Assembly: GCA_000306725.1 (NCBI GenBank)
Contig: CP003083.1
Coordinates: forward strand, 2,468,042-2,532,041
Length of the DNA stretch: 64,000 nucleotides
DNA from: Methanolobus psychrophilus R15
GTDB lineage: Archaea; Halobacteriota; Methanosarcinia; Methanosarcinales; Methanosarcinaceae
Direction: 5' to 3'
Shown here: positions 1 to 64,000 of the stretch, one piece after another
Position numbering within the stretch: the first letter of the stretch is position 1
How the letters are laid out: each line of letters opens with the position of its first letter
Made by a program: the position numbers and the translations under genes
The notes under the pieces: generated by a model
Told to the model about the DNA's origin: nothing
The model's database searches: none
The model's input: the letters and a program-made list of their open reading frames with translations, nothing else

Positions 1-2
1 CC

Positions 3-803
3 AGGATACAGAGCCACCTGCTTGGTATAGGTGAATACGCTTCCTTTGTGGGCTTTGTGAGTATGTTCATGTACACGATCAGGGACAGAGAAGATGTAAT
101 GACTCTGATGGACTCTGTTACCGGGGCACGTGTAACGCACAGTTTCCTGCGCTTTGGCGGTGTGAAGGACGACCTGCCTGAAGGGTTCAAGGATAATGTG
201 AAGCGTGTTTTCGCTAACCTGAGGAAAGCTGTCGATTCCTATGAGGAACTGTTCAGTTCCGACGAGATATACAGGTCAAGGACAGTGGGTATCGGTGTTC
301 TTACTGCGGAAGTGGCAAAGGATATCGGAGTTTCCGGTCCGCCGCTGAGAGCAACAGGAGTTGCTTTTGACATACGCAGGGATGAACCCTATCTTGTCTA
401 TCCTGACCTGGATTTCAAGGTGTGCGTTCAGAAAGCTGGTGATGTCTACGCAAGAGTGCAGGTACGTCTCGATGAGATGCGTGAGAGCATGTACATCATT
501 GAACAGTGCCTTGATCAGATCCCCGATGGACCCTTATTCCCGGAGGGTACAGCCTATGGCCGCAGGACACCTGTTATGAGAGTGCCTGCCGGAGAGGTGT
601 TCCACCGTGTCGAGGATCCAAGAGGCGAAATGGGATTCTACATGATATCTGATGGTTCTGACAAACCTTACCGGGTGAAGATCAGAGGCCCGGTATACCC
701 AACCTTGCAGGGACTGCCTCCGCTACTCAAGGGAGTCAGGGTCGCCGACATCGTGGCAATCGCCGGAAGTATGGACACATGCACAAGTGAGGTTGACAGG
801 TGA
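3..803 (+). CDS. fpoD: F420H2 dehydrogenase subunit D (5'-truncated by window edge)
   Basis: Open from the first in-frame codon at base 3, so the N-terminus lies outside the window; about 266 C-terminal residues are present. FpoD is the homologue of the 49-kDa/NuoD subunit of complex I and sits in the membrane-facing arm of F420H2 dehydrogenase, which passes electrons from F420H2 to methanophenazine. Visible family features are the HLLGIGEYASFVGF stretch at the edge and the C-terminal end around residues PTLQGLPPLLKGVRVADIVA, typical of NuoD/hydrogenase large-subunit relatives. Its GTGA stop overlaps the start of fpoH, so the two are translationally coupled. fpoA, B and C would be expected immediately upstream. 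Identification is firm from both sequence and operon order. Confidence 0.95.
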   Translation, partial: RIQSHLLGIGEYASFVGFVSMFMYTIRDREDVMTLMDSVTGARVTHSFLRFGGVKDDLPEGFKDNVKRVFANLRKAVDSYEELFSSDEIYRSRTVGIGVLTAEVAKDIGVSGPPLRATGVAFDIRRDEPYLVYPDLDFKVCVQKAGDVYARVQVRLDEMRESMYIIEQCLDQIPDGPLFPEGTAYGRRTPVMRVPAGEVFHRVEDPRGEMGFYMISDGSDKPYRVKIRGPVYPTLQGLPPLLKGVRVADIVAIAGSMDTCTSEVDR

Positions 804-1834
804 GCATTATGGAATTACCGGAAATCCTATTCAATCCTCTTGTAAGAGGTATTCTCGGCATTTGCCTGATGAGTGCCATATTCCTTGGTGCTATGGCCGC
901 TGTCTGGTTCGAGCGTAAACTATCAGCCGACATCCAGCAGAGATATGGTCCGATGAGGACAGGTCCTCACGGATTACTACAACTGGTGGCAGATGCCATC
1001 AAGCTGTTCACTAAAGAAGACATTATACCCAGGAACGCTGACCGTTTGCTTTTCGTTGCAGCACCTATTATGATGATGGGTTCTGTTTTCCTTATGCTTG
1101 TTGCTCTTCCTTTTGGTGCGATAATCATCAATGGTGATACTTATCCGATAGCTGCCACCGATATGGACATCAGCATACTGTACATCGAAGCTGTATCTGC
1201 TATCTCTATCATAGGTATCTTCATGGTCGCATATAGTTCCAACAACAAGTATTCCCTTCTTGGTGCGTTCAGGAATTTTGCACGTATGATCGGATACGAG
1301 GTTCCACTGGGTATCACTATCGTCAGTGTCGCTATCATGGCAGGCTCACTGAACATCGTGGAAATAGCACAGGCTCAGCACCCCTTGTGGTTCATTTTCA
1401 AGCAGCCCATCGGATTTATCGTGTTCTTCATTGCGCTTATGGCTGACATGGGACGTCTTCCCTTCGACCAGAACGAGTCCGAGGAAGAGCTCATTGCAGG
1501 ATGGATCACTGAATACACTGGTATGAGGTTCGGTCTTGGATTCTTTGCAGAATACATCCACCTTATCCTGGGTTCAATGCTTGTTGTGCTGCTTTTCCTT
1601 GGCGGCTGGAACCTGCCTGCAGTATTGACATCCAACAATGTCCTTGGAATAATCCTGCCGACAGTCTTCTTCCTGCTGAAAGTGGTTCTTGTGATGTTGT
1701 TCATCATCATGCTCAGGTGGGCTGTCCCACGGTTCAGGATCGACCAGGTAGTAGACATTAGCTGGAAAAAGCTGCTCCCCTTAGCCCTTCTCAACCTGGG
1801 CTGGGTAATTGCACTTGGACTGCTGGGAGTGTGA
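800..1834 (+). CDS. fpoH: F420H2 dehydrogenase subunit H
   Basis: 344-residue polytopic membrane protein, homologue of NuoH/ND1. It forms the quinone- (here methanophenazine-) site floor that connects the hydrophilic arm with the proton-pumping membrane arm. Family signatures visible are WFERKLSADIQQRYGPMRTG near residue 40 and MADMGRLPFDQNESEEELIAG near residue 220. About eight hydrophobic helices can be counted. The GTG at 800 overlaps the fpoD stop in a GTGA junction; an alternative ATG lies at 809. The 3' end overlaps fpoI in the same way. Part of the fpo operon. Confidence 0.96.
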   Translation: MSIMELPEILFNPLVRGILGICLMSAIFLGAMAAVWFERKLSADIQQRYGPMRTGPHGLLQLVADAIKLFTKEDIIPRNADRLLFVAAPIMMMGSVFLMLVALPFGAIIINGDTYPIAATDMDISILYIEAVSAISIIGIFMVAYSSNNKYSLLGAFRNFARMIGYEVPLGITIVSVAIMAGSLNIVEIAQAQHPLWFIFKQPIGFIVFFIALMADMGRLPFDQNESEEELIAGWITEYTGMRFGLGFFAEYIHLILGSMLVVLLFLGGWNLPAVLTSNNVLGIILPTVFFLLKVVLVMLFIIMLRWAVPRFRIDQVVDISWKKLLPLALLNLGWVIALGLLGV

Positions 1835-2283
1835 AAGAAATGGTTATCAAGAACATTATTAGAGCCGTTAAGAACATCTATTTCGGCCCCACGGTAACAA
1901 GGATGTGTCCGGAAGTACCCACAAGACTTTCAGACAGGTTCAGAGGTCTGCAGAAGCTTGATAAAAGCAAATGCATAGGCTGTGGAATATGTGCAAACAC
2001 ATGTCCGAATAATGCTATAAAAATCGTAAAGGCAAGAGTAAGTCCTACAAGTGACAAAAAGAGATGGTTCCCTTCAATAGATATCGGACACTGTCTCTTC
2101 TGTGGCCTCTGTATTGACCAGTGTCCTCAAGAGGCATTGGAAAACAGCAAGGTGTACCTGACTGGTATAATCCGCTACGATCACTGTGACCTCCTCTTTA
2201 CGCCTGATATGCTGGCAAGAGAAGTTGATATCAATGCTGAGAAAGAAGCAGGCAAGGAGGTGAGCAGATGGACACCTCAATAG
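1831..2283 (+). CDS. fpoI: F420H2 dehydrogenase subunit I (2x[4Fe-4S] ferredoxin-like)
   Basis: 150-residue NuoI homologue carrying two cysteine motifs of the 8Fe ferredoxin type, CIGCGICANTCP and CLFCGLCIDQCP. These bind two [4Fe-4S] clusters that relay electrons inside the enzyme towards subunit B and methanophenazine. Translation begins at a GTG in a GTGA overlap with fpoH; an ATG three codons later is an alternative. The last codons overlap the next gene, which has a strong AAGGAGGTGA ribosome site inside fpoI. Confidence 0.96.
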   Translation: MKEMVIKNIIRAVKNIYFGPTVTRMCPEVPTRLSDRFRGLQKLDKSKCIGCGICANTCPNNAIKIVKARVSPTSDKKRWFPSIDIGHCLFCGLCIDQCPQEALENSKVYLTGIIRYDHCDLLFTPDMLAREVDINAEKEAGKEVSRWTPQ

Positions 2284-2546
2284 GCACGATACTACATCTG
2301 GCTGTCTTTGCAATACTGGCAATAGCAGCAATCATGTTCTCGTTGTTCGTAGTGACCGCAAAGGATGTTGTCAGAGCAGCGTTATCATTAGTATTTGCTA
2401 TGTTCGTCATTGCAGGTCTGTACATCCTGCTTAATGCCCAGTTCCTTGGTGTCGTCCAGGTGCTGGTCTACATAGGAGCTATTGGAGTACTCATACTGTT
2501 CGCTGTAATGCTCACGAAAAAGGAGTTTGGTACAGATGCTGAATAA
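2268..2546 (+). CDS. fpoJ: F420H2 dehydrogenase subunit J, N-terminal half
   Basis: 92-residue membrane protein matching the N-terminal three helices of NuoJ/ND6, including the conserved YIGAIGVLILFAVML region. The ATG at 2268 is preceded by a very good ribosome site (AAGGAGGTGA) and overlaps the end of fpoI by 16 bases. NuoJ is a single protein in bacteria, but in Methanosarcina-type fpo operons it is split into two reading frames, and that is what is seen here; the second half follows at 2536. The part forms a piece of the proton-translocating membrane arm. Confidence 0.93.
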   Translation: MDTSIGTILHLAVFAILAIAAIMFSLFVVTAKDVVRAALSLVFAMFVIAGLYILLNAQFLGVVQVLVYIGAIGVLILFAVMLTKKEFGTDAE

Positions 2547-2838
2547 ACAGTTTACAATAATGCAGATCATCACCTCAATATACAGGTACTTCAAGCCGCG
2601 TATCCTGGGAATGATCGTTGCATTCCTGTTCCTGGCTATTGTGATGGTCTCTGTCATCGGGACCACCTGGCCCACAGTCGATCAGCTGCCGCAGAACCTG
2701 GAAGACCAGAGTAACATTGAAGGTATCGGACTGTTGATATTCACTCAGTTTGTCGTGCCTTTTGAGCTACTCTCTATCGTGCTGCTTTCAGCAATGATTG
2801 GTGCTATCTATATTGCAAAAGGGGAGGCTGGCAAATGA
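2536..2838 (+). CDS. fpoJ: F420H2 dehydrogenase subunit J, C-terminal half
   Basis: 100-residue protein (from the ATG at 2536) carrying the C-terminal hydrophobic helices of Nuo[21 protein letters not shown] and a following helix ending in GAIYIAKGE. The frame is also open from a TTG at 2527, but the AAAAAGGAG ribosome site lies too close to that codon and correctly placed for the ATG. It overlaps the first half by 11 bases and the next gene, fpoK, by an ATGA junction. The split is a normal feature of methanosarcinal operons rather than a frameshift. Confidence 0.9.
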
Positions 2839-3137
2839 TCCCTATCGAACTCTACATTGGACTCTCTGTTGTCATATTCTCAATAGGCCTTTACGGCTTC
2901 ATGACACAGCGCAACGGAGTCAGGATGCTGATGTGTGTGGAACTCATGTTAAACTCTGCAAACATCAACCTTGTGGCGTTCTCAAGCTACCATGGGAACC
3001 TTACAGGACAGGTATTTGTTCTGTATGTGATCGCACTGGCGGCTGCAGAGGCTGTAGTAGGCTTTGCCATACTGATGTCCATCTTCAGAATGAAGGACAT
3101 GATCGATCTTGATAAAATAAACATCTTGAGGTGGTAA
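2835..3137 (+). CDS. fpoK: F420H2 dehydrogenase subunit K
   Basis: 100-residue, three-helix NuoK/ND4L homologue of the membrane arm. The conserved acidic residue within a helix is visible in [18 protein letters not shown], and a second in [17 protein letters not shown]; in complex I these glutamates take part in proton translocation. Starts in an ATGA overlap with the second half of fpoJ and is followed after four bases by fpoL. Confidence 0.95.
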
Positions 3138-3141
3138 AAAA

Positions 3142-5154
3142 ATGGCAGTAGGCGATTATGCGTTCCTAATACCACTCTTACCCGCACTGGCTTTTGTGCT
3201 CACCTTCTTCCTTGGGAAGAAACTGCCAAACGGCGGTGCGATCATACCTATCGTAGCAATTGCTACATCTTTCGTTATCTCTCTATTGATCACAGTAGGC
3301 CTGCTTCAGAATCCTGAGCAGGTGATAAACCAGTCAGTTACCTGGTTTGCAATGCTTAACCTCGGAATACTTGTGGACCCACTTGCTGCGGTCATGCTGA
3401 CAATGGTTACATTCGTCAGCCTGCTCATCCACATCTATTCAACAGGTTACATGTCACATGACAGGGCCCAGTACAGGTACTTTGCAGAGACTTCACTGTT
3501 CACGGCTTCAATGCTGAGCCTGATCATTTCAGACAACATCCTGCAGCTCTTCATTTCATGGGAGCTTGTGGGTCTGTGCTCATACCTGCTTATCGGGTTC
3601 TGGTACCAGAAACCTGCAGCTGCAAGTGCAGCCAAGAAGGCTTTCCTGACCACCAGGATAGGCGATGTGATGTTCCTTGCAGGTATCGTTGTGCTTTTCT
3701 CGGACCTGTTCAGGTTATACAACGGTTCCATTCCTGAAGGTGTATTCATACTGAAGTTCGATGAGATCTTCAGCCAGATCCCGCAGCTTGCTGCAATGAG
3801 CACTCCTATTCTGGGTTTCCAGGTAAACCACCTTACATTGATAACACTGCTCTTCCTGGGTGGTGCAATAGGCAAGTCCGGTCAGTTCCCTCTGCATGTG
3901 TGGCTTCCTGATGCAATGGAAGGTCCGACAACGGTTTCCGCTCTCATCCACGCTGCAACAATGGTCACAGCAGGCATCTATCTGGTAGCAAGGACATTCC
4001 CGATGTTCATTGCAGCCCCTGACTCACTCATGGTGGTTGCTTACATTGGAGCCTTTACAGCCATCTTTGCAGCAACCATGGGTATCGTGATGAATGACAT
4101 GAAGCGTGTGCTTGCATACTCCACGATCAGCCAGCTCGGGTACATGATGCTTGGGCTCGGTCTGGGTGCAGTGATAGGTGCTGAGGCAGTTGGAATCTCA
4201 ATGTTCCACCTCATCAACCACGCATTCTTCAAGGCTCTGCTCTTCCTGTGCGCAGGCAGTGTGATCCACGCAGTGGGCACCCACGACATGAGGCAGCTTG
4301 GAGGCGTTGCGAAAGTAATGCCGATAACAGCAGCAACAATGATGATTGGAGCCCTGGCACTCGCAGGAATTGGTATCCCCGGTACCTCTATTGGTTTCAG
4401 CGGTTTCTTCAGTAAGGATGCTATCATAGAAGCAGCATTCCTTTTCGGTGAGAACGGAGGTGGCTGGGTGCCGTATGTACTTTCAATTGCAGCAGCCCTG
4501 TTGACATCTATCTATATATTCCGTCTGATCTTCATGACCTTCTTCGGTAAGCCACGCACTGCATACGGTGGTCATGAGGCCCATGCGTCCATGACTCTCC
4601 CCCTTTCCATACTTGCGATCCTTGCACTGGTGTTCGGTGCTCTTACCATGGAAAGGTTCAACAATTTTGTCAGCGAGACGTTCGTCAACAATTTTGTACA
4701 TATGGATATCCCGGCGCTTGCAGAACTTGGTGGATATCACCTTGCAGCACATGCTGGACATGAGCCACTCATAATACTATGGCTTCCTGTGATTGTCGGA
4801 GTTGCAGGTTTGCTCATTGCTTACCTGATATATGGCCTGAAGGTCATCAACATGGACAGGCTCATCTCAAGGAACAATCCCATCTACAAACTCCTCTACA
4901 ACAGGTACTACCAGAACGCGATCCTCACAAACTTCCTTTCAGTAAAGGTCGTCTATGAGGGACTTGCTTTTGCAGGACGTGCCGTTGACACAGGGTTTGA
5001 CTGGATCGTCAACTGGATCGGCGACGTCACTATCGATGCAGGTGATGCTCTGCGCCAGCTACAGACAGGTGTTGTACAAAACTATGCAATGGTCGTAATT
5101 ACAGGAGTAAGCCTCCTCGTAATACTTATTACAGTGGTCATGGAGGTACTCTGA
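3142..5154 (+). CDS. fpoL: F420H2 dehydrogenase subunit L (antiporter-like)
   Basis: 670-residue NuoL/ND5 homologue, one of three Mrp-antiporter-like subunits that form proton channels in the membrane arm. Typical stretches visible are ISWELVGLCSYLLIGFWY (about residue 135-150), a GGAIGKSGQFPLHVWLPDAMEGPTTVSALIHAATMV-like core region and the C-terminal lateral helix region after residue 560. Length matches the family. Starts at an ATG four bases after fpoK; its TGA shares one base with the ATG of fpoM (TGATG). Confidence 0.96.
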   Translation: MAVGDYAFLIPLLPALAFVLTFFLGKKLPNGGAIIPIVAIATSFVISLLITVGLLQNPEQVINQSVTWFAMLNLGILVDPLAAVMLTMVTFVSLLIHIYSTGYMSHDRAQYRYFAETSLFTASMLSLIISDNILQLFISWELVGLCSYLLIGFWYQKPAAASAAKKAFLTTRIGDVMFLAGIVVLFSDLFRLYNGSIPEGVFILKFDEIFSQIPQLAAMSTPILGFQVNHLTLITLLFLGGAIGKSGQFPLHVWLPDAMEGPTTVSALIHAATMVTAGIYLVARTFPMFIAAPDSLMVVAYIGAFTAIFAATMGIVMNDMKRVLAYSTISQLGYMMLGLGLGAVIGAEAVGISMFHLINHAFFKALLFLCAGSVIHAVGTHDMRQLGGVAKVMPITAATMMIGALALAGIGIPGTSIGFSGFFSKDAIIEAAFLFGENGGGWVPYVLSIAAALLTSIYIFRLIFMTFFGKPRTAYGGHEAHASMTLPLSILAILALVFGALTMERFNNFVSETFVNNFVHMDIPALAELGGYHLAAHAGHEPLIILWLPVIVGVAGLLIAYLIYGLKVINMDRLISRNNPIYKLLYNRYYQNAILTNFLSVKVVYEGLAFAGRAVDTGFDWIVNWIGDVTIDAGDALRQLQTGVVQNYAMVVITGVSLLVILITVVMEVL

Positions 5155-6635
5155 TGTTATTATCAATGATAGTGCTCATACCTCTGATATTCGCAGTATT
5201 GACACTACTCACAAAAACAAGAGAACAGGCAAGAGTAATGGCCCTGATTGCCACTGTATCCGTCCTGTTGCTCACAGTATACACGTACTTCAATTTTGAC
5301 AGTACGACAGCCGCAACGCAGTTCGAGGAGTTTTACTCATGGGTACCTTCTCTGGGCATAAGCTACCATCTGGGAATTGACGGAATATCTCTTCCATTGA
5401 TACTTCTCAATGCAATAGTTATGCCACTGCTCATTCTCTTCACATGGAATGACGACAGGAAAGCACCCAACAGGTTCTATTCCCTAATACTGATAACACA
5501 GGGTGCTGTCCTTGGTGTGTTCTGTGCACTGGACTTCTTCCTGTTCTACGTGTTCTGGGAACTGACACTTATACCGCTCTTCTTCATGGTGAGTATATGG
5601 GGCGGTCCAAAGAAACACTACGCATCGATTAAGTTCTTCATCTACACCCATGTAGCATCACTTGTAATGCTTCTGGGCATATTCGGTCTGTACTTTGCAG
5701 CATGGGAAACAACCGGAACCCCGAGCCTTAGCATCCCGCACCTGCTCGCCCAGTTCCAGTTCATAGAATCCGGGATTACAAGGGACCTGATATTCCTTGC
5801 ACTGCTGTTTGGTTTCATAGTCAAGCTGCCAGTGTTCCCGTTCCATTCCTGGCTACCGGATGCATACACAGAAGCGCCTACCGCAGGAAGCGTGCTCTTT
5901 GTACTGCTTAAGATCGGAGGATACGGTATCTTCAAGATAATGCTCCCGATGCTGCCATTCACAGCATCACCAAACCTGATGATAACGATAATGGGAGCTC
6001 TTGGTGCAGTCAGCATCCTGTATGGCGCTTTCCTTGCGCTCGCACAGAAGGATCTCAAGAGGATGGTCGCTTACTCAAGCCTTAGCCACATGGGCTATGT
6101 CACATTGGGTGCAGCCGGTCTTGTATCCCTCTCCGTTTCAGGTGCGATGTTCCAGCAGTTCTCCCACGGACTGATCATGAGCATAATGTTCATGTCATGC
6201 GGTGTTATCAATAAGGCTACAGGCACAAGGATCATCAACGAGCTTGGAGGCCTTGCGCAGAGAATGCCGAAACTGGCTGTCATCATGGTGCTTGCATTCA
6301 TGGCATCACTGGGACTTCCGGGACTAACCGGCTTCATCGCCGAGTTCTCTGTGCTGGCAGGCAGTTTTGTGAACCTGCAGGGTTATGTTGTGCTCGCATT
6401 GACGGCAATAGTCATAACAGCAGCATACCACCTGTGGGCTCTTCAAAGGGCTATGTTTGGTGTCTATAAAGAAAAACTGGGTAACGTGGTCGATATCAAT
6501 GGGTACCAGACACTCGCAATGGGTGTTATTGCCATCCTGATCTTGTACTTCGGACTCAATCCAAGCCCGGTGCTTGATATGATGTTAACGAATTCAGAAC
6601 ATATAATTGGCCTGATGGCCGGCATGGGGGTGTAA
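5154..6635 (+). CDS. fpoM: F420H2 dehydrogenase subunit M (antiporter-like)
   Basis: 493-residue NuoM/ND4 homologue. Conserved marks include the glutamate in FYVFWELTLIPLFFM, FHSWLPDAYTEAPTAGSVLF and the lysine/histidine helix near LKRMVAYSSLSHMGY. It is the second antiporter-like proton channel of the complex. The start overlaps the fpoL stop by one base, and fpoN follows after three bases, so translation of L, M and N is closely linked. Confidence 0.96.
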   Translation: MLLSMIVLIPLIFAVLTLLTKTREQARVMALIATVSVLLLTVYTYFNFDSTTAATQFEEFYSWVPSLGISYHLGIDGISLPLILLNAIVMPLLILFTWNDDRKAPNRFYSLILITQGAVLGVFCALDFFLFYVFWELTLIPLFFMVSIWGGPKKHYASIKFFIYTHVASLVMLLGIFGLYFAAWETTGTPSLSIPHLLAQFQFIESGITRDLIFLALLFGFIVKLPVFPFHSWLPDAYTEAPTAGSVLFVLLKIGGYGIFKIMLPMLPFTASPNLMITIMGALGAVSILYGAFLALAQKDLKRMVAYSSLSHMGYVTLGAAGLVSLSVSGAMFQQFSHGLIMSIMFMSCGVINKATGTRIINELGGLAQRMPKLAVIMVLAFMASLGLPGLTGFIAEFSVLAGSFVNLQGYVVLALTAIVITAAYHLWALQRAMFGVYKEKLGNVVDINGYQTLAMGVIAILILYFGLNPSPVLDMMLTNSEHIIGLMAGMGV

Positions 6636-6638
6636 AAA

Positions 6639-8090
6639 ATGGATCTTATGCTTTTTGCACCTGAAATAACGATGGTTGTCACAGGCCTGGCTGTACTGCT
6701 CATAGGCCTGTTCCTTCCTGTAGACTCCAAGAAAGTACTGGGTTACCTTGCAAGTCTTGGTATCATTGCAGCACTATATTTAACTATAGCAAGCCTTGGA
6801 ACAAATGCACTGGCCTTCTACGATACCTTATCTGTTGACGCTCTTTCGCAGTTCTTCAAGATAGTGTTCCTTGTAGTGGCTCTGCTCTTTTCCATAGCAT
6901 CCATCAAGTATACCGAAGGTAGTGCTCATGTAGAGGAATTCTATGTGCTGGCTATATTTGCCACTATAGGAATGATGTTCGTGGCATCGGCCAACGACCT
7001 TATGGTGCTTTTCGTGGCATTTGAGCTTGCAAGTATCTCGACCTATGCACTCGCAGGCTTTGAGAAGAAGAACCCGCAGTCTCTTGAAGCTGCAATGAAG
7101 TACTTCCTTATAGGCTCCCTCTCAGGTGCATTGATGCTCTTTGGTATCACCTTCCTCTATGGTGTTACGGGAACAACAAGCATACCTGGTATCGCAGCCA
7201 GTGGAGCAGCTATTGCAGCAAGCCCTATCGGGATCATCTCTGTGGTGCTTCTGATTGCGGGCATGGGTTTCAAGATAGCTCTTGCTCCTTTCCACATGTG
7301 GGCACCTGACACATATCAGGGTGCGCCTTCACTTGTATCTGCCCTGCTCGCAGCAGGATCCAAGAAGATGGGTATTGTGGCAGCCTTCAAGGTTTTCATA
7401 GTTGCCCTTATAGCCCTCCAGGTACAATGGCAGATAGCATTCGCCATCCTTGCAGTCATAACAATGACACTCGGAAACGTAGCGGCTCTCTCCCAGACAA
7501 GCGTCAAGAGAATGCTTGCATACTCTTCACTTGCACAGGCCGGTTACATCACAATGGCATTTGTTGTCCTCACACCAATGGCACTTGGCGGTGGCATACT
7601 CTATGCACTGTCTCACGGCTTCATGAAGGCCGGAGCTTTCATAGCAACAGCTGCTGTCGTCTACATGGTACTCTCTGAGAACAAGGATACAAAGGATCCG
7701 GACCATATTGACAACTTCAAAGGCCTTGGGCAGAGAATGCCTGTCACTGCGCTCTCCATGACGATATTTGTGTTTGCGCTGGCAGGCATACCGCTTACAG
7801 CAGGTTACATGAGCAAGTTCGTATTGTTCTCCTCGACCATCCAGGCAGGGTTCGCATGGCTTGCAGTCATAGCCATAATTAACAGTGCCATATCGCTGTT
7901 TTACTATGCCAAGATCGTGAAATACATGTACTTCCTGCCTACCGAGGGAACAAAGATATCAGAACCACTTCCATACACCATTGCCCTTGTTGTGGCTGTT
8001 GCCGGTGTGCTTGCGATTGGCTTCTGGCCTGAGCCCTTCATCTACTGGGCAATGGAAGCTGGAAAAGTATTACTTGCAGGAGGAATTTAA
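6639..8090 (+). CDS. fpoN: F420H2 dehydrogenase subunit N (antiporter-like)
   Basis: 483-residue NuoN/ND2 homologue, the third antiporter-like subunit. Visible features are FVAFELASISTYALAGF with its helix glutamate, the APFHMWAPDTYQGAPSLVSA stretch and VKRMLAYSSLAQAGY. An ATG three bases after fpoM gives the usual family length. The stop codon TAA is directly followed by the ATG of fpoO with no spacer. Confidence 0.96.
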   Translation: MDLMLFAPEITMVVTGLAVLLIGLFLPVDSKKVLGYLASLGIIAALYLTIASLGTNALAFYDTLSVDALSQFFKIVFLVVALLFSIASIKYTEGSAHVEEFYVLAIFATIGMMFVASANDLMVLFVAFELASISTYALAGFEKKNPQSLEAAMKYFLIGSLSGALMLFGITFLYGVTGTTSIPGIAASGAAIAASPIGIISVVLLIAGMGFKIALAPFHMWAPDTYQGAPSLVSALLAAGSKKMGIVAAFKVFIVALIALQVQWQIAFAILAVITMTLGNVAALSQTSVKRMLAYSSLAQAGYITMAFVVLTPMALGGGILYALSHGFMKAGAFIATAAVVYMVLSENKDTKDPDHIDNFKGLGQRMPVTALSMTIFVFALAGIPLTAGYMSKFVLFSSTIQAGFAWLAVIAIINSAISLFYYAKIVKYMYFLPTEGTKISEPLPYTIALVVAVAGVLAIGFWPEPFIYWAMEAGKVLLAGGI

Positions 8091-8474
8091 ATGGCAGACT
8101 GTGATCTTTGCGGAGTAGCCCTCCCGACACTTATCCCTGTTAAGGTGTACAAACCTAAGTTCGCTCAGTCCTATCCTCAGGGTATGTGGCAGGGTCTTTG
8201 CGACCAATGTGTAGGTGCCGCAATAATAGCAAGCGAGGAGCATGCCCGGACCGGCACATGCGGAACTGCCGGTACATGTCAATTGTGTGGCTCCATTGAG
8301 CGCCTGTATGATGTGCCTATCATCAGGCCATCTTTTTCCAAGGGTTCAGAGAAAGATACTGCTTATCTCTGTAAGAGATGCCTCACTTCCATAGGGCAGG
8401 CCAAAGCAGAATGGGACCATGATAAGGCTACACATTCGCACGACCATATAACAACCAAACATACGGACCACTAA
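8091..8474 (+). CDS. fpoO: F420H2 dehydrogenase subunit O (Cys-rich, zinc-ribbon-like)
   Basis: 127-residue soluble protein that closes the operon. It has CxxC pairs at the N-terminus (CDLCG, about residues 4-8), CDQC, CQLCG and CKRC, arranged like two small zinc-ribbon or Fe-S sites. The C-terminus is His-rich (HSHDH...HTDH). FpoO is found only in methanosarcinal fpo operons, has no complex I counterpart, and its precise role is unknown; an electron-transfer or assembly role has been proposed. Adjacent to fpoN without a gap and followed by a terminator-like hairpin. Confidence 0.92.
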   Translation: MADCDLCGVALPTLIPVKVYKPKFAQSYPQGMWQGLCDQCVGAAIIASEEHARTGTCGTAGTCQLCGSIERLYDVPIIRPSFSKGSEKDTAYLCKRCLTSIGQAKAEWDHDKATHSHDHITTKHTDH

Positions 8475-8487
8475 ACCAAGTAAAGTA

Positions 8488-8520
8488 AGACCGGTATGAC
8501 ACCGGTCTATGATTCTTTTT
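8488..8520 (+). terminator. Terminator after the fpo operon
   Basis: Seven-base stem AGACCGG (8488-8494) pairs with CCGGTCT (8502-8508) around a seven-base loop, followed by a T-run at 8516-8520. It lies 13 bases after the fpoO stop, and the next gene is on the other strand. Confidence 0.7.
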
Positions 8521-8697
8521 CTGGATTTCCGGCTTCTCTATGACGGGTTATTCTGCTGTTGTTACTTCTGTGGAAAATCAATGTTTTATCATAACAAAAT
8601 AGCTTTACTCAGAGTATAAAAACCACTTGTATTGTAAAAAGAGAATACTGAAAGCGGGCATGGTTCGCTTTCTTAACCTGCTGGAGACTTTTAAGAA

Positions 8698-8967
8698 TTA
8701 TTGCTTTTTCCAGCTGTCCATATCCCTGTCTATCTTTTCAATGTCCTCTTTCAGTCTTTCTGGGACTTGCGCCTCTGATTTGCTTTCACCAAAAGCTCTT
8801 CTGATATCTGCGGGACTCGTATATTGTTTGTCAGGAATATCTTGCAGATCAGAAACTATATTCTCTGAAGCATTATGATTCCTTGCATAATCCAGAATGT
8901 CCTTTTTTGCTTTTGGATATTCTATGCCTTCTAGTGCTTCCTGTATTGCAGTTGCATTGCTTCTAAT
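8698..8967 (-). CDS. DUF2795 family small protein, apparent ATT start
   Basis: Open frame of 89 codons, not delimited by a usual start codon. It reads (I/M)RSNATAIQEALEGIEYPKA..., with the DUF2795 pattern of a YP-K pair, an ILDYARNHNASE helix, a LQDIPDKQYTSPADI segment and a charged tail. The paralogue at 9203-9448 aligns from its Met; the equivalent codon here is ATT (8967-8965), six bases downstream of a GGGGGAG ribosome site. An in-frame TGA lies two codons upstream, so no earlier start is possible. Either ATT is used as start, or the start has mutated and the gene is a recent pseudogene; the intact frame favours use. DUF2795 function is unknown. Confidence 0.65.
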   Translation of the reverse strand: MRSNATAIQEALEGIEYPKAKKDILDYARNHNASENIVSDLQDIPDKQYTSPADIRRAFGESKSEAQVPERLKEDIEKIDRDMDSWKKQ

Positions 8968-9018
8968 ATTTCACTCCCCCTTTTTATGGAATTACCTTTA
9001 ATACTATGTCTGGTAGCG

Positions 9019-9030
9019 TATAAATAAATA
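9019..9030 (-). promoter_or_regulatory. TATA box for the ATT-start DUF2795 gene
   Basis: On the minus strand the sequence reads TATTTATTTATA, about 52 bases upstream of the proposed start. The same block, with slightly different flanks, precedes the paralogue at 9505-9516 at almost the same distance, so the promoter was copied with the gene. Confidence 0.5.
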
Positions 9031-9202
9031 CTTAAATATGATTGATGAGTAAATATAATGCAAATTGTATGGAACTTTGTCGTCCTGAATTAATACTGCC
9101 ACCAGTTCAGTCCTGAAAATAACTATTTGATTTTTTCAGTATAAATCAATCGGATTCCTTTTGACTATAAATATCAGAATAGATAGCTCACTTTGCTCCG
9201 CA

Positions 9203-9448
9203 TTAATCTTTTATTAATCGTTCATTCTCTCTCGCGAACTGCCTTACTGCTCCCGACTGCCGGCCTTCCTTAAACTCATCCCTTACATCCAATGAACTTT
9301 TATATGTTCTATCTGATACCTCCTGTAAATCTGACATAATGTCTTCTGAGAGACTATGGTTTTTAGCATATTCCAGAATCTCTTCTTTCCTTTTTGGATA
9401 ATTGATATCTTCAAGTGCTGATTGTATCTCAGCTGCATCGCTTTTCAT
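9203..9448 (-). CDS. DUF2795 family small protein
   Basis: 81-residue protein starting MKSDAAEIQSALED. The upstream in-frame ATG (9463) was rejected because a GGGAGAGGAG ribosome site lies between the two ATGs and is correctly spaced only for 9448. The DUF2795 core is seen as INYPKRKEEILEYAKNHSL and LQEVSDRTYKSSLDV, followed by a charged C-terminus. It shares sequence, length and promoter with the gene at 8698-8967, so the two are tandem duplicates. DUF2795 proteins are small, helical and common in archaea and actinobacteria; their role is not known. Confidence 0.75.
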   Translation of the reverse strand: MKSDAAEIQSALEDINYPKRKEEILEYAKNHSLSEDIMSDLQEVSDRTYKSSLDVRDEFKEGRQSGAVRQFARENERLIKD

Positions 9449-9504
9449 AGTCTCCTCTCCCATTTGAAAATGCGATGCTTAAATAATCCTATGTTATGCG
9501 ATGA

Positions 9505-9516
9505 TATAAATAAATG
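9505..9516 (-). promoter_or_regulatory. TATA box for the second DUF2795 gene
   Basis: Minus-strand CATTTATTTATA about 57 bases upstream of the ATG at 9448, inside a longer block (AAGCATTTATTTATA) nearly repeated upstream of the sister gene. Confidence 0.5.
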
Positions 9517-9709
9517 CTTGAATAGATCTTTCAGCCACCTTGTCTAACATACTAATTACGATGCCTGCTTGAAACATCGAGCCTTTTGATCTGAGTTTTT
9601 AGAGAAGGAGAGGTCTTTCCGCATTGTCATAGAGGTGAGTGGTTTGAGTTCATTGAACTATGGTCAGTTTAACTTTTGCTCATTCGAAATATATATCGCT
9701 TGAGCAATA

Positions 9710-10471
9710 TTACTTCTTCTCTTTTTGCAAAAGACTATCAATTTTATCTGAGAGGCGTTGTATTTCTCGGTGTAGCCCTTCTATCTCATCTGACTGCGAT
9801 TCCTTGTCCTTCCCGATAAGAATGCTTGCAAGTGCGGCAGTTATGTATCCAAAGATGGCAAATGCATAAAGGGCCAGTAAAAATGTCAATACTCTTCCTT
9901 CACTGGTTACAGGCCAGTATTGGCTCCCAATCGTGGTCATAATCATACTGGTCCACCAAAGTGCATCTCCGTAGGAATCAAAGTATGGGTATTCAAAATT
10001 GTACATTCCTGCTGCACCAAGTAGAATTATAAAGGTTGTAAGAGCCAGCACGTATCCCAGTCCTCTTCTTTCCATAGTGGTTCTAACTATCCCCAGGCTT
10101 CTGTTAAAGGATGAGACCAATCTGGCAAGATTAAAGGACTGGCTAACCCGCACTATTTTTATGACTCTGGATGCTCTGAATAGCCTAAGGATGCGTAAAG
10201 GCGGTAAAAGTAGTGATAATGCTATCAGCCAATTCTGTTTTAAATACTCTTTTCTACGGGGGGCGATATAAAGTTCGATTGTAAAATCAAGTATAAAGAT
10301 AAGCCATATGATACTGTTCACAGTTTGCAATAAAGGTGGAAGCCCATACAATAAATCTAGAATTATGAGAGCCAGCCATAAGATGGCCAAAAATATAAGA
10401 GGAAGATCCAGTGTTTCATTAATTTCCAAGAGTATATTTTCTCTTTCTTTATGTGATTGTTCTTTATCCAT
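9710..10471 (-). CDS. Voltage-gated-like ion channel with atypical filter
   Basis: 253-residue protein with the six-helix layout of voltage-gated K+ channels: S1 (about 23-43), S2 (about 52-70), S3 (about 80-91), an S4-like helix with basic residues every third position (RILRLFRASRVIKIVRV, 93-109), S5 (about 138-156), a pore helix (169-180) and S6 (194-219), then a C-terminal coiled coil (about 226-252). The selectivity filter should read T-V/I-G-Y-G; here it is T180-I-G-S-Q-Y, so the tyrosine and second glycine are replaced. Selectivity may therefore be changed, or the protein may be a voltage-sensing subunit without K+ conduction. It stands alone with its own promoter region. Membrane channel identity is firm, ion specificity is not. 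Confidence 0.82.
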   Translation of the reverse strand: MDKEQSHKERENILLEINETLDLPLIFLAILWLALIILDLLYGLPPLLQTVNSIIWLIFILDFTIELYIAPRRKEYLKQNWLIALSLLLPPLRILRLFRASRVIKIVRVSQSFNLARLVSSFNRSLGIVRTTMERRGLGYVLALTTFIILLGAAGMYNFEYPYFDSYGDALWWTSMIMTTIGSQYWPVTSEGRVLTFLLALYAFAIFGYITAALASILIGKDKESQSDEIEGLHREIQRLSDKIDSLLQKEKK

Positions 10472-10800
10472 GTGATTCTCGTTTCTTAGCTGATAAAGTA
10501 TTTTATATATCTTCCAAAGAGACTTACCAGAAAGAAGTCTTATTAATGACTATAAAAAAGGTAAATTTAAACAGTAACCCTTTGTTCAATTGTATCTTCT
10601 GACATAAATAATGCTCTAAACTTTTTGTAAAGATGCTTTTTATTAAAGTGCTTGATCAATCTTTCAGCGTAAACTCTCATGCAGTTTGATGCCGTTCCTT
10701 AGTTCTCATATTTCGCAATATTTAAATAAACTCCAGTCCCATATTACTTGGGGTAGGCAATACATTGCCTCATATTGAAAATTAAAGGGGAGTGATAACT
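10472..10800. promoter_or_regulatory. Divergent intergenic region with PRC/hemerythrin promoter
   Basis: 329 bases without a gene. A TATA box (TATTTAAATAAA) lies at 10719-10730 on the plus strand, about 70 bases upstream of the gene at 10801. It is followed by GTCCCATATTA (10736-10746) and a leader block TGCCTCATATTGAAAA ending in the GGGGAGTG ribosome site at 10787-10794. The same elements recur before the second copy (11838-11912). The rest is AT-rich with nothing else recognised. Confidence 0.55.
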
Positions 10801-11727
10801 GTGGCTGTGCCAGAGATGTTGTCAGTTAGTTCTATGGAAGGAGACAAAATCGTAAATGAAAAGGGTGAAAACCTTGGAGATATAAAAGATGTAATGATAG
10901 ACATGCAGACAGGGTCTGTTGCTTATGTCGTGCTATCTTTTGGCGGTTTCTTAGGCATGGGGAACAAGTTATTTGGCGTTCCGCTTGAGACTATGACAAA
11001 GAAACCGAATGAACATGCTTTCATTCTGAATATTGATAAAGAACGGCTTGAGAATGCTCCAGGATTTGATAAAGACCACTGGCCTGGAACCGAAGCTGGA
11101 GGGTCCTATGGGGAATACGTTACAAATGTGTACGATTATTATGGATATGAATGTCCCTACAAGGAAAATATCTACGGAGCGGGAAGAGGGGACCGGGAAT
11201 TTGAAGAACCTGGCGGAAGAACATTAATAGACCCTCTGGGAAAAGCCAAAGCAGAGAGGGTCCATGCTCGTGATACGGCAGAATGCACTGTTGCAGGCGA
11301 GCCTGGTGATATATACAGTATACTCAAGAACGAGCATGACAGGGTGCTGGGCATGTTTGATGAGGCAATCAACAGCCGTTCAAAGGACACTTTTATGCAG
11401 ATAAGGGACGAACTTAATTCTCATATGAGCGGGGAGGAAGAAGTCCTATATCCGGTACTGAGGGACAGGGAAAGAACCCATGATGTTGCTATGGAAGGCT
11501 ATCAGGAACATCATCTGGCCAAGTTGCTGCTCTCGGAGCTTGAAGTCATGGATGAGAAAAGCGACATGTGGGTACCTAAAATGAAGGTGCTGAAAGAAAC
11601 TGTCAGACATCATGTAAAAGAAGAAGAGAAGCAAATGTTCCCTGGTGCACAACGCGAGATGAGCAAAAGTGAATCTCAGGAAGTTGCACGAAAATACTTG
11701 GATTTCAAGAGCCATTACAGGGTATGA
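10801..11727 (+). CDS. PRC-barrel + hemerythrin HHE protein, copy 1
   Basis: 308 residues. The N-terminal PRC-barrel domain (about 5-80) shows GDKIVNEKGENLGDIKDVMI and AYVVLSFGGFLGMGNKLFGVP. The C-terminal half is a hemerythrin-like HHE bundle with metal-ligand candidates in NEHDRVLGMFDE, LNSHMSGEEEVLYPVL, YQEHH and VRHHVKEEEKQMFP. Such domains bind a di-iron centre and sense O2, NO or oxidative stress. The GTG at 10801 was chosen over the one at 10792 because GGGGAGTG lies six bases upstream, exactly as in copy 2. No signal or membrane segment, so cytoplasmic. The domain pairing suggests a stress- or iron-linked function, which is inference. Confidence 0.85.
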   Translation: MAVPEMLSVSSMEGDKIVNEKGENLGDIKDVMIDMQTGSVAYVVLSFGGFLGMGNKLFGVPLETMTKKPNEHAFILNIDKERLENAPGFDKDHWPGTEAGGSYGEYVTNVYDYYGYECPYKENIYGAGRGDREFEEPGGRTLIDPLGKAKAERVHARDTAECTVAGEPGDIYSILKNEHDRVLGMFDEAINSRSKDTFMQIRDELNSHMSGEEEVLYPVLRDRERTHDVAMEGYQEHHLAKLLLSELEVMDEKSDMWVPKMKVLKETVRHHVKEEEKQMFPGAQREMSKSESQEVARKYLDFKSHYRV

Positions 11728-11837
11728 TCACATACCCTTTGTTTTAGTTCATGATGTTAAGATTATTTTTTAAAGGCATGATTATAGAGATAAACTATCT
11801 TTTAGGAACAATTTCCCGGTACTATGATTCACAGTTC

Positions 11838-11912
11838 TTATATAAAGTCGGGTCCCATATTATATTGATGAGGTTAAATCAAGTGCCTCATATCGAAAAC
11901 TAAATGGGAGTG
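11838..11912 (+). promoter_or_regulatory. Promoter and leader of PRC/hemerythrin copy 2
   Basis: TATATAAAG-type TATA box (11838-11847), then GTCCCATATTA (11852-11862) and TGCCTCATATCGAAAA (from 11884), ending in the GGGAGTG ribosome site. The order and spacing match the leader of copy 1, although the sequence between the blocks has diverged; the blocks therefore look selected. Confidence 0.55.
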
Positions 11913-11918
11913 TTATGC

Positions 11919-12977
11919 GTGGCTGTACCAGAAGTACTATCTATTACTACAATTGAAGGAGATAAGGTTGTAAACGAAAAAGGTGAAGATCTTGGGAACA
12001 TAAAAGATATAATGATCAATCTGCAGGATGGATCAGTATCTTATGCTGTACTGTCATTCGGAGGGTTCTTAGGACTTGGGGATAAATACTTTGGAGTGCC
12101 CTGGAAGGCAATCCACAAGGATCCGGGCTCGCACAATTTCATATTGAATGTTGAAAAAGAAAGACTTGAGAATGCTCCCGGATTCGATAAGGATCACTGG
12201 CCAGGAACGACGGATGAAGCTCACCGTGAATACGTAACAAGCATTTACGACTATTACGGATATGAGCAGCCTATGATCAGAAGAGGCGCAGTTGATGAGG
12301 AAACAAGGTCGCGGACTCATCTTGAGGAACCTGTGGTCATGTCCGGCAATGAATACGAAGCTGAGACCAGAAGCAGCAGCGATAAGCGTGAACCAGCAAC
12401 TATGGGCGCAGAAGAAACAATGGCTGCATCACGCCAAGGAGAGATCATAGGTGCTGGCACTGCTGCCGGTACGTCTTCTGCAAGGACCACTGAAGTGAAA
12501 GAAGGTGGTATCACTCGTGAAAGCTATCCAAACACACACCGGGAGATATACCAGATACTCAAGGATGAACATGACAAAGTATTGAGCCTGTTCGATGAAG
12601 CTATCAGGAATGGCTCAAGAGATACCTTCATGCAGATAAAGGATGAACTTGACACACATCTCAACGGGGAGGAAGAACTCCTGTACCCGGTGCTTAAAAA
12701 AGAGAACAGGACTCATGATATCACCATGGAAGGCTATCAGGAACACCATGTTGCGAAAGTTCTGTTATCAGAACTGGATTCAATGAGTGAGAAAGATGAG
12801 ATGTGGACTTCCAAGCTCAAGGTTCTGAAGGAGAACGTGAAGCACCACGTAGAAGAAGAAGAGAAAGAGATGTTCCCGGCTTCCCGGAAGGTTCTTAGTG
12901 AACAGAAGGCAGGAGAGCTTGCAGAACAGTATCTTGCTTTCAAGGATAAATACAGGGCTGCTCACGGCAGAAGATAA
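11919..12977 (+). CDS. PRC-barrel + hemerythrin HHE protein, copy 2
   Basis: 352 residues, a paralogue of the gene at 10801. It has the same PRC-barrel N-terminus (GDKVVNEKGEDLGNIKDIMI) and hemerythrin C-terminus (DEHDKVLSLFDEAI, HLNGEEELLYPVL, YQEHH, VKHHVEEEEKEMFP). It differs by a longer Ser/Thr/Glu/Arg-rich linker between the domains (about residues 125-205), which looks disordered. The GTG at 11919 is preferred over the ATG at 11904 because the GGGAGTG ribosome site stands six bases before the GTG, matching copy 1. The 3' end is followed by a hairpin with T-run. Confidence 0.85.
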   Translation: MAVPEVLSITTIEGDKVVNEKGEDLGNIKDIMINLQDGSVSYAVLSFGGFLGLGDKYFGVPWKAIHKDPGSHNFILNVEKERLENAPGFDKDHWPGTTDEAHREYVTSIYDYYGYEQPMIRRGAVDEETRSRTHLEEPVVMSGNEYEAETRSSSDKREPATMGAEETMAASRQGEIIGAGTAAGTSSARTTEVKEGGITRESYPNTHREIYQILKDEHDKVLSLFDEAIRNGSRDTFMQIKDELDTHLNGEEELLYPVLKKENRTHDITMEGYQEHHVAKVLLSELDSMSEKDEMWTSKLKVLKENVKHHVEEEEKEMFPASRKVLSEQKAGELAEQYLAFKDKYRAAHGRR

Positions 12978-13000
12978 GGCCTATAAGCATAGAAAAATGC

Positions 13001-13031
13001 AGGGATAATATATCCCTGATCTTTTTTATTT
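13001..13031 (+). terminator. Terminator between convergent genes
   Basis: Stem AGGGATA (13001-13007) pairs with TATCCCT (13011-13017) over a three-base loop and is followed by CTTTTTT and more T/A. On the opposite strand, T-runs (around 13034-13039 and beyond) can serve the convergent permease gene. Confidence 0.65.
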
Positions 13032-13048
13032 AATAAAAAACTTCATGC

Positions 13049-14350
13049 TCAATAGAATGCATAGTAGATTATACTGGTTATTGCCATGCTGGCGATTCCC
13101 ATAACTATTCCTCCCATGGTGTACGTTTTCAATATTTCGGGTGTTTCCATATCGGCGAGGTCCCCTAATATCCAGAAGAAAGGATCATTAAAGTGAGAGA
13201 TAAGGAACGTTCCGGAAGCCATTGAGAAAAGCACTATCTCGGCAGGCAATCCCAGTTGTGGCATAATAGGTATCACTAATGCTGAAGCAACGAATAATGT
13301 TACCATTCTTGAGCCCTGCACGGTCTGGATAGCTGCTCCTATAAGGAATGGTATGAACAGGGCAGGTACGCTTGAAGTGATCAACATGTTGCCAAGTGCT
13401 TCACCAACACCTGCCAGTACGAGGGTTGCTCCAAGAGCCCCTCCTCCACATATATCTAGCATTACCAGCCCACTCCTCCTGATGCCCTTCTCGACCCATG
13501 CCCGCACATCAGCGGCAGCGAACTTCCTGGTTGGTAATACCATTGCAACCACAGCCCCGGACATTAGTGCCATGCCCGGATTCCCTATAAAATAGAACAC
13601 ATCTGCATGTGTGGTTATGCGCATAAGGATAAGTACGACCGGGATGATGATGGGAGCATAACATGCTACCCTGGTGGGGAGAAGACTCGCAACAGCAGGA
13701 TCCTTTGCAGGAACTGTGTACCGAAAATAATCTTCCTTTATATTCATGTTGAATACTTTCATTATGTAAAGATACCCTACCAGTGACACGAACACAGCAA
13801 TAAGGGTCCCGGTGACCAATACCCTTAATGCACTTATTTCAGTTGTGGGCCCTACGTCCCTTACAAAGGCGTAAATACCGGGTGAAGGATATACCAGCCC
13901 GAAGGAGACCATGGTCCCCAGCGCCAAAGCACCTTCCGTCACACCTTTTTTCAGGTTGAGCTTCTCGCTGAGGTCTTTGGCAACAGGGAGGAATATGATA
14001 AAGGCCAGTATCAGGCACATCATAGGCACTGCAAACATGAATCCCAGCAGAAAGAGTGCCAGTACAGGTTTTTTGAATATCTTTATAATGTCATCTGCGA
14101 TTATCGAGGTGGCACCGCTTCTTTGCAGTATGACCCCGATTATGCTTCCGGCAGTAACGACAATTGCAAATTCCGCAAATATGCTGCTCATGCCTGCTGT
14201 GATCGCATCCATTGTTCCTTCAGCCTCACCTGCAAGCAGGCCCACCAGCATAGATGCAGCAATCAGACTCAGGAAGGGATGCACTCTCAAACGTGCGGTA
14301 AGGATTAAAATAAAAATCAAAGCTACTATGAAGATAGTTATTGGCCCCAT
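13049..14350 (-). CDS. GntP-family permease (gluconate/organic acid)
   Basis: 433-residue membrane protein with about 12 hydrophobic segments, of normal length for the Gnt symporter family, which takes up gluconate, glycerate or related sugar acids with protons. Family-like stretches include RLRVHPFLSLIAASMLVGLL near the start, TAGSIIGVILQRSGATSIIA (about 65-85), the internal GNPGMALMSGAVVAM segment and SHFNDPFFWILGDLADM near residue 390. The substrate cannot be told from sequence. No catabolic gene for a sugar acid is adjacent. A deleted second copy lies immediately upstream. Confidence 0.85.
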   Translation of the reverse strand: MGPITIFIVALIFILILTARLRVHPFLSLIAASMLVGLLAGEAEGTMDAITAGMSSIFAEFAIVVTAGSIIGVILQRSGATSIIADDIIKIFKKPVLALFLLGFMFAVPMMCLILAFIIFLPVAKDLSEKLNLKKGVTEGALALGTMVSFGLVYPSPGIYAFVRDVGPTTEISALRVLVTGTLIAVFVSLVGYLYIMKVFNMNIKEDYFRYTVPAKDPAVASLLPTRVACYAPIIIPVVLILMRITTHADVFYFIGNPGMALMSGAVVAMVLPTRKFAAADVRAWVEKGIRRSGLVMLDICGGGALGATLVLAGVGEALGNMLITSSVPALFIPFLIGAAIQTVQGSRMVTLFVASALVIPIMPQLGLPAEIVLFSMASGTFLISHFNDPFFWILGDLADMETPEILKTYTMGGIVMGIASMAITSIIYYAFY

Positions 14351-14456
14351 TGATACCCCACCTATTCTAACTCACGCTATGTTATTTAAACCAGATGGCT
14401 ATCCAAAAACTTTGCTATTATTTTTGCACTAATGCAAACCTTCCCCTGGTATAGCA

Positions 14457-14764
14457 TCAGTAGAGCAGGAAGTACATCGTGGCTGTCATAATCATACTGC
14501 TGATATCCTCTGCTATAAGTGCAGTCCCGCCTGTCCCTGAAGTATAGTTCCAATGATACTGCCTGCAGTTATCACAATGGCAAACTGGGCGAAGACCGTG
14601 CCCATGCCTGTGGAGATAGCATCCATTGTCCCTTTAGCCTCGCCTGCAAGCAGACCCACCAGTAACGAGCCGGCAATCAGGCTAAGGAAGGGATGCATCC
14701 TCAACCGTGCAGTAAGTATAAGGATGAATGCCAGTGCAACAAAAAAAATTATAAGCGGGTTCAT
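14457..14764 (-). pseudogene. GntP permease remnant (internal deletion and frameshift)
   Basis: The first about 75 codons (MNPLIIFFVALAFILILTAR...) align closely with the start of the intact permease at 13049-14350. The frame then ends early at ...QGQAGLHL. Shifting one base restores TGGTALIAEDI, equivalent to SGATSIIADDI of the intact copy. This is followed directly by SSMIMTATMYFLLY, which resembles the extreme C-terminus of the family. The copy has therefore lost about 330 internal codons and carries a frameshift. It is a decayed tandem paralogue, not a functional short protein. Confidence 0.82.
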
Positions 14765-14817
14765 TGTTCGGAATAGCCTTAAGTATTTTGTTTACTTAAA
14801 GCCAGCCCTTAAAAAAG

Positions 14818-15435
14818 TTAACGGGAACTTCGCTCTTCCACGTACAAGAGGTAGAGACAACTGTTTTCTCTCATTTCCATGAACCCCTGGGTCTCGGAGA
14901 TGCCTGCCTTTTCCAGTAAGACCTTCTTCCAGGATTCAGGAGGAAGTGCAATCTCACCTGTATACGCTTTGGCGCCTATCTGGGCATATTGCAGGGGTTT
15001 GCCATCTATCTTGATTCTTTTTGCCACTTCTTTCCTGTAGGTCTGATGCATCATGCATGCGCTGTGAGCTGCTGATGGCTGTATCGTATGATTATAGTGA
15101 TCTGTGGCCTCAACATGCACAGGATTGAAGTTGCCTATACGTTTGATATACTCCCTTATCGCCTTGGAGAACGGGCATATATTGGTGACGAAACCGTATT
15201 TGCTTATCTGCTCTATGCTCTCAAAGGACGAGAATACAGATTCACCGCTGGCGACAGCTTTTGCAAAATCGTCCCAGGTCTCGTATTCTTCCTCAGGTAC
15301 GGACTTGGCAAGTGATTCAGCCTGGCCGACCATATAATTAGTAAATCCTTCCACGCCCTGTTTATCTGAGATATCCTCAAAGAACAGGAAGACGGAAACA
15401 TCAACAAAAGGATTGGATTCAATATTCTCTGCCAT
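14818..15435 (-). CDS. Uncharacterised Cys/His-motif protein, paralogue A
   Basis: 205-residue soluble protein, family not recognised. Conserved with its neighbour at 15446-16072: a cysteine in CPFSKAIREYIKRIG (about residue 87), D-x-YN, and A-H-S-A-C-M-M-H-Q, so a C...D-YN...CxxHQ pattern possibly binding a metal or cofactor. The N-terminus is less conserved and includes a FEDISDKQGVEGFTNYMVGQAE helix. The ATG at 15435 was chosen over 15453 because AGGGTGAT stands just upstream and overlaps the stop of the preceding gene. Ten bases separate it from paralogue B, so they are likely co-transcribed. The location just beyond the chemosensory cluster suggests, but does not prove, a signalling role. 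Confidence 0.7.
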   Translation of the reverse strand: MAENIESNPFVDVSVFLFFEDISDKQGVEGFTNYMVGQAESLAKSVPEEEYETWDDFAKAVASGESVFSSFESIEQISKYGFVTNICPFSKAIREYIKRIGNFNPVHVEATDHYNHTIQPSAAHSACMMHQTYRKEVAKRIKIDGKPLQYAQIGAKAYTGEIALPPESWKKVLLEKAGISETQGFMEMRENSCLYLLYVEERSSR

Positions 15436-15445
15436 ATTATCACCC

Positions 15446-16072
15446 TTAATCAACTACTTCCTCACCAGCGCTCTTTCCTTTTACTATAATGGCGAATACG
15501 CATGATGCGCTGCGAAGGATACTTTTGATGTGGCGTTCATCCACATTTATCCTTGCAAGATTCTCAGGCACCATTTTCACATCTCCTGTCATGCCTTTGT
15601 TTGCAAGCTGCAGGCATTCAAGGGCCTGTTTAGCGACTGTGATATTATTGGCCGCGATCTCCCTGAATCTCTGGTGAGTGATGCAGTAATTGGAAACCGC
15701 TGAATCCCTGATGCGATTATTGTAACTATCGGCAACGTCGGTGTCTGAATCGGGGATTGGCCCTATCCTGGAAATGTATCTCCTCATTGTAGGTGCCATG
15801 GGGCAGGTCTTCAGTGCATAAACGTATCCTATAACATCCCCGTCCTTGTCAATAATGGCAAGATCGGTAAGTACGTTAACTTCTCCTTCTACAGTGAGGG
15901 ATGTTCTTCCCTCTTTCATTGCCACGTTAAAGGCGGGCCAGCCTACATAAGCTTCTTTGCCCATCCTTTCGGCATAACTTTCACCTACACGGAGCCAGTA
16001 TTCTACAACACCCTCCGTTCCTGCTTTGCTGACCATATCATCAACAAGTGAATATATTGCAATGTCCATCAT
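15446..16072 (-). CDS. Uncharacterised Cys/His-motif protein, paralogue B
   Basis: 208-residue soluble protein homologous to the gene downstream. Shared positions are CPMAPTMRRYISRIG, D-SYNN and NYCITHQRFREIAAN, i.e. the same C...D-YN...CxxHQ pattern. The track of the frame extends 23 codons further upstream, but that part is basic, lies over the promoter TATA region and lacks a ribosome site. The ATG at 16072 follows AAGGAGAACC. A middle segment (VNVLTDLAIIDKDGDVIGYVYALK) looks like a small sensory or ligand-binding fold. Function unknown; no recognised domain. Confidence 0.68.
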   Translation of the reverse strand: MMDIAIYSLVDDMVSKAGTEGVVEYWLRVGESYAERMGKEAYVGWPAFNVAMKEGRTSLTVEGEVNVLTDLAIIDKDGDVIGYVYALKTCPMAPTMRRYISRIGPIPDSDTDVADSYNNRIRDSAVSNYCITHQRFREIAANNITVAKQALECLQLANKGMTGDVKMVPENLARINVDERHIKSILRSASCVFAIIVKGKSAGEEVVD

Positions 16073-16117
16073 GGCTATGGTTCTCCTTATTCGTCTCTCA
16101 CCATTCAATCTAAATAT

Positions 16118-16136
16118 ACTATATTTATATATTAAT
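16118..16136 (-). promoter_or_regulatory. Candidate TATA box for the paralogue pair
   Basis: Very AT-rich minus-strand run AATATATAAATATAGTA about 50 bases upstream of the ATG at 16072. It suggests that the pair has its own promoter as well as possible read-through from the che genes. No other elements are clear. Confidence 0.4.
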
Positions 16137-16193
16137 TGCACTGATTGTTTTTATTCTTTACCATTGAATTATGTATATTATATTAAAATCGCA

Positions 16194-16745
16194 TTATTTT
16201 TTTGACCACTGGAATTCCGGGTTTCCCGGGTAGAGCATTGATGTTGTCATATTATCTTCAGATATGACCTTCTCAGCTTCTTCAACAGAATGCACGTCTA
16301 TTTCAAAAACCTCCTCTCCCGTTACGTTATACCTGAGCATCATCTGCCCGCTCCCTGATCTTAGTAGCTGGACAAAATCATCTCCCGGAGCAGCGATACC
16401 AGTTTCAGAAGCCAGCTGGCTTTCTGCAGTCCATCTGCAGAGCTCAGCGCACACATTATCTTCGTTCAGGGGCTGGTCAACGGCTGACAGGCTTGCAGAC
16501 AGCGTAGCAGTGCTTGTGATAGTGGGATGTTCAGCATGATCTTCAGCGCAGGCTGGGGTTTGCTGTTTGTTTTTCTCAGAAACCTTGCTCCTGCTAAGTT
16601 GTGAACGACACTTCATGTGGAAATGGCTATCTTTCCCCTTCCCGCCATCTCTGGCCAGGACGTGCAACATTTTCACAAAAGATGTTCCACGCTCCCTTTT
16701 TTCGGGTGATGTCCTTTCAAGATGTTGTATCCATTGGTTTTTCAT
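16194..16745 (-). CDS. Hypothetical protein at the end of the che cluster
   Basis: 183-codon frame, not recognised. The N-terminal half is basic and low in hydrophobic residues (HLERTSPEKRERGTS, CRSQLSRSKVSEKNKQQ), followed by a Thr/Ser/Ala stretch. The C-terminal about 75 residues look folded: GDDFVQLLRSGSGQMMLRYN and VEEAEKVISEDN. There is no clear ribosome site at the ATG at 16745; an internal ATG at 16670 is possible. It lies 47 bases after a cheC gene on the same strand, so it may be the last gene of the transcript. Considered real mainly because of position and the structured C-terminus. Confidence 0.5.
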   Translation of the reverse strand: MKNQWIQHLERTSPEKRERGTSFVKMLHVLARDGGKGKDSHFHMKCRSQLSRSKVSEKNKQQTPACAEDHAEHPTITSTATLSASLSAVDQPLNEDNVCAELCRWTAESQLASETGIAAPGDDFVQLLRSGSGQMMLRYNVTGEEVFEIDVHSVEEAEKVISEDNMTTSMLYPGNPEFQWSKK

Positions 16746-16792
16746 GCAGGATCAGTTGTATGATTTGTTTAGTTGTTTACCTGGTTATCAAA

Positions 16793-17416
16793 TCAGGATA
16801 GCATTTTTCCGATAGATTCCCTTAGCTTATCCAGAGAAGCCGGGTCAAGCAGGAGAAACATGTCTCCATAGATGGTATTCAATCCCTTCCCGTCACCGGC
16901 GTCATGAATCATGAACATCGTTTCAACATTCAGCAACTCGTCAGGTTCATTCTCTATCAGTGAAGAAGCTCTTTTAAGAACATTCAGTATCGCTCCTATG
17001 ACTATCTCCGGGGTGCTATGGCGCACTGCCATATCAAGGAAAGATGTAAGAGCCCCTATATAGGAGCCTGCAAGGATATTTCCCAGTTCGGCAAGTGCAG
17101 ACTCATGCATTGTAGGATCATTGGCCTGTTCAGATTCGCCAAGCATAAGGCTGCTCAGGAGTACAGCATTGTTAAATTCGAATAGAAGCAGGGCAACACC
17201 TCTGAGTTCTCCTTCGATCTTTAACATGACCCCCGCCATAGTGATAGATTCGGGAATCAGCATAGAGACCTTTTCCTGCTGCAGCATTCCCACGTCTGAA
17301 AGGTTTAGCCTTACATTACGGCTTACGAGTTTTGAAAGGGAGGTTGTTGCATTTCCCATTCCTATGCTTCCGATCTCTTTGAGCGCGTCAGTCTCGAAAC
17401 TGTTCAATATATCCAT
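16793..17416 (-). CDS. cheC: CheC-type CheY-P phosphatase (fourth cheC)
   Basis: 207-residue CheC/CheX/FliY-family protein. CheC removes phosphate from CheY-P and is stimulated by CheD. Each of its two pseudo-symmetric halves has an E-x-x-N active site. Here the first site reads E14-I-G-S17 (Asn replaced by Ser) and the second E110-L-G-N113 (intact), so only the second half should be catalytic. The rest matches the family, including NILAGSYIGALTSFLDM. It is separated by 17 bases from the Cys-rich membrane protein gene upstream. Gene symbol denotes family; there are four such genes in this cluster. Confidence 0.88.
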   Translation of the reverse strand: MDILNSFETDALKEIGSIGMGNATTSLSKLVSRNVRLNLSDVGMLQQEKVSMLIPESITMAGVMLKIEGELRGVALLLFEFNNAVLLSSLMLGESEQANDPTMHESALAELGNILAGSYIGALTSFLDMAVRHSTPEIVIGAILNVLKRASSLIENEPDELLNVETMFMIHDAGDGKGLNTIYGDMFLLLDPASLDKLRESIGKMLS

Positions 17417-17433
17417 ACTATACCTTACTACCT

Positions 17434-18666
17434 TTATTCAGGCTCAATGACTAATTTTTCATTCTCTTCATTTTGTTCCATGTAGAACTTCTCTCCTACG
17501 TAGAAGCGAACATATTCCTCCCTGCCGCCCTTTACGATACGTATTCTGGAATGCATGATATCTGCAAGATTGAGGAAAAGCCCTTCAAATCTGGAAACAA
17601 TTTTTTCGTCATGTGCTGGTTTATTGAGGAGGCCTATAAGGGTGATCTCACTGGCGCTGAACCTTTCGACCATTTTTGATACGAACTCATAGATCTCCTT
17701 TTCTCCCTCACTGATTATAAGATGTGTAAGGGGCTCAAATATTATGGCGCAATCTTTGGGCAATTTGCTTGTGAGGTCGAAGAACTTATCAAGCTCTGTA
17801 ACCGGTAATTTAATTATTCCATTGTCTTCCGAGACCGTTTTTATAGTGGGTGAGATCTCGATGAACTTCATAGCACCGACATCCATGAGGTCGGCCAGCT
17901 TTTCCCTATAAAGATTTGTTCTTGGCTGGGTGGACACAAGTACTGTGTTCACAGTCTCTCCATACAACCTGAGGCATATTTCGATAACTGCATCCTCATA
18001 TCTCATATGAGGGGCATATTCAAGCAAAGTGGACCGTTTGAACAGATTTGCAGTCTGTTCGAACTCTGCAAAAACACCTGCCCTGTCATTCATGGGGCAT
18101 TTATCGATCTCTTTTTCATACCTGATGCATGTGTCGAGTACATCACAGTCCATGCATGATGTCATGCCTTTGTCAACAACGCACTCATATATCAGGCATT
18201 TTTCTTCTGCATGCTTGTTCTTAGAAATGCATCCCGGACACTTCTCACTCTCATACATCTCACAAAGGGAACATTTCTTTGCACATGCGGATTTCACGAC
18301 CTGGTTCTTCTGGAAAACCATTCCTTCTAGAAGGAAATCCCCAAGTTTCTCCCGGGGAATAGTCCTGAAAGCAGTGAACATCATAAAGCCTGCTGCTGCA
18401 AATATGCTGGTATATACCGCACTCCAGAAACCCAGATAGATAAGAATGGTTTCAGAAACTGTAGGGTCGGGTATACTGACTGCCACAGAAGGGAATATGG
18501 ATGTGGTTATGAGGAATATAGCTGTGAGTGCAAGAAGCAGCCATGCGATGGACCCTTTCTTAGTCTCATAATATACCCTGACCCAGAAGTAAATAGCTGC
18601 TATCCCTGCTGAAAGTGAGATAGAGATGAATAGTATATATACCAATGTGATATCCGGGGTTAACAT
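17434..18666 (-). CDS. Membrane protein with Cys cluster and DUF835-like domain
   Basis: 410 residues in three parts. N-terminal: three hydrophobic helices (about 6-28, 40-62, 74-98). Middle (about 126-195): a dense cysteine region with CAKKCSLCEMYESEKCPGC, CLIYEC, CMDCDVLDTC and a final CPM, resembling DUF3795-type clusters and probably binding zinc or Fe-S. C-terminal (about 215-400): an alpha/beta domain with NTVLVSTQPRTN, DCAIIFEPLTHLI and ASEITLIGLLN, like the DUF835/RecA-like sensor domains of archaeal signalling proteins. Set between cheD and cheC, it is a reasonable candidate for a membrane receptor or scaffold of this chemosensory system; that role is inference. It lacks HAMP and methyl-accepting domains. 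Confidence 0.75.
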   Translation of the reverse strand: MLTPDITLVYILFISISLSAGIAAIYFWVRVYYETKKGSIAWLLLALTAIFLITTSIFPSVAVSIPDPTVSETILIYLGFWSAVYTSIFAAAGFMMFTAFRTIPREKLGDFLLEGMVFQKNQVVKSACAKKCSLCEMYESEKCPGCISKNKHAEEKCLIYECVVDKGMTSCMDCDVLDTCIRYEKEIDKCPMNDRAGVFAEFEQTANLFKRSTLLEYAPHMRYEDAVIEICLRLYGETVNTVLVSTQPRTNLYREKLADLMDVGAMKFIEISPTIKTVSEDNGIIKLPVTELDKFFDLTSKLPKDCAIIFEPLTHLIISEGEKEIYEFVSKMVERFSASEITLIGLLNKPAHDEKIVSRFEGLFLNLADIMHSRIRIVKGGREEYVRFYVGEKFYMEQNEENEKLVIEPE

Positions 18667-18720
18667 TTTGCCGCCACCTTAATTCCTCATCAGATGCTGA
18701 TATGTATTTATATTTAATTG

Positions 18721-19194
18721 TTAATATATTTTTTGCCCTTTTAGAGCACTTTTCACTATAAGCTCGCCATTATCTGTATCCAGGATTATCGTACGTCCAT
18801 AGTTCTCGCCTGTATCTTCTGCGATCAGCGGGATCCTTAGTTTCTTCAGGATTTCCTTGGTTGCAGTGACATTCCTCTCCCCAATATTGAGCTGGGTGTT
18901 TGAGCTGAAGGAAAACATTCTAGCTCCTCCTGCTATTTTTGCTTTGATGGCGTTCTTTGCGGCGCCTTCCTTTACCATACATTCTACAAGATAGGGTATA
19001 CCTGTATCAGCAAACTTTGCAAGATTATCCTTTGCTCTTGCATTTTCTACACTCGGAAGCATTATATGCACCATTCCGCCGACACAGCTGCTTTTATCGA
19101 ACATGGCAACACCTACGCACGACCCCAGTCCAAGGGTCGTTATTTTAGCAGGTTTTTTTGCTACCGCGCTGTCTGCCATTCCTACGATTATCAT
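18721..19194 (-). CDS. cheD: CheD receptor deamidase / CheC partner
   Basis: 157-residue CheD. The enzyme deamidates glutamines of chemoreceptors and binds CheC, raising its phosphatase activity. The expected catalytic residues are in place: T20 (ITTLGLGSC), C26 (GSCVGV) and H43 (GGMVHIMLPS). The IAGGARMFSF and IGERNVTATKEIL segments are also family-typical. It sits five bases after a cheC gene, matching the known functional pairing. The presence of CheD implies that classical receptors exist elsewhere in the genome. Confidence 0.95.
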   Translation of the reverse strand: MIIVGMADSAVAKKPAKITTLGLGSCVGVAMFDKSSCVGGMVHIMLPSVENARAKDNLAKFADTGIPYLVECMVKEGAAKNAIKAKIAGGARMFSFSSNTQLNIGERNVTATKEILKKLRIPLIAEDTGENYGRTIILDTDNGELIVKSALKGQKIY

Positions 19195-19199
19195 AATAT

Positions 19200-19811
19200 T
19201 CAGGTACGCATTTTGTTGATCCTGTCAAGGATGTTCCTCATGGAGGCTGCATCCAGCAGCATGTACATGTCACCGCTCAGGCTATGGTACTCATCTTCAG
19301 CTTCTATCTCAAACAGGGCGGTCAGCCCAATGATATGATCTACTTTTCCGTTCAGGTATTTTCCGCACTTCTTCAATAGGTCCTCAGGGATGCCTTCTGC
19401 CAGTACGGGCAATGAAGGTGTTACTGACATGTCAAGGAACTTTGAAAGAGCAGTACAGTAGGTGCCTGCCAGGATATTTGCCACTTCTATGACAACTGAA
19501 CTCCTCATGTAAGGGTCATTTTCGTATTCTGTGCGTGCAAGCATCATCTCTGATAGTACTTCTGAATGTCTTTTATTCAGCATGAGTATGAAACCGCCGT
19601 TCAGGTCACCTATTACCTTGACTATGGCTCCTGTCTTGCTATGTTCCTCATGATCTGAAATACTGTCAGGGTCAAGAGATGTGAGTTCAGAGGCGCTGAC
19701 CTTGATCGTTTTTCCAATGAGTTGAGAAAGGGCTGTTGTGGCGTTTCCCATACCAATGTTCCCTATCTCATTAAGCGCGTCATAATAGAACTGGTCAAGT
19801 ATAATTTTCAT
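19200..19811 (-). CDS. cheC: CheC-type CheY-P phosphatase (third cheC, both sites intact)
   Basis: 203 residues. It is the only one of the four cheC genes here in which both E-x-x-N active sites survive: E15-I-G-N18 in DALNEIGNIGMGNATTALS, and E109-V-A-N112 in EVANILAGTYCTALSKFLDM. It lies directly before cheD (five bases), so it is the most probable classical CheC that forms the CheC-CheD complex. Ribosome site AAGGAGG precedes the ATG by a short AT stretch. Confidence 0.92.
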   Translation of the reverse strand: MKIILDQFYYDALNEIGNIGMGNATTALSQLIGKTIKVSASELTSLDPDSISDHEEHSKTGAIVKVIGDLNGGFILMLNKRHSEVLSEMMLARTEYENDPYMRSSVVIEVANILAGTYCTALSKFLDMSVTPSLPVLAEGIPEDLLKKCGKYLNGKVDHIIGLTALFEIEAEDEYHSLSGDMYMLLDAASMRNILDRINKMRT

Positions 19812-19827
19812 ATTCTACCTCCTTCAG

Positions 19828-20442
19828 TTATACCATATCGTTAATTCTTGTAAGGATCCTGTCCATCGATTCAGGATCGAACAACGTGAGCAGGATACCT
19901 TCCATCCTGTTTCCTTCCATTGTGAAGAATGTATCAAAGAGAAATGTGTACTCCACGTTCCTACTCATTTCAATGAGTATCTGGTCCATGATGGCGCCAA
20001 GCATGTCATAGGTCTGCATTGGAGGCGAGATCCTGAAGTTCAGTCCCAGGAATTCAGAGAGTGAGCTTACGTAGGAACCTGCCAGGATATGTCCCACTTC
20101 CTCTATGAGGGATTGGTTCATGGAGCTCAGGATATCCGGAGCTTCTTCTCCGGTAATCGTGGTGCATATCGTTTCGGCGGTGTCCCTGGATAGCAACATC
20201 ATGATGTAGCCGTTAATGTCTCCGTCCAAATGCATAATTACTCCTGAGACCACCGTATCAGCGCCGCCGGCACTCTCAGGTACGTCCTCTATCTTCTCTA
20301 TCTTCAGTTCAGGAACTTCTATGCTGATCTGCTTGCCTATCATCTTTGAAAGAGAGGTCACAGCATTGCCCACGCCTATATTGACTATTTCCTTCAAAGC
20401 ACTGGCCTGCAGCTCAGTCAGTTCATCCATCCTGCCTATCAT
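19828..20442 (-). CDS. cheC: CheC-type CheY-P phosphatase (second cheC)
   Basis: 204-residue CheC-family protein. First site intact: E18-I-V-N21 in ALKEIVNIGVGNAVTSLS. Second site changed: E115-V-G-H118 in EEVGHILAGSYVSSLSEFL, with histidine in place of asparagine. It may act as a one-site phosphatase or a binding partner. It is 16 bases upstream of the next cheC and 51 bases downstream of cheR. A second Met (residue 5) is a possible start. Confidence 0.88.
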   Translation of the reverse strand: MIGRMDELTELQASALKEIVNIGVGNAVTSLSKMIGKQISIEVPELKIEKIEDVPESAGGADTVVSGVIMHLDGDINGYIMMLLSRDTAETICTTITGEEAPDILSSMNQSLIEEVGHILAGSYVSSLSEFLGLNFRISPPMQTYDMLGAIMDQILIEMSRNVEYTFLFDTFFTMEGNRMEGILLTLFDPESMDRILTRINDMV

Positions 20443-20493
20443 GTTTTTTCCTCAGTATCCGTTTTTGATTTGCCTGGTTCTGTCGGGCCGCGG

Positions 20494-21330
20494 TCATTTA
20501 CAGTATATTCTTTCTTTTGCGTTGAACGGCTTGAAGCGGTCTTTGGAGGGTCCAAGGAGTGTTTCCGTTTTTCCCATGACAAAGAACCCATTCTCATTCA
20601 GTCCATCGTAAAAGTCCATGTACAGTTTTTCCTGCAGTTCTTTTTCAAAATAAATAGTGACATTCCTGCAGAATATAATGTCAAATCCCTTGATCTTTGG
20701 GCCTGATATCATGTCATGGGACTTGAAGTGCGTCATCTTTTTCAGGCTGTCTATTACATGGTACTGGTTTCCCTGCTGTACAAAATACTTTTTCAGGAAA
20801 GCGGGTCCCACATCTTTCATTTCAATGTCGCTGTAGATTCCTTGCTGGGCCTGCTGAAGGCTCGCCTTGTCTATGTCGGTGCCTGTTATCGATATATTGT
20901 ATCTTTTGATATTAGCTCCCAGAATATGGTCCAGAAGCATTGCAATGGAGTATGCTTCCACTCCTATGGAGCAACCGGCACTCCATATCTTTATGGATTT
21001 GAGAGGACTGCTGCCTTTAGACTTGATCACGGCAGGGAGTACTTCTTTTTCCACGATGTCATATACCTCTGTGTTGCGGAAAAAGTTTGTGACATTGACA
21101 GTCAGCGTATCCATGAGTATAACACGCTCACCATCATTCTCTTTCAGGAGCTTTACATAATCCCCATAATTCTTCGAGCCAGAAGCTCTCAGTCTCACAT
21201 CGATTCTCCTTTTAAAATGGGAATCCTTATAGTACTCACAGTTAAACCCGAGTTTGTCTTTGATCACGTTCTTGAGCATTGCAAAATCTGCATCTTCTTT
21301 CGTAACAATTTTCTCAGCAGTCTTAAGCAT
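20494..21330 (-). CDS. cheR: CheR chemoreceptor methyltransferase
   Basis: 278-residue SAM-dependent methyltransferase that methylates glutamates of chemoreceptors for adaptation. The N-terminal helical domain contains the basic face FKRRIDVRLRASGSKNYGDY; the SAM-binding domain shows NVTNFFRNTEVYD, IWSAGCSIGVEAYSIAMLL and a late FDIIFCRNVTIYFEKELQ. Length and motif order are standard. The ATG follows the stop of the FtsA-like gene with no spacer, so translation is probably coupled. Confidence 0.95.
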   Translation of the reverse strand: MLKTAEKIVTKEDADFAMLKNVIKDKLGFNCEYYKDSHFKRRIDVRLRASGSKNYGDYVKLLKENDGERVILMDTLTVNVTNFFRNTEVYDIVEKEVLPAVIKSKGSSPLKSIKIWSAGCSIGVEAYSIAMLLDHILGANIKRYNISITGTDIDKASLQQAQQGIYSDIEMKDVGPAFLKKYFVQQGNQYHVIDSLKKMTHFKSHDMISGPKIKGFDIIFCRNVTIYFEKELQEKLYMDFYDGLNENGFFVMGKTETLLGPSKDRFKPFNAKERIYCK

Positions 21331-23448
21331 TTAAACCTCCTGGAATTCTATGCTAACTTTGTTTCCGTCTCTCAATGGTGTTGTAAAACGGGCGGGGGTA
21401 CCGTTAACAAAGAGCTTGATGCTTTTTCCTACAAGCTCTTCTCTGTTTATGTCCATGAACTCAAAAAGATCTGAAAGGATAGGGTTCTCATAAGCCCCTT
21501 CTTTTACTGTGATATCATCGCCGTCAAACACTCTTTCAGAAAGTTCTGCCTTCTTTCCATTAACAATTATAGAACTATCGTGACCGTTGAATGTCACTTT
21601 TTCACCATTGAGTATCACACTGGTACTTTTCCGGTTCTCAGGCACCTCAACAATATCATCAACGGTCCAGACGGCCTCACATTTTTCTATCTGCACCTTA
21701 TCCCCGTTCTTGATGATCATGCTGGGAAGATCAACAGGGTCTACCACATTCCCGTTCAGCATGACTGATAATTTTATTCTGTCAAGGAGCTTCGGCTTCC
21801 TGTTCACCGTGACCTGCATCTTGTCAGTGACATCGGCACATGCCACCTGAATCACTTCTTTCAGTGTGAAGGGTTCGATAATGACTTCTGACCTGTCGGG
21901 AACATTATCCTCAGGTGAAACTATTTTTCTATTTACAATAACCGGGGTCATCAGTCTGGTTACTATATCATTGACAGTAATATCTGTAAAAGCGTTCATC
22001 CCCATTTTGGATATAAGCTCCCTGACCGTTATGCTTGCATCCCTGCCATCAGAAGGCGGTTCAAACTCTATTCTGGAACCTTTGTGAACCGGGTCCCCTA
22101 GGTTTGCTCTTTTTCCATCCAGCAGGACGCTGGCATGCTTCCCGGCATCGCCTTCAATAGTTATGAACTGAGAGTTCACTTTGAGTGTAAGGGCAAGTCC
22201 GGGGCGCGGATAAAGTCGTTTTATGTGTGTGGCCACAAGAGCGTCCATCACCGACAGGCCATTAAGTGCCATTAGATGAACGGTTGTGTTATTGACTGTC
22301 AGGTCTGTGAATTCGATGCCCGTCTTGCGGATAGCTGTCAGAGCTATGCCAAGAGGTGTTATCATATCGGCGCCAGTGACTTTGCCAGTAGTGTCCCTTA
22401 ATGTATCTATCATCGCAGGAAGGCGTGCTCCTATTCGCTGCACAGGAACTCCCAGGTGCACTGAAAGCCGTTCTTTGAGCGTAACTGTCTGTGACCCTCC
22501 TCCGACAAGGACGACTGCACGTGGGAACTTTCCATTTATTGCGAGTATCTCGTTTGCTATGTGCAGGGCAAGTTTGTCCACCTCATCGCCAATAACAGAG
22601 ATCACCTCTGCAGCCTGTATCCTGGTGACATTGCCAAAAAAGTCCTTTATCTCTATAATATCACATGCGCAGATCGTTTGCTTTATCTCTTCGCCCTTTT
22701 TAAAATCGACCAGGTAATGGTCACAAATGAAATCCGTTATCTCGTCCCCTGCTTCTGCAACCATGCCATAGCCTATGACCGTTCCGTCATTGGTTACAGC
22801 GATATCTGATGTGCCCGCCCCTATATCCACAAGTGCTATGTTCAGTTTGCGCATATCCAGAGGGATGGCAACACTCAGTGCAGCTATGGGTTCCAGAGTG
22901 ATGCTTGAAACTTCCATGTCGCATCTGGCAAGCACAGCAAACATGCTATTAATGACAGGCTCCGGCAGAAATGTTGCAAGGACCTCTATTGAAATTGAGC
23001 TTCCACAGTGTCCTGTTATGTTCGAGATCCTCTGTCCGTCAAGCTCATACCCGATAACTGAATAACCTACACAGTTAAACCGTTCGCCAGCGTCAATTTC
23101 AGTGCTGGCTCTTGCCACGGCTTCAAACTCGATCTCTGATACATCATTCTCAGTGATCTCCCTGTAAGGCAGGTCAATAGACAGTTTTGCTTTAGATGTT
23201 CTAAGGGCCCTGCCGGCAACTGCCACACAGGCCCGTGTGAGTTTATACCCGATCTCTTTTTCAAGCTCGGCTTTTACTTTCTTTACGACCTCTGCAACCT
23301 TTTCCACATCGTGGATCTGTCCGTCATGCATACTGCGCTCTTCATGTTCACATATGCATGCGGCTTTTACTTCCAGAGGCTCTCCTTCAACAATGAGCCC
23401 CACAACAGTCCTGGTACCTATATCCAGGGCAAAGTGGGAATTGTTCAT
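21331..23448 (-). CDS. FtsA/PilM-like actin-fold ATPase with repeat tail
   Basis: 705-residue protein. Residues 1-375 have the FtsA layout: phosphate-1 motif F6-ALDIGTRTVVGLI, an inserted SHS2-like subdomain (about 70-195, VGYSVIGYELDG), phosphate-2 motif LVDIGAGTSDIAV (206-218) and adenosine motif AVVLVGGGSQTVTLKERL (311-328). Residues 380-705 are an extension holding about five copies of a strand-NG-turn-L-GD-strand unit (about 439-463, 502-525, 561-588, 626-650, 677-703), like beta-grasp/ThiS folds. There is no C-terminal amphipathic membrane anchor as in bacterial FtsA. It is one base from cheC and directly abuts cheR, so it is a real member of the che operon. FtsA is rare in archaea; a cytoskeletal or polar-scaffold role is inferred. 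Long FtsA relatives of this kind are known from clostridia-like bacteria, so transfer is possible. Confidence 0.85.
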   Translation of the reverse strand: MNNSHFALDIGTRTVVGLIVEGEPLEVKAACICEHEERSMHDGQIHDVEKVAEVVKKVKAELEKEIGYKLTRACVAVAGRALRTSKAKLSIDLPYREITENDVSEIEFEAVARASTEIDAGERFNCVGYSVIGYELDGQRISNITGHCGSSISIEVLATFLPEPVINSMFAVLARCDMEVSSITLEPIAALSVAIPLDMRKLNIALVDIGAGTSDIAVTNDGTVIGYGMVAEAGDEITDFICDHYLVDFKKGEEIKQTICACDIIEIKDFFGNVTRIQAAEVISVIGDEVDKLALHIANEILAINGKFPRAVVLVGGGSQTVTLKERLSVHLGVPVQRIGARLPAMIDTLRDTTGKVTGADMITPLGIALTAIRKTGIEFTDLTVNNTTVHLMALNGLSVMDALVATHIKRLYPRPGLALTLKVNSQFITIEGDAGKHASVLLDGKRANLGDPVHKGSRIEFEPPSDGRDASITVRELISKMGMNAFTDITVNDIVTRLMTPVIVNRKIVSPEDNVPDRSEVIIEPFTLKEVIQVACADVTDKMQVTVNRKPKLLDRIKLSVMLNGNVVDPVDLPSMIIKNGDKVQIEKCEAVWTVDDIVEVPENRKSTSVILNGEKVTFNGHDSSIIVNGKKAELSERVFDGDDITVKEGAYENPILSDLFEFMDINREELVGKSIKLFVNGTPARFTTPLRDGNKVSIEFQEV

Positions 23449-23449
23449 C

Positions 23450-24064
23450 TCATCCCATCATCTTTTTCATGATTGCAGCCATTATAACGTCGCTTGCCTC
23501 AGGTTCGAACAGCATGTTGAACTCGTTCCTTGAGTTTGTGGACGGTATATAGCATTCTCCTTTAACGACTATGAACTCGTCAGCAAGCTGTCCAATCTCC
23601 TTCTTGATGAAATCAGTCACTCCTTCCATATTCACATCCATGCGGGGGTCTCCGATGGCAAGGTTGATCCCGAGGAACTCATTGACCACACGCATGTATG
23701 AGCTACAGAGCCGTACTCCCATTTCACGAAGTTTGCGAATTTCCATCTCTTCTATCTTTGTGGTCGTCCCTATAGATTTCTTTAAAAGGAGGTCGGAGAA
23801 TGAAAGTGCTGAGAACTTTGGTAAAAGGATCAGAGTTCCACCGGTCACATCTCCTGAAATACTGAGGTGAATACCTACAACGCTCTTCTGCTTTCCATTG
23901 GAGGCCCTGGAGATGATCTCATCCAGTGATAGCATCTCTACAACAGGGATGTCTATCTTTACCTCTCTGCTGACCATTTTGGAGAGAGCGGTTGCCAGAT
24001 GACCCATTCCGATATTCCCTGCTTCCTGGAATGCTCCTTTTGTCATTTCGTCCATTTCAGTCAT
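23450..24064 (-). CDS. cheC: CheC-type protein (first cheC, one degenerate site)
   Basis: 204 residues. First site intact: E14-A-G-N17 in AFQEAGNIGMGHLATALSKM. The second helix has lost the motif (E114-M-G-V117, in LREMGVRLCSSYMRVV). It may have become partly structural, as in FliY or CheX relatives. The gene lies between cheA (17 bases) and the FtsA-like gene (one base), so it could be the adaptor linking the actin-like protein to CheY-P; this is inference from order. Confidence 0.85.
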   Translation of the reverse strand: MTEMDEMTKGAFQEAGNIGMGHLATALSKMVSREVKIDIPVVEMLSLDEIISRASNGKQKSVVGIHLSISGDVTGGTLILLPKFSALSFSDLLLKKSIGTTTKIEEMEIRKLREMGVRLCSSYMRVVNEFLGINLAIGDPRMDVNMEGVTDFIKKEIGQLADEFIVVKGECYIPSTNSRNEFNMLFEPEASDVIMAAIMKKMMG

Positions 24065-24081
24065 TTTATACCCTCATCATA

Positions 24082-26115
24082 TCATATCAAAGTTGCAATA
24101 TCAAGGATCAGTGCAACGCTTCCATCTCCAAGGATGGTAGCACCTGCAAATCCCCTTGTGTTCTTCAAAAGTTTATTGTCAAGAGTCTTGATGATTACTT
24201 CCTGCTGTCCCAGAAGCTGATCAACAACAAATCCAATATTGCTGCCCATTCTTTCCACAACGACCACTATAAGGTTCTCTTTCTTTTCAGCCTCTCCCGG
24301 GCAGTCAAGGACATCGCGCAGCCTCAGCAGCGGCAGTACCTCTCCACGCAGCAGGATGACCTCTTTTCCTTCAATTGTCTTGATATCCCTGGCCTTTATG
24401 CCCACGTCCCTCACAACATTTGCAAGAGGTATTGCATACGTTTCTCCTGCAATAGTCACCATCAGGGACTGGATGATCGCAACAGTCAGGGGCAGTTGCA
24501 GTTTGATGGAGCTTCCCTGGCCCGGCACCGAGCTGACCTTTACGGTGCCTCCAAGTGCTTCTATCTTAGTTTTGACCGCATCCATGCCGACTCCCCTGCC
24601 TGAGACATCGGTGATGGTCTTCGCACCGCTGAAGCCAGCCACGAATATAAGGTTAAGTGCATCCGTGTCAGAGAGCTTATCCACTTCTTCGCGGCTCATT
24701 ATTCCCTTTTTAACCGCAATGTCTCTCAAGTGCGCAGGATCCATGCCTTTTCCGTCATCCTGCACCTCTATGATTACACTGTTCCTCTGCCTTGAAGCGG
24801 AAAGACCGACAAAACCCGCGACAGGTTTGCCGAGTTTTATGCGTTCTTCAGTAGGTTCGATGCCATGGTCTACGGCATTGCGCAAAAGGTGGACAAGCGG
24901 GTCTCCTATCTCGTCAAGCACAGTTCTGTCAAGTTCTATCTCCTTCCCTTCGATGACAAGGTCCACTTGTTTACCTTCTGATTTTGCAAGATCCCTTATC
25001 ATTCGCGGGAATCTGCTGAACACCTGGTCGATAGGCACCATCCTGGCTTCCATGACCTCGTTCTGTATCTCGTTGGTCAGGCGGTCCAGGTTAGCAAGAG
25101 ATTCATCAAGACTTTTGGCATTGATATCGGAAGCAAGCTGGTTCAGTCTGATCTTGTTGATGATCAGTTCACCCACAAGATTCATGAGATTGTCAAGGCG
25201 CTCAATGTTGACCCTGACGCTCTGGATGCTTTTTACAGATTCTGATCTCTTGACACCTGAACTACATTGCTGTGGCTCGTTTGCGTCTTCTTTTGTCGTG
25301 GATTCGGTTTCGTCATTTTCACACGCATACAAAACTGAGATATCAATAGCCTTGATCTCCGATATCTTTTTAATTACTTCCGTAATTCTGGCATCATCCT
25401 CTTTTGTGGCAAAGACGACAGAAAACTCAAAGCCGAACTTCTCATCCTCCAGATCTGCTTCGGATGGCATGCACTTAATGATCTTTCCCATCTTTGACAG
25501 GTTTATGAGTACAAGCGTGGACCTTGCTGACTTCAGTACACAGGATGGATCAAGCATGACTTTTAATTCAAGTATCCTGTTCCCTTCATGAAGTGCAGTC
25601 TCAATGTTTGCATTTTCAGATTCAGACAACTGAATGTGCATTTCTGTTTCATGAGCAGGCTTTAATTTTTCCTGAGTATGTATTGAGACTGTTCCTGCAA
25701 GGTCGTTTGCAATGTTGCCTGTGGTTCCAACAGCACAAAGAGCACCTTCCATGGCTTGCGTAAGGGAGGCCTGCAGATGGGATATGTTAACCTCACCCCC
25801 GGTGTCCACGCTCTCGACAAGGGCTTCAAGTGTATCCAGGCACTCAAAAAGTATATCGATAAGGGAGTCACTGACAGCCACCTGGCATTTGCGTAGCATG
25901 TCCATCAGATTTTCCATCTCATGGGTCAGTTCCGCGATGGTGCTGAATCCCATGGTAGCTGACATTCCTTTGAGGGTATGTGCAGAGCGGAACATCGTGT
26001 TGATATATTCGATCTCCATGGGGTTCTGTTCAAGCCCGAGCAGAGACTCATTCAACTGTTGGAGATGTTCTTCAGACTCTGCTTTGAAAATATCTTTATA
26101 TTCTGACATATCCAT
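24082..26115 (-). CDS. cheA: CheA sensor histidine kinase
   Basis: 677-residue CheA. Domains in order: P1/HPT with phospho-acceptor H46 in FRSAHTLKGMSATMGF; a P2-like CheY/CheB-binding region (about 180-270); P3 dimerisation (about 295-360, LDNLMNLVGELIINKIRL); P4 ATPase with HLLRNAVDHGIEP, DDGKGMDP and GRGVGMDAVKTKIEALGG; and P5, the CheW-like coupling domain to the end. It phosphorylates CheY and CheB in response to receptor state. No cheW gene is nearby, so the coupling protein must be encoded elsewhere. It is separated from cheB by 61 bases. Confidence 0.96.
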   Translation of the reverse strand: MDMSEYKDIFKAESEEHLQQLNESLLGLEQNPMEIEYINTMFRSAHTLKGMSATMGFSTIAELTHEMENLMDMLRKCQVAVSDSLIDILFECLDTLEALVESVDTGGEVNISHLQASLTQAMEGALCAVGTTGNIANDLAGTVSIHTQEKLKPAHETEMHIQLSESENANIETALHEGNRILELKVMLDPSCVLKSARSTLVLINLSKMGKIIKCMPSEADLEDEKFGFEFSVVFATKEDDARITEVIKKISEIKAIDISVLYACENDETESTTKEDANEPQQCSSGVKRSESVKSIQSVRVNIERLDNLMNLVGELIINKIRLNQLASDINAKSLDESLANLDRLTNEIQNEVMEARMVPIDQVFSRFPRMIRDLAKSEGKQVDLVIEGKEIELDRTVLDEIGDPLVHLLRNAVDHGIEPTEERIKLGKPVAGFVGLSASRQRNSVIIEVQDDGKGMDPAHLRDIAVKKGIMSREEVDKLSDTDALNLIFVAGFSGAKTITDVSGRGVGMDAVKTKIEALGGTVKVSSVPGQGSSIKLQLPLTVAIIQSLMVTIAGETYAIPLANVVRDVGIKARDIKTIEGKEVILLRGEVLPLLRLRDVLDCPGEAEKKENLIVVVVERMGSNIGFVVDQLLGQQEVIIKTLDNKLLKNTRGFAGATILGDGSVALILDIATLI

Positions 26116-26176
26116 GTCTATTCACACCCCTCTCAATTTCATTGTAATCATGTAGGTCATCATTGTAATCCCCAGC

Positions 26177-27271
26177 TTATCTTAGCATATGGACTATCTC
26201 GCTTGATACTCTTTCAAGGCTCACTGTACTATCTGACAGCCCGCGCTGGACAACCACTTTTGGCATACCATAGACCACACAGGACTTCTCATCCTCTGTT
26301 ATCACCTTGCCGCCGGCTTTCTTTATCTCTTCGGCCCCATCCGCCCCGTCTGCCCCCATTCCGGTGAGCACTACAGCAAGTATGTTTTGCCCGTAGAGCG
26401 GAACCAGGGATTTGAAAAGGATGTTCGCACATGGCCTGACACCCTGCTCACGCGGATTCTGGTTAAGGGAAACAACTTCTGATGTACGCCCGCTTATGCT
26501 CTTCTGTACTATCTCCATGTGGTAGTTTCCCGGAGCAATGTATACAACGCCTGGTTCCAGCACGTCTCCATCCTTAGCCTCACATACAGTAAGTTTTGAC
26601 TGCATGTCCAGCCTTTGTGCCAGGGATGCTGTAAAACCTGCTGGCATGTGCTGTACAACGACAACTGGTACCTTCAGGTCTCCAGGCAGTTTTGGAACTA
26701 CCTGCTCAAGTGCCCGAGGTCCCCCGGTAGAGGAAGCTATCGCAAGTATCTTCTGGTTTGAAAAGTGTTTTTTCCTTGAGTCTTCAGGGGGCTTTGCAGG
26801 TATACTTAGCTCTTTCTTTGCATGGGTTCCTCTGGAATTCACATGTTCTTCCATAAAGCCTAGCTTTTTAAGGTCCACTTTAGATGCAATTTTGACTTTT
26901 AAACGGATGTCATCAGCTATATCCATTATATTCAGGCTGATATTGCCGGAAGGTTTCTGGATAAAGTCTACAGCTCCATATTCAAAAGCGTTCAATGTTC
27001 TTTCGGCAGACTTTGGATCGATGGCCGTGAGCATTACCACTGGAGTCGGACACTCACTCATGATGTATCCGAGTGCATGCAGTCCGTCAAGTGTTGGCAT
27101 CTCAACGTCAAGAGTGACCACATCAGGCCTGAGCTTCTCAACTTTTTCCACAGCGTCGAGGCCGTTCCTTGCTGTTCCTATCACTCTGATCTCCTGATCT
27201 TCTGAAAGGATGTCAGAGATAACTTTACGCATCAGTGCCGAATCATCGACTACAAGGACATTGATCGTCAT
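26177..27271 (-). CDS. cheB: CheB methylesterase/deamidase response regulator
   Basis: 364 residues. N-terminal receiver domain with phospho-site D55 (TLDVEMP) and a C-terminal methylesterase with the catalytic triad around S181 (IASSTGGPRALE), H208 (VVVQHMPAGFT) and the aspartate in TGMGADGADG. It removes methyl groups from receptors opposite to CheR and is activated by CheA. Its ATG shares a base with the cheY stop (TAATG on the minus strand). Confidence 0.96.
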   Translation of the reverse strand: MTINVLVVDDSALMRKVISDILSEDQEIRVIGTARNGLDAVEKVEKLRPDVVTLDVEMPTLDGLHALGYIMSECPTPVVMLTAIDPKSAERTLNAFEYGAVDFIQKPSGNISLNIMDIADDIRLKVKIASKVDLKKLGFMEEHVNSRGTHAKKELSIPAKPPEDSRKKHFSNQKILAIASSTGGPRALEQVVPKLPGDLKVPVVVVQHMPAGFTASLAQRLDMQSKLTVCEAKDGDVLEPGVVYIAPGNYHMEIVQKSISGRTSEVVSLNQNPREQGVRPCANILFKSLVPLYGQNILAVVLTGMGADGADGAEEIKKAGGKVITEDEKSCVVYGMPKVVVQRGLSDSTVSLERVSSEIVHMLR

Positions 27272-27627
27272 TACATTACTTTTCCGATAACTTCCAGGAC
27301 CTTTGCGGCATCAAACGGCTTCACTATGAAATCAAGGGCTCCGCTTTTGAGAGCATCAGTAACTACTGACTGCTGCCCAATGGATGAGCACATGATCACT
27401 CTTGCAGAAGGGTCCATTTGCATTATTTTCTTTAATGCATCGGTCCCTTCCATATTTGGCATAACGATGTCCATGAACACCAGGTCCGGTTTGAACTGGG
27501 GATATTTCTGGACAGCATCAAGTCCGTCAACACATTCAGCCACGACCTCATGACCATTCTTTTTCAGAATATCCTTGATGACCATGCGCATAAATGCGGC
27601 GTCGTCCACAATCATTACTTTTGCCAT
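27271..27627 (-). CDS. cheY: CheY response regulator
   Basis: 118-residue single receiver domain. Phospho-acceptor D53 (LVFMDIVMPNMEG), acidic pair D8-D9, switch residues in IMCSSIG and lysine in FIVKPF are present. It is the first gene of the cluster and is expressed from the upstream AT-rich region. CheY-P is the diffusible output that CheC proteins dephosphorylate; in archaea it reaches the archaellum through CheF, which is not in this window. Confidence 0.96.
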   Translation of the reverse strand: MAKVMIVDDAAFMRMVIKDILKKNGHEVVAECVDGLDAVQKYPQFKPDLVFMDIVMPNMEGTDALKKIMQMDPSARVIMCSSIGQQSVVTDALKSGALDFIVKPFDAAKVLEVIGKVM

Positions 27628-27987
27628 TTTGTCTGTATCTCCCTTTATATTATGTGTGTAACCATTACACAGTTATAATTATTAGATGGCTTTAATTGCC
27701 ATGTTAATATATAGATGGTTATATAATATATTAATTTATTGATTAAAATTTTATTTAAAAGAACCTCTCCTTTTAAGATGATTTTCTGTGGCTGGTTCAG
27801 TGCTTCACTCAAAAAAACATATTTTCAACTGTAAGTGGCAGAGTCCAACTTCGACCAACGGGATTAATTTTTTGTAGGGATTCTATATGTTGTTCATAAC
27901 TCACTTAGTTTACAAGAAGCATGGGGGGGAACAAATAGCCGGATTGAGCATTAACCCGGAACACTTAAATATGCCATTTTCAATCCG
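27628..27987. promoter_or_regulatory. Intergenic region with che operon promoter
   Basis: 360 bases without a gene, very AT-rich at 27700-27760. On the minus strand a TATA-like run (ATCTATATATTA, 27705-27716) stands about 80 bases before cheY. Just downstream of it is an inverted repeat ATGGC (27686-27690)/GCCAT (27698-27702) with a seven-base spacer, placed where an archaeal operator would lie. The cheY ribosome site is AAAGGGAG. The part next to 27988 holds nothing clear. Confidence 0.45.
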
Positions 27988-28926
27988 TTAATTTGCTATT
28001 GATAAAAGAACCAGTAGTATGACAAATCTCACAAGTACGCTTATGCCTGTTGAAAAAGTTACTATGCCTATGCCTGTCTTTGCACCGAATATGGAGATAT
28101 ACCTTGGCAGCAGGGTCCGGACGCTGAATATGGGGAGCATGAACATGCTTCCAAGCATGAGTACGATCATCGCCTGCAAGGGCGATATCCCGTTGTTGCT
28201 TAACATTGGTCCTAGCAGTGATATCCCGAGAATAGGGCTTGCAACGAAGCTTGTGAGAGGTACTATGCTTTCAGGCGGGATGCCGAATATATCTGCCAGA
28301 GGCAGAACACTGAAAACCTCAAATGCACCCCTGTCCCGGAGGTAGAATACCAGTGTTGTCATTGCAAGATATATTACTGCGATCTTTGTGAATAGCTTCT
28401 TATTCTTGGTAAGTGACTTTTTGACAGCGTCTTTGAGGCTTACTTTCTTGTCGGTGATAGTTTCCTCGAACTTACACGGGTTCTTCTTCAGGAGCAGCTT
28501 ACTGAGAACAATGACAGTGCTCACTTTCACGATTGCCGTCAGTATGAAGACCGCCACATAGAAGCCACCCACGACCGGACCGAGTGCAGGCAGTACTATC
28601 GGTATCTGGTAAGTAAAGATCTCCCTGAGGTATGCAGGGGTACTGTTCATTATAGCGCAAAGGGCTGCCTCACGGTTGTTTATACAACCGTTATCCCGGA
28701 AATTGACAACCATGGTGTTAGCTGCAACAGTAGATCCCATAGATACCACAAACGATGAAGCGCATGTGTCCGGCAGGTTAGTGAACCTGAATACAGGACT
28801 TGCAAAACGCGATAATTTCTGCATCAGGCCCAGTTCTATAAGCACAGCGGTCCCAAACAGTCCTATGAATATCACTATCAGGATCGGGATAGCAAAGTCA
28901 AGGGCACTGATAAGGACAGAGAACAT
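27988..28926 (-). CDS. Gate/nucleoside-recognition-domain membrane protein
   Basis: 312 residues with about eight hydrophobic segments. The N-terminal half carries a Gate-type domain (FVVSMGSTVAANTMVVNF, about 60-77), and a related fold is repeated in the C-terminal half (IVPLTSFVASPILGISLL, about 225). Proteins of this type are predicted permeases or regulators in archaea and spore-formers; the substrate is not known. It is a single gene between cheY and the divergent Trm112 gene. Confidence 0.72.
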   Translation of the reverse strand: MFSVLISALDFAIPILIVIFIGLFGTAVLIELGLMQKLSRFASPVFRFTNLPDTCASSFVVSMGSTVAANTMVVNFRDNGCINNREAALCAIMNSTPAYLREIFTYQIPIVLPALGPVVGGFYVAVFILTAIVKVSTVIVLSKLLLKKNPCKFEETITDKKVSLKDAVKKSLTKNKKLFTKIAVIYLAMTTLVFYLRDRGAFEVFSVLPLADIFGIPPESIVPLTSFVASPILGISLLGPMLSNNGISPLQAMIVLMLGSMFMLPIFSVRTLLPRYISIFGAKTGIGIVTFSTGISVLVRFVILLVLLSIAN

Positions 28927-29024
28927 GGATTATGGTAGAAGGCAGGAACTAAATTAAACTATCTCTCAAAAGAAAAGTTCAGGATTGGGATGCACATTTT
29001 TTGTCCTTGATTATTATTGCAAAA

Positions 29025-29033
29025 ACTTATATC
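29025..29033 (+). promoter_or_regulatory. TATA box upstream of the Trm112-like gene
   Basis: ACTTATATC about 31-39 bases before the ATG at 29064, which places transcription start close to the gene, as is normal for archaeal promoters. Confidence 0.45.
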
Positions 29034-29063
29034 ATTGTAATATATTGGTAGGTACTGATCGAG

Positions 29064-29246
29064 ATGAAAAAGGACCTCATGGAAATTCTTGCCTGCCCGA
29101 TATGTAAGGGCGACCTGATCCTCAATATTGAAAAAGAGGATAGTAATGAGATTATTTCCGGGACTCTTTATTGTCCGAAATGCAAAGAATACTATCCCAT
29201 TGAAGAGGGCATACCAAACATGCTTCCTCCTGACCTCAGGGAATAA
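29064..29246 (+). CDS. Trm112 family zinc protein
   Basis: 60-residue protein with the Trm112/YcaR signature: MEILACPICKGDL at the start and LYCPKCKEYYPIEEGIPNML at the end, giving two CxxC zinc ligand pairs. In archaea and eukaryotes Trm112 activates and stabilises several SAM methyltransferases that modify tRNA, rRNA and translation factor. It is 17 bases before the next gene, with pyrG following. Confidence 0.9.
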   Translation: MKKDLMEILACPICKGDLILNIEKEDSNEIISGTLYCPKCKEYYPIEEGIPNMLPPDLRE

Positions 29247-29263
29247 CCGGCGAGGATATACAA

Positions 29264-29935
29264 TTGCAACAGGTGCACATCAACAGGCTTGGAGTCAACT
29301 CTATTGAATTCGATACAGGTACGGTTGAGTTGCCTTTGTCGCCGGGTGAGGAAAGAAGTTTTGAGCTGGTGATGATAAATTATGGCGCTCCCACACATGT
29401 GAATCTATCCGTAAGCGATTCTCTGCGTGAGAACATTACTATGCTTGAGGATAATCCTTATGTCCGTCATGAAGAGTACGTCCCGATAATAGCCCGGATA
29501 CCCTATGGGGGAAGGCTCTATACAAGAGGACAGGTATTTGTGACAGTCGGTTATGGCTCCAGAAAAGCCGGTTTTGAATTCAATGTAGGGCAGCCAGGGC
29601 CGGATGATGCAAATTTCACAGTTGATGTGGACACTTCATTATCAACTCCCCGTAAGAGTTCTTCGCATGGACGCAAGGATCATGGGGAAAACTGGAGTTC
29701 TCAGCTTCCGGAGATATCGCTGCAGATGGTAAGGTCGGTCTTTGAGATGGCTTCTTCCAGATCGGTTTACATGGTAGCAGCTTTTGTGTTCCTGATGTCT
29801 GTGATGATCATGGCAATGATATTGCTATCCGTGGACTTTGGACCCTTCTTTGGATTCTATCCTTCTGTCTTCTATTCAATTCTTCTTACCTTTCTGATGG
29901 CTTTCTTAATGATCAGACTTCCTATATTCAAATAA
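29264..29935 (+). CDS. Uncharacterised membrane-anchored protein
   Basis: 223 residues, no family named with certainty. Residues 1-120 form a beta-rich soluble domain ([30 protein letters not shown]), like an immunoglobulin-type fold of secreted proteins but without a signal peptide. A Ser/Lys/His-rich linker follows (about 130-150), then two C-terminal transmembrane helices (about 167-190 and 196-220). It begins at a TTG eight bases after a GAGG ribosome site; GTG at 29273 is an alternative. It is co-directional with Trm112 and pyrG. Confidence 0.72.
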
Positions 29936-29954
29936 AAACAAGGCGATGCATCAT

Positions 29955-31553
29955 ATGAAGTATATTATAGTAACCGGCGGAGTAATGAGCGGGCTTGGCA
30001 AGGGAATAACCACCGCTTCTATCGGGCGCAACCTGAAGAACAAGGGCTATAAGGTAACGGCCATCAAGATAGACCCGTACATCAATATCGATGCAGGCAC
30101 AATGAGCCCTTTCCAGCACGGAGAGGTCTTTGTACTGAAGGATGGTGGCGAAGTAGACCTTGACCTTGGGAATTACGAACGTTTTCTTGACACCGAACTT
30201 ACAAGGGAGCACAACCTCACAACCGGAAAAGTTTACCAGGCAGTGATCTTAAAGGAGCGTCGTGGGGAGTACCTGGGCAAGACCGTGCAGATAATCCCTC
30301 ACATTACAAATGAGATCAAGGATCGCATAAGGAAAGTCGCTGCAAAGAGCGGTGCCGATGTATGTCTTGTGGAAGTTGGAGGTACTGTCGGTGATATTGA
30401 GAGCATGCCTTTCCTGGAGGCTGTCAGGCAGATGCACAGGGAAGAACCCAAGGGCGACCTGGCATTTGTGCATGTTACCTTGGTACCCATGGACCCTCAG
30501 GGAGACCAGAAGACCAAACCCACCCAGCACTCAGTGAAGGAATTGCGGGAACTTGGGTTAACTCCGCATGTCATTGTTACAAGATGCAAGGAACCGCTGC
30601 TTGATAGCACTATATCGAAGATTTCTCTCTTCTGTGATGTCCCGGAAGAGGCTGTTATAAGTGCCCATGATGCGAAAGATATTTATGAAGTCCCACTGAT
30701 GATGGAAAAGGAAGGACTGACCGATTACCTGATGAAGCTGATGAACCTCCAGTCGGACAGTGTGGACATGGCCTGGGCTCAAATGGTCGACAGGATGCAC
30801 AATCTCAAAGGCAAGGTCAACATAGGCATCGTGGGGAAATACACTCATCTTGAAGATTCCTATCTCAGCATAAGCGCTTCCATCAAGCATGCAGCTATTG
30901 ACTGTGGAGTTAATTATTGCACAACGTGGATCAATGCGGAGTCCTTCGAAAAGGACCATTCTTTGGTGGCAACCCTGTCAAAGTATGATGGAATACTTGT
31001 TCCCGGAGGTTTCGGGGAAAGGGGTGTTGAAGGCAAGATCATGGCCATAAGATACGCCCGCGAGAACGACATCCCATACCTGGGGCTCTGCCTGGGTATG
31101 CAGCTTTCTGTTATTGAGTTTGCAAGGCATGTCTGCGGGCTGGAGAATGCGAACAGCACTGAATTCGATGAGAACACACCATATCCGGTAATCGATATTC
31201 TTCCAGAGCAAGAGAACGTGGTTGACATGGGTGCCACAATGAGACTTGGTGACTATGAAGCAAACCTGAAGTCCGGCTCCCTTGCAGAATGCGTTTATGG
31301 CTGCCCTAAAATAATCGAGCGCCACAGGCACAGGTATGAGGTCAATCCCAACTTTGTTGACCGTATAGAGGAAAAGGGCATGGTGTTCTCAGGCAAGAAC
31401 AGGAACCGGATGGAGATAGCAGAGATTCCAGGAAAGAAATTCTTTTTCGGTTCTCAGTTCCATCCAGAGTTCAAATCCAGGCCTGGGAGGCCATCTCCGC
31501 CTTTCAGGGCATTCGTAGAGGCCATGATGTCCTCAGAACAAAGTAATTCTTAA
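29955..31553 (+). CDS. pyrG: CTP synthase
   Basis: 532-residue enzyme that makes CTP from UTP using glutamine. N-terminal synthetase domain begins [18 protein letters not shown] (P-loop) and includes [20 protein letters not shown]; the C-terminal class I glutaminase domain has GLCLGMQLS with the nucleophile cysteine, and FGSQFHPEF with the histidine near the end. The ATG at 29955 is used; the one at 29946 lies too close to AAGGCGAT. Full family length. Confidence 0.97.
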
Positions 31554-31564
31554 AAATATAAACA

Positions 31565-31595
31565 TGAGGGAATTACACCCTCAGCTCATTTTTAT
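31565..31595 (+). terminator. Terminator after pyrG
   Basis: Stem TGAGGG (31565-31570)/CCCTCA (31578-31583) with a seven-base loop, followed by a T-run (about 31589-31593). The second arm coincides with the stop codon of the convergent truD gene. Confidence 0.6.
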
Positions 31596-32897
31596 CGGCT
31601 CTACTTTCATGTATTCACGAAGGACTGTCGTGGCATAACTCCCCTTTGGAAGCATGAACCTCAGGACAGCCTTAGATTTTCCGGGGTTGAACTCATCCTC
31701 TGATACCTCAAAGGAAGGCTTGCTGTGGAGCAATATCTCCCTGCGCAGCCCGGCTGAAGATAATTCTGGCAGTCCGGGAACCCTGAATTTCTCTGCAGGG
31801 ATGCCTGCCTCTTCAAAGATATCCCTTTCTATCTTCCCGGGAGCACCGGATGCAAGGGGTGTGTCGTATCCTATGAGGGGTGCGGTCACAAAAGCCCTGT
31901 TCCTTTTTACCAGGTTATTCATGCCCTCCAGATTCTCCTCAGTGACCTGCTGCGTCTTTGTGACATCAGGCAGCCCCTCTTTGTTCTTGAAACAGACGAT
32001 GTCTCCGGGCACTGCAGCATCAAGGGGCATTCCCTCTTCTATACGCTTGCAGATCATCCGGTTGAACATATATGACTGGTAAGCATGCACGAACATCTTG
32101 CTGATGTTCTGGGCAAGTACGCGGAAGGACCCTGCATAGTCTCCGGGATTCTCCACAAGGTAGTGCATCATAGCTCTCTCGTACCTGAGACGCAAGGGAT
32201 ATATCTTCAGTCCCTGTGCAAAATCCCGGGTATTCCATACCAGATCACGCACTTCCCTCACATCGTCCGGTTCATCTGGGAACGATCTGGCAATGTATGT
32301 CATCGCTGCCTTTTCAAGGTCCCCCAGCAGTATCTCTCTGCCAACGAGATGTGTAACAGGCCGGATGGCCCCAAAGCGCTGTATCCCAAAGAAGTTAGGC
32401 ACTCCTCCAAAAGTGTTGAGCTCTGCAGTAATCCCCTCAAGGATGCCTCTGAGTTCCTGTGGACCATGCCCGATATCCCTTATGGTTATCACGAACTCGT
32501 TTCCGAAAAGGTCCCCAAGCTCAACAGACCGCTCAGACCTGCCAATGACCTTCAGCTCTACGTCCTTAAGATAGAAACTCTTGATATCTTCTTCTTTTCC
32601 ATCATAGATACTGATCTTTTGTGTGGTCTTTGCCCTCTTGTCCTTTGTGCCTGCAAAACCAATACGCTTCTGGCTGATACCCAGCTTCCTGGATATGTCC
32701 CGGGCCAGGTGATGCATATCCCAGTTGCTCTTGGTAAGCTCCAGGATAAGCTGTTTCCCGGAATCTCCTTCCTCGCGGTTGCTGATCTCTTTTACAATAA
32801 AGTCTTCTATTTCCTGCCTTAGTTTCCCGCCAATTCCTGGCAGGGAAGTGCAGTATATTTCAATGCCTATCTGTTTTTCCACAGGTGGTATGTTCAT
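31581..32897 (-). CDS. truD: tRNA pseudouridine(13) synthase TruD
   Basis: 438-residue TruD/Pus7-family enzyme that isomerises U13 of tRNA. The catalytic aspartate is D86 in the motif GFAGTKDKRAKTTQ. Also visible are NFFGIQRFGAIRPVTHLVGR (about 190) and the insertion domain in the C-terminal half, which makes archaeal TruD longer than bacterial forms. Three bases separate it from the lipoprotein gene upstream. Confidence 0.95.
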   Translation of the reverse strand: MNIPPVEKQIGIEIYCTSLPGIGGKLRQEIEDFIVKEISNREEGDSGKQLILELTKSNWDMHHLARDISRKLGISQKRIGFAGTKDKRAKTTQKISIYDGKEEDIKSFYLKDVELKVIGRSERSVELGDLFGNEFVITIRDIGHGPQELRGILEGITAELNTFGGVPNFFGIQRFGAIRPVTHLVGREILLGDLEKAAMTYIARSFPDEPDDVREVRDLVWNTRDFAQGLKIYPLRLRYERAMMHYLVENPGDYAGSFRVLAQNISKMFVHAYQSYMFNRMICKRIEEGMPLDAAVPGDIVCFKNKEGLPDVTKTQQVTEENLEGMNNLVKRNRAFVTAPLIGYDTPLASGAPGKIERDIFEEAGIPAEKFRVPGLPELSSAGLRREILLHSKPSFEVSEDEFNPGKSKAVLRFMLPKGSYATTVLREYMKVEPIKMS

Positions 32898-32900
32898 GAT

Positions 32901-34088
32901 TCACTCCTGATCCTTGGGTGCGATGTCTACAACGATGACTTGTGATGTGTTCTGGAAGGTCCATCCGCTTTTAACAGGCGCCGCACCCGCGGGAAGCCCT
33001 CCCGCATAAACGCTTGATGTCGGGTCCATTAGAAGCCAGGACCCATATTCATCTGTAGTATAATACACAGGCAGATCGCCATAATACTGGCGTATAGCTT
33101 CAACTATTAATGCAGTATTGTCTGCATCTCCAATATAAACAGATGCAAACGCATGTGTGTCTGTAAGATATATCCTGGAAGTGCCTCCAATGGCTTCAAC
33201 CAGGGATGCCAGTAGTATGGCGTAATCTTCGCAGTCTCCTGCACCTATTTCCAGTGTGTCGGCAGGTGGAGACCAGAGGTCTTTGCCGCGGGGATCGCTG
33301 ATGTAATCTATCCTGCTCTTCGTATCATCGAAAAGAGAGCACAACTGGTAGATATTATACTGCCCCGGATATTTCTTTGCGGATACGGCTGCCATTTTAC
33401 GTACTCCTGTATCATAAGGGTCTATCTTACTATTCATTAAGGAAAAGACACTCCGGGGATTTGAAATGTATGCCGGACTCTCCTCTTGTGGCTCTTTTTC
33501 CACATCAATTGTGAATTCTTCGAAGTACTGCCTTTCATAATCGTACCACTGGTCGGACTGTGTCCTTACAAGGAGAGACATGCCAAGCTTGAGCTTAAGA
33601 TTCTCTGCTCCTTCCGGCACCTGCACTGATACATACCCTATTCTCTTTTCCTCGCCCGGGATTATGGTAATGCCGGTATCATGTCCGTACCAGCTGCCCG
33701 TATCCACGTCAAGTAAGCCGAACTCATAAGCGAAGACCGTGTAGTCTCCCAGGTTCTCAACATAGATGCCGGTCACTCCATCGCTGCCCTCATAGAATGC
33801 TGTATAGTAATAACTGCTGGCAAGCTGGTACCCCGGAGAGCTCCTTGTTTCATCAGCAAATGGTCTGTTCTCGTACCTGAAAGGGGCCTGCGCCGGTACG
33901 ACAGGCACTGTCAGCCTTAGAGGATCGATATCATATGCCTTCTCATTCTGCAGGTAGACAGTTGAGGACGGGGCAATGTATTCGCCCAGCTTTTGCACGG
34001 GTTCGGAAACACATCCAAGAGAAATGATCGAGCATGTGGTGAGTATAAAGATTATCAATCCGGAATACCTTTTTTCAAACGATCTCAT
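32901..34088 (-). CDS. Transglutaminase-like lipoprotein
   Basis: 395 residues. A hydrophobic leader ends in a lipobox-like SLGC (C26), so the protein is probably lipid-anchored outside the membrane. The C-terminal half has a transglutaminase/cysteine-protease-like core: LEIGAGDCEDYAILLASLVEAIG with the catalytic Cys, DTHAFASVYIGD with the His, and a later LLMDPTSS with the Asp. The N-terminal half is beta-rich, with a region like FxxD-type immunoglobulin domains. Upstream of truD in the same direction; no functional link is evident. Confidence 0.8.
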   Translation of the reverse strand: MRSFEKRYSGLIIFILTTCSIISLGCVSEPVQKLGEYIAPSSTVYLQNEKAYDIDPLRLTVPVVPAQAPFRYENRPFADETRSSPGYQLASSYYYTAFYEGSDGVTGIYVENLGDYTVFAYEFGLLDVDTGSWYGHDTGITIIPGEEKRIGYVSVQVPEGAENLKLKLGMSLLVRTQSDQWYDYERQYFEEFTIDVEKEPQEESPAYISNPRSVFSLMNSKIDPYDTGVRKMAAVSAKKYPGQYNIYQLCSLFDDTKSRIDYISDPRGKDLWSPPADTLEIGAGDCEDYAILLASLVEAIGGTSRIYLTDTHAFASVYIGDADNTALIVEAIRQYYGDLPVYYTTDEYGSWLLMDPTSSVYAGGLPAGAAPVKSGWTFQNTSQVIVVDIAPKDQE

Positions 34089-34124
34089 TCCATCCCTCTT
34101 ACAGTGGAGTTCCAGATATTATGC

Positions 34125-34472
34125 TCACAGCAGTTTCAGGTTGCCAGTGATCTTGTTCAGTTCTTCCTCTTTAGCAGGTCCGATGCCAAGGACTGTGATG
34201 GTGCCTGGCTTGATCTCCGTGAGTCCGGCATCCTGGATAAGGGCGGTGGGTATGTTCTGCCTTCTTGCCAGCTCCTTAAGCTCAAAGAGACCCTGGGTGT
34301 TGGGCACACGTAAAACTACTTTTTTCTGCCCTCCCTCCTTCCACTTCTCCAGTGTGGACCTGTCAGCCCACTCTGCAGACGATACTGCTGCATGAGCCAC
34401 CTGGACAGCAAGCTTTCCGGGGGACAATTTGAGGTCATCCCGAACTATAATGCACTGTTTATATTCTGTCAT
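34125..34472 (-). CDS. pth2: Peptidyl-tRNA hydrolase Pth2
   Basis: 115-residue archaeal/eukaryotic-type peptidyl-tRNA hydrolase, which releases peptides from tRNA after premature drop-off. Motifs seen: QCIIVRDDLKLSPGKLAVQVAHAA near the start, KKVVLRVPN, and IQDAGLTEIKPGTITVLGIGP near the end. The ATG at 34472 has AGGTTGAT four bases upstream; a TTG at 34481 would be too close. Confidence 0.95.
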   Translation of the reverse strand: MTEYKQCIIVRDDLKLSPGKLAVQVAHAAVSSAEWADRSTLEKWKEGGQKKVVLRVPNTQGLFELKELARRQNIPTALIQDAGLTEIKPGTITVLGIGPAKEEELNKITGNLKLL

Positions 34473-34537
34473 CTGTATCAACCTTTTTTACAATCAGCCC
34501 TTATAAGGTATTTGCTTCTTTCTACCTGATTTGCATT

Positions 34538-35446
34538 TTACAGGCGTTTCATGACCGCTTCTACAATATGGTCAGCCACATTGATACCCCATGCTTTGTA
34601 TATGCCTGCTCCTGAAGGGGTGCCATTTATTTCCAGCAGCATGCAGCCTGCGGGACCTTCTATGATATCGACTCCTGCATAGATCGCACCGACAGCATGT
34701 GCAGCTTTTTCGCAAATGTTTTGCTGCTCCGGTGTAAGCATGCACCTCTGGGCATTGCCTCCCTGGCTGAGGTTGTTCAGCCACCAGCCCTGCGGAGCCT
34801 TCCGGTAGATGGCACCGATGACATTTCCGTCAACAACGAAAGCTCTCGTATCCCTGCCGGAATTCTCCACGAATTCCTGGATGTAAAGCATTCCCTTCTC
34901 CTGGAGGAGCGATGATACGAGCTCCACAGGGCAGGCAGGGTCCATTGTGCCGTCAGGTTTGATGAGTTCCATGTTCTTTATGCGGTGTATTCCGATGCCC
35001 TTGTACCCGAAAACTGGCTTCAGTACTGCATCTTTGAAGGATCCCAGTATTTTCATTGCCGCGTCTGTATCCTGAACGACCTTTGTCCGGGGGGCAGACA
35101 ATCCTGCTTTTGAAAAAAGATAGGATGAGTGATACTTGTTTGCAGCATTCTGTATCGCAGAGGTGGGGTTGGCAATCAGCAGGCCTTCCTTCTCAAGTTG
35201 CCTCAATAAATCAAAACGGAAAGTAATTGCGTCATTCTTTCCTCCTCCCATGTCACGCACGATGATAGCATCAAGTCCGCTAAGGTCTGTACCATTTACC
35301 TTGTAGTCCATTCCTGCACCGATACTGACCTCTGCATTCCGCAGGTTAAATATATGGGGGTCTATCCCCCTCTTTCTTACGCTATCAATAATGGCTTTCG
35401 CGGTCCAGTCATCAGCGTCAGTTATTGCAATTCCTAGCTTTTTCAT
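34538..35446 (-). CDS. RimK-type ATP-grasp glutamate ligase
   Basis: 302-residue ATP-grasp protein. The ATP-binding core shows VLKPVFGYKGIGIHRI (about 140), YIQEFVENSGRDTRAFVVDG (about 195) and the metal-binding LLEINGTPSGAGIYKAWG near the end. RimK relatives in methanogens add glutamate to tetrahydrosarcinapterin (MptN) or coenzyme F420 (CofF). The sequence is most like those cofactor ligases, but the two cannot be separated safely by eye. Ten bases follow the DUF434-type gene. Confidence 0.82.
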   Translation of the reverse strand: MKKLGIAITDADDWTAKAIIDSVRKRGIDPHIFNLRNAEVSIGAGMDYKVNGTDLSGLDAIIVRDMGGGKNDAITFRFDLLRQLEKEGLLIANPTSAIQNAANKYHSSYLFSKAGLSAPRTKVVQDTDAAMKILGSFKDAVLKPVFGYKGIGIHRIKNMELIKPDGTMDPACPVELVSSLLQEKGMLYIQEFVENSGRDTRAFVVDGNVIGAIYRKAPQGWWLNNLSQGGNAQRCMLTPEQQNICEKAAHAVGAIYAGVDIIEGPAGCMLLEINGTPSGAGIYKAWGINVADHIVEAVMKRL

Positions 35447-35456
35447 TTTACGCGCA

Positions 35457-36164
35457 TTATCCTTTTGTTATCTGGTCTGTACTGGGGCTCAATGAATAAA
35501 GCAATTTCCGGCTATGTGGATCTTCTTTCATCACACAGTACGGGATATCGACAACCATTTCCACAGCATCGATAATCACTCCATCAGCAGTCGCCACTAC
35601 AGTATTGCCTCCGGCCATTTTAAGGTCGTGATCAGTGCTTGCTGATGTAAGCACGCGCCCATTTACGCCTGCATCAGCCATTTTTTGCCTGATGGCCAGT
35701 GCAAGTTGCCCGCTCATGCTCATCTGCTCATCCAGCAATACAGTGACCTCTCCGGCGGCACTTCTCCGGAGCACAAACAGCATGAGCTCTACAGATCGGA
35801 GTGTTGCTGCATCATTGACATGGTTACTGAACACTCCTCTGTTGTCCCTGATGAAGCCATCGTCCCCTATCCACATATACTCACCTTTCAGGTAACTCTC
35901 AATAGTTATCAGTACATTGTATCCATCGATCAGGATGTGACGTTCTCTTATTTCGCTGCACGGAACATTCTTTATCCGACGGGCAGAGGCTATTTCCGGT
36001 GCGAGCACATTTCGTGAAAGTATGTACCTGCGGCTTTTTTCAAGGCCGTAGTGATCGCCTACAAACCTTACTGCGCTGCCTTGGGGATATCCTTTCCCAA
36101 GCAGGTACCGTATGTCCATGGCAGCCCTGATCAGCTTCTCTTCAGGATGATTCATTCCATGCAT
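35457..36164 (-). CDS. DUF434/DUF5616 protein
   Basis: 235 residues. N-terminal about 60 residues (RAAMDIRYLLGKGYPQGSAVRFVGDHYGL) match the small DUF434 helical domain; the remainder begins with HILIDGYNVLITIESYLKGE, resembling the DUF5616 nuclease/PIN-like fold with conserved aspartates (VLLDEQMS, STDHDLK, ATADGVIID). Function unknown; acidic residues could bind a metal. The second Met (residue 4) is an alternative start. Transcribed with the ATP-grasp gene. Confidence 0.8.
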   Translation of the reverse strand: MHGMNHPEEKLIRAAMDIRYLLGKGYPQGSAVRFVGDHYGLEKSRRYILSRNVLAPEIASARRIKNVPCSEIRERHILIDGYNVLITIESYLKGEYMWIGDDGFIRDNRGVFSNHVNDAATLRSVELMLFVLRRSAAGEVTVLLDEQMSMSGQLALAIRQKMADAGVNGRVLTSASTDHDLKMAGGNTVVATADGVIIDAVEMVVDIPYCVMKEDPHSRKLLYSLSPSTDQITKG

Positions 36165-36282
36165 TCCTGATGTACTCCTGTAAATGTCCGATAAGTTCAG
36201 CTTAGAATATTTATTCTCGTATCAGGGTATCTGAGTTGTATTTGGGATACAGGGACTAGTATTCTTATATATCCTCCACTAT

Positions 36283-36312
36283 AATATTTATATGCTTAAA
36301 ATATATATCCTA
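36283..36312 (+). promoter_or_regulatory. AT-rich promoter of the REC-PAS regulator
   Basis: TAATATTTATATGC and TATATATCC runs lie about 105-135 bases before the ATG at 36416. The distance is long for an archaeal promoter, so an untranslated leader of about 80-100 bases is possible. Nothing else is recognised in the gap. Confidence 0.35.
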
Positions 36313-36415
36313 TCTTCTAACATGTATGGACCGTGAATGAAGAGTCTCCCGGTTCTGGAGAGAATGTATCTAATTCCTGCAGAGATGATAAGATCTTACT
36401 GAATAGTGATAACAT

Positions 36416-38059
36416 ATGGGTGAAGTAAAAAAGGGGAAGGTGCTCATAGTCGACGATGAGCAGGTGAACATAGCGTTACTGACAGCTTATCTGAAAGACA
36501 GCTATGATACAATCTCCGCACAATGTGGTAAAGAAGCACTTCATATGGCCCGGGAGCATGACCCAGACATAGTCCTGCTTGATATAATGATGCCTGATAT
36601 TACCGGGTACGAAGTGTGTAAGATACTGAAAGGCTCTGAAAAAACCAGGTTCATACCTGTGGTGATGGTAACAGCCCTGTCCGGTACAGAAGACCGTATA
36701 AGGGGGTTACAGGCAGGAGCGGATGATTTTCTTACCAAGCCACTTGACAAGATAGAAATAGTTACCAGGGTCAGTTCCCTTCTTCGCATAAAGCGCCTGC
36801 ACGACGAACTTATAAGCGAGCGTGACCAGGCCAATCTTTACCTTGACCTTGCCGCAGTCATGTTGCTTGTAATGGACGAAAAAGGCACCGTAAAACTCCT
36901 TAGCAAAAAGGGTTATGATGTGCTGGGTTATCTTGAAGGTGAGCTGACAGGGACCAATTGGTTTGACAATTGTGTTCCTGAGTCTGCAAGGGAGCTATCC
37001 AGGAGAATACTCACGGATTTCTTTTCAGGAGTGATGTCCTTTGAAGGTTATTTTGAGACCCCTGTGCTGACAAAGGGTGGTAAAGAAAGAATAATCGGCT
37101 GGAACAATATTGTTCTCATGAAAGACTACGGAAATGAGAGCAGCCTGCTCATCTCAGGGACGGACATTACAGAAAAAAAGGATGCAGACGAGAAAATAAA
37201 GCGCGCTAATGAGTATCTCGGTAATCTTCTGGAAGCTTCTCCCATTGCAACTCTTTCAATTGACATCGACACGAATATTACCACTGCTAATAAGAATGCT
37301 GCCAACCTGCTTTGTATGCATGTGGACGACCTTCTGGGAAGACCTATCTCATCCCTTGTGGAGGGCGATGTATTTTCCGATTTTAAAGATATCAGGGATA
37401 GTGAGGTCATTTTTTTCAGGGGGAATGGGGCAAAGGTCCCGATGAACGTTTCAACTTCCTTGATAAAGAATAACGAAGGGACTACGGGCCTTATCATCGC
37501 TTTGCAGGAACTGTCAAAACTTAGAGGTTTGTTCATCACTCCGCTGACAGAGGATATGCAGGATGCTGGGGACGATTTGCAACATGAGCTCGAGCCGGGT
37601 TCTATATATCTGGCAGACTGCAACAGGAAAGATGAAGGATACTTACTTTTCTCGAAACTTGTGAAACAGGGAAAACCAGGGTTATGTATAACAAGAAAGA
37701 ATCCCGAGAAGATTCGCTTGCTTTATGGGCTCTCAAAGACCCCTCTGGTATGGATGACCCGGAACAAAATCACTGGCCAGCAAACTCTGGACCCTTCTGA
37801 ATTATTCAAGATACATCCGACCATACATGATTTCATTCATAAGGTCAGTGACGGCGTAATACTAGTGGATGGCCTGGAATACCTGCTTCTTGATAATGAT
37901 TTCATTTCCGTCATCAAACTGATCGAGCAAACAAATGACACTGTTATGGCATCGGACTCCAGACTGATAGTGCAGGTCGATCCCGGTACACTTGACAAGA
38001 AAGATTTCCACTTGCTTAAAAGATGGATGAAGCTATTAAAAGTTCCAAAGGATATCTAG
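36416..38059 (+). CDS. Response regulator REC-PAS-PAS-DUF835
   Basis: 547 residues. Receiver domain (8-125) with D56 (IVLLDIMMPDITGYE) and K near FLTKPL; first PAS (about 140-255), second PAS (about 265-375), then a C-terminal DUF835 domain (about 405-540: GSIYLADCNRKDEGYLLFS, KTPLVWMTRNK). No kinase or DNA-binding domain is present, so output is probably through protein contact of DUF835, a RecA/KaiC-like fold found in archaeal signal proteins. The KaiC-like ATPase gene follows after 43 bases. The phosphodonor kinase is not adjacent. Confidence 0.85.
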   Translation: MGEVKKGKVLIVDDEQVNIALLTAYLKDSYDTISAQCGKEALHMAREHDPDIVLLDIMMPDITGYEVCKILKGSEKTRFIPVVMVTALSGTEDRIRGLQAGADDFLTKPLDKIEIVTRVSSLLRIKRLHDELISERDQANLYLDLAAVMLLVMDEKGTVKLLSKKGYDVLGYLEGELTGTNWFDNCVPESARELSRRILTDFFSGVMSFEGYFETPVLTKGGKERIIGWNNIVLMKDYGNESSLLISGTDITEKKDADEKIKRANEYLGNLLEASPIATLSIDIDTNITTANKNAANLLCMHVDDLLGRPISSLVEGDVFSDFKDIRDSEVIFFRGNGAKVPMNVSTSLIKNNEGTTGLIIALQELSKLRGLFITPLTEDMQDAGDDLQHELEPGSIYLADCNRKDEGYLLFSKLVKQGKPGLCITRKNPEKIRLLYGLSKTPLVWMTRNKITGQQTLDPSELFKIHPTIHDFIHKVSDGVILVDGLEYLLLDNDFISVIKLIEQTNDTVMASDSRLIVQVDPGTLDKKDFHLLKRWMKLLKVPKDI

Positions 38060-38102
38060 AACATCACTGAATTATTATATCACTAACTGAGGGCAAGAAC
38101 CA

Positions 38103-38801
38103 ATGAGATTCATAGATACAATACAGGGCCTGAACGAGGTGTTCGGATCCGATATTCCCAGAGGCAGTGTCGTGATGGTGACAGGAGCTGCAGGCACATT
38201 AAAATCCGGATTTACATTCCAGCTTATCTCCAGTTATCTGGAGGGGACGGATGAATCCGGACTTTATATCACACTTGAACAGAGCAGGGATAATCACCTG
38301 CAGAACATGCACAGTATGGGTATGGGCGTTTCAAGGAAACTCCATATCTCCGATTTCAGCGATTACAGGGTCCTTTATGGTGACCTTCCGGGAGACCCGC
38401 TAGAGATACTTGAGAAGAACATCCTTGATTTCAGGAAAGATACAACAGGCAACTGCACCTGCCTTGCGATAGATTCCCTTGGTGCTTTATATTCTCTGCT
38501 TGACATGGAAGCACAGGACCTGCGCAAAAGAGTCTACAGGATGCTTGAGACTTTCCGACGTGAGGGGCTAACAACTTTCATCATACTTGAAGATGACAGA
38601 TACAAAGGTATCAATGACTCCTCCACAGGTGTTGAAGGCTACCTGGCAGACGGCATAATCGAACTGGGGCTGCACCTGAAGGGCAATGTAGCTAACAGGT
38701 ACGTGCGTGTGCGTAAGATGCGGGCTGCCTCTCATAGCATGGAACCCTGGATCCTGTCAGTATCGGATAATGGTCTGCAAGTGTATAAGGGCACTTTCTG
38801 A
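38103..38801 (+). CDS. KaiC/RadA-type ATPase
   Basis: 232-residue single-domain RecA-superfamily ATPase. It has a modified Walker A, GAAGTLKSGFTFQ (about residues 28-40), and Walker B-like CTCLAIDSLGAL (about 120). Archaeal KaiC-like proteins act in signalling and motility. Here the gene follows a regulator carrying the related DUF835 domain, suggesting a regulator-effector pair. The second glycine and the K/S of the P-loop are kept; ATPase activity is expected. Confidence 0.85.
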   Translation: MRFIDTIQGLNEVFGSDIPRGSVVMVTGAAGTLKSGFTFQLISSYLEGTDESGLYITLEQSRDNHLQNMHSMGMGVSRKLHISDFSDYRVLYGDLPGDPLEILEKNILDFRKDTTGNCTCLAIDSLGALYSLLDMEAQDLRKRVYRMLETFRREGLTTFIILEDDRYKGINDSSTGVEGYLADGIIELGLHLKGNVANRYVRVRKMRAASHSMEPWILSVSDNGLQVYKGTF

Positions 38802-38812
38802 GATTTTTTTCC
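38802..38812 (+). terminator. Oligo-T terminator after the KaiC-like gene
   Basis: Seven T residues directly after the stop codon (38804-38810), with no stem; archaeal transcription often ends at such T tracts. The neighbour is convergent. Confidence 0.45.
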
Positions 38813-38844
38813 TATCTTACAATTTGCAGTCATTTTATACCAGA

Positions 38845-40203
38845 TCATCTTCTATCGACAATCCTCTTCGGACGGCCTTTGATGTGATAGAACTCAAGCT
38901 GACCCGGTCCGACATAGTTGAAAATGATATTCAGACTGCCCTCTATGTAGGCATCCTCCAGAACTCTTTTGTATTTAAGGAAAGAGCCCAGGAAGTTGGA
39001 TTCTATTACTTGCCGGTCACAATTCTGCGCATCTTCACACTCAAGGCTTACTCTCAGGGTAACCTCTCCCTCATCCTCGCCTCCGTAAAGGAAAGCTTCG
39101 TATTCTCCTGTAAGGTATTCCATATTCTCTCTCTGGAAAACTCCCTTCTCGACATCGACCCTGTTGAAAGGGGTTTCGAAGATCCAGAAAGTTTCCGCCT
39201 CTCTTTGAGGGTTAAGCACTCTCATATGTGTTCTTCCACATGAACATTTCTCGCGGTCCATCACCACGGTCGTGTCTTCAGTGTCATAATTGAGGAGCAC
39301 GTTGCCACATTTGGCGCCGACCGGAAGCAGGGTCGTGAGCACTATCCTGCCGCATTCGCCATCCTTTACGAAACCATCCATCCGGGGGTCATAGACATCC
39401 ATATGGACAAGATCTTCGGGTACATGCAGCCCTTTAAGATGGGAACATTCCCCGCACATGGTGCCTTCGGTACTGCCGTAGGTGTTGAAAACATCGCATC
39501 CCCATATCTCAGCAACATAATTGCGGGATTCATCCGGGAAACTCTCGCCACCCACTATAAGCCGCTCAATGCTGGATTCTGTAGGGTCCATTCCCTGCAT
39601 CTTCATCCTCTTAGCCAGGCTTATGAGCTTGAACACACTTCCCACTATGGATGTGGGTTTATAGGAAGTCATGACCCGCGGCGGAAAATTGCATTTCCCG
39701 ATGGGGATTATCGTCATCCCTATATTCCTGGCTGCAAGTGTCATGGTGTTGGCACCTACGTTCATTCCATAGGAAGCGCATACAACAACCCTGTCGCCAG
39801 GACCAAATCCCTGTGAAACGAAGCTCCTCGCGTATTTCTCTGCGTATCTCTCCCAATCCTCCCATGTTAGGAAGAATGACTTTGGGGTGCCGCTGGTGCC
39901 GCTTGTCTCATGCACGGTGAAAACTTCTTTCCAGTCCACTGCCCTGAAACCAAAATCCACGGTTTCAGGCGGCTGGTTCTCCCGAATAGTCTTACCGGAT
40001 ATGACCGGAAGTTCCAAGAGATCTTCGTGTGATTGTATGTCTGAAGGCTTGATGTTATGCTCCCTGAACCACTTTTTGTAGAACAGGGAGTTCTCAGCAG
40101 CGTAATTAACAGTGTACTTTATCCTCTCTTCCACCAGAGCATCGAGTTCTCCTCTTTCCATAGTTTCGATATCCGGATTATAGTACTTCGTTTTCAGGTC
40201 CAT
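38845..40203 (-). CDS. PaaK-like adenylate-forming CoA ligase
   Basis: 452-residue phenylacetate-CoA ligase-family protein. The adenylation motif is HETSGTSGTPKSFFLTWEDW (about residue 95), with FNTYGSTEGTMCGECS (about 238) and the C-terminal YDTEDTTVV region. Cysteines near CSCGRTH are unusual. Family members activate aryl or acyl acids as CoA esters via AMP; methanogen homologues are common but their substrates are unknown. It is monocistronic here. Confidence 0.85.
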   Translation of the reverse strand: MDLKTKYYNPDIETMERGELDALVEERIKYTVNYAAENSLFYKKWFREHNIKPSDIQSHEDLLELPVISGKTIRENQPPETVDFGFRAVDWKEVFTVHETSGTSGTPKSFFLTWEDWERYAEKYARSFVSQGFGPGDRVVVCASYGMNVGANTMTLAARNIGMTIIPIGKCNFPPRVMTSYKPTSIVGSVFKLISLAKRMKMQGMDPTESSIERLIVGGESFPDESRNYVAEIWGCDVFNTYGSTEGTMCGECSHLKGLHVPEDLVHMDVYDPRMDGFVKDGECGRIVLTTLLPVGAKCGNVLLNYDTEDTTVVMDREKCSCGRTHMRVLNPQREAETFWIFETPFNRVDVEKGVFQRENMEYLTGEYEAFLYGGEDEGEVTLRVSLECEDAQNCDRQVIESNFLGSFLKYKRVLEDAYIEGSLNIIFNYVGPGQLEFYHIKGRPKRIVDRR

Positions 40204-40254
40204 CTTAAGTTCACCATTTGTGTTTTGACTATTATTCTTTAACTTGTCCCAAAA

Positions 40255-42375
40255 TTAGTCTTTCAGTTGCCTGAGTATCTCTTTCCTGTCAGTTGAGGGC
40301 AGATTGCAGTTATAGTTCCGGCAGATATGCACTGTTGTCCTGCCATCCTTCATGCTCATATCTGATACGTACTCTGCAATTGCGGAAATTTCCGTTTCCC
40401 TGCCCTCAGGTTTCAGGAGTATCACTTTGTTGGGCACAAATTCCCTGTTGATGTCTGATATAATTCCCTGTGTTTCCTCACTTTCAGGGTCGCCTGCCAC
40501 AACTATCTCCCGGGATGGGCCTGCTGCAAAATCAAGGGCGCACATGAGCTGTGTGTAACCGACAGGCATTTTTGACACCTGCCCGGAGAAAAGCTGCATT
40601 ATCTCGTATGCTTTTTTCTCAAGGTCGGTGTTCCCTGTTATCCGCCCAAGATGCAGCAGGTTCAGCGCACAAACCGAATTGCCGGAAGGAATAGCTCCGT
40701 CGTATATCTCCTTACTGCGCATGATGAGCTTTTCGGAGTCATCTGCAGTATGGAAGAATCCTCCATGTATGCTGTCCCGGAAATGTAATATTAACTGGTC
40801 ATTAAATCGCAGTGCGTTTCTAAGGTATTCCGTGTTGAAGGTAGCCTGGTAAAGTTCGATAAGTCCCCATATAAAAAATGCATAGTCGTCAAGGAAACCC
40901 TCAACAGCCACCTCTCCATCGCGGTACCTGTGGAACAATCTCCCATTGGGGCTGATCATCTTTGACAGGATGAAATCTGCGGTCAAGGCTGCTTCCTGGG
41001 CGTAAGCCGGCTCATCAAAGGCTCTGGCAGCTTTGCTGAGGGCGACTATCATAAGACTGTTCCAGTCAGTCATTATCTTATCATCTTTTGACGGATGCAC
41101 ACGCATTTCCCTGTGCTCGAACAGTTTCCGGCGTGAACTCTCTAAAGACTGCCTGAATCTATCATAGTCCTCACCTCTTCGCTCTGCAGCCTCACGTAGG
41201 CTTTCCTCCAGATGAAGGATATTCCTGCCTGTATGTGTCATGCTTGCTTCATCAAGGAAATTACCTCCGGGACTTGTATGGAACACTTCCTTGAACAGCC
41301 CGGCGTCCATTTCACCGAGCACATCCTCTAGTTCCTGCTCTGTCCAGAGGTAGAACCTGCCCTCCTCGTCCTCACTGTCAGCGTCCTCGGCAGAATAGAA
41401 GCCACCTTCAGGGGAATGCATATCCCTGAGCACGTAGCTGAACACTTCCTCCGCGTTCTCTCTGTATTCGGGGTTTTGTGTAGCCTGGTAAGTTTCGACA
41501 AGAGCTATCGATATCAGTGCCTGGTCATAGAGCATCTTCTCAAAGTGAGGTACCAGCCACCTGGAGTCCGTGGAATAGCGATGGAAGCCAAAGCCGATGT
41601 GGTCATAGATGCCTCCCTTACGCATTGCCTTAAGTGTTTCCTCTGCCATTTCCAGTGCCTTATCCTCTTTGGACCTCTTCCAGTATCGCAGCAGAAATTT
41701 AAGATGGTGAGGAGTGGGGAACTTTGGTGCGTTACCAAAACCTGCGCTGGAAGGGTCGAAACTGCTGCGCAGGAGTTGGTAGGTCCTATCAAGCGTGCTC
41801 TCATCCAGCCCGGGACCCTCTGTGCTATCGCGCGCACCGCCGGATATTGCAGATACGATCTCCTCTGCGTTGGCTATGAGCTCTTCTCTCTGTCGGGTCC
41901 ACATATTGCTGACCGCAGGAACAATGTCAAGCATGCCTGCCATTCCATACCTGCTCTCCCTGGGTATGTAGGTTGCTGCCATGAAGGGTTTTTTGTCCGG
42001 GGTCATTATTATGGAAAGAGGCCATCCTCCCCTGCCGGTCAGTGCCTGGCAGACAGACATGTATATAGTATCGATGTCCGGTCTTTCCTCCCTGTCAACC
42101 TTGATGGGTACGAATGCCTCGTTCATCAGTTCCGCAACCTGCGGATCCTCGAAGGATTCCCTCTCCATCACATGACACCAGTGGCATGTAGAGTATCCGA
42201 TGGATAGGAATATCGGTTTATCATCCTGCTTTGCCTTATTGAAAGCCTCTTCCCCCCAGGGATACCAGTCAACAGGATTATGCGCATGCTGAAGAAGGTA
42301 TGGACTTTTCTCTCCTGCCAGCCGGTTAACATTATGTTCATTGTCATCGGGCTTATTTTCCTGCAATTGTTTCAC
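40255..42375 (-). CDS. Thioredoxin-domain protein (DUF255/YyaL, SSP411-like)
   Basis: 706 residues. The N-terminal DUF255 thioredoxin-like domain has [25 protein letters not shown] with a CxxC pair, and a [18 protein letters not shown] stretch; the remainder is an alpha/alpha-barrel of the six-hairpin glycosidase kind. Proteins of this type occur in all domains and are of uncertain function; the fold suggests redox or sugar-related activity. It is the only gene of its unit. Confidence 0.88.
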
Positions 42376-42639
42376 CTCTTATGCGAGTGAACAGGATAAT
42401 CATAAAAGCCGACCTCTCATAGATGCTTCTTCAGTTAATTGATATATCCCACTCATGTTAACTATCGAATTTGCTATTATTTATATGTGCCTGGGTGTCA
42501 TTTTCCATTTCCTCTCTCTTCATCATTATAATGATGAAATTTTAAAGTATCACTAAGTTTAAATAGTTGTGAGCATGCAATAGTCAATTAGACCTCCTGA
42601 CGGGGTCAGATAGATGAAAAACGATATGCGGGGTAAAAA

Positions 42640-42999
42640 ATGGATAAGCGTTTACTAATAATACCTGTTATTCTTGTGATAGGAGCTGCAGTCCTGCTGA
42701 GCGGTGTACTGAACCTTTCTAATAACGATGTTCCAGCTGCGGCTGAAGATATAATAGTTACAGACGAACCTGAAACTATCTTCCAGTCGGCAGACATTAA
42801 TGATTCGGACGTGAACGAAACTTTCGAAGAGGCACCTTCAACTCCGAATATGGGAGGTATGGGGGGCATGGGAGGAGGTTTACCGGCAGCCACTCCGGTA
42901 ACTACCACGCCCACAACAGATACTGATAACGATGATGATACTGAAGGATCAGCTGCATCAAATACCACTTACACTTTTTATATAAAGGTGGCAGAATAA
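42640..42999 (+). CDS. Small anchored Gly/Met- and Thr-rich protein
   Basis: 119-residue protein with one N-terminal hydrophobic helix (about 4-24), an acidic stalk (EDIIVTDEPE...SDVNETFEEAPS), a repeat of GGM units (NMGGMGGMGGG, about 71-81), a Thr/Pro-rich segment (TPVTTTPTTDTDNDDD) and a short ending TYTFYIKVAE. It has no recognised family. The layout suggests an extracellular anchored linker or surface peptide. A TATA-like run (TTTAAATAG) lies about 75 bases before the start. Codon use and ATG context (GGGGTAAAAAATG) support a real gene. Confidence 0.68.
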   Translation: MDKRLLIIPVILVIGAAVLLSGVLNLSNNDVPAAAEDIIVTDEPETIFQSADINDSDVNETFEEAPSTPNMGGMGGMGGGLPAATPVTTTPTTDTDNDDDTEGSAASNTTYTFYIKVAE

Positions 43000-43075
43000 A
43001 CCTAATACGCCAGTAAGCCGGGTTTCAGCAAGCAGGTGGATAATGATGCCCGGCTGCAATAGTATTTTTTATTTT

Positions 43076-43561
43076 TCAGTACATCACTTTTGCGAATCCC
43101 TGAGTCTGCTTCTTGCAGATGTTGGTGTGCTTCTCTTCGTCCTTTATTAGTCTATCCATATCCTGCATGAACTCCGTCCTGTCCTCCTGGTCAGGGAGCA
43201 GTTCTTCTACAACAGCAGCCTCAGTATTCCTGATATCCTTATATGCATTCATGGCAAGTATCTCATACTTCTGTATGTTTCCAAACATCTCTGGCGCCGA
43301 TAATCCGTCAAAATCGAATATATGGGGTGGGAGACCATTTGGAACCGTCTGCGGGACTTCAAGATTTGCTTTTTTCAGCCATTTCTCGACTATCGATCCG
43401 TGAATGTCTGAGTCATGAGACAACAGCTCCAGTGCTTCGAGGTTCTCTTCCATCATCTCAATACGTGCTTTCCATGTACCCAGTTGTTCCATCTCGGATT
43501 CTATCCAGAACATACGTTGTAATAGGGAAACAAGGATCTTTTTGTCTTTGATTATTGGCAT
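43076..43561 (-). CDS. Ferritin-like helical protein
   Basis: 161 residues, mainly alpha-helical. Candidate di-iron ligands in ferritin-like order are ESEMEQL (about 17-23), SHDSDIHG, QKYEILAMNAYKD and DEEKHTN near residue 145. No signal peptide. It belongs near rubrerythrin/DUF-type ferritin-like proteins of anaerobes, where a peroxide or iron role is likely; the exact family is uncertain. It is divergent from queC, across a 146-base AT-rich gap. Confidence 0.65.
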   Translation of the reverse strand: MPIIKDKKILVSLLQRMFWIESEMEQLGTWKARIEMMEENLEALELLSHDSDIHGSIVEKWLKKANLEVPQTVPNGLPPHIFDFDGLSAPEMFGNIQKYEILAMNAYKDIRNTEAAVVEELLPDQEDRTEFMQDMDRLIKDEEKHTNICKKQTQGFAKVMY

Positions 43562-43707
43562 ATAATATCCTCTAATAATAATATTATAAATTATATATTA
43601 ATATGTGTTGGTGTTATTAGCGATACTTTCTTATACAACTGATATATTCTCTGGATATTATCTCGGGAATACTTTTGAGGTATTCTTAATACCCTTACTC
43701 ATACTTC

Positions 43708-44430
43708 ATGGAGGATATCACTATCAATGCTTCAATAGCCCTGTTAAGCAGCGGACTGGACTCTGTAACAGCTGTATCCCTGGCAAGAGAACACACAGAT
43801 GTAAAGCTTGCACTCGTATTTGACTATGGCCAGCGCTCAGCTAAGCGTGAGATCGAATGCTCAAAAAAAATATGTGAGCATTTTGGAATTGCCCTTCAGG
43901 TCATTGACCTTGGCTGGCTTGCAGCTATCACAAAAACATCTCTTGTGAATACTGACAGCGATGTACCTGCAATGTCCCTTGAGAAGATAGCCGGGGATGC
44001 GGACCCTTCTATCACTATTGAATCTGCAAAGAGTGTATGGGTGCCTAACCGTAATGGTGTGCTTATAAACATTGCAGCAAGCTTCGCAGAGAGTATGGGA
44101 TATGAGAATGTCATTGTGGGCTTTAACAGGGAGGAAGCTGTGACATTTCCGGACAATTCTTCGGATTTCATCGGGGCAATCAACGGCTCCCTTTTATACT
44201 CAACACTTAATGGAGTTAAAGTACTGGCTCCACTCATCGGTCTTGATAAAAAAAGCATAGTTCTTAAGGCAATGGAAGCCAGGGCTCCCCTGGAGTACAG
44301 CTGGAGCTGTTATCATGGAGGAGACTTGCCCTGCGGTGTATGCGAGAGCTGTGTTAGAAGGAAACGTGCTTTTGATGAGGCAGGCATTGCAGACCCGCTT
44401 TTTGTAAGACTTGGGGCCACACAGGGATAA
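43708..44430 (+). CDS. queC: 7-cyano-7-deazaguanine synthase QueC
   Basis: 240-residue enzyme that converts 7-carboxy-7-deazaguanine to preQ0 with ATP and ammonia. The PP-loop is [15 protein letters not shown] near residue 13, and the C-terminal zinc site is [18 protein letters not shown]. In archaea preQ0 is inserted in tRNA by ArcTGT to make archaeosine at G15. It is the first gene of a four-gene group with DUF366, queE and queD. Confidence 0.95.
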
Positions 44431-44486
44431 ATGCAACAAAAGTGGCTGCATAATAATGATTGTGTGACGGGGAAACGAGTGATAAG

Positions 44487-45044
44487 ATGGAATGCATAAT
44501 TATTGATAAGAGGATCGATTACGACGGGAGCCAGATATCTTCCCTCTGGGCCTACAACCTGGCAGACGTGCAGGCTGATTCGATCATAGGTTTCAGGGGT
44601 GCATGTGATGTCAGGATCGAACACATGATCGACCTCGAGGATAAGAAACAGGGCGACATTATATTTTCCACCGACATGCTCCACTTCGTTATCGAGCATT
44701 TCGACTCAACCGACCTCAAACTGGTGTATGCAAGACAGAGACTGTTCACATCTCTAGTTCGTGAGGTGCTCTCTCTAAGATACTCCGATATCACACGCAA
44801 CGGGGATGACCTTTTCATCGGTGAGAAAAAGCTTACAATATCCATTGCCAGCACCTCGGCGGTATCCCAGAAGATACATTTCGGGATAAATGTTTTCCAC
44901 GATTACTATGGAAGTCTTGAAGACCTGGGCATACACGGGGATGCAGTGGCGGTGGTGCTGCAGGAAATAGCAGAAGCTTATGTGCGTGAGTTCGATGACA
45001 TCGAGAAGGACCTGCGCAAGTCCAGGCCATTGGATGTGATATGA
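44487..45044 (+). CDS. DUF366 family protein in the que cluster
   Basis: 185 residues from the ATG at 44487, with GAGTGAT just upstream; a TTG at 44460 is less likely. Conserved-looking blocks are IDKRIDYDGSQISSLW near the start, IIGFRGACDV, HFVIEHF and RQRLFTSLVREVL. DUF366 occurs in archaea and is often found among queC, queD and queE, so it is probably linked to deazaguanine or tRNA modification; its reaction is unknown. Its stop overlaps the queE start by ATGA. Confidence 0.85.
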   Translation: MECIIIDKRIDYDGSQISSLWAYNLADVQADSIIGFRGACDVRIEHMIDLEDKKQGDIIFSTDMLHFVIEHFDSTDLKLVYARQRLFTSLVREVLSLRYSDITRNGDDLFIGEKKLTISIASTSAVSQKIHFGINVFHDYYGSLEDLGIHGDAVAVVLQEIAEAYVREFDDIEKDLRKSRPLDVI

Positions 45045-45775
45045 TGGCTGCTGACCAGATGACTGCCAATGTCAGCGAGGTGTTCTGCTCAGTGCAGGGC
45101 GAGGGGCCATACGTCGGCTCACGACAGGCGTTCGTGCGCTTTACCGGATGCAACCTGAAATGCTCTTACTGTGATACGCCTGTGGAGAGTTCAAATTACT
45201 GCAGGTTCGAGGAACTTCCCGGCTCTGGTGTGTTCAAACTGGTAGAAAATCCCCTGTCCGCTGAGGATATAGGGAAGATGGCAGGTTCTTATGGGAAGAT
45301 CCATTCTGTATCACTTACAGGAGGAGAGCCTTTGATGCATGCTGATCTTATTTGCCAGCTTAACATTGCAAGTCCTCTTTACCTGGAATCGAACATGACC
45401 TTACCCCATATGGCTAAAAAGATAAGGGACAAGTTATCCTATGTAGCCGGGGATGTCAAGCTGCTGCCTTCGTCATCCGTGGATGATGTGGACCAGCATT
45501 TTGATAGGACCATAGAATGTTTCAGGACACTGAAAACAACCAAAGACAGGGAATGCTTCTGCAAAGTGGTCGTGACAAAGGATACTGACACCGATGATGT
45601 GGAAGGCATGATTGGTGCGATCGCTGGCTATGTATCATGTGTGGTGCTTCAGCCTGTCTCACAAAAAGAGCTCCTTCCTGCTCCGGGATATCTAATAGGC
45701 CTCCAGGAACGGCTGCTTGATCAAGTTGATACTAAAATAATACCTCAGACTCACAGAATGTGGGGGTGCCTTTAA
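45041..45775 (+). CDS. queE: 7-carboxy-7-deazaguanine synthase QueE
   Basis: 244-residue radical SAM enzyme that contracts 6-carboxytetrahydropterin to 7-carboxy-7-deazaguanine. The SAM cluster motif is CNLKCSYC (Cx3Cx2C), and FCSVQGEGPYVGSRQAFVR precedes it; SLTGGEPLMH follows. It starts at ATGATG overlapping the DUF366 stop, and its TAA shares a base with the queD ATG. Confidence 0.95.
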   Translation: MMAADQMTANVSEVFCSVQGEGPYVGSRQAFVRFTGCNLKCSYCDTPVESSNYCRFEELPGSGVFKLVENPLSAEDIGKMAGSYGKIHSVSLTGGEPLMHADLICQLNIASPLYLESNMTLPHMAKKIRDKLSYVAGDVKLLPSSSVDDVDQHFDRTIECFRTLKTTKDRECFCKVVVTKDTDTDDVEGMIGAIAGYVSCVVLQPVSQKELLPAPGYLIGLQERLLDQVDTKIIPQTHRMWGCL

Positions 45776-46116
45776 TGAAGATGAAACTCGGAATAATTGA
45801 CTATATAGACAGTGCCCATTATCTCCCGGGGCACGGCAAATGTGGAAAGGTTCACGGACACACCTATAAGGTAGAGATCGTGATAGAGGGTGAGAAGAAC
45901 GAGAGTGGAATGGTCATGGACTTCTATGATATAAAGAAGATCGTAAAAGAGGTAATGGCTGAATATGACCATGTGATGCTGAATGACATCCTGGAATATC
46001 CCAGTGTTGAGAATCTGTGCGAGCACGTGCATGCACGCCTGTCTGCCAGGCTCAGGTTCCCCGTGTCACTGAAAATATGGGAAGGTCAGGGCAAGTGGTG
46101 TGAAATAAGTCCCTGA
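45775..46116 (+). CDS. queD: 6-carboxytetrahydropterin synthase QueD
   Basis: 113-residue PTPS-family enzyme. Zinc ligands are in HYLPGHGKCGKVHGHTYKV, with the catalytic Cys, and the family end KIWEGQGKWCEIS. It makes 6-carboxytetrahydropterin from dihydroneopterin triphosphate. The ATG at 45775 follows GGGGGTG and overlaps the queE stop (TAATG); the GTG at 45760 lies upstream of that site. Confidence 0.94.
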   Translation: MKMKLGIIDYIDSAHYLPGHGKCGKVHGHTYKVEIVIEGEKNESGMVMDFYDIKKIVKEVMAEYDHVMLNDILEYPSVENLCEHVHARLSARLRFPVSLKIWEGQGKWCEISP

Positions 46117-46212
46117 ATGCATATTTTTTAGATATGCTTAATACAAAACTTTATCAATGGGTTTATGCTTAAATTGACATGGATTTACAGGAGCTGCCAA
46201 GGAGCTGTAAAT

Positions 46213-47151
46213 ATGGATAATAGCGAATCAGATACATGCGACATACAAGTTTCAAAGGGCGAGGATATGAAGAGGATAATTGCCCAGCATCCCTGTTATT
46301 CCAAGGATGCCCAGCATAAGTATGGAAGAATTCACCTTGCAGTAGCTCCCAAATGCAATATCCAGTGCAACTATTGCGACCGTAAGTTCGACTGCGTTAA
46401 CGAGAGCCGGCCGGGTGTTACCAGTGAGGTTCTCAGTCCGCAGGAAGCCCTAGAAAAGACTAAGCAGGTGCTCAAGGAATATCCTTTCATTAAGGTAGTG
46501 GGTGTGGCAGGCCCGGGCGACCCGCTGGCAAACGATGAGACATTTGAGACATTCAGGCTGATCAAGGAGGAATTCCCGGACGCTACATTGTGTCTGAGCA
46601 CCAACGGGCTTGTGCTTCCGGAGAGACTCCCGGAAATTATACGATCCGGCGTTACCACGCTCACAGTGACCCTTAACGCTATCGACCCAGAGATACAGGC
46701 AAAGGTCATTGGTCATATCCGTTATCATAATAAGGTATACAGAGGCGTCGAAGCAGCAGAGATCATGGTGAAGAACCAGCTTGAAGGTATCAAGGCAGCT
46801 GTGGATGCCGGTCTGGTCGTGAAGGTCAACACTGTGCTCATACCTGGCATCAACGACAAGCATGTAGTGGAAGTTGCAAAGAAGGTACATGAGCTTGGTG
46901 TTTTTATCATGAATGTCATGCCTCTCATCTGCCAGGCAAAGTTTGCGGATATGGAACCACCTTCCCCGGCTTATCGCCAGGAAGTGCAGGACTCATGTGA
47001 GCCATATGTACAACAGATGAGGCATTGTCGCCAGTGCAGGTCGGACGCTTTCGGGCTTATTGGAAAGGATCTTTCACAGATGAGCGAGGAGCGCAGGAAC
47101 CTCATCAAGCTGGAGATGCAGAAGAAGAGCGAGGATTCCGGGGAAGAGTAA
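46213..47151 (+). CDS. nifB: NifB radical SAM FeMo-cofactor precursor synthase
   Basis: 312-residue short archaeal NifB without the C-terminal NifX-like domain of many bacteria. It has HPCYSKDAQHKYGRIHLAVA, the SAM motif CNIQCNYCDRKFDC, and the C-terminal CRQCRSDAFGLIGKDL, all highly specific to NifB, which builds the 8Fe-9S-C core for nitrogenase. The ATG at 46213 follows AAGGAG by eight bases. No other nif gene is present, so the structural genes must lie elsewhere or the enzyme serves another purpose. It follows queD by 96 bases. Confidence 0.93.
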   Translation: MDNSESDTCDIQVSKGEDMKRIIAQHPCYSKDAQHKYGRIHLAVAPKCNIQCNYCDRKFDCVNESRPGVTSEVLSPQEALEKTKQVLKEYPFIKVVGVAGPGDPLANDETFETFRLIKEEFPDATLCLSTNGLVLPERLPEIIRSGVTTLTVTLNAIDPEIQAKVIGHIRYHNKVYRGVEAAEIMVKNQLEGIKAAVDAGLVVKVNTVLIPGINDKHVVEVAKKVHELGVFIMNVMPLICQAKFADMEPPSPAYRQEVQDSCEPYVQQMRHCRQCRSDAFGLIGKDLSQMSEERRNLIKLEMQKKSEDSGEE

Positions 47152-47211
47152 TTCCCCGATAATCTGCTTCATTCTGAAAATAATATCGTTCTTACAGTTG
47201 CAGGTGTTCAT

Positions 47212-48189
47212 TTGGATCTGGAAAAACTAGCACAGAGCATCAGGGACTTCGAAGGTGTTACCCGCAAAAAACCAATTGCAGACATCGTGCGTGTCTTTGA
47301 GACCGTACGCAGTGAATACGATAATGCCGTTGTGGACTTCGGGGACGATGCCGCTGTCATTGATATCGGTGGCGACGATGTGATCCTGTTCGCAGCCGAT
47401 GGCATATGGGGTAAGATTGCCAACAAGAGCCCCTGGTGGGCAGGTTATACTTCCGTTGTTGTCAATGTCAATGATATCTCGGCCATGGGTGGAAGACCGC
47501 TTGCAATGGTCAATATCATGTCTTCAAGCGATCCAGAGTCTACTGCAGGTATAATGGAAGGTATCAGGGACGGGATAAAGAAGTTCGGCGTACCTATGGT
47601 GGGGGGGCATATGCACCCCGACACTCCATATAATTCGCTTGCTGTGGCTATTATTGGCATAGCTAAAAAAGACTGTGTGATCCGAAGCGACTCCGCAAAA
47701 CCAGGTGATGTCATAATTGCAGCTTATGATATGGATGGCAGGGTCGGGAAGAATTCTCCCTACAGCTGGGACACTACTTCATTCAAGGAGCCTGCTGTAG
47801 TCCGTGCAAGGTTCATGGTGATGCAGGAAATCGGTGAGAAGAAGCTTGTGACCGCAGGCAAAGATATCAGCAACCCTGGTACTATCGGCACTCTGGGTAT
47901 GCTTTGTGAGGTCAGTAAGACAGGAGCTTCCGTGGACCTGGGTCTGATCCCCTGTCCTGAGGGTGTGGACTTTGAGCAGTGGCTCAAAATTTATCCGGCA
48001 ACAGGCTACATACTGACTTTAAAGGAGGAGAATGCTGCCGAATGCCTTCGCATATTCGAAAAAGTGGGGATTACGGCTGCAGTGGTTGGGAAAATCGATA
48101 ACACCCGTAAACTGGATATACTTTATGGCGACCGCAGGGCAACAGTATTTGATTTCCTGAAGGACTGTATCACTGGGATCGATGCCTGA
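47212..48189 (+). CDS. Methanogenesis marker 2 (AIR synthase-like)
   Basis: 325-residue protein of the AIR synthase/PurM superfamily: DFGDDAAVIDIGGDDVILFAADGIW for the metal- and ATP-binding N-terminal domain, and VNVNDISAMGGRPLAMV. Found in almost all methanogens and used as a methanogenesis marker; it may activate a carboxylate or amide in cofactor synthesis or McrA maturation, but the reaction is unproven. It starts at TTG, seven bases after AGGTG. Confidence 0.9.
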   Translation: MDLEKLAQSIRDFEGVTRKKPIADIVRVFETVRSEYDNAVVDFGDDAAVIDIGGDDVILFAADGIWGKIANKSPWWAGYTSVVVNVNDISAMGGRPLAMVNIMSSSDPESTAGIMEGIRDGIKKFGVPMVGGHMHPDTPYNSLAVAIIGIAKKDCVIRSDSAKPGDVIIAAYDMDGRVGKNSPYSWDTTSFKEPAVVRARFMVMQEIGEKKLVTAGKDISNPGTIGTLGMLCEVSKTGASVDLGLIPCPEGVDFEQWLKIYPATGYILTLKEENAAECLRIFEKVGITAAVVGKIDNTRKLDILYGDRRATVFDFLKDCITGIDA

Positions 48190-48237
48190 AGATGCAAGTC
48201 TTAAAGTCTTAATGCCAGTAAAAAAGTTAAAGCAGGC

Positions 48238-48540
48238 TCAGTTATCACTGTTTACCCATGCCGTAAGTTCGTCGTGCAGGAACTTCTCAGCGGCCTGGAC
48301 CACTTCAAGCGTTCCGCGTAGCACTATTAGTTCCCTTTCGTCACATTCCACAATGTTGACCTTTATCTTTCTCTGGAGAGGTTCAAGCTCGAACTCTTCA
48401 ACAAGGTCATAAACGATGTAGGACGGAGTACCCGGGGGTATTATAAGATCGTAAAGCCCTTCCAGTTCGCTTGCTTCCTCGTTACCCTCAGCTTCATTTT
48501 TTATTCTTTCCAGGTCTTCAAGTTGCAATTTTCTTACCAA
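48238..48540 (-). CDS. Conserved archaeal small protein of unknown function
   Basis: 100-residue acidic protein from the TTG at 48540, which has AGGTGAT four bases upstream; the GTG at 48549 is part of that ribosome site. It has no recognised motif: an N-terminal helix (LEDLERIKNEAEGNEEASELE), then alternating strand segments (YDLIIPPGTPSYIVYDL, KIKVNIVECDERELIVLRG) and a helix (EVVQAAEKFLHDEL). It resembles small archaeal RNA- or regulator-binding folds only in outline. It is convergent with methanogenesis marker 2. Confidence 0.7.
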   Translation of the reverse strand: MVRKLQLEDLERIKNEAEGNEEASELEGLYDLIIPPGTPSYIVYDLVEEFELEPLQRKIKVNIVECDERELIVLRGTLEVVQAAEKFLHDELTAWVNSDN

Positions 48541-48908
48541 TGCTATCACCTATTTAACTGATGGTTGATGGTGTGCGCGGGATAAATAATGTTCGCTGCA
48601 CACCTACATACTGACGATGGGATGCCCGGGTTCCTTCTATATGTTTTTACTTTAAGACTTTAACACCGCTAATATTACTCTACATCTTGGTTTGTAATGT
48701 TAAAGCAAATTTTCTCCTTCTTTACCTCCTTTAACATCAGCAAGTGGAGCTGCATAGAGGCGGGATTTTGGGAGTGGTGCTGCGTACTATAATTTGATAA
48801 AAATAATTGACCGACTTTTCTATTTGGGTGACAGATTTTAGCGCCGTTACAAGCCGTTGTTTTAATTTGCAAGCCTGCTGAACTAGCTGAAATTTCTTCT
48901 AATCACAT
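48541..48908. other. Intergenic stretch with an arm of an inverted repeat
   Basis: 368 bases with no convincing gene; short frames here lack ribosome sites and conserved character. The block GTTTTTACTTTAAGACTTTAA (48643-48663) is the inverse of one at 48201-48226, sharing a perfect 12-base TTAAAGTCTTAA. The remainder is AT-rich and marks the start of a decayed region. Confidence 0.4.
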
Positions 48909-49196
48909 TCAAAAACCTAAACGTTTACGTTTCTCCAGTTTCCTTTTAACATCCTGCAATGAAAATCTTGCTTCTGCTAATAATCTCATTCCCTCCTCAG
49001 TTAAAGTAAAGTTGGTATTTGAAGTTGTGGGGATTATTTGTAGGTAGTCGTGGTGTTCAAGCGAGTTTAATGTGTAAGATATAAACGATCTCTTGCTTTT
49101 GCGGTGGCGCACAGGTAGTTCCCTTGTTATGAAAACTTTTTCAGTGTAGCCGTACTTTTCCTGAACGTGTTATGCCAAAATAAACAGCTTGATCAT
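48909..49196 (-). pseudogene. Broken winged-helix regulator gene
   Basis: The frame from ATG 49196 reads MIKLFILA, then a TAA (49172-49170), and goes on as HVQEKYGYTEKVFITRELPV, followed by about 65 residues with SYTLNSLEHHDYLQII and NFTLTEEGMRLLAEARF. The strand-turn-strand pattern and the TEEG segment look like a MarR/PadR-type or archaeal winged helix. A GTG at 49112 could start a shorter 67-residue product, but the N-terminal homologous part would be lost. It is probably a decayed regulator. Confidence 0.6.
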
Positions 49197-49280
49197 GTCC
49201 TCTTCAAAAACTTAAGAGTTCAGTGAGTGGATGAAGCGTTGTATTAACAGTTACCAACAAAGAATAAGAGACTCTATAGA

Positions 49281-49784
49281 TTATTCGGCTATCAATGTTA
49301 TATTATTCGATCTGAGTGTTCCTGACCAATGAGTTTTGGTAAAAGCATTTGGTCCAGTAATGAAATATTTTGCAGACAGGGAGTGATTACCTTTGCTAAA
49401 TGGTCCCCATCCACTTGAACTTACATCAATAAATATTGATTCGTTTGGTTTCAATTCCACTAGTGAATCATCACCCAGTAAATCCATTGAGGGTATCTCC
49501 GAATAATCAATATCAGAACCATTAGAGTAAATTATATTATAAGTGGCATGTTCTTCAAGTTTGGCTACATTAACCGTATAATTTCCCTCGTTTTTTAAAG
49601 TAAGCTGAAGATTGGATATTTCCTTGATTGACAATTCAGCTGGCATTAAATTAAGTGTCAGATTTGCATTTTTGTAATCTATCGTTTCCTCTACTGTATT
49701 TTCACTATTGATCTCCGTACATCCAGATACTAAAATGTATATTGAAAACAAAACAATACATTTCAATAACTGTTTATTTTTCAT
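49281..49784 (-). CDS. Lipoprotein of unknown function
   Basis: 167 residues. A signal peptide with lipobox LVSGC (C22) is followed by a Asn/Glu-rich tether and a beta-rich domain (LTLNLMPAELSIKEISNLQLTLKNEG, VNVAKLEEHATYNIIY). It resembles extracellular domains with immunoglobulin-like folds and is likely lipid-anchored on the cell surface. AT-rich relative to the core genes, in line with the surrounding island. Confidence 0.72.
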   Translation of the reverse strand: MKNKQLLKCIVLFSIYILVSGCTEINSENTVEETIDYKNANLTLNLMPAELSIKEISNLQLTLKNEGNYTVNVAKLEEHATYNIIYSNGSDIDYSEIPSMDLLGDDSLVELKPNESIFIDVSSSGWGPFSKGNHSLSAKYFITGPNAFTKTHWSGTLRSNNITLIAE

Positions 49785-50007
49785 ATTATGCCTGTAGCTT
49801 TTTTTCTATAAATATTTACTGTATGATTAAAACATATGTAACTTATTTATTATTAATTTATGTTATTACGTGCAAAAATATTCATAGTACACATATAAAT
49901 ATATACAAAAATTGCATTAATTTTTAATATTATTGAGAATTTGTCAAATGTGGGTTAGTATCTGCATATTTGGAACAAAGTGCTAACACCAAAAATGGAG
50001 AGATAAA

Positions 50008-50286
50008 ATGCGAAAACAGATAATTCAAACAAGTTCGCTTGTTTTAATAGGACTACTTCTATTAGCAAGTGTACCAGCTATAAATGCACAGAGTGAAAAC
50101 AATTATTATGTGTCAATGGAAAATGTTGATGCTAAACAAGAATATGTCGATTCACTTAAAAATGTGAAAAGTTTTAATAGTGCGACATTTACAATCAAAC
50201 CTACTGAATTTATAGTCCCTAACTCAACAAATCACACTTTTTATTTGTGCATTAAATGTTTCTATCCATTTTTTTGCAAACGATAA
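50008..50286 (+). pseudogene. Secreted-protein stub cut by an IS element
   Basis: Starts with MRKQIIQTSS and a signal peptide (LVLIGLLLLASVPAINA, about 11-27) and continues for about 50 residues of mature sequence (YVSMENVDAKQEYVDSL...). After ...VPNSTNHTF (about 50241) the frame enters the IS630 element and ends at 50286. Without the insertion the frame would have closed soon after the target TA, so the gene was already short or had been rearranged before. The rest of the original gene is not found on the other side. Confidence 0.6.
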
Positions 50287-51261
50287 TGAGCTCTCTACCC
50301 TCATAAATTCCATTTTGATAATATCCCTCAAATGTTCTTTTGATCTGACAAATTTGACTGACACTTCTCTTTTGATTGTTTTCCAGACAAATTCTACTGG
50401 ATTTAGATCAGGTGAATAAGGTGGTAGGAACACAAGTGTTATTTTTAAATCTCTCGCTTTACTTATCGTTTTCTTTGCATGATGCGATCTTGCATTATCG
50501 AGAACAAGAATTATTCTTTTCCCTGGGTTTTGCTCTACAATTTTTTCCAGGAATTCACACACATCTTCTGTTTTTGAGCTTTTCATAAAATCAATGATAC
50601 TGTTCCCGTTGATCGAATAAAACGCAAATGCATTTGCTTTAACGTAATCCGTATTTTTTATTATCAACGGTTTTTTAAATGACCATAATCTTTGCGTGTT
50701 TGCTTTTGTTTGTGGTGAAGATTCATCCAGAAAACCTATGATATACTGCTCATCTTGACCAATATGTTTTGGAATTGCTTCGGTTAGTTTTTTTAAGATC
50801 TCTTCAGCGTTTTTAGGTCTTCTGTAGTCAAGGGGATATGGCTTTGAGTGATACATGTTAAAACTGTGAAGTATAACTCCTACTTGTTTCTCTGAATATT
50901 CTACGCCATATTTTTCCTTTATTAACTTCCAGACTTCTCTTGTAGTCCAGTAATCCTTATTTTCCAACAAAGCTCTTAATTCCTTTTTTTGTTCATCAGT
51001 AAGTTTGGATTTCCTACCTCCGCCAAAATTTGGCATTAAGGCGGCATAGCCGCCTTTATTCCAACTTTCTTGCCAGCAATATCCTGTTTTCTTAGTCACT
51101 CCTACTTTAGTAGCAGCTTCTTCTACAGAATCCCCTAAATATCTAAATTTAACAAAATAGAGCCTTTTCAACACTCTTGAATTGTTCTCGTGTGTGATCA
51201 AATCGTTAATCTCGTCGAGAATTACCTTTCGGTCAATCAGAATTTGTTCTTTCCCCGCCAT
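50224..51261 (-). CDS. IS630-family transposase
   Basis: 345 residues, apparently intact. N-terminal helix-turn-helix segments (EEAATKVGVTKKTGYCWQESW) and KLTDEQKKELRALL are followed by a DDE catalytic domain: IIGFLDESSP, ILVLDNARSHHAKK, and PPYSPDLNPVEFVWKTIKREV. The stop codon lies slightly beyond the proposed left IS end, so the final residues may be encoded by flanking DNA. Methanosarcinal genomes carry many such elements. Confidence 0.93.
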   Translation of the reverse strand: MAGKEQILIDRKVILDEINDLITHENNSRVLKRLYFVKFRYLGDSVEEAATKVGVTKKTGYCWQESWNKGGYAALMPNFGGGRKSKLTDEQKKELRALLENKDYWTTREVWKLIKEKYGVEYSEKQVGVILHSFNMYHSKPYPLDYRRPKNAEEILKKLTEAIPKHIGQDEQYIIGFLDESSPQTKANTQRLWSFKKPLIIKNTDYVKANAFAFYSINGNSIIDFMKSSKTEDVCEFLEKIVEQNPGKRIILVLDNARSHHAKKTISKARDLKITLVFLPPYSPDLNPVEFVWKTIKREVSVKFVRSKEHLRDIIKMEFMRVESSLSFAKKWIETFNAQIKSVIC

Positions 51262-51288
51262 AAGATAAGATAAACATTAATACGTGTA
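50242..51288 (-). mobile_element. IS630/Tc1-family insertion sequence
   Basis: About 1.05-kb element holding a complete transposase. Candidate ends are flanked by TA dinucleotides (50242-50243 and 51287-51288), the target used by IS630/Tc1. The imperfect terminal inverted repeats are GTGCATTAAATGTTTCTATCC on the left and the inverse CACGTATTAATGTTTATC on the right. The right TA lies at the border of a 23-bp repeat. Ends are assigned by eye and may shift by a few bases. Confidence 0.75.
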
Positions 51289-51310
51289 GTAAGTTGCGTT
51301 GAACACTATA
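51288..51310 (+). repeat. 23-bp repeat, copy 1
   Basis: Begins AGTAAGTTGCG and ends GAACACTATA. It is identical to copy 2 at 51328-51350, 40 bases away. It starts at the right edge of the IS630 element. Confidence 0.8.
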
Positions 51311-51327
51311 AATTGAATCGGTGAAGA

Positions 51328-51350
51328 AGTAAGTTGCGTTGAACACTATA
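51328..51350 (+). repeat. 23-bp repeat, copy 2
   Basis: Second identical copy. It sits exactly where homology to the tyrosine recombinase breaks off (after the FRHS residues on the minus strand), which suggests the end of a mobile element or a recombination site. Confidence 0.8.
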
Positions 51351-51638
51351 GAATGTCTGAATGCATGAGGATGTATTCGTCTTTTGATACCTGCCTTGCC
51401 AGCTATGCGCTTAAGCATTTTGCACATAGATTCATATGTAACATGCTTCTCTTCGTGCCAGTCTTTTATGTGACATACCGGTAAGCCTCTGGATTTTTCT
51501 GTCGGGATGTGCGTTGAGCCACTGGCGGACATAGAATATTGAAAAATCCAGCAATAATGTGCGTGTACCTTTATTACCTGAAATTGTGACCCCTATCGTG
51601 TTTTTTAAATCCTCAACTTGCTTTAGTTTCATAGGCAA
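51351..51638 (-). pseudogene. Tyrosine recombinase (integrase) fragment
   Basis: The fragment reads LKNTIGVTISGNKGTRTLLLD, QWLNAHPDRK in one frame and then, after a frameshift, VCHIKDWHEEKHVTYESMCK and IKRRIHPHAFRHS in another. The H-x-x-R-H box and the GNKGTRT stretch are the catalytic-core features of XerC/D-like integrases in archaea. Sequence after FRHS, including the catalytic tyrosine, is missing at the 23-bp repeat; the N-terminal domain is also absent. It is clearly non-functional. Confidence 0.78.
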
Positions 51639-51923
51639 TCACCGATATGACTATCTGCATCATAAATAGTGCAATAGATGCCTTATCCCATAGGTTAAGA
51701 GCTTGTCCAATAATCGCATTAATTTCAACTTCTGTATAGACGTCCTCTAATGTTACTGTTGTTTTAGGAATTACGTACAAGTGTAAACCTCTATGGAAAC
51801 CTTTACTTTATCTATTATATGATACAGTTTGCCCAATATAAATATGGAGTTCCAATCAGTATTACTTTTATATAGATAGGGATTTCTCTGATGTATTCCT
51901 TCATATATTCTGGAAGGATTCTG

Positions 51924-52619
51924 ATGAGACTGATAGATCTATCTGATGCAATGGGACAGATCCGGGTGGAATTTGCAGGCTGCAATATGAAATGTCCGTA
52001 TTGCGTGCACATACACCAGCCATTTAAGGAGTGGTCTGTTGAGGATGTTGTAAACTTTGCAAAGCAGTCCACAACCAAAAATGTCTATCTGGGAGGGGCT
52101 GAGCCGACGCTTCAAAAAGACCTGCTTCCACTGATAGAGGCACTTACGGACATCGGCAAAAAGGTCATATTGAAATCCAACGGTATGAAACCAGATGTGC
52201 TTGAGAAAGCCTTTCCTTTTGTGGAGGGTTTTGTGCTTGAGATAAAGGCGCCCCTGGAAAATATTCAGGGAATTATGGCTCTTACGGGGATGTCTGAAGA
52301 GCGCAGTACAAATTATGTTGCTCTGCTTCGCAGGTCCATAGAGATCGCACAACAGAAATGGCTGAGGGTATGGATACGGGTCATCCAGGAATTCATTAAT
52401 CCTGAAACAATACAGTACATCCTGCCGGCTGTTGAAGGGGCTTCAGAGGTTATGCTCTACCAGTTCATGAGCAATCCTGAATTCGACCTGCCTTTTATGG
52501 GTCATGAGAGGCCGACTCCTTCCTGGAAGGAGATGAAAGAACTTGGTGGTATACTGCTGTTGAAAGTCCCCCAGGTGCGCCTTGTGGGTAAAATGGGGAA
52601 GATGGTAATGAAAATCTAA
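51924..52619 (+). CDS. Radical SAM protein, PFL-activase-like
   Basis: 231 residues from the ATG at 51924, with GGAAGGA six bases upstream; an earlier ATG (51891) lacks one. The cluster motif is CNMKCPYC (Cx3Cx2C), then VYLGGAEPTLQKDLLP and VILKSNGMKPDVL. It resembles the activase or anaerobic cofactor branch of the family. Its partner is unknown; no glycyl-radical enzyme is adjacent. Function cannot be specified further. Confidence 0.82.
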   Translation: MRLIDLSDAMGQIRVEFAGCNMKCPYCVHIHQPFKEWSVEDVVNFAKQSTTKNVYLGGAEPTLQKDLLPLIEALTDIGKKVILKSNGMKPDVLEKAFPFVEGFVLEIKAPLENIQGIMALTGMSEERSTNYVALLRRSIEIAQQKWLRVWIRVIQEFINPETIQYILPAVEGASEVMLYQFMSNPEFDLPFMGHERPTPSWKEMKELGGILLLKVPQVRLVGKMGKMVMKI

Positions 52620-52657
52620 TCTTCCCTTCTCAATGCTTTTGGTCCGGGGTTTTGACT

Positions 52658-53206
52658 TTAGTAGAATTCACCAAGCTCTTCCGCATTTTTAAAGATCATC
52701 CTGCTCTCCTGGTCCTCCAGGTAAAGGATAAGCTGTCCATCTTCAATTGATGCAGACGTCACGTTGGCCAACGATGCAAGGTATTCACTATCAAGTGATT
52801 CCTCGCCGCATGCAACAAGTGTCATCATTCCGGGCCCCAGTGTCAAGCTGCTTCCTTCCATTGTGTAGTCCCCGCTTCCGGTATTGCAGTCTGCCCTGAA
52901 GTAGTATATCCCATCCTCCAGGAATACAATATTGTAGTTTTCCGGATCAGGTACCTGCAACTGGCTTCCAGGTCCTTCTCCGTCCAGCCCTGTCCACTGC
53001 CATTCGATATTTCTCATATCAGCTATGTTCTCTTCGGATATCTCTATGGAAGCTGCCTCAGTATCTCCATTTACTGGTGTTACGTTATCTTCAAGGATAG
53101 TATCGTTTCCTGCTCCTTCGGGTGTTTCAGTGCAACCTAGTGTGAAGGCCGAAAAAGCCATCAGGAGGCACACCAATGATAAAACCCATCTATCTTTTCT
53201 TCTCAT
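52658..53206 (-). CDS. META-domain lipoprotein
   Basis: 182 residues with a signal and lipobox TLGC (C25), a Glu/Asp-rich tether and a META/HslJ-like domain: IEWQWTGLDG, YYFRADCNTGSGDYTMEG, TLVACGEESLDSEYLASLANV and DGQLILYL. In bacteria such domains are found in heat-shock or secreted proteins of uncertain role. The two cysteines of DCN and ACG may pair. It is convergent with the radical SAM gene. Confidence 0.88.
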   Translation of the reverse strand: MRRKDRWVLSLVCLLMAFSAFTLGCTETPEGAGNDTILEDNVTPVNGDTEAASIEISEENIADMRNIEWQWTGLDGEGPGSQLQVPDPENYNIVFLEDGIYYFRADCNTGSGDYTMEGSSLTLGPGMMTLVACGEESLDSEYLASLANVTSASIEDGQLILYLEDQESRMIFKNAEELGEFY

Positions 53207-53479
53207 CTAACACCTCTCCCTGGGAAATGATTTGCAGAAATCCCATTTGTTTAAAGATTATCCTACATTTCTTATCCATACCTGGTTGTTCTGTTGCAGA
53301 CACTCCCTGTTCCAATGGACCTGCATAGATATATCTGTATTTTCATGATTAATAACTTTCGAAAATGATGGTAGATCATATCCAATAATGGATAAGGTTC
53401 ATGGTTTTCAATAAATGCCGGTCCTGCCTGTCCACCGGTACATTTATTCATTTTAAGCCGGTTATATGATGTGATTGAA

Positions 53480-53791
53480 ATGCAGGAATACAAGTTGAAA
53501 AGAGGATTTGCACCTGATATTGACAGGTTAGAAGAATGCATGAAGGAGATATTCCCTTCCGAGGTCAGGCGCGACGGCAAGAGACTTGTCACTTCATATG
53601 GCATACTGTCTACCCTTACTGTATGGGTGGAGGGCAAGAAGATGGCTGTCGAAACGGTATCCGATACAACGCTCAAGGATGACAACCTTATCCTGGATTC
53701 CAATAAGCGTTTCAGGGATTTCCTTTTAAAGGCTACCGGCTACAGTGCAAAAGAGCGTCTGAAGCAGGCAAAGAAGGATGTCTCCGAGTAA
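53480..53791 (+). CDS. DUF5611-like small archaeal protein
   Basis: 103 residues from ATG 53480 (GTG at 53471 is part of the GTGAT ribosome-like sequence). EYKLKRGFAPDIDRLEECMKE at the start and KRFRDFLLKATGYSAKERLKQ at the end match small DUF5611-type proteins of methanogens. Function unknown; the mid part (LTVWVEGKKMAVETVS) is strand-rich. It is 33 bases before the DUF98 gene. Confidence 0.72.
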   Translation: MQEYKLKRGFAPDIDRLEECMKEIFPSEVRRDGKRLVTSYGILSTLTVWVEGKKMAVETVSDTTLKDDNLILDSNKRFRDFLLKATGYSAKERLKQAKKDVSE

Positions 53792-53824
53792 ATTCCTTTA
53801 ATTTTTTATATCCGGGCATTTATC

Positions 53825-54331
53825 ATGGATTTCCTTGAAAAACTGAAGAGCTTTGATATCCCGACATGTCTGAGGGTATGCGCCGGTACGGATGGCTCCG
53901 TGACCTTCCTGCTGGAGATAATGACCAGGCATCCCACAGCGGTTGTGACCGAGTACCAGTACGTTATCCCTGCTGATGAGCGCATGGCGCAGATCTTCGG
54001 GGTAGCTGTGGGCGCGGACATCAATGACCGCGTGGTAACACTCACCTCGGGTGATGTCCCTTATGTGTACGCCCGCTCCCTTTCTCCCCTGGAGAAGATG
54101 CCCGAGGGCGTGCGCTGCGATATGATGAAAGCCGACATCCCGATAGGAAGGATCCTCCGTGACCACAATATAGAAACCCGCAGGGATTTCGAGAGCATCG
54201 ACCTTATCGGGCACGAACCCCTCTTCGATGCCTGCACCGTTCTCTCTCGTTCATACCGCATCGTACACAATAATAGTGTACTTATGTGGATAAACGAGCG
54301 TTTCCCGGTGGACTCCCGCTGGTGCTTATAA
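53825..54331 (+). CDS. DUF98 / chorismate lyase-like protein
   Basis: 168-residue protein of the DUF98 (PF01947) group related to chorismate-pyruvate lyase (UbiC-like fold). Visible are RVVTLTSGDVPYVYARSL (cf. R...A-S), KADIPIGRILRDHNIETRRDF and FPVDSRWCL. In methanogens these genes could provide 4-hydroxybenzoate-type acids, but the substrate is not proven. It ends 82 bases before a tRNA gene. Confidence 0.8.
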   Translation: MDFLEKLKSFDIPTCLRVCAGTDGSVTFLLEIMTRHPTAVVTEYQYVIPADERMAQIFGVAVGADINDRVVTLTSGDVPYVYARSLSPLEKMPEGVRCDMMKADIPIGRILRDHNIETRRDFESIDLIGHEPLFDACTVLSRSYRIVHNNSVLMWINERFPVDSRWCL

Positions 54332-54412
54332 ACCCCCTCCTCTTCCAACCGAAAACTTATTAATCGATTCTGTATATTATGGATTCGCACCCCCAGCACT
54401 CATTCATTCTGC

Positions 54413-54484
54413 GCCTCGATGGCTTAGGGGTATAGCGCGTCCTTGGTAAGGACGAGGTCGCGGGTTCAAATCCCGTTCGAGGCT
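54413..54484 (+). tRNA. tRNA-Thr (GGT anticodon)
   Basis: Acceptor stem GCCTCGA (54413-54419) pairs with TCGAGGC (54477-54483). The D arm is GCTTAGGGGTATAGC, the anticodon stem CGTCC/GGACG with loop TTGGTAA, giving anticodon GGT, and the T arm GCGGG-TTCAAAT-CCCGT. 72 bases, no encoded CCA and no intron. A TATA-like ATTAAT run lies about 50 bases upstream. Confidence 0.95.
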
Positions 54485-54491
54485 TGATATT

Positions 54492-54513
54492 AGGGGTTAA
54501 AAACCCCTTTTCT
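54492..54513 (+). terminator. Terminator after tRNA-Thr
   Basis: Perfect stem AGGGGTT (54492-54498)/AACCCCT (54502-54508) with a three-base loop and a T-run, just after the tRNA. Confidence 0.65.
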
Positions 54514-54621
54514 ATTATATTTTTGTTAGCACTTCCAGCATTGTTTAAAGAAAAGTTATAGAACCTATTTTGAGTTAGTGAAGCCACAAAATATATAGAA
54601 TCGAAACACTTTGCCTCATTT

Positions 54622-55140
54622 ATGAAATACCGGGATGGAGAGTTTGAAGATGAGACTTTTAAAGAACTCGATCTTACGGATGCATCGTTCAGGAACTCGA
54701 AGTTCATTGACTGCAATTTTGAGAACTGCAATCTATCAAACGTGGACCTGAACAATACGAGACTGCAGGATGTCAGATTCAAAAACTGCAAAATAATGGG
54801 CCTGAACTTTTCAAAATGTAACGACTTCCTGCTCACAATAGGATTTGAGGATTCCCTCATATCCTATTCCGTATTCTCAGATATGAATCTGGAAAACACG
54901 AATTTTGCCAATTGCCAGGTATATGATTGCGACTTCGTGAACACTAAGCTCAAAAATGCAAACTTTGAAGAATCCGACCTTAAGAACAGCCTCTTCAGGA
55001 ACACGAACCTTAGCTTCACATCCTTCAGGAATGCTAAGAACTACGATATCGACCCAAACAACAATTTCCTGAAAAAGACAAAATTCTCTATTCCTGAAGT
55101 GATCTCGCTTTTGAGGGTGTTTGATATTGAGATAGAATGA
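54622..55140 (+). CDS. Pentapeptide-repeat protein
   Basis: 172 residues. The core (about 8-140) is a run of A(D/N)LxX-type five-residue units: LDLTDASFRNSKFIDCNFEN, CNLSNVDLNNTRL, MNLENTNFANCQVYDCDFVN. Such repeats fold as a right-handed beta helix; known members protect gyrase or act as scaffolds. A short C-terminal helix follows. AT-rich, downstream of tRNA-Thr, and coupled to the next frame by ATGA. Confidence 0.9.
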   Translation: MKYRDGEFEDETFKELDLTDASFRNSKFIDCNFENCNLSNVDLNNTRLQDVRFKNCKIMGLNFSKCNDFLLTIGFEDSLISYSVFSDMNLENTNFANCQVYDCDFVNTKLKNANFEESDLKNSLFRNTNLSFTSFRNAKNYDIDPNNNFLKKTKFSIPEVISLLRVFDIEIE

Positions 55141-55337
55141 GCACTTTTTGTGTTTTACCTATTATTTTACTTCAAATAAGAGCAGAATTTTTTAATAACA
55201 TAAATAGTGAATACGAAATGTCTTTCAAGCCGATAATATTCACATTTAATTCCATTTCCTCAAAATATTCCGTAAAGTTTATTAGGAAGAAGTTGGAGAG
55301 ATATAAACTACAGGATATTATACTAGAAGTTGCATGA
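55137..55337 (+). CDS. Small hypothetical frame after the pentapeptide gene
   Basis: 66-codon frame starting in an ATGA overlap with the pentapeptide gene and ending nine bases before the DUF1189 gene. It has a short hydrophobic start (CVLPIILLQI) and a basic end (FIRKKLERYKLQDIILEV). No family recognised. Position argues for translation, but AT-rich codons and lack of homology make it uncertain; it could also be a remnant. Confidence 0.35.
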   Translation: MSTFCVLPIILLQIRAEFFNNINSEYEMSFKPIIFTFNSISSKYSVKFIRKKLERYKLQDIILEVA

Positions 55338-55346
55338 GATGAAATA

Positions 55347-56054
55347 ATGAGCAGGATTATTAATTTTATAAATCATATAAAAGAATCTTCAACAAACGTA
55401 GATTCGTATGTCACAAAGAAAAATCTAGCCAGTGCTCTAAAATATTTAACGGTCTTGTTGCTTTTAATAAGTCTCTTAATGACCATTCCAAACATCTATG
55501 ATCTTTTTTCAAGTATCGATACAGAAAAGATTCCGGACTTTGAACTCAAAAATGGAAAGTTAACTGTTTACGCTGAACAACCTTTCTATCTAGATAAAAA
55601 TGTCATTATTGATACCACCGGGAATATTACCAGACCCGTTGTCGACGAAGAAGGATATGGAATACTGATATCTGAAGATGCCTTCATTCTCAAAAGACCG
55701 TTTGATGAAAGAAGAATAGAATTATCAGCAATCGATATAACAAATAAAGAAGAACTTGAAACTCTTATCTACATTTTCCTTCTGATACTTCTTCCAATAA
55801 TCTTCGTCATTATTTTCTTAGCAAATGCCATAGAATACTTATTCTATATATTAATTTTGAGTTTCGTGGGATACGTCTTAATAAGACAAAAAAACAATTT
55901 CAAATCTATTTTTTCGATATGCATCTACTCGTTTACCCCATTTATTGTCTTGTCATATATTGATTTGTTCGTTCATTTTTATATTGGAACGATTGGTCTT
56001 ATATGGAGTTTAATGATTTACAGTCTGGTATTGAAAAAGCATTTCCTCAGTTGA
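55347..56054 (+). CDS. DUF1189 family membrane protein
   Basis: 235 residues. One N-terminal transmembrane helix (about 30-52), a large extracytoplasmic domain (IPDFELKNGKLTVYAEQPFYLD..., about 55-145), and about four C-terminal helices (about 148-230). The DFxLKNGKLTV stretch is the mark of DUF1189, found mainly in Firmicutes and some archaea. The role is not known. A run of AT-rich genes here suggests acquisition. Confidence 0.8.
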   Translation: MSRIINFINHIKESSTNVDSYVTKKNLASALKYLTVLLLLISLLMTIPNIYDLFSSIDTEKIPDFELKNGKLTVYAEQPFYLDKNVIIDTTGNITRPVVDEEGYGILISEDAFILKRPFDERRIELSAIDITNKEELETLIYIFLLILLPIIFVIIFLANAIEYLFYILILSFVGYVLIRQKNNFKSIFSICIYSFTPFIVLSYIDLFVHFYIGTIGLIWSLMIYSLVLKKHFLS

Positions 56055-56108
56055 AATGCTTTTATATGTAACTTTGAGAAACAAGTTGTTGGTAAGAAAG
56101 TGTCGGTT

Positions 56109-56177
56109 ATGGATGAAAAGTTGAAGAGACCGATGTTAACATGGTTACCGTTAGGGAGTATAATATTGGCGGTGTAG
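56109..56177 (+). other. 22-codon frame, possible gene remnant
   Basis: MDEKLKRPMLTWLPLGSIIL followed by two residues and TAG, within the stretch between the DUF1189 gene and the AlkZ-like gene. It reads like the start of a membrane protein but ends at the first arm of a strong inverted repeat. Probably a remnant; no ribosome site of normal quality. Confidence 0.25.
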
Positions 56178-56207
56178 AAAGTCGGGCAATAATCAGACTT
56201 TCTACAC
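56172..56207. repeat. Perfect 12-bp inverted repeat
   Basis: GTGTAGAAAGTC (56172-56183) and GACTTTCTACAC (56196-56207) with a 12-base loop. No T-run follows on the plus strand, so it is not a standard terminator. It could be a protein-binding site, a structured RNA or a remnant end of a mobile element. Lies in the 387-base gap before the AlkZ-like gene. Confidence 0.8.
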
Positions 56208-56363
56208 AAAGCCGGAAAAATCCTCATTAAAACTAAGAGAAATACTTAGATACTAAAATAGATGGTCAAACTTCATCTTGTGAAATCTTTTTCCATTCAT
56301 GAAATCTTCTCTATGAGTGGAATAATCCCCTTCCAGCTCACAAGTACCAATAATCATGCCCCC

Positions 56364-56490
56364 ATCACCAAAATCCGCCTATCGCCTACTTCTCCGGCAC
56401 GGGCAGCACTTCCCGCGCCGCCGCTGCCCTTGAGCGCGAGCTTATCGGGCGTGGTGTCTCTGTGGCAATGTCCGAGATCCGGGCAGAGAA
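56364..56490 (+). pseudogene. Flavodoxin-like gene remnant
   Basis: Plus-strand translation gives ITKIR and, after a two-base shift, IAYFSGTGSTSRAAAALERE... and RGVSVAMSEI, the FMN-phosphate-binding start of a flavodoxin domain (YFSGTGST). Only about 40 codons remain. It is much richer in GC than the surroundings. The 3' part overlaps the reverse strand of the AlkZ-like gene end. Confidence 0.65.
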
Positions 56491-57584
56491 AATGACACCT
56501 TCCCCAATTCAACATCCTTCCCCAGAAAATCCCCATACATTACAGCCGCACTCTTAAGCATCTTCATTATATCCTCATCCGGTGACTGGAAGAATTGCGG
56601 CTCGATCGCCACCTTATCTTTCTTCACAGTACGTTTCCATATCCCTGCCGCCTTGCCGTTTACCAGAATAACCGGCCTGAACATACCGTTATTGGAGATG
56701 GCTTTGGTGTGATCTTCTGAGGGGAGAAAAGCACTCCTGTCTCTGTAACTGATGATAAGTTCGTCAAATGCAGGCAACAGATGGACCGTATTTTCAATAT
56801 TCTCTGTTTCATGTTCCGGTCTCGGGAACCAGTATGTATGTGAACCTGCTTTTTCAGAAACAAAGTCCGCTCCAAGTGATTCAAGGGCAGGCCTGGCTTC
56901 TGTAACAGACAGGCCGGACCACCAGGCAAAATCCTGCAGGGTGGCGGGGCCGTGGCTCGTGAAATACCGGGAGGCGAGTTTTAGTACCGCTTCAGCTCGG
57001 GATATTGGTTCTGTTTCCGGGACCCTTTCGCTGAGCAGGGCGTATGTGATCTTTTTGCCTCGCCTGGGGCCATTGCATATTATTCCGTCCAGCTCGGCCT
57101 GCATCAGGATGTGACTTAACCGGGAACCTTCTGTGGTTGTTTTTGCATTTGCGATCTCACCTGCCAGTTCAACTTCCAGTTCCTCGCGGGTCAGATATCT
57201 ACCTCCGAACAATGCATTTTCCAGAATGTCATTGCATTTGGCAAAGATATCATCTGTCAGTCCCAGTTGCTTATTCCTTGATCTCATCGAGGCTTTGATA
57301 TGCGGGGCTGTTAATCCGAGCATCCAATAAATATCATCGGCAGAGACTAAATGCCATGTCGGTCTTAGCAGGTGCGTCCTGATCACATCGCCTTTATCGA
57401 TGGATTCTTCCACAATTCTGTCAGTTGAGCCTGGTAACCTGATTCCCACAGCCCATTTTGCCATATTGTAATCCTGAGCCTGGATGGCGCCCATCCAGGC
57501 AACAATTTCTTTAGCTGTTTTGAAATTCTCATATGAGATATGATGGTTACTGAGCCTGAGCTGCACTAGCTTGTCGGAGTTCAT
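56442..57584 (-). CDS. AlkZ-like winged-helix DNA glycosylase
   Basis: 380 residues of the HTH_42/AlkZ family. The catalytic QxQ motif is GAIQAQDYNMAKWAVG (about residue 33), followed by RTHLLRPTWHLV and tandem winged-helix domains. AlkZ enzymes unhook DNA cross-links or alkylated bases. The last about 14 residues (SRTLPQRHHAR) are encoded by the antisense of the flavodoxin remnant, so the C-terminus seems altered by the rearrangement. The catalytic part appears intact. Confidence 0.82.
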   Translation of the reverse strand: MNSDKLVQLRLSNHHISYENFKTAKEIVAWMGAIQAQDYNMAKWAVGIRLPGSTDRIVEESIDKGDVIRTHLLRPTWHLVSADDIYWMLGLTAPHIKASMRSRNKQLGLTDDIFAKCNDILENALFGGRYLTREELEVELAGEIANAKTTTEGSRLSHILMQAELDGIICNGPRRGKKITYALLSERVPETEPISRAEAVLKLASRYFTSHGPATLQDFAWWSGLSVTEARPALESLGADFVSEKAGSHTYWFPRPEHETENIENTVHLLPAFDELIISYRDRSAFLPSEDHTKAISNNGMFRPVILVNGKAAGIWKRTVKKDKVAIEPQFFQSPDEDIMKMLKSAAVMYGDFLGKDVELGKVSFSLPGSRTLPQRHHAR

Positions 57585-57770
57585 GTAGATCCTTTTATTA
57601 GTATGGATGGTCTGATTTTAAGATAGTTTCGTTCATGTTATTCAACCCCTTTGTCGCATAATCCCTCTGTCACATAGTTGTTACTGCTTTTTTTCATTGC
57701 TTCAAGAGGAGATTCATTTTTAATCGCGGGCCAAAAAGAGATTAATATATATCTCATATAGTTTTCATTA

Positions 57771-57808
57771 TAATTAATTGAGAACACACTAATTAATTGA
57801 GGACACAC
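57771..57808 (+). repeat. Tandem 19-bp leader duplication before the DJ-1 gene
   Basis: TAATTAATTGAGAACACAC (57771-57789) is followed directly by the same 19-mer with one change (GAGG for GAGA; 57790-57808), ending at the ATG. Only the second copy has a good GAGG ribosome site. A TATA run (TAATATATAT, about 57743-57752) lies upstream. Confidence 0.75.
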
Positions 57809-58438
57809 ATGACCAAGATCGCCTATCTCTACGTTTTCGACACCATGGCTGACTGGGAGCCTGGTTTTCTGATAGCTGAACTGAACTCCGGTCGCTACTT
57901 CAGGAAGGATGCTGAAAAGTATATCGTCAGGACAGTGGGCCTCACAAAAGAGCCTGTTGTCACCATGGGCGGTGTGCGTATACTGCCGGATGTCAGCTTA
58001 GAGGAGTGCAACGCTGCAGATGCGGGAGTGCTGATTCTCTCGGGCGGTGATACATGGCTTGAGGATATTCACGTACCCATGATGGAAAAAGTAAAGGAGT
58101 TCCTGGAAGGAGGGGTTGTTGTGGCGGCTATTTGCGGCGCAACTCTGGGACTGGCAAAGGCGGGACTGCTGGACAACAGGCCTCACACCAGCAACGACCT
58201 TGGATATCTGAGGGCAGTCATTCCAGCTTATACAGGGAAGGCATTCTATAGACCGGAAACAGCCGTCACAGACGGTAAGCTCATTACCGCCTCGGGTGTT
58301 GCTCCAATTGATTTTGCCCGTGAGGTGCTCAGAGAGCTTAAAGTATTCTCGGCTGAGACACTTGAAGCCTGGTATCAGTTGTATGTAACGCATGAAGCGC
58401 AGTACTTCTATGCGCTGATGGAATCACTGGGTAATTGA
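57809..58438 (+). CDS. DJ-1/PfpI family protein
   Basis: 209 residues with a class I glutamine-amidotransferase-like fold. The nucleophile elbow is VVAAICGATLGLAKAGLL (about residue 107); YLYVFDTMADWEPGF starts the protein with the conserved acidic residue, and SGGDTWLED precedes the elbow. Family members include glyoxalase III, deglycase and cysteine proteases; this branch is uncharacterised. The ATG at 57809 has GAGG six bases before it; the TTG at 57797 is less likely. Confidence 0.88.
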   Translation: MTKIAYLYVFDTMADWEPGFLIAELNSGRYFRKDAEKYIVRTVGLTKEPVVTMGGVRILPDVSLEECNAADAGVLILSGGDTWLEDIHVPMMEKVKEFLEGGVVVAAICGATLGLAKAGLLDNRPHTSNDLGYLRAVIPAYTGKAFYRPETAVTDGKLITASGVAPIDFAREVLRELKVFSAETLEAWYQLYVTHEAQYFYALMESLGN

Positions 58439-58474
58439 TCATTTATGCACAGGTTTCTTGACGCTTCTTTTTAT

Positions 58475-58508
58475 CGCTCTATGAATATTGGAGCGTACTG
58501 TCTTTCTT
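58475..58508 (+). terminator. Possible terminator after the DJ-1 gene
   Basis: CGCTC (58475-58479) pairs with GAGCG (58491-58495) around 11 bases, followed by a T-rich CTTTCTTTTC stretch. Weak stem, so low confidence. Confidence 0.35.
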
Positions 58509-58723
58509 TTCAATGTATGTATTAGTACTCTATTGCTCAATAAGAGCATATTTATATATGTGTGAATATATTATTTATTCTGGATCTATTTATGAAGGAA
58601 TGCTTTAGGGTTTCCTTCGGCTCCTGTTTTATATGCAATGTGCTATTGTGGAAAAGGAAGCTTCACTGGATTATATATCAACAGAATCATCATTATTCGC
58701 AAAACAGGGACTTGAGATATCTC

Positions 58724-60973
58724 ATGACTAAAAAACAACTTCGACTGGATGAGAATAATTATATGTACCGGTCTTTTTTCAAGGAGAGTGGCGAAGTCAT
58801 CCTTCTTATTGACTCTGAAACTTCTTACATTATCGATGCAAATAAAGCTGCATGCAAGTATTATGGATGGACGCTTGAAGAGATAAGCTCCAGGAAAATT
58901 ACTCATATAATTGCTCTGTCAGACGAAGAGGTCAAGGCTGGCATGCAGGGAGCCGTGGAAGATAAGAGAAATTGCTTTTTCAGCAGGCATCGTATTGCGA
59001 ATGGCCAGCTCCGGGATGTTGAAGTTTACAGCGGTCCTATTGCAATCTATTCTCAGCAATTGCTCTATTACATAGTTCACGATATCACTGAGCGCAAACT
59101 GGCAGATGATGAACTGCTAAGGAAAGGAATGCAGCTTCATACTGCGCAGAAAATAGCACATATCGGAAGCTGGGAATTTGACCTTGGTTCCGGTAAAGTG
59201 GATGCTTCAGAAGAGGCACGGAATATCTACGGACTTGATGGCGGACAACTTACAATTGAGCAAATACAAAAAGTGCCACTGCCAAAATACCGACCGATGC
59301 TGGACAAAGCACTGAATGATCTTGTAGAGAGAAACGTGCCATATGATGTCCGATTCCGGATAATGAGGCAAAAAGGCGGCGATATCCGCATTATACACTC
59401 AATGGCTGAATACTATGCTGAAAAAAATGTAGTCATAGGAATGATCCAGGACATTACCGAAAGTAAGCACGCGAAGAGCAAATTGAGGGAAAGCAAGTCG
59501 CTCCTGAATGAAGTTGGCAGGATTGCCAAAGTAGGTGGTTGGGAATTTGACGTATCAACTGGTGAATACACATGGACCCCTGAAGTTGCAAGGATATATG
59601 ATACAGAGACAAGCAACCCTGCCAGTCTTGAATTTGTATTGGGACTCTATTCTCCAGGCTCAAAAGAGCTTATCGAAAAAGCTCTTCAAAATGCTGTGGA
59701 AAAAGGAGAATCACATGATCTGGAACTGGAATTGTTCTCAGTTCTGGGAAATCATAAATGGGTCCGGTCCATAGGTCATCCTAAAACAAATGATGGTAAG
59801 GTCGTAAAGGTAACAGGTACTTTGCAGGATATCACAGAGCGCAAGATGGCCGAAATCAAGGTTGCTGAAGAGAACTTATGGAGACGTATCCTCATGGAGC
59901 AGTCCAGGGATGGGATTGTTGTCATCGATCAGGATGGCAAGGTCTTTGAAGCGAATCCGCGTTATGCTGAAATGCTAGGTTACTCACACGAAGAAGTGCA
60001 GTCCCTGTACATGTGGGACTGGGATATTCACTACACCCGTGAGCAACTGCTCGAAATGCTTCGGAACGCTGACAGTAAAGGAATCCTCCATGAAACACGC
60101 CAGCGCCGCAAGGATGGAACTCTCATTGATGTGGAGATAAATGCAAACGCAGCCCTATTTGGAGGGAGGAAACTGAGTTTTTGCGTGTGCCGGGATATTA
60201 CTGAGCGTAAAAAGGCTGAAGAAGAATTGCTGAATGCTAAATTATCGGCTGAAACCGCTAACAAGAGTAAAGATGAGTTTCTGGCCACCATGAGCCATGA
60301 GCTCAGGACCCCGCTTAACTCGATCATAGGCTTTTCCGATATATTGCTAAGTGGGAATTATGGGGACCTGAATGAAAAACAGGCAACTTATATAGATTAT
60401 ATTCTGCAGGGTGGCAGGCACCTGTTACATCTGATTAATGATATCCTTGATCTTTCTAAGGTTGAAGCCGGTAAGATGGATCTTGACTATGAACTTTTCT
60501 ATGTTGCGGATGTAATTGAAGAAATCGGGGTATTGATCTCTCCTCTTGCAATAAAGAAAGGTATACATCTGGCATCCAGGGTCGATCCTCAGGTAGGGGT
60601 GGTCGATGCTGATAAAACCAAATTCAAACAGATCCTTTACAATCTTGCAAGCAATGCTATTAAGTTCACTCCGGAAAAAGGCCATGTGACAATCGAAGCA
60701 AAGCTCTCGGTCAATCTACTCCAGATCTCTGTAACAGACACAGGTATGGGTATTGCCCAGGGTGATATGGAAAAACTCTTCCAGCCATTCAAACAGCTAA
60801 ATCCATATCTTACCCGTGAACATGAAGGGACCGGACTGGGTCTTGCTCTGGTCAAGAGTTTTATTGAGATGCACGGCGGTAAGATCCGGGTTGAAAGTAA
60901 GCCAGGAGAAGGCAGTATTTTTACATTTGTCATTCCACTCGAACAGAATAATCAGGAAGAAAGCAATAAGTGA
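58724..60973 (+). CDS. Cytoplasmic four-PAS histidine kinase
   Basis: 749 residues from the ATG at 58724; the frame runs 54 codons further upstream but that part is Cys/Trp-rich and without a ribosome site. Four PAS domains (about 14-118, 135-245, 255-370, 384-500), each ending with ...DITERK/DITESK, are followed by HisKA (phospho-H524 in TMSHELRTPLNSIIGFSD) and HATPase_c (N-box about 636, ASNAIKFTPEKG; then TDTGMGI; GTGLGLALVKSFIEMHGG). No transmembrane helix is present, so it senses an internal signal such as redox state or a ligand. No response regulator is adjacent. Confidence 0.92.
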   Translation: MTKKQLRLDENNYMYRSFFKESGEVILLIDSETSYIIDANKAACKYYGWTLEEISSRKITHIIALSDEEVKAGMQGAVEDKRNCFFSRHRIANGQLRDVEVYSGPIAIYSQQLLYYIVHDITERKLADDELLRKGMQLHTAQKIAHIGSWEFDLGSGKVDASEEARNIYGLDGGQLTIEQIQKVPLPKYRPMLDKALNDLVERNVPYDVRFRIMRQKGGDIRIIHSMAEYYAEKNVVIGMIQDITESKHAKSKLRESKSLLNEVGRIAKVGGWEFDVSTGEYTWTPEVARIYDTETSNPASLEFVLGLYSPGSKELIEKALQNAVEKGESHDLELELFSVLGNHKWVRSIGHPKTNDGKVVKVTGTLQDITERKMAEIKVAEENLWRRILMEQSRDGIVVIDQDGKVFEANPRYAEMLGYSHEEVQSLYMWDWDIHYTREQLLEMLRNADSKGILHETRQRRKDGTLIDVEINANAALFGGRKLSFCVCRDITERKKAEEELLNAKLSAETANKSKDEFLATMSHELRTPLNSIIGFSDILLSGNYGDLNEKQATYIDYILQGGRHLLHLINDILDLSKVEAGKMDLDYELFYVADVIEEIGVLISPLAIKKGIHLASRVDPQVGVVDADKTKFKQILYNLASNAIKFTPEKGHVTIEAKLSVNLLQISVTDTGMGIAQGDMEKLFQPFKQLNPYLTREHEGTGLGLALVKSFIEMHGGKIRVESKPGEGSIFTFVIPLEQNNQEESNK

Positions 60974-61109
60974 GTTGCTCCTCGTCTCATTCAGGGTGCC
61001 AGGAAGTTAACATCGTTTGGGATCATGGTGGTTGGCAGGGGCTGCTTTTGCTCATCCAGACAAGCTATAAATCAGGAGTCCCAATATAACATTGTAATTA
61101 CCTGCAAGA

Positions 61110-62135
61110 ATGATTCAACATGACCACACGCTTCTGGAAGTCATTCTCCCGGCTGATAAAAAAGAAGGGGTGGAACAGCTACTTGAGGAGAGAAGTTATA
61201 TCGATGTCTGGTACCTGGGGTTGTCTGACGGGAATATCCTTATCAGGATACTTTCGTTCTCAGATGACATCGGAGATATCCTTGATGCACTCACCAACCG
61301 TTTTTCTGAAGAGGAATTTTTCAGGATTATGATTCATGTTATAGATGCCACCATACCTCACTCTGAAGAGTCCAATGGTAAAAATGTGGGTAAGGGAGAG
61401 AAAGAAAATGATGGTGAAAAAAAGATCACTTATGGAAAGGTCACTCGTGAAGAGCTTTATGAGAAAGCCATCGAGAACGTAAAGCTCACAAGAGACTACT
61501 TTGCAATGATCATCCTTTCTTCTATAGTAGCTGTGATAGGGGTACTGTACGACAGTACCGCGATAATCATCGGAGCAATGGTCATCGCCCCGATGCTCGG
61601 GCCAAATATCGCCTTATCATTGTCTGCTACTCTGGGCGATCTGCAGCTTGCCATTAAGGCGATAAGAAGCATTGCTATTGGTATAGGTGTAGCATTGCTG
61701 ATATCTGTCATTGTGGGTTATTTTGTCCCTTTCGATCCATCTATGAATGAGATAGCCACACGGACAGACGTTGGCTACGGGTACATTATACTGGGTCTTG
61801 CCGCCGGTGGAGCCGGTGTGCTTGCTATAACAACGGGGATTTCGGCCGCTATCGTAGGGGTTATGGTTGCAGTTGCCCTACTCCCTCCTTTAGTTGTATT
61901 CGGCCTGCTCCTGGGTGCTGGTCATAATGCGCCTGCTTTTGGGGCACTTCTGTTGTTCCTTATTAATCTTACTGCAGTGAATCTTGCTGGTGTTATCACC
62001 TTTTCGGCACAGGGTGTAAGGCCCGGCAACTGGTCGGAAATAGACGGTGCAAAAAAGGTAATCAACTATGCATTGTCTATTTGGGTAATCCTTCTTATGA
62101 TAATGGTACTGTTGATATACATTTCACAGGGATGA
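61110..62135 (+). CDS. DUF389 (TIGR00341) membrane protein
   Basis: 341 residues. N-terminal ferredoxin-like domain (about 5-80), a charged linker (about 85-115), then about six transmembrane helices (about 128-340), with IIIGAMVIAPMLGPNIALSLSATLGD and a GAGVLAITTGISAAIVGVMVAVALLP-like glycine-rich helix. Belongs to the DUF389 group, widespread in archaea and cyanobacteria; some relatives are linked to transport, but function is open. There is no clear ribosome site. Confidence 0.88.
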   Translation: MIQHDHTLLEVILPADKKEGVEQLLEERSYIDVWYLGLSDGNILIRILSFSDDIGDILDALTNRFSEEEFFRIMIHVIDATIPHSEESNGKNVGKGEKENDGEKKITYGKVTREELYEKAIENVKLTRDYFAMIILSSIVAVIGVLYDSTAIIIGAMVIAPMLGPNIALSLSATLGDLQLAIKAIRSIAIGIGVALLISVIVGYFVPFDPSMNEIATRTDVGYGYIILGLAAGGAGVLAITTGISAAIVGVMVAVALLPPLVVFGLLLGAGHNAPAFGALLLFLINLTAVNLAGVITFSAQGVRPGNWSEIDGAKKVINYALSIWVILLMIMVLLIYISQG

Positions 62136-62464
62136 ATGCAGGAATGCAACTTGCATGTGCTTTCTCTTAATCTTGTTCAAGACACGGATTTACACAGATG
62201 AACACGGATTTTGAAATTGGGGCGTTACTATATATAGACTGGTACCCCTGACTGTTTCAGAGATTCCTTTTCTGACCATGATGATATTCAGACCGTGAAT
62301 GCCATCTCTACAGATACTTTGAGCTTGCAGTCACTAGAATCTTTTGATAACTTTTGTTAACACCCAATTGAGTTTTCTGATCGCAGGCCTTGCAAATTAT
62401 CTATCTATAGGAAAAGAACAGGTTCCTGCTAAGTTTTACAGGTAGCCTATAGACAAAGGGATAT
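62136..62464. other. Intergenic region with 10-bp tandem repeats
   Basis: 329 bases without a gene. Three 10-bp units stand in tandem: ACACGGATTT (62182-62191), ACACAGATGA (62192-62201) and ACACGGATTT (62202-62211). The rest has no promoter or RNA that could be recognised. The repeat could come from replication slippage or be a widespread genomic short repeat. Confidence 0.55.
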
Positions 62465-63121
62465 TCACAGGAGTAACAAAAGTGGCATTACATAAGGAGC
62501 GGAAAAAAGACTGCTCTTTAAGTCATCAGGTTTGGGATTGTCATCGAGCGTAATTTCCATTTTATAACACTCTTTTCCAGGGCCACATACATCCATCACT
62601 TCTTCTGTAACCTTAAACCCCACTTTTTCATACAGGCCGATTGCAGGTTCATTGTCTGCTGCAACGTACAATATAACGCGATCGATTGAATTCAATTGCA
62701 TCTCAAGTATGCTCTTTTGCAATAGCCTGAAACCTACACCCTGTCCTCTGCACCTGGTATCAACGGTGAATGAGTAAATTGTGGCTGTTTTCTTCAGTCT
62801 GGCAGACGATAAGGATGGAATTATGTAATACAGGCAGTAGCCTTTCACTTCATTTTTTTCTGTATACACATAAGTCGTTCTCTTGAAAAATCGTGCATAC
62901 TTTGTGAACCTTTTTTCGTTTATCTCTGTAAAATTCTCATTGTAAAGCCTCAGCACATTGTTAAGCATTTCATCGATTACATTGGTGACATACTTGTCTG
63001 ATATTCTTACCCAATGTTGAGTGACAAGGCTGCCCAACACCAGCTTAGATGCTGTCACAGACTGTCTTTTAGCAACATGAAGTTTCCAGAGAAATCCTTT
63101 CATAATTGCTGTCATGGTCAT
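62465..63121 (-). CDS. GNAT family N-acetyltransferase
   Basis: 218 residues. The acetyl-CoA-binding motif A is YSFTVDTRCRGQGVGFRLLQKSI (about 118-138, with R-G-Q-G-V-G), and motif B is YVAADNEPAIGLYEKVGF. The target is unknown. The N-terminus has several possible Met starts (63121, 63115, 63103), none with a good ribosome site. The C-terminus ends in a short leucine run. Confidence 0.85.
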   Translation of the reverse strand: MTMTAIMKGFLWKLHVAKRQSVTASKLVLGSLVTQHWVRISDKYVTNVIDEMLNNVLRLYNENFTEINEKRFTKYARFFKRTTYVYTEKNEVKGYCLYYIIPSLSSARLKKTATIYSFTVDTRCRGQGVGFRLLQKSILEMQLNSIDRVILYVAADNEPAIGLYEKVGFKVTEEVMDVCGPGKECYKMEITLDDNPKPDDLKSSLFSAPYVMPLLLLL

Positions 63122-63492
63122 GATAAGTTACTTAATATTGTTTAGAAACCTGTAAAAATGGCCGCGTTAACGGCGTTATAACTGTTTATATCATTATTGC
63201 TTTAAACCATTTGCGGCAATATGTTTAGGAGCTATGTCATTTGATTCGATGTGAATGCCTATAGTATATCCCGTTGTGAGATGTGGGTTTCAGGCCGGCA
63301 GTCAGTCAGATATCTGCTTGCTTTTGTTAATACCGCCTGGCCAGTACAGCTACTAGCAGTAATTCTACAGTTATCATGAAATCTTCATCTAAATTTAAGA
63401 GGCTATGCTTATTCCTTCATTCAATTAGGATTCCAAAGAATCCATACTGCAGACATCACGAGGTGGTTGCCAATTTTTTGTTGGTTCTTTTA
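63122..63492. other. Intergenic region, no gene recognised
   Basis: 371 bases. A palindromic GCCGCGTTAACGGC lies near 63162, and several AT-rich stretches could be promoters for the divergent acetyltransferase. No reading frame with a start, ribosome site and coding character was seen. Confidence 0.4.
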
Positions 63493-63669
63493 CTACTCCC
63501 TCTTACAAAGATTTCCTGAAAGTATTATGCACATTATTGCTCCGGCTCCGTATATAGGCATCAATTGGAGGAAATATTCCGTCTCTCTCAGCATGAATGC
63601 AGCTGTAAAAATGACCGCTGCCCATATTATGGCAATGGCGATAACTGTCCGGTTGCATTTTGTACTCAT
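63493..63669 (-). CDS. Small two-helix membrane protein
   Basis: 58 residues from the ATG at 63669, with AAGGAAGGT just before it; an upstream Met (63690) lacks a ribosome site. Two hydrophobic helices (TVIAIAIIWAAVIFTAAF and LMPIYGAGAIMCIILSG) are linked by RETEYFLQ. Resembles short membrane proteins of methanogens without known function. Likely inserted in the cytoplasmic membrane. Confidence 0.6.
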   Translation of the reverse strand: MSTKCNRTVIAIAIIWAAVIFTAAFMLRETEYFLQLMPIYGAGAIMCIILSGNLCKRE

Positions 63670-63899
63670 ACCTTCCTTAAATATTATCATTATTTTAATA
63701 TCTTTCTAGAATACTCTCCAGTATTGAGAAAAGGGCTGGATTTCATAAGCAGTCTTTTATATTAGGAATTATACTTTGGACATAGTTGAAAGAAGGACGT
63801 GAATTTTCATCAGGTAATGTATCCTAAAGGATTATCGTGCCTATACCGGGTTTTTTAAAAGACCCATTCTAAATTCGGTAAATAAATCAAAGATAGAAC

Positions 63900-64000
63900 A
63901 TGTTCCCGGAAATTCCTATCACTGAGCCTATTCTCATATTCGCGCTTTCAATGCTTATCTTCCTCATTGCTCCTCTGCTATTGAAGTTATGCAGGCTGCC
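63900..64000 (+). CDS. Cation/proton antiporter (CPA2-like), start only
   Basis: From ATG 63900 to the window end, 33 codons. The start MFPEIPITEPILIFALSML and the following hydrophobic IFLIAPLLLKL match the first helix of CPA2/Kef-type sodium or potassium/proton antiporters. A TATA-like AAATAAATC lies about 20 bases upstream. The remainder is outside the window, so the assignment is moderate. Confidence 0.6.
   Translation, partial: MFPEIPITEPILIFALSMLIFLIAPLLLKLCRL

Follow-up and report, generated by a model that had tools for sequence, protein, structure and literature searches.

Four CheC paralogues that differ in catalytic and CheD-docking residues in one chemotaxis gene cluster of Methanolobus psychrophilus R15

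In phosphatases of the CheC kind, the amide of an Asn orients the attacking water, and an acidic residue binds the lysine of the receiver (PMC3035606). Among HisKA kinases, Thr in place of this Asn is reported to give partial activity in CrdS, which Gln and Asp do not (PMC3510030). Residue D149 of Bacillus subtilis CheC lies at the interface with CheD, and the substitution D149K is reported to lower CheD binding with normal phosphatase activity (PMC3513319). FliY proteins of Campylobacter, Helicobacter, and Leptospira are described as lacking active sites (PMC6946799). For Halobacterium salinarum, the reported partners are CheF and CheD for CheC2, CheD for CheC3, and CheB for CheC1 (PMC3579733). 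The same source states that CheC2 binds both CheF1 and CheF2 and compares this protein with FliY, and the separate roles of the several CheCs are given as unknown in the papers on that organism (PMC3579733).

We analyzed a window of 64,000 nucleotides from the genome of M. psychrophilus R15 (3.07 Mb, one contig; CP003083.1, positions 2,468,042 to 2,532,041), in which a che cluster on the minus strand encodes four CheC paralogues, named CheC-A to CheC-D here (Table 1). The reference for residue numbering was Thermotoga maritima CheC (chain 1xkr; E13/N16 and E112/N115). Alignment with this protein reproduced all four sets of active-site residues given by a first-pass annotation of the window. 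Its statement that every frame is full length was also correct, the four ORFs being uninterrupted and encoding 203 to 207 aa. All four scored above the cutoff of the Pfam CheC model (PF04509); for CheC-A, the match covered the first half alone. The ExxN pair, the mark of the CheC family, is present at least once at the T. maritima positions in each protein (site 1 in CheC-A and CheC-B, both sites in CheC-C, and site 2 in CheC-D); two pairs, which are typical of the family and not obligatory, occur in this genome in CheC-C only.

Table 1. Positions in the window of the che genes, neighboring genes, and key codons, with the short CheF-like protein encoded elsewhere in the genome
Feature	Position	Strand	Remark
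cheY	27271..27627	-	NF041367 CheY_Halo, E 6.1e-36
cheB	26177..27271	-	Named from sequence and blast conservation in relatives
cheA	24082..26115	-	Name based on sequence and blast conservation in relatives rather than on a family search
cheC-A, 204 aa	23450..24064	-	E14/N17 (site 1) retained; E114/V117 (site 2) dismantled; N145 at CheD-interface position
cheC-A codons E14 to N17 (site 1)	24014..24025	-	E/N in 35/35 orthologues
cheC-A codons E114 to V117 (site 2)	23714..23725	-	Never N in 35 orthologues
FtsA/PilM-like ATPase with C-terminal ThiS-like stretches	21331..23448	-	Within che cluster, between cheC-A and cheR
cheR	20494..21330	-	PF01739, E 2.3e-52
cheC-B, 204 aa	19828..20442	-	E18/N21 and E115/H118; D146 at CheD interface kept
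cheC-B codons E115 to H118 (site 2)	20089..20100	-	H 42, N 5, Q 2 of 49
cheC-B codon D146	20005..20007	-	Corresponds to T. maritima D143 and B. subtilis D149; Asp in 49/49
cheC-C, 203 aa	19200..19811	-	E15/N18 and E109/N112 intact; G140 at CheD-interface position
cheD, 157 aa	18721..19194	-	PF03975, E 3.3e-36
Cys-rich membrane protein	17434..18666	-	Between cheD and cheC-D; only a sub-threshold DUF3795 match
cheC-D, 207 aa	16793..17416	-	E14/S17 (site 1) altered; E110/N113 (site 2) retained; G141 at CheD-interface position
Short CheF-like protein, ~195 aa	G000:C1:469391-469975 (L159:7389-7976)	-	Downstream of an archaellin-like gene, far from che cluster

Other genes in and beside the cluster are shared with relatives. 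The FtsA/PilM-like ATPase was found in nearly all clusters of the Methanolobus group and in one further genome (G003); among the loci compared, it was not seen in the che clusters of two other genera (g11 and g12). The Cys-rich membrane protein is conserved in the Methanolobus and Methanomethylovorans groups. Two adjoining genes (positions 15446 to 16141 and 14818 to 15453) encode proteins with 80 to 100% identity in the A- or D-bearing clusters compared, far more conserved than the neighboring che proteins; the former had no family match in Pfam, and the latter had none in NCBIfam.

Among 111 genomes of the Methanosarcinaceae, cheD was found in 69, and 60 regions were fetched. These regions and the window yielded 145 CheC ORFs, later 150 with the addition of five copies away from cheD. 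The 150 rows are not every CheC of the family, nine cheD places having been left out or lying in genomes already represented, and where regions end at contig ends (L040, L046, L067, L070, and L072 among others), missing paralogues prove nothing. CheC-A (E < 1e-90) was counted in 36 of the 111 genomes; 35 sequences were aligned, a copy on another contig (G046) being left out. In the resulting tree, the paralogues formed four separate clades of 35 (A), 49 (B), 23 (C), and 35 (D) rows, beside eight single-copy CheCs of the che1 type. The stem branch of CheC-A had a length of 2.2 to 2.6 changes per column. Four of the 60 regions (L084, L086, L087, and L089) contained che2-type clusters with cheD and no CheC at an E value of 1e-5; a che cluster with cheD and no cheC has been reported for Methanosarcina barkeri.

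The site states found in the window recurred throughout the respective clades. Site 1 was E/N in every row of CheC-A (35/35) and CheC-B (49/49). At the Asn position of site 2, CheC-A had V (21 rows), L (8), I (2), M (2), S (1), or F (1), and CheC-B had H (42), N (5), or Q (2), with five letter changes within the clade. CheC-C was EN/EN in all 23 rows. CheC-D had S (28), G (4), T (1), or N (2) at site 1 and N (34) or S (1) at site 2; the two rows with the site-1 Asn, which keep both sites, are those of Methanohalobium (G029 and G030), and the one-site state of CheC-D is not universal. When the two Asn columns were excluded from tree building (151 rows), changes between Asn and another residue numbered 2 for site 1 and 6 for site 2. 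In shuffled controls (200 each), the means were 30.4 (minimum, 25) for site 1 and 50.4 (minimum, 41) for site 2; the shuffling ignores relatedness, and the comparison shows clade-wise fixation, not selection. EN/EN was also found in the che1-type CheCs and in CheCs of two genomes from other families of the order, so the two-site state is likely ancestral.

A wider CheC motif, D/S-x3-E-x2-N-x22-P, was reportedly described by Muff and Ordal in 2008. Site 2 of CheC-A has Lys or Arg at the D/S position of this motif in 31 of the 34 rows printed (35 in the clade), and the motif Pro is absent from site 1 in all 35 rows of CheC-D and all 23 rows of CheC-C. At site 2 of CheC-B, the Ser and Pro of the motif are present in 49 of 49 rows, everything but the Asn being retained. 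The count of two paralogues that had lost the second site, as made in the first-pass annotation, therefore stands for CheC-A but is doubtful for CheC-B, in which one position alternates among His, Asn, and Gln and the rest of the motif is fully conserved. The His at this site cannot be called dead from sequence, and CheC-B is probably not a one-site protein. Similarly, the description of one paralogue, CheC-C, as fully intact is right for the ExxN pairs but not beyond them, the site-1 Pro and the CheD-docking Asp both being absent. Because Thr in place of Asn retains partial activity in CrdS (PMC3510030), the Ser at site 1 of CheC-D may not be wholly dead. Judged by their motifs, CheC-A and CheC-D are the clearest one-site proteins of the four.

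The paralogues were also separated by the residue at the CheD-docking position, for which T. maritima D143 was matched to B. subtilis D149 by register. This residue was Asp in all 49 rows of CheC-B and in all 8 single-copy CheCs of the che1 type, Gly in all 23 rows of CheC-C, Gly (34) or Glu (1) in the 35 rows of CheC-D, and Asn (30) or Asp (5) in CheC-A. The interface Asp characteristic of class I CheC is, in other words, a feature of CheC-B that CheC-C and CheC-D lack. In the che2-type clusters of genera without CheC-A, CheC-B was the only cheC product encoded beside cheD, and where a relative has a che2-type cluster with a single CheC, this CheC is CheC-B, and its gene adjoins cheD. In Methanolobus, the gene directly adjoining cheD is cheC-C; CheC-C, with its intact pairs and this position, was considered as the CheD partner and rejected on the interface residue (Gly in 23/23). 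As the Asp is kept in CheC-B and replaced by Gly in CheC-C and CheC-D, CheC-B rather than CheC-C looks like the partner of CheD. The loop from CheY-P through CheC to CheD most likely belongs to CheC-B, and CheC-C is probably not a partner of CheD.

Altered active sites could mark genes that are being lost, and two observations fit such decay: catalytic Asn residues have been substituted, and CheC-C is missing from three Methanolobus-group loci. However, the frames are full length here and in the loci examined, and identical states are found across genera, the clade of each state spanning several genera except for that of CheC-C. Median dN/dS values (NG86, 21 Methanolobus-group loci) were 0.055 for CheC-A (25 pairs), 0.051 for CheC-B (16), 0.064 for CheC-C (19), and 0.071 for CheC-D (19), as calculated from pairs with 0.05 < dS < 1 only (16 to 25 of 210 per paralogue), most pairs being saturated. 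All four paralogues are under strong purifying selection. Decay of copies, which the first-pass annotation had argued against on the basis of the full-length frames, is highly improbable and already refuted as far as sequence can refute it, with states fixed or nearly so in each clade. It is improbable, too, that the CheCs are kept for their amount while one of two pseudo-symmetric sites drifts as dispensable, a single site being sufficient. Such drift would explain why every CheC of this genome retains at least one full E/N pair and why one pair is so constant across clades (site 1 of CheC-A, 35/35; site 1 of CheC-B, 49/49; site 2 of CheC-D, 34/35), but not why the choice of the lost site is clade-specific across several genera (2 and 6 changes versus about 30 and about 50 after shuffling). 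Nor does it predict that the most conserved of the four should be CheC-A, despite its having the most damaged second site (mean identity in Methanolobus, 0.861, versus 0.754 for CheC-B, 0.717 for CheC-C, and 0.677 for CheC-D). The pattern of catalytic and docking residues points to a division of labor rather than to decaying copies.

A division of labor could also lie in the targets: the four CheCs may act on different receivers (CheY, CheB, or other CheY-like proteins), the site differences being by-products of partner fit. In line with this, CheC1 of H. salinarum binds CheB, whose receiver has been proposed as its target (PMC3579733), and the present genome encodes other receivers, named from sequence, including a CheY-like protein near the archaellum operon and a REC-PAS protein (positions 36416 to 38059). 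The docking Asp splits cleanly among the paralogues, however, which target choice alone does not predict, and we consider target specialization possible but on the unlikely side. To the reading that the four CheCs, all of the CheC/FliY/CheX phosphatase family, have long been functionally distinct and serve one CheA-CheY system, we give about even chances. Under this reading of separate roles, CheC-B, which retains site 1, the Asp for docking of CheD, and a site 2 with His, Asn, or Gln, would be the general copy and would probably run the CheY-P-sensing CheC-CheD adaptation loop. CheC-C, with both catalytic pairs and no docking Asp, would probably be a CheD-free CheY-P phosphatase. CheC-D would use site 2 alone. 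CheC-A would use site 1 alone and, like FliY in bacteria, would be bound to a partner close to the switch, here that of the archaellum.

The term subfunctional division, which the first-pass annotation applied to the four copies, was not borne out in the sense of complementary losses from one two-site ancestor: CheC-B is the widespread copy, and CheC-C sits on a long branch and, among the loci compared, is confined to the Methanolobus group, in which 23 of 26 loci have it. CheC-C pairs with CheC-D (support, 97 in the quick tree and 100/97 in the careful tree), and the two have in common the Gly at the CheD position and the missing site-1 Pro. A tree with CheC-C derived from the CheC-D of Methanolobus was better than the quick tree by 14.4 log units (p-AU, 0.76); the careful tree, for which nine near-identical loci were dropped and only five CheC-B rows and two outgroup rows were kept, holds CheC-D apart from CheC-C with a support of 91/89. 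CheC-C may have split off before CheC-D diversified or have come from the CheC-D of Methanolobus, and the tree does not settle between the two. If CheC-C came from CheC-D, either it regained the site-1 Asn or CheC-D lost this residue several times. Because the origin of CheC-C is left unsettled by the tree, we set strict subfunctionalization aside. CheC-C is possibly a recent, fast-evolving duplicate, and its role may be redundant. Overall, these results improve the earlier interpretation and do not overturn it.

In an AlphaFold2 model (21 sequences; pLDDT, 85.2; pTM, 0.83), CheC-A keeps the predicted CheC fold in both halves. A Foldseek search with the model matched 38 PDB chains at E values of ≤0.001, all of the CheC/CheX/FliY/FliM kind by description; the lowest E value was that of CheC (1xkr; 1.3e-16), and the highest TM-score was that of FliY (4hyn_A; 0.82/0.83). 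CheC-A (204 aa) ends with the CheC fold and has no C-terminal SPOA/FliN domain and was for this reason not classified as FliY.

The genome contains the archaellum operon arlCDE-F-G-H-I-J (L121), the first gene being identified by PF04659 and FlaC matches and the others named from sequence. CheC-A was carried by every genome of genus g1 except G054 and by G003, G029, G030, G065 to G069, G071, and G073; outside the family, nothing better than 1.8e-29 was found in 237 genomes of the class. PF04659 was found in all 36 genomes with CheC-A, and a close ArlH was found in 35; the remaining genome is 70% complete. CheC-A is absent from 33 genomes that have cheD, and this ArlH type was found in six of those 33. 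Five of the six have che1-type clusters and full-length CheF, and the sixth is 72% complete. CheC-A and CheC-D were found in genomes that share a particular type of archaellum, in the case of CheC-A the type encoded here, a co-occurrence that comes from a handful of genera with shared history, which are not phylogenetically independent. One 99% complete genome of the Methanolobus group (G054) has an archaellum (PF04659 and ArlH) with no cheD and no CheC. An absence of archaella from the che2-type genomes without CheC-A (g13, probably Methanosarcina, and g5) had first been hinted at by PF04659 alone; this idea was dropped, since those genomes encode ArlH-like proteins of 26 to 31% identity. Methanosarcina is reported to have a full fla set (Schlesner 2009).

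Full-length CheF was found in 17 of the 111 genomes and in none with CheC-A, and neither the Pfam CheF model nor a Methanosarcinaceae CheF alignment detected it in the present genome. The Pfam model misses clear CheFs in three genomes (G019, G021, and G025; L092 and L094) that the family alignment finds at E values of <1e-150. A short CheF-like protein (E ≤ 1e-50) was found in 38 genomes, 35 of them among the 36 with CheC-A; it occurs without CheC-A in G070, G072, and G108, and one complete genome (G064) has CheC-A and lacks it. It consists of the second PH-like domain and the winged helix of CheF, with the first PH-like domain missing, and aligns with columns 93 to 258 of the CheF profile (hhalign, 96.5%); its only PDB matches at E values of ≤1 were two CheF entries (7ovp, 0.032, and another, 0.36). 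The idea of an archaellum without CheF, in which a CheC paralogue had replaced CheF, was dropped in view of this homologue of the second half of CheF. In G073, which has the same genus code as Methanosalsum (G071), arlCDE, archaellins, the short CheF-like protein, and MCP/CheW are encoded on about 32 kb (G073:C1:591000-622900), and this stretch runs up to a che cluster with CheC-A at 626330.

From the co-occurrence of CheC-A with the archaellum type and the short CheF-like protein, together with the binding of CheF by CheC2 of H. salinarum, we propose that CheC-A acts on the motor side, which is a lead and not proof. A wider scenario, which is speculative and as a whole rather unlikely, assigns archaellum switching in Methanolobus and four related genera to a rewired set of adaptors, consisting of the truncated CheF and a one-site, CheY-P-binding CheC-A, whose dismantled second face would now serve for docking. 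Such a set would be an archaeal counterpart of FliY/FliM. CheC-D would be in this set, CheC-B would keep the CheD loop, and CheC-C would be a free phosphatase.

We found no earlier description of this four-way CheC pattern in the CC-licensed literature searched. One cluster provides four natural variants that differ in the retained catalytic half and the docking residue, so that straightforward assays could tell which of them account for phosphatase activity, for CheD docking, and for action at the motor. The results suggest a possible role of a CheC-type protein at the archaellum, comparable to that of the CheC-type domains of FliY and FliM at the flagellum.

The closest known systems each resemble part of this locus. 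Class I CheC of B. subtilis and T. maritima (1xkr and 2f9z) has the same two-fold CheC fold, ExxN pairs, a gene beside cheD, and the interface Asp seen in CheC-B. Unlike the present set, it is a single copy and keeps both Asn residues (T. maritima), whereas CheC-B has His at site 2, CheC-C and CheC-D are without the interface Asp, and CheC-A mostly has Asn there. The several CheCs of H. salinarum (CheC1, CheC2, and CheC3) likewise occur in one archaeon and have different partners; two of them are single-domain proteins and one is a two-domain protein, whereas all four of the present proteins have two domains and differ in which half is altered. The short CheF-like protein matches the second half of archaeal CheF (DUF439) but, at about 195 aa, lacks the first PH-like domain and is encoded outside the che cluster. 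FliY of T. maritima (4hyn) and the middle domain of FliM offer the nearest parallel to CheC-A, whose model is closest to FliY by TM-score. CheC-A has no SPOA/FliN domain, and its host is an archaeon with an archaellum, not a flagellum, but FliY provides a precedent for the loss of active sites in a CheC domain located at the switch.

Follow-up and report, generated by a model that had tools for sequence, protein, structure and literature searches.

A long FtsA-like ATPase with five ubiquitin-like units in the che operon of Methanolobus and its possible chemosensory role

FtsA is rare in archaea: a homologue has been reported only for Methanopyri and was ascribed to acquisition from bacteria (Pende et al. 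2021, PMC8178401). In the window analysed here, 64,000 nucleotides of the closed 3.07 Mb genome of Methanolobus psychrophilus R15, a preliminary description based on sequence read the single-copy gene at 21331-23448 as an archaeal FtsA with five beta-grasp repeats, and its remark on rarity agrees with the published record. The Methanopyri homologue, set beside our protein by its description, belongs to another archaeal lineage (PMC8178401). We therefore asked what this 705-residue product, here named FtsAL, is and what it may do. Its nearest relatives are Methanolobus proteins, and a dN/dS of 0.155 indicates purifying selection, ruling out a decaying gene for the window copy.

Architecture of FtsAL

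The gene and the elements of its ATPase core are as follows.

21331-23448, minus strand: whole FtsAL gene, an open reading frame of 705 codons for an FtsA-like ATPase with a beta-grasp array; full-length homologues exist
22324-23448, minus strand: actin-fold ATPase core of FtsA type, residues 1-375 (profile TIGR01174, Foldseek)
23386-23433, minus strand: phosphate 1 motif, residues 6-21; archaea and Bacillota share an invariant LDIGTR...G
22963-23202, minus strand: inserted 1C/SHS2-like subdomain, residues ~83-162
22768-22839, minus strand: phosphate 2 motif, residues 204-227; D208, G210, G212, T213 and D215 invariant
22483-22518, minus strand: adenosine motif AVVLVGGGSQTV, residues 311-322; G316 and G317 invariant, G318 nearly so

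The AlphaFold2 model of the full-length protein (mean pLDDT 84.8, pTM 0.65, input of 20 sequences) was compared with the PDB by Foldseek. E. coli FtsA was the first match (E 2.8e-26), followed by PilM, EutJ and MreB, and DnaK was also found. The NCBIfam ftsA profile (TIGR01174) aligned with residues 7-353 (E 1.5e-28, 99.9 bits). The amino-terminal half is thus a complete FtsA-fold core rather than a region lacking the actin fold. Both phosphate motifs and the adenosine motif, already recognised in the preliminary description, were recovered as LDIGTR.V.G (residues 8-17), ALVDIGAGTSDIAVT (residues 205-219) and the adenosine-side GGG (residues 316-318), and their residues are invariant or nearly so in the alignment from Methanolobus to Bacillota. 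The SHS2-like insertion was likewise seen in the model as a strand-helix-strand segment, which the FtsA profile alignment covers.

FtsAL shares with FtsA (PDB 7q6d, 1e4f) the core fold, the three nucleotide motifs and the 1C/SHS2-type insertion. Unlike FtsA, it scores below the TIGR01174 equivalog cut-off (175.85 bits), stands apart in the tree, lies in a che context and carries no C-terminal amphipathic helix, a 330-residue beta-grasp array taking its place. The absence of an amphipathic membrane anchor had been noticed before and holds in the model, which terminates in a strand (697-704); nor was any transmembrane-like stretch seen in the protein (top 19-residue Kyte-Doolittle mean 1.56). 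A division factor of FtsA type, anchoring or aligning FtsZ as a second FtsA in Bacillota and as an imported helper in Methanolobus, would account for the top fold match and for a profile spanning the whole core, but not for the sub-threshold score or the missing helix.

PilM, the platform ATPase of type IV pili (PDB 2ych, 5eou), is the second fold family and has the same ATPase fold. The Pfam PilM_2 score of FtsAL (31.8) just passes the gathering cut-off of 27, as would suit a PilM-like inner-membrane platform that serves a type IV filament, either pilus or archaellum, or a link from Che to the filament. In contrast, the NCBIfam pilM profile gave 51.6 bits where 133 are needed, and FtsAL, unlike PilM, has an additional C-terminal array and no nearby pilus genes. 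Weak matches to the EutJ and diol dehydratase reactivase (DDR) profiles of Pfam and NCBIfam, together with EutJ and DnaK in the Foldseek list, bring in a third possibility, a chaperone- or reactivase-like ATPase related to EutJ, diol dehydratase reactivase or DnaK and serving an unrelated pathway.

The C-terminal part was modelled alone (AlphaFold2, residues 376-705, pLDDT 84.9) and divided as follows, the percentages being hhalign probabilities against the other units.

21334-22323, minus strand: five beta-grasp/ubiquitin-like units, residues 376-705 (model of the C-terminus alone, Foldseek)
22267-22317, minus strand: first beta1-beta2 hairpin, residues 378-394, start of the array (DSSP of models)
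22045-22263, minus strand: repeat U1, residues 396-468 (93.4-98.1%)
21868-22047, minus strand: repeat U2, residues 468-527 (94.3-98.2%)
21670-21876, minus strand: repeat U3, residues 525-593 (92.7-98.4%)
21493-21675, minus strand: repeat U4, residues 592-652 (91.5-98.4%)
21334-21495, minus strand: repeat U5, residues 652-705, with helix, beta3 and beta5 but no hairpin of its own (91.5-94.3%)

All ten unit pairs reached hhalign probabilities of 91.5-98.4%, whereas none of 25 control pairs exceeded 0.24%. Sequence comparison thus firmly supports mutual homology of the five units, and chance repeats or a sequence artefact were ruled out. The repeats proposed earlier around residues 439, 502, 561, 626 and 677 coincide with predicted strand pairs at 440-463, 503-524, 558-591, 626-649 and 675-704, respectively. 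By DSSP of the models, the array contains five hairpins (378-394, 420-431, 487-500, 543-556, 609-620), five helices (400-406, 475-481, 529-536, 596-599, 658-664) and five beta3-beta5 pairs, in the order hairpin, helix, four times hairpin, beta3-beta5 and helix, then a last beta3-beta5. In these models the units seem to form an interleaved chain, each unit receiving the beta1-beta2 hairpin of the following unit between its own helix and beta3; interleaving, as opposed to circular permutation, was judged from secondary structure and Foldseek alignment lengths. Single-domain matches to Mth1743, SAMP1 and SUMO extended over 96-111 alignment columns although these targets are 70-89 residues long, in agreement with interleaving, since an excess of columns is expected if an extra hairpin sits inside a unit.

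Foldseek matches of the array alone were mostly tandem or single ubiquitin-like proteins. The top PDB matches were E. coli and Citrobacter multi-ubiquitin proteins and the USP7 HUBL, followed by talin FERM, ISG15, ThiS and SAMP1; E-values were modest (best 4.2e-5), with a minority of unrelated chains lower down. The Pfam ThiS profile matched above its cut-off (E 1.4e-7), its positions 24-69 aligning to residues 658-700 in U5. The array accordingly combines a beta-hairpin, a helix and further strands with ThiS-like profile and fold matches, as beta-grasp domains do, and a single repeat-free domain was not seen. The tandem ubiquitin-like fold is shared with bacterial multi-ubiquitin proteins (PDB 9cd2, 9d5a), and the fold of the individual units with ThiS, MoaD and SAMP1. 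FtsAL differs from these proteins by its fusion to an ATPase, by the apparent interleaving and by its end: the C-terminal diglycine is absent (NKVSIEFQEV), and we saw no sign of a conjugation function of the array. We regard it as practically certain that FtsAL consists of an FtsA-type ATPase core joined to five ubiquitin-like units.

The che operon and the archaeal history of the gene

The preliminary description overlooked the surroundings of FtsAL, which is the fifth gene of an eleven-gene operon (cheY-cheB-cheA-cheC1-FtsAL-cheR-cheC2-cheC3-cheD-membrane protein-cheC4).

27271-27627, minus strand: cheY (Pfam Response_reg, 3e-29)
26177-27271, minus strand: cheB (Pfam CheB_methylest, Response_reg)
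24082-26115, minus strand: cheA (Pfam Hpt, P2, H-kinase_dim, HATPase_c, CheW)
23450-24064, minus strand: cheC1, directly upstream of FtsAL with a 1-nt gap (Pfam CheC 1.8e-6; NCBIfam CheC 9.4e-27, below cut-off)
21335-21341, minus strand: AGGAGGT, a Shine-Dalgarno-like, putative cheR site in the last FtsAL codons (from the junction sequence)
20494-21330, minus strand: cheR, directly downstream of FtsAL (Pfam CheR 2.3e-52)
19828-20442, minus strand: cheC2 (Pfam)
19200-19811, minus strand: cheC3 (Pfam)
18721-19194, minus strand: cheD (Pfam)
17434-18666, minus strand: membrane protein (weak DUF3795 match, below cut-off)
16793-17416, minus strand: cheC4 (Pfam)

At the junction the cheR ATG abuts the FtsAL TAA stop, and the two genes are now probably translated jointly. 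The order of the remaining operon (16793-20442, minus strand) is kept across Methanolobus.

Some further features of the region were noted. The membrane protein at 17434-18666 resembles a sensor or adaptor. The four CheC paralogues differ by eye in their ExxN phosphatase signatures: cheC1 keeps only the first and cheC3 both, while N is replaced by H in the second signature of cheC2 and by S in the first of cheC4, and a division of labour among them is possible. After the operon, two adjacent proteins (14818-16141) without Pfam or NCBIfam match are 82-99% conserved, above most che proteins, and occur downstream of the operon in all Methanosarcinaceae loci reaching that far except one (L087). 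Beyond them, a protein with PRC-barrel and hemerythrin domains (11904-12977) has a neighbour similar by eye (10792-11727), which suggests a tandem duplication (10792-12977).

FtsAL sits between cheC1 and cheR in each of the 14 archaeal loci examined first, all of which have long flanks, and likewise in the sister genus G038 (L081). The gene was detected in 26 of 120 relatives, 25 of them Methanolobus and one of the sister genus, absence from incomplete genomes being uncertain; among 295 genomes across the host phylum it was seen in Methanolobus only, the sister genus giving no match row in that draw. In three other Methanosarcinaceae genera (L082-L086) the che operon lacks FtsAL and runs directly from cheC1 to cheR; where FtsAL is absent, cheC1 is the ancestral neighbour of cheR. 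The cheC1-cheR gaps in the junctions read measure about 29-100 bases. Within Methanolobus, one genome (G021) lacks the gene and has a 79-base gap (L079:6327-6405), marking either natural gene loss or an ancestral site still unoccupied. In another (G018, L080:6768-7418) an in-frame internal deletion removed most of the protein; the remaining 216 residues keep both ends and the cheR junction, the signature MHDGQ is changed to MHGGQ, and the deletion could be real or an artefact of the metagenome assembly. The empty sites indicate that FtsAL entered or left the operon without disrupting it, and the relatives without FtsAL together with the deletion indicate that the operon is older than FtsAL and the gene dispensable.

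Methanolobus CheR shares 58-68% identity with the CheR of close relatives but only 32-36% with FtsAL-linked Bacillota CheR. Accordingly, CheR is native and the archaeal FtsAL is paired with a different cheR from that of Bacillota; co-transfer of the che operon with FtsAL was ruled out on these identities and on the relatives that have the operon alone.

This setting also bears on the rival functions. The location among che genes argues against a division factor, as does SepF, the archaeal FtsZ anchor (PMC8178401), which is kept in the host and its relatives equally with or without FtsAL. Nine archaellin-family genes in the host would give a PilM-like platform a filament to serve, but pilus or archaellum genes are not adjacent in the archaeal loci read and archaellin-bearing Methanosarcinaceae often lack FtsAL.

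The Bacillota family and its link with CheR

Full-length homologues (E <= 1e-30) were found in 167 of 299 sampled Bacillota genomes, drawn from the phylum of a Tissierellia genome. They are mostly ~590-860 residues long with a C-terminal part of variable length. The long examples compared (L015, L017, L019, L095, L130) have the same two-part architecture and a similar length as archaeal FtsAL, ~31-40% identity, a MHDGQIHD-type signature and sometimes an adjacent cheR; they differ in usually lying outside che operons. One copy, in Cerasibacillus terrae (L022:8001-9192), is frameshifted into two reading frames.

In quick maximum-likelihood trees with SH-aLRT support, one of them of 82 rows, a single clade of archaeal sequences (SH-aLRT 100) lay among those of Bacillota, with canonical FtsA rows well separated on long branches (SH-aLRT 96-100). 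The root is weakly placed, and the direction of transfer is therefore read largely from the distribution of the gene, patchy in archaea and wide in Bacillota. These patterns are consistent with acquisition of archaeal FtsAL in one transfer from bacteria, most likely from Bacillota. Strict membership in FtsA was ruled out by the equivalog cut-off, the missing anchor and the tree. The identity as an archaeal FtsA, proposed in the preliminary description, did not stand, since the protein falls below the NCBIfam cut-offs of both FtsA and PilM, separates from canonical FtsA and belongs to a large Bacillota family; what it said of core, repeats, missing anchor and rarity did. In addition, Bacillus-type carriers possess a separate canonical FtsA. 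Taken with the archaeal evidence, this leaves the division factor an improbable explanation.

CheR was present in 247 of the 299 genomes, in 163 of 167 with FtsAL and 84 of 132 without (odds ratio 23, p 2.5e-15), these genomes being phylogenetically non-independent and joint absence from reduced genomes probably inflating the association. As controls in the same set, FliG gave an odds ratio of 11.8 and Spo0A one of 4.0. Within Spo0A-positive genomes the CheR-FtsAL association persisted (odds ratio 13.8, p 8e-9), and sporulation was set aside as driver of the distribution because its association is weaker. FliG occurs in 160 of the 167 carriers, and the seven without it all have CheR. The mostly flagellated Bacillota carriers also count against the PilM-like platform, which we consider hardly probable.

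FtsAL and cheR are no more than 20 kb apart in at least 22 pairs; in at least 19 genomes the distance is 2.2 kb or less, with cheR upstream and both genes on the same strand. Among 45 Bacillota loci picked regardless of cheR, seven had it close, upstream and on the same strand and none had it otherwise arranged, where chance would give ~0.4 cheR in the 0.7 Mb read (at ~1.5 copies per 2.7 Mb); most Bacillota FtsAL genes therefore have no adjacent cheR. The linked genes are spread over some five sub-clades, all within a broad clade of weak support in the 82-row tree, and a single ancient linkage with later losses is thus possible. Besides cheR, no widely conserved Bacillota neighbour was found, other neighbours being lineage clusters such as the ccpA/murC region in Bacilli and haem genes in some loci; judged from recurrent clusters, no pilus cluster was recognised in the 45 loci.

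The haem-biosynthesis genes at several Bacillota loci would fit the reactivase-like ATPase, for which the cheR neighbourhood would be historical. However, these genes are limited to a subset of the cheR-linked loci, whereas cheR itself turns up in several sub-clades and in archaea as well, and the CheR co-occurrence is strong; we hold this explanation to be quite unlikely. A stronger competitor is a general motility accessory with no direct tie to CheR, for which co-occurrence would reflect motile genomes and the archaeal site a chance insertion. The FliG association is strong too, and with ~11 operon genes, landing beside a given che gene is not very unlikely. Against it, orphan cheR rather than flagellar genes recurs beside Bacillota FtsAL, the close pairs always being upstream on the same strand, and Che is the denominator common to archaea and Bacillota. 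We judge the motility accessory doubtful, though less so than the other three rivals.

A possible chemosensory function

Archaea have an archaellum instead of the bacterial flagellum, and the denominator common to the two groups of carriers is hence the Che system. As this system is shared by flagellated Bacillota and the archaellated methanogen, with CheR as the common neighbour, we favour a chemosensory scaffold or adaptor. On the genomic evidence a chemosensory role of FtsAL is fairly likely; the fuller statement, a chemosensory-associated actin-fold ATPase and not a division FtsA, has in our view about an even chance, and the scaffold or CheR-tether mechanism is put forward tentatively. 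FtsAL would have been gained by a methanogen of the Methanolobus lineage and put into an existing che operon. Its ATPase core may switch states with ATP, perhaps as dimers or short filaments, and the beta-grasp array may act as a binding arm holding CheR, possibly also the receptor array or CheC, so that the enzymes of receptor methylation and adaptation would be brought together or positioned at the receptor array. The preliminary description had likewise suggested that the repeats may bind partners or self-associate. In Haloferax, chemosensory arrays and the motility machinery are spatially organised (PMC6509185), which by analogy makes a positioning role for FtsAL plausible. We found no study of this family, or of an FtsA-like protein linked to CheR, in the open-access literature, subscription papers lying outside the scope.

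More speculatively, and rather unlikely as a whole, FtsAL may represent a new class, an actin-family cytoskeletal ATPase for chemosensory arrays in Bacillota and one methanogen lineage, whose interleaved ubiquitin-like chain recruits CheR and gives ATP-dependent spatial control of receptor adaptation. FtsAL brings the archaeal cases of an FtsA-fold protein to two, here in a signalling operon and not with division genes, and the interleaved beta-grasp chain, if confirmed, would be an unusual protein architecture. As proteins of this type occur in over half of the sampled Bacillota, a function open to testing would be assigned to a widespread FtsA lookalike. Should it act on CheR or on the receptor array, this actin-fold ATPase with ubiquitin-like arms would represent a new layer of chemotaxis control.
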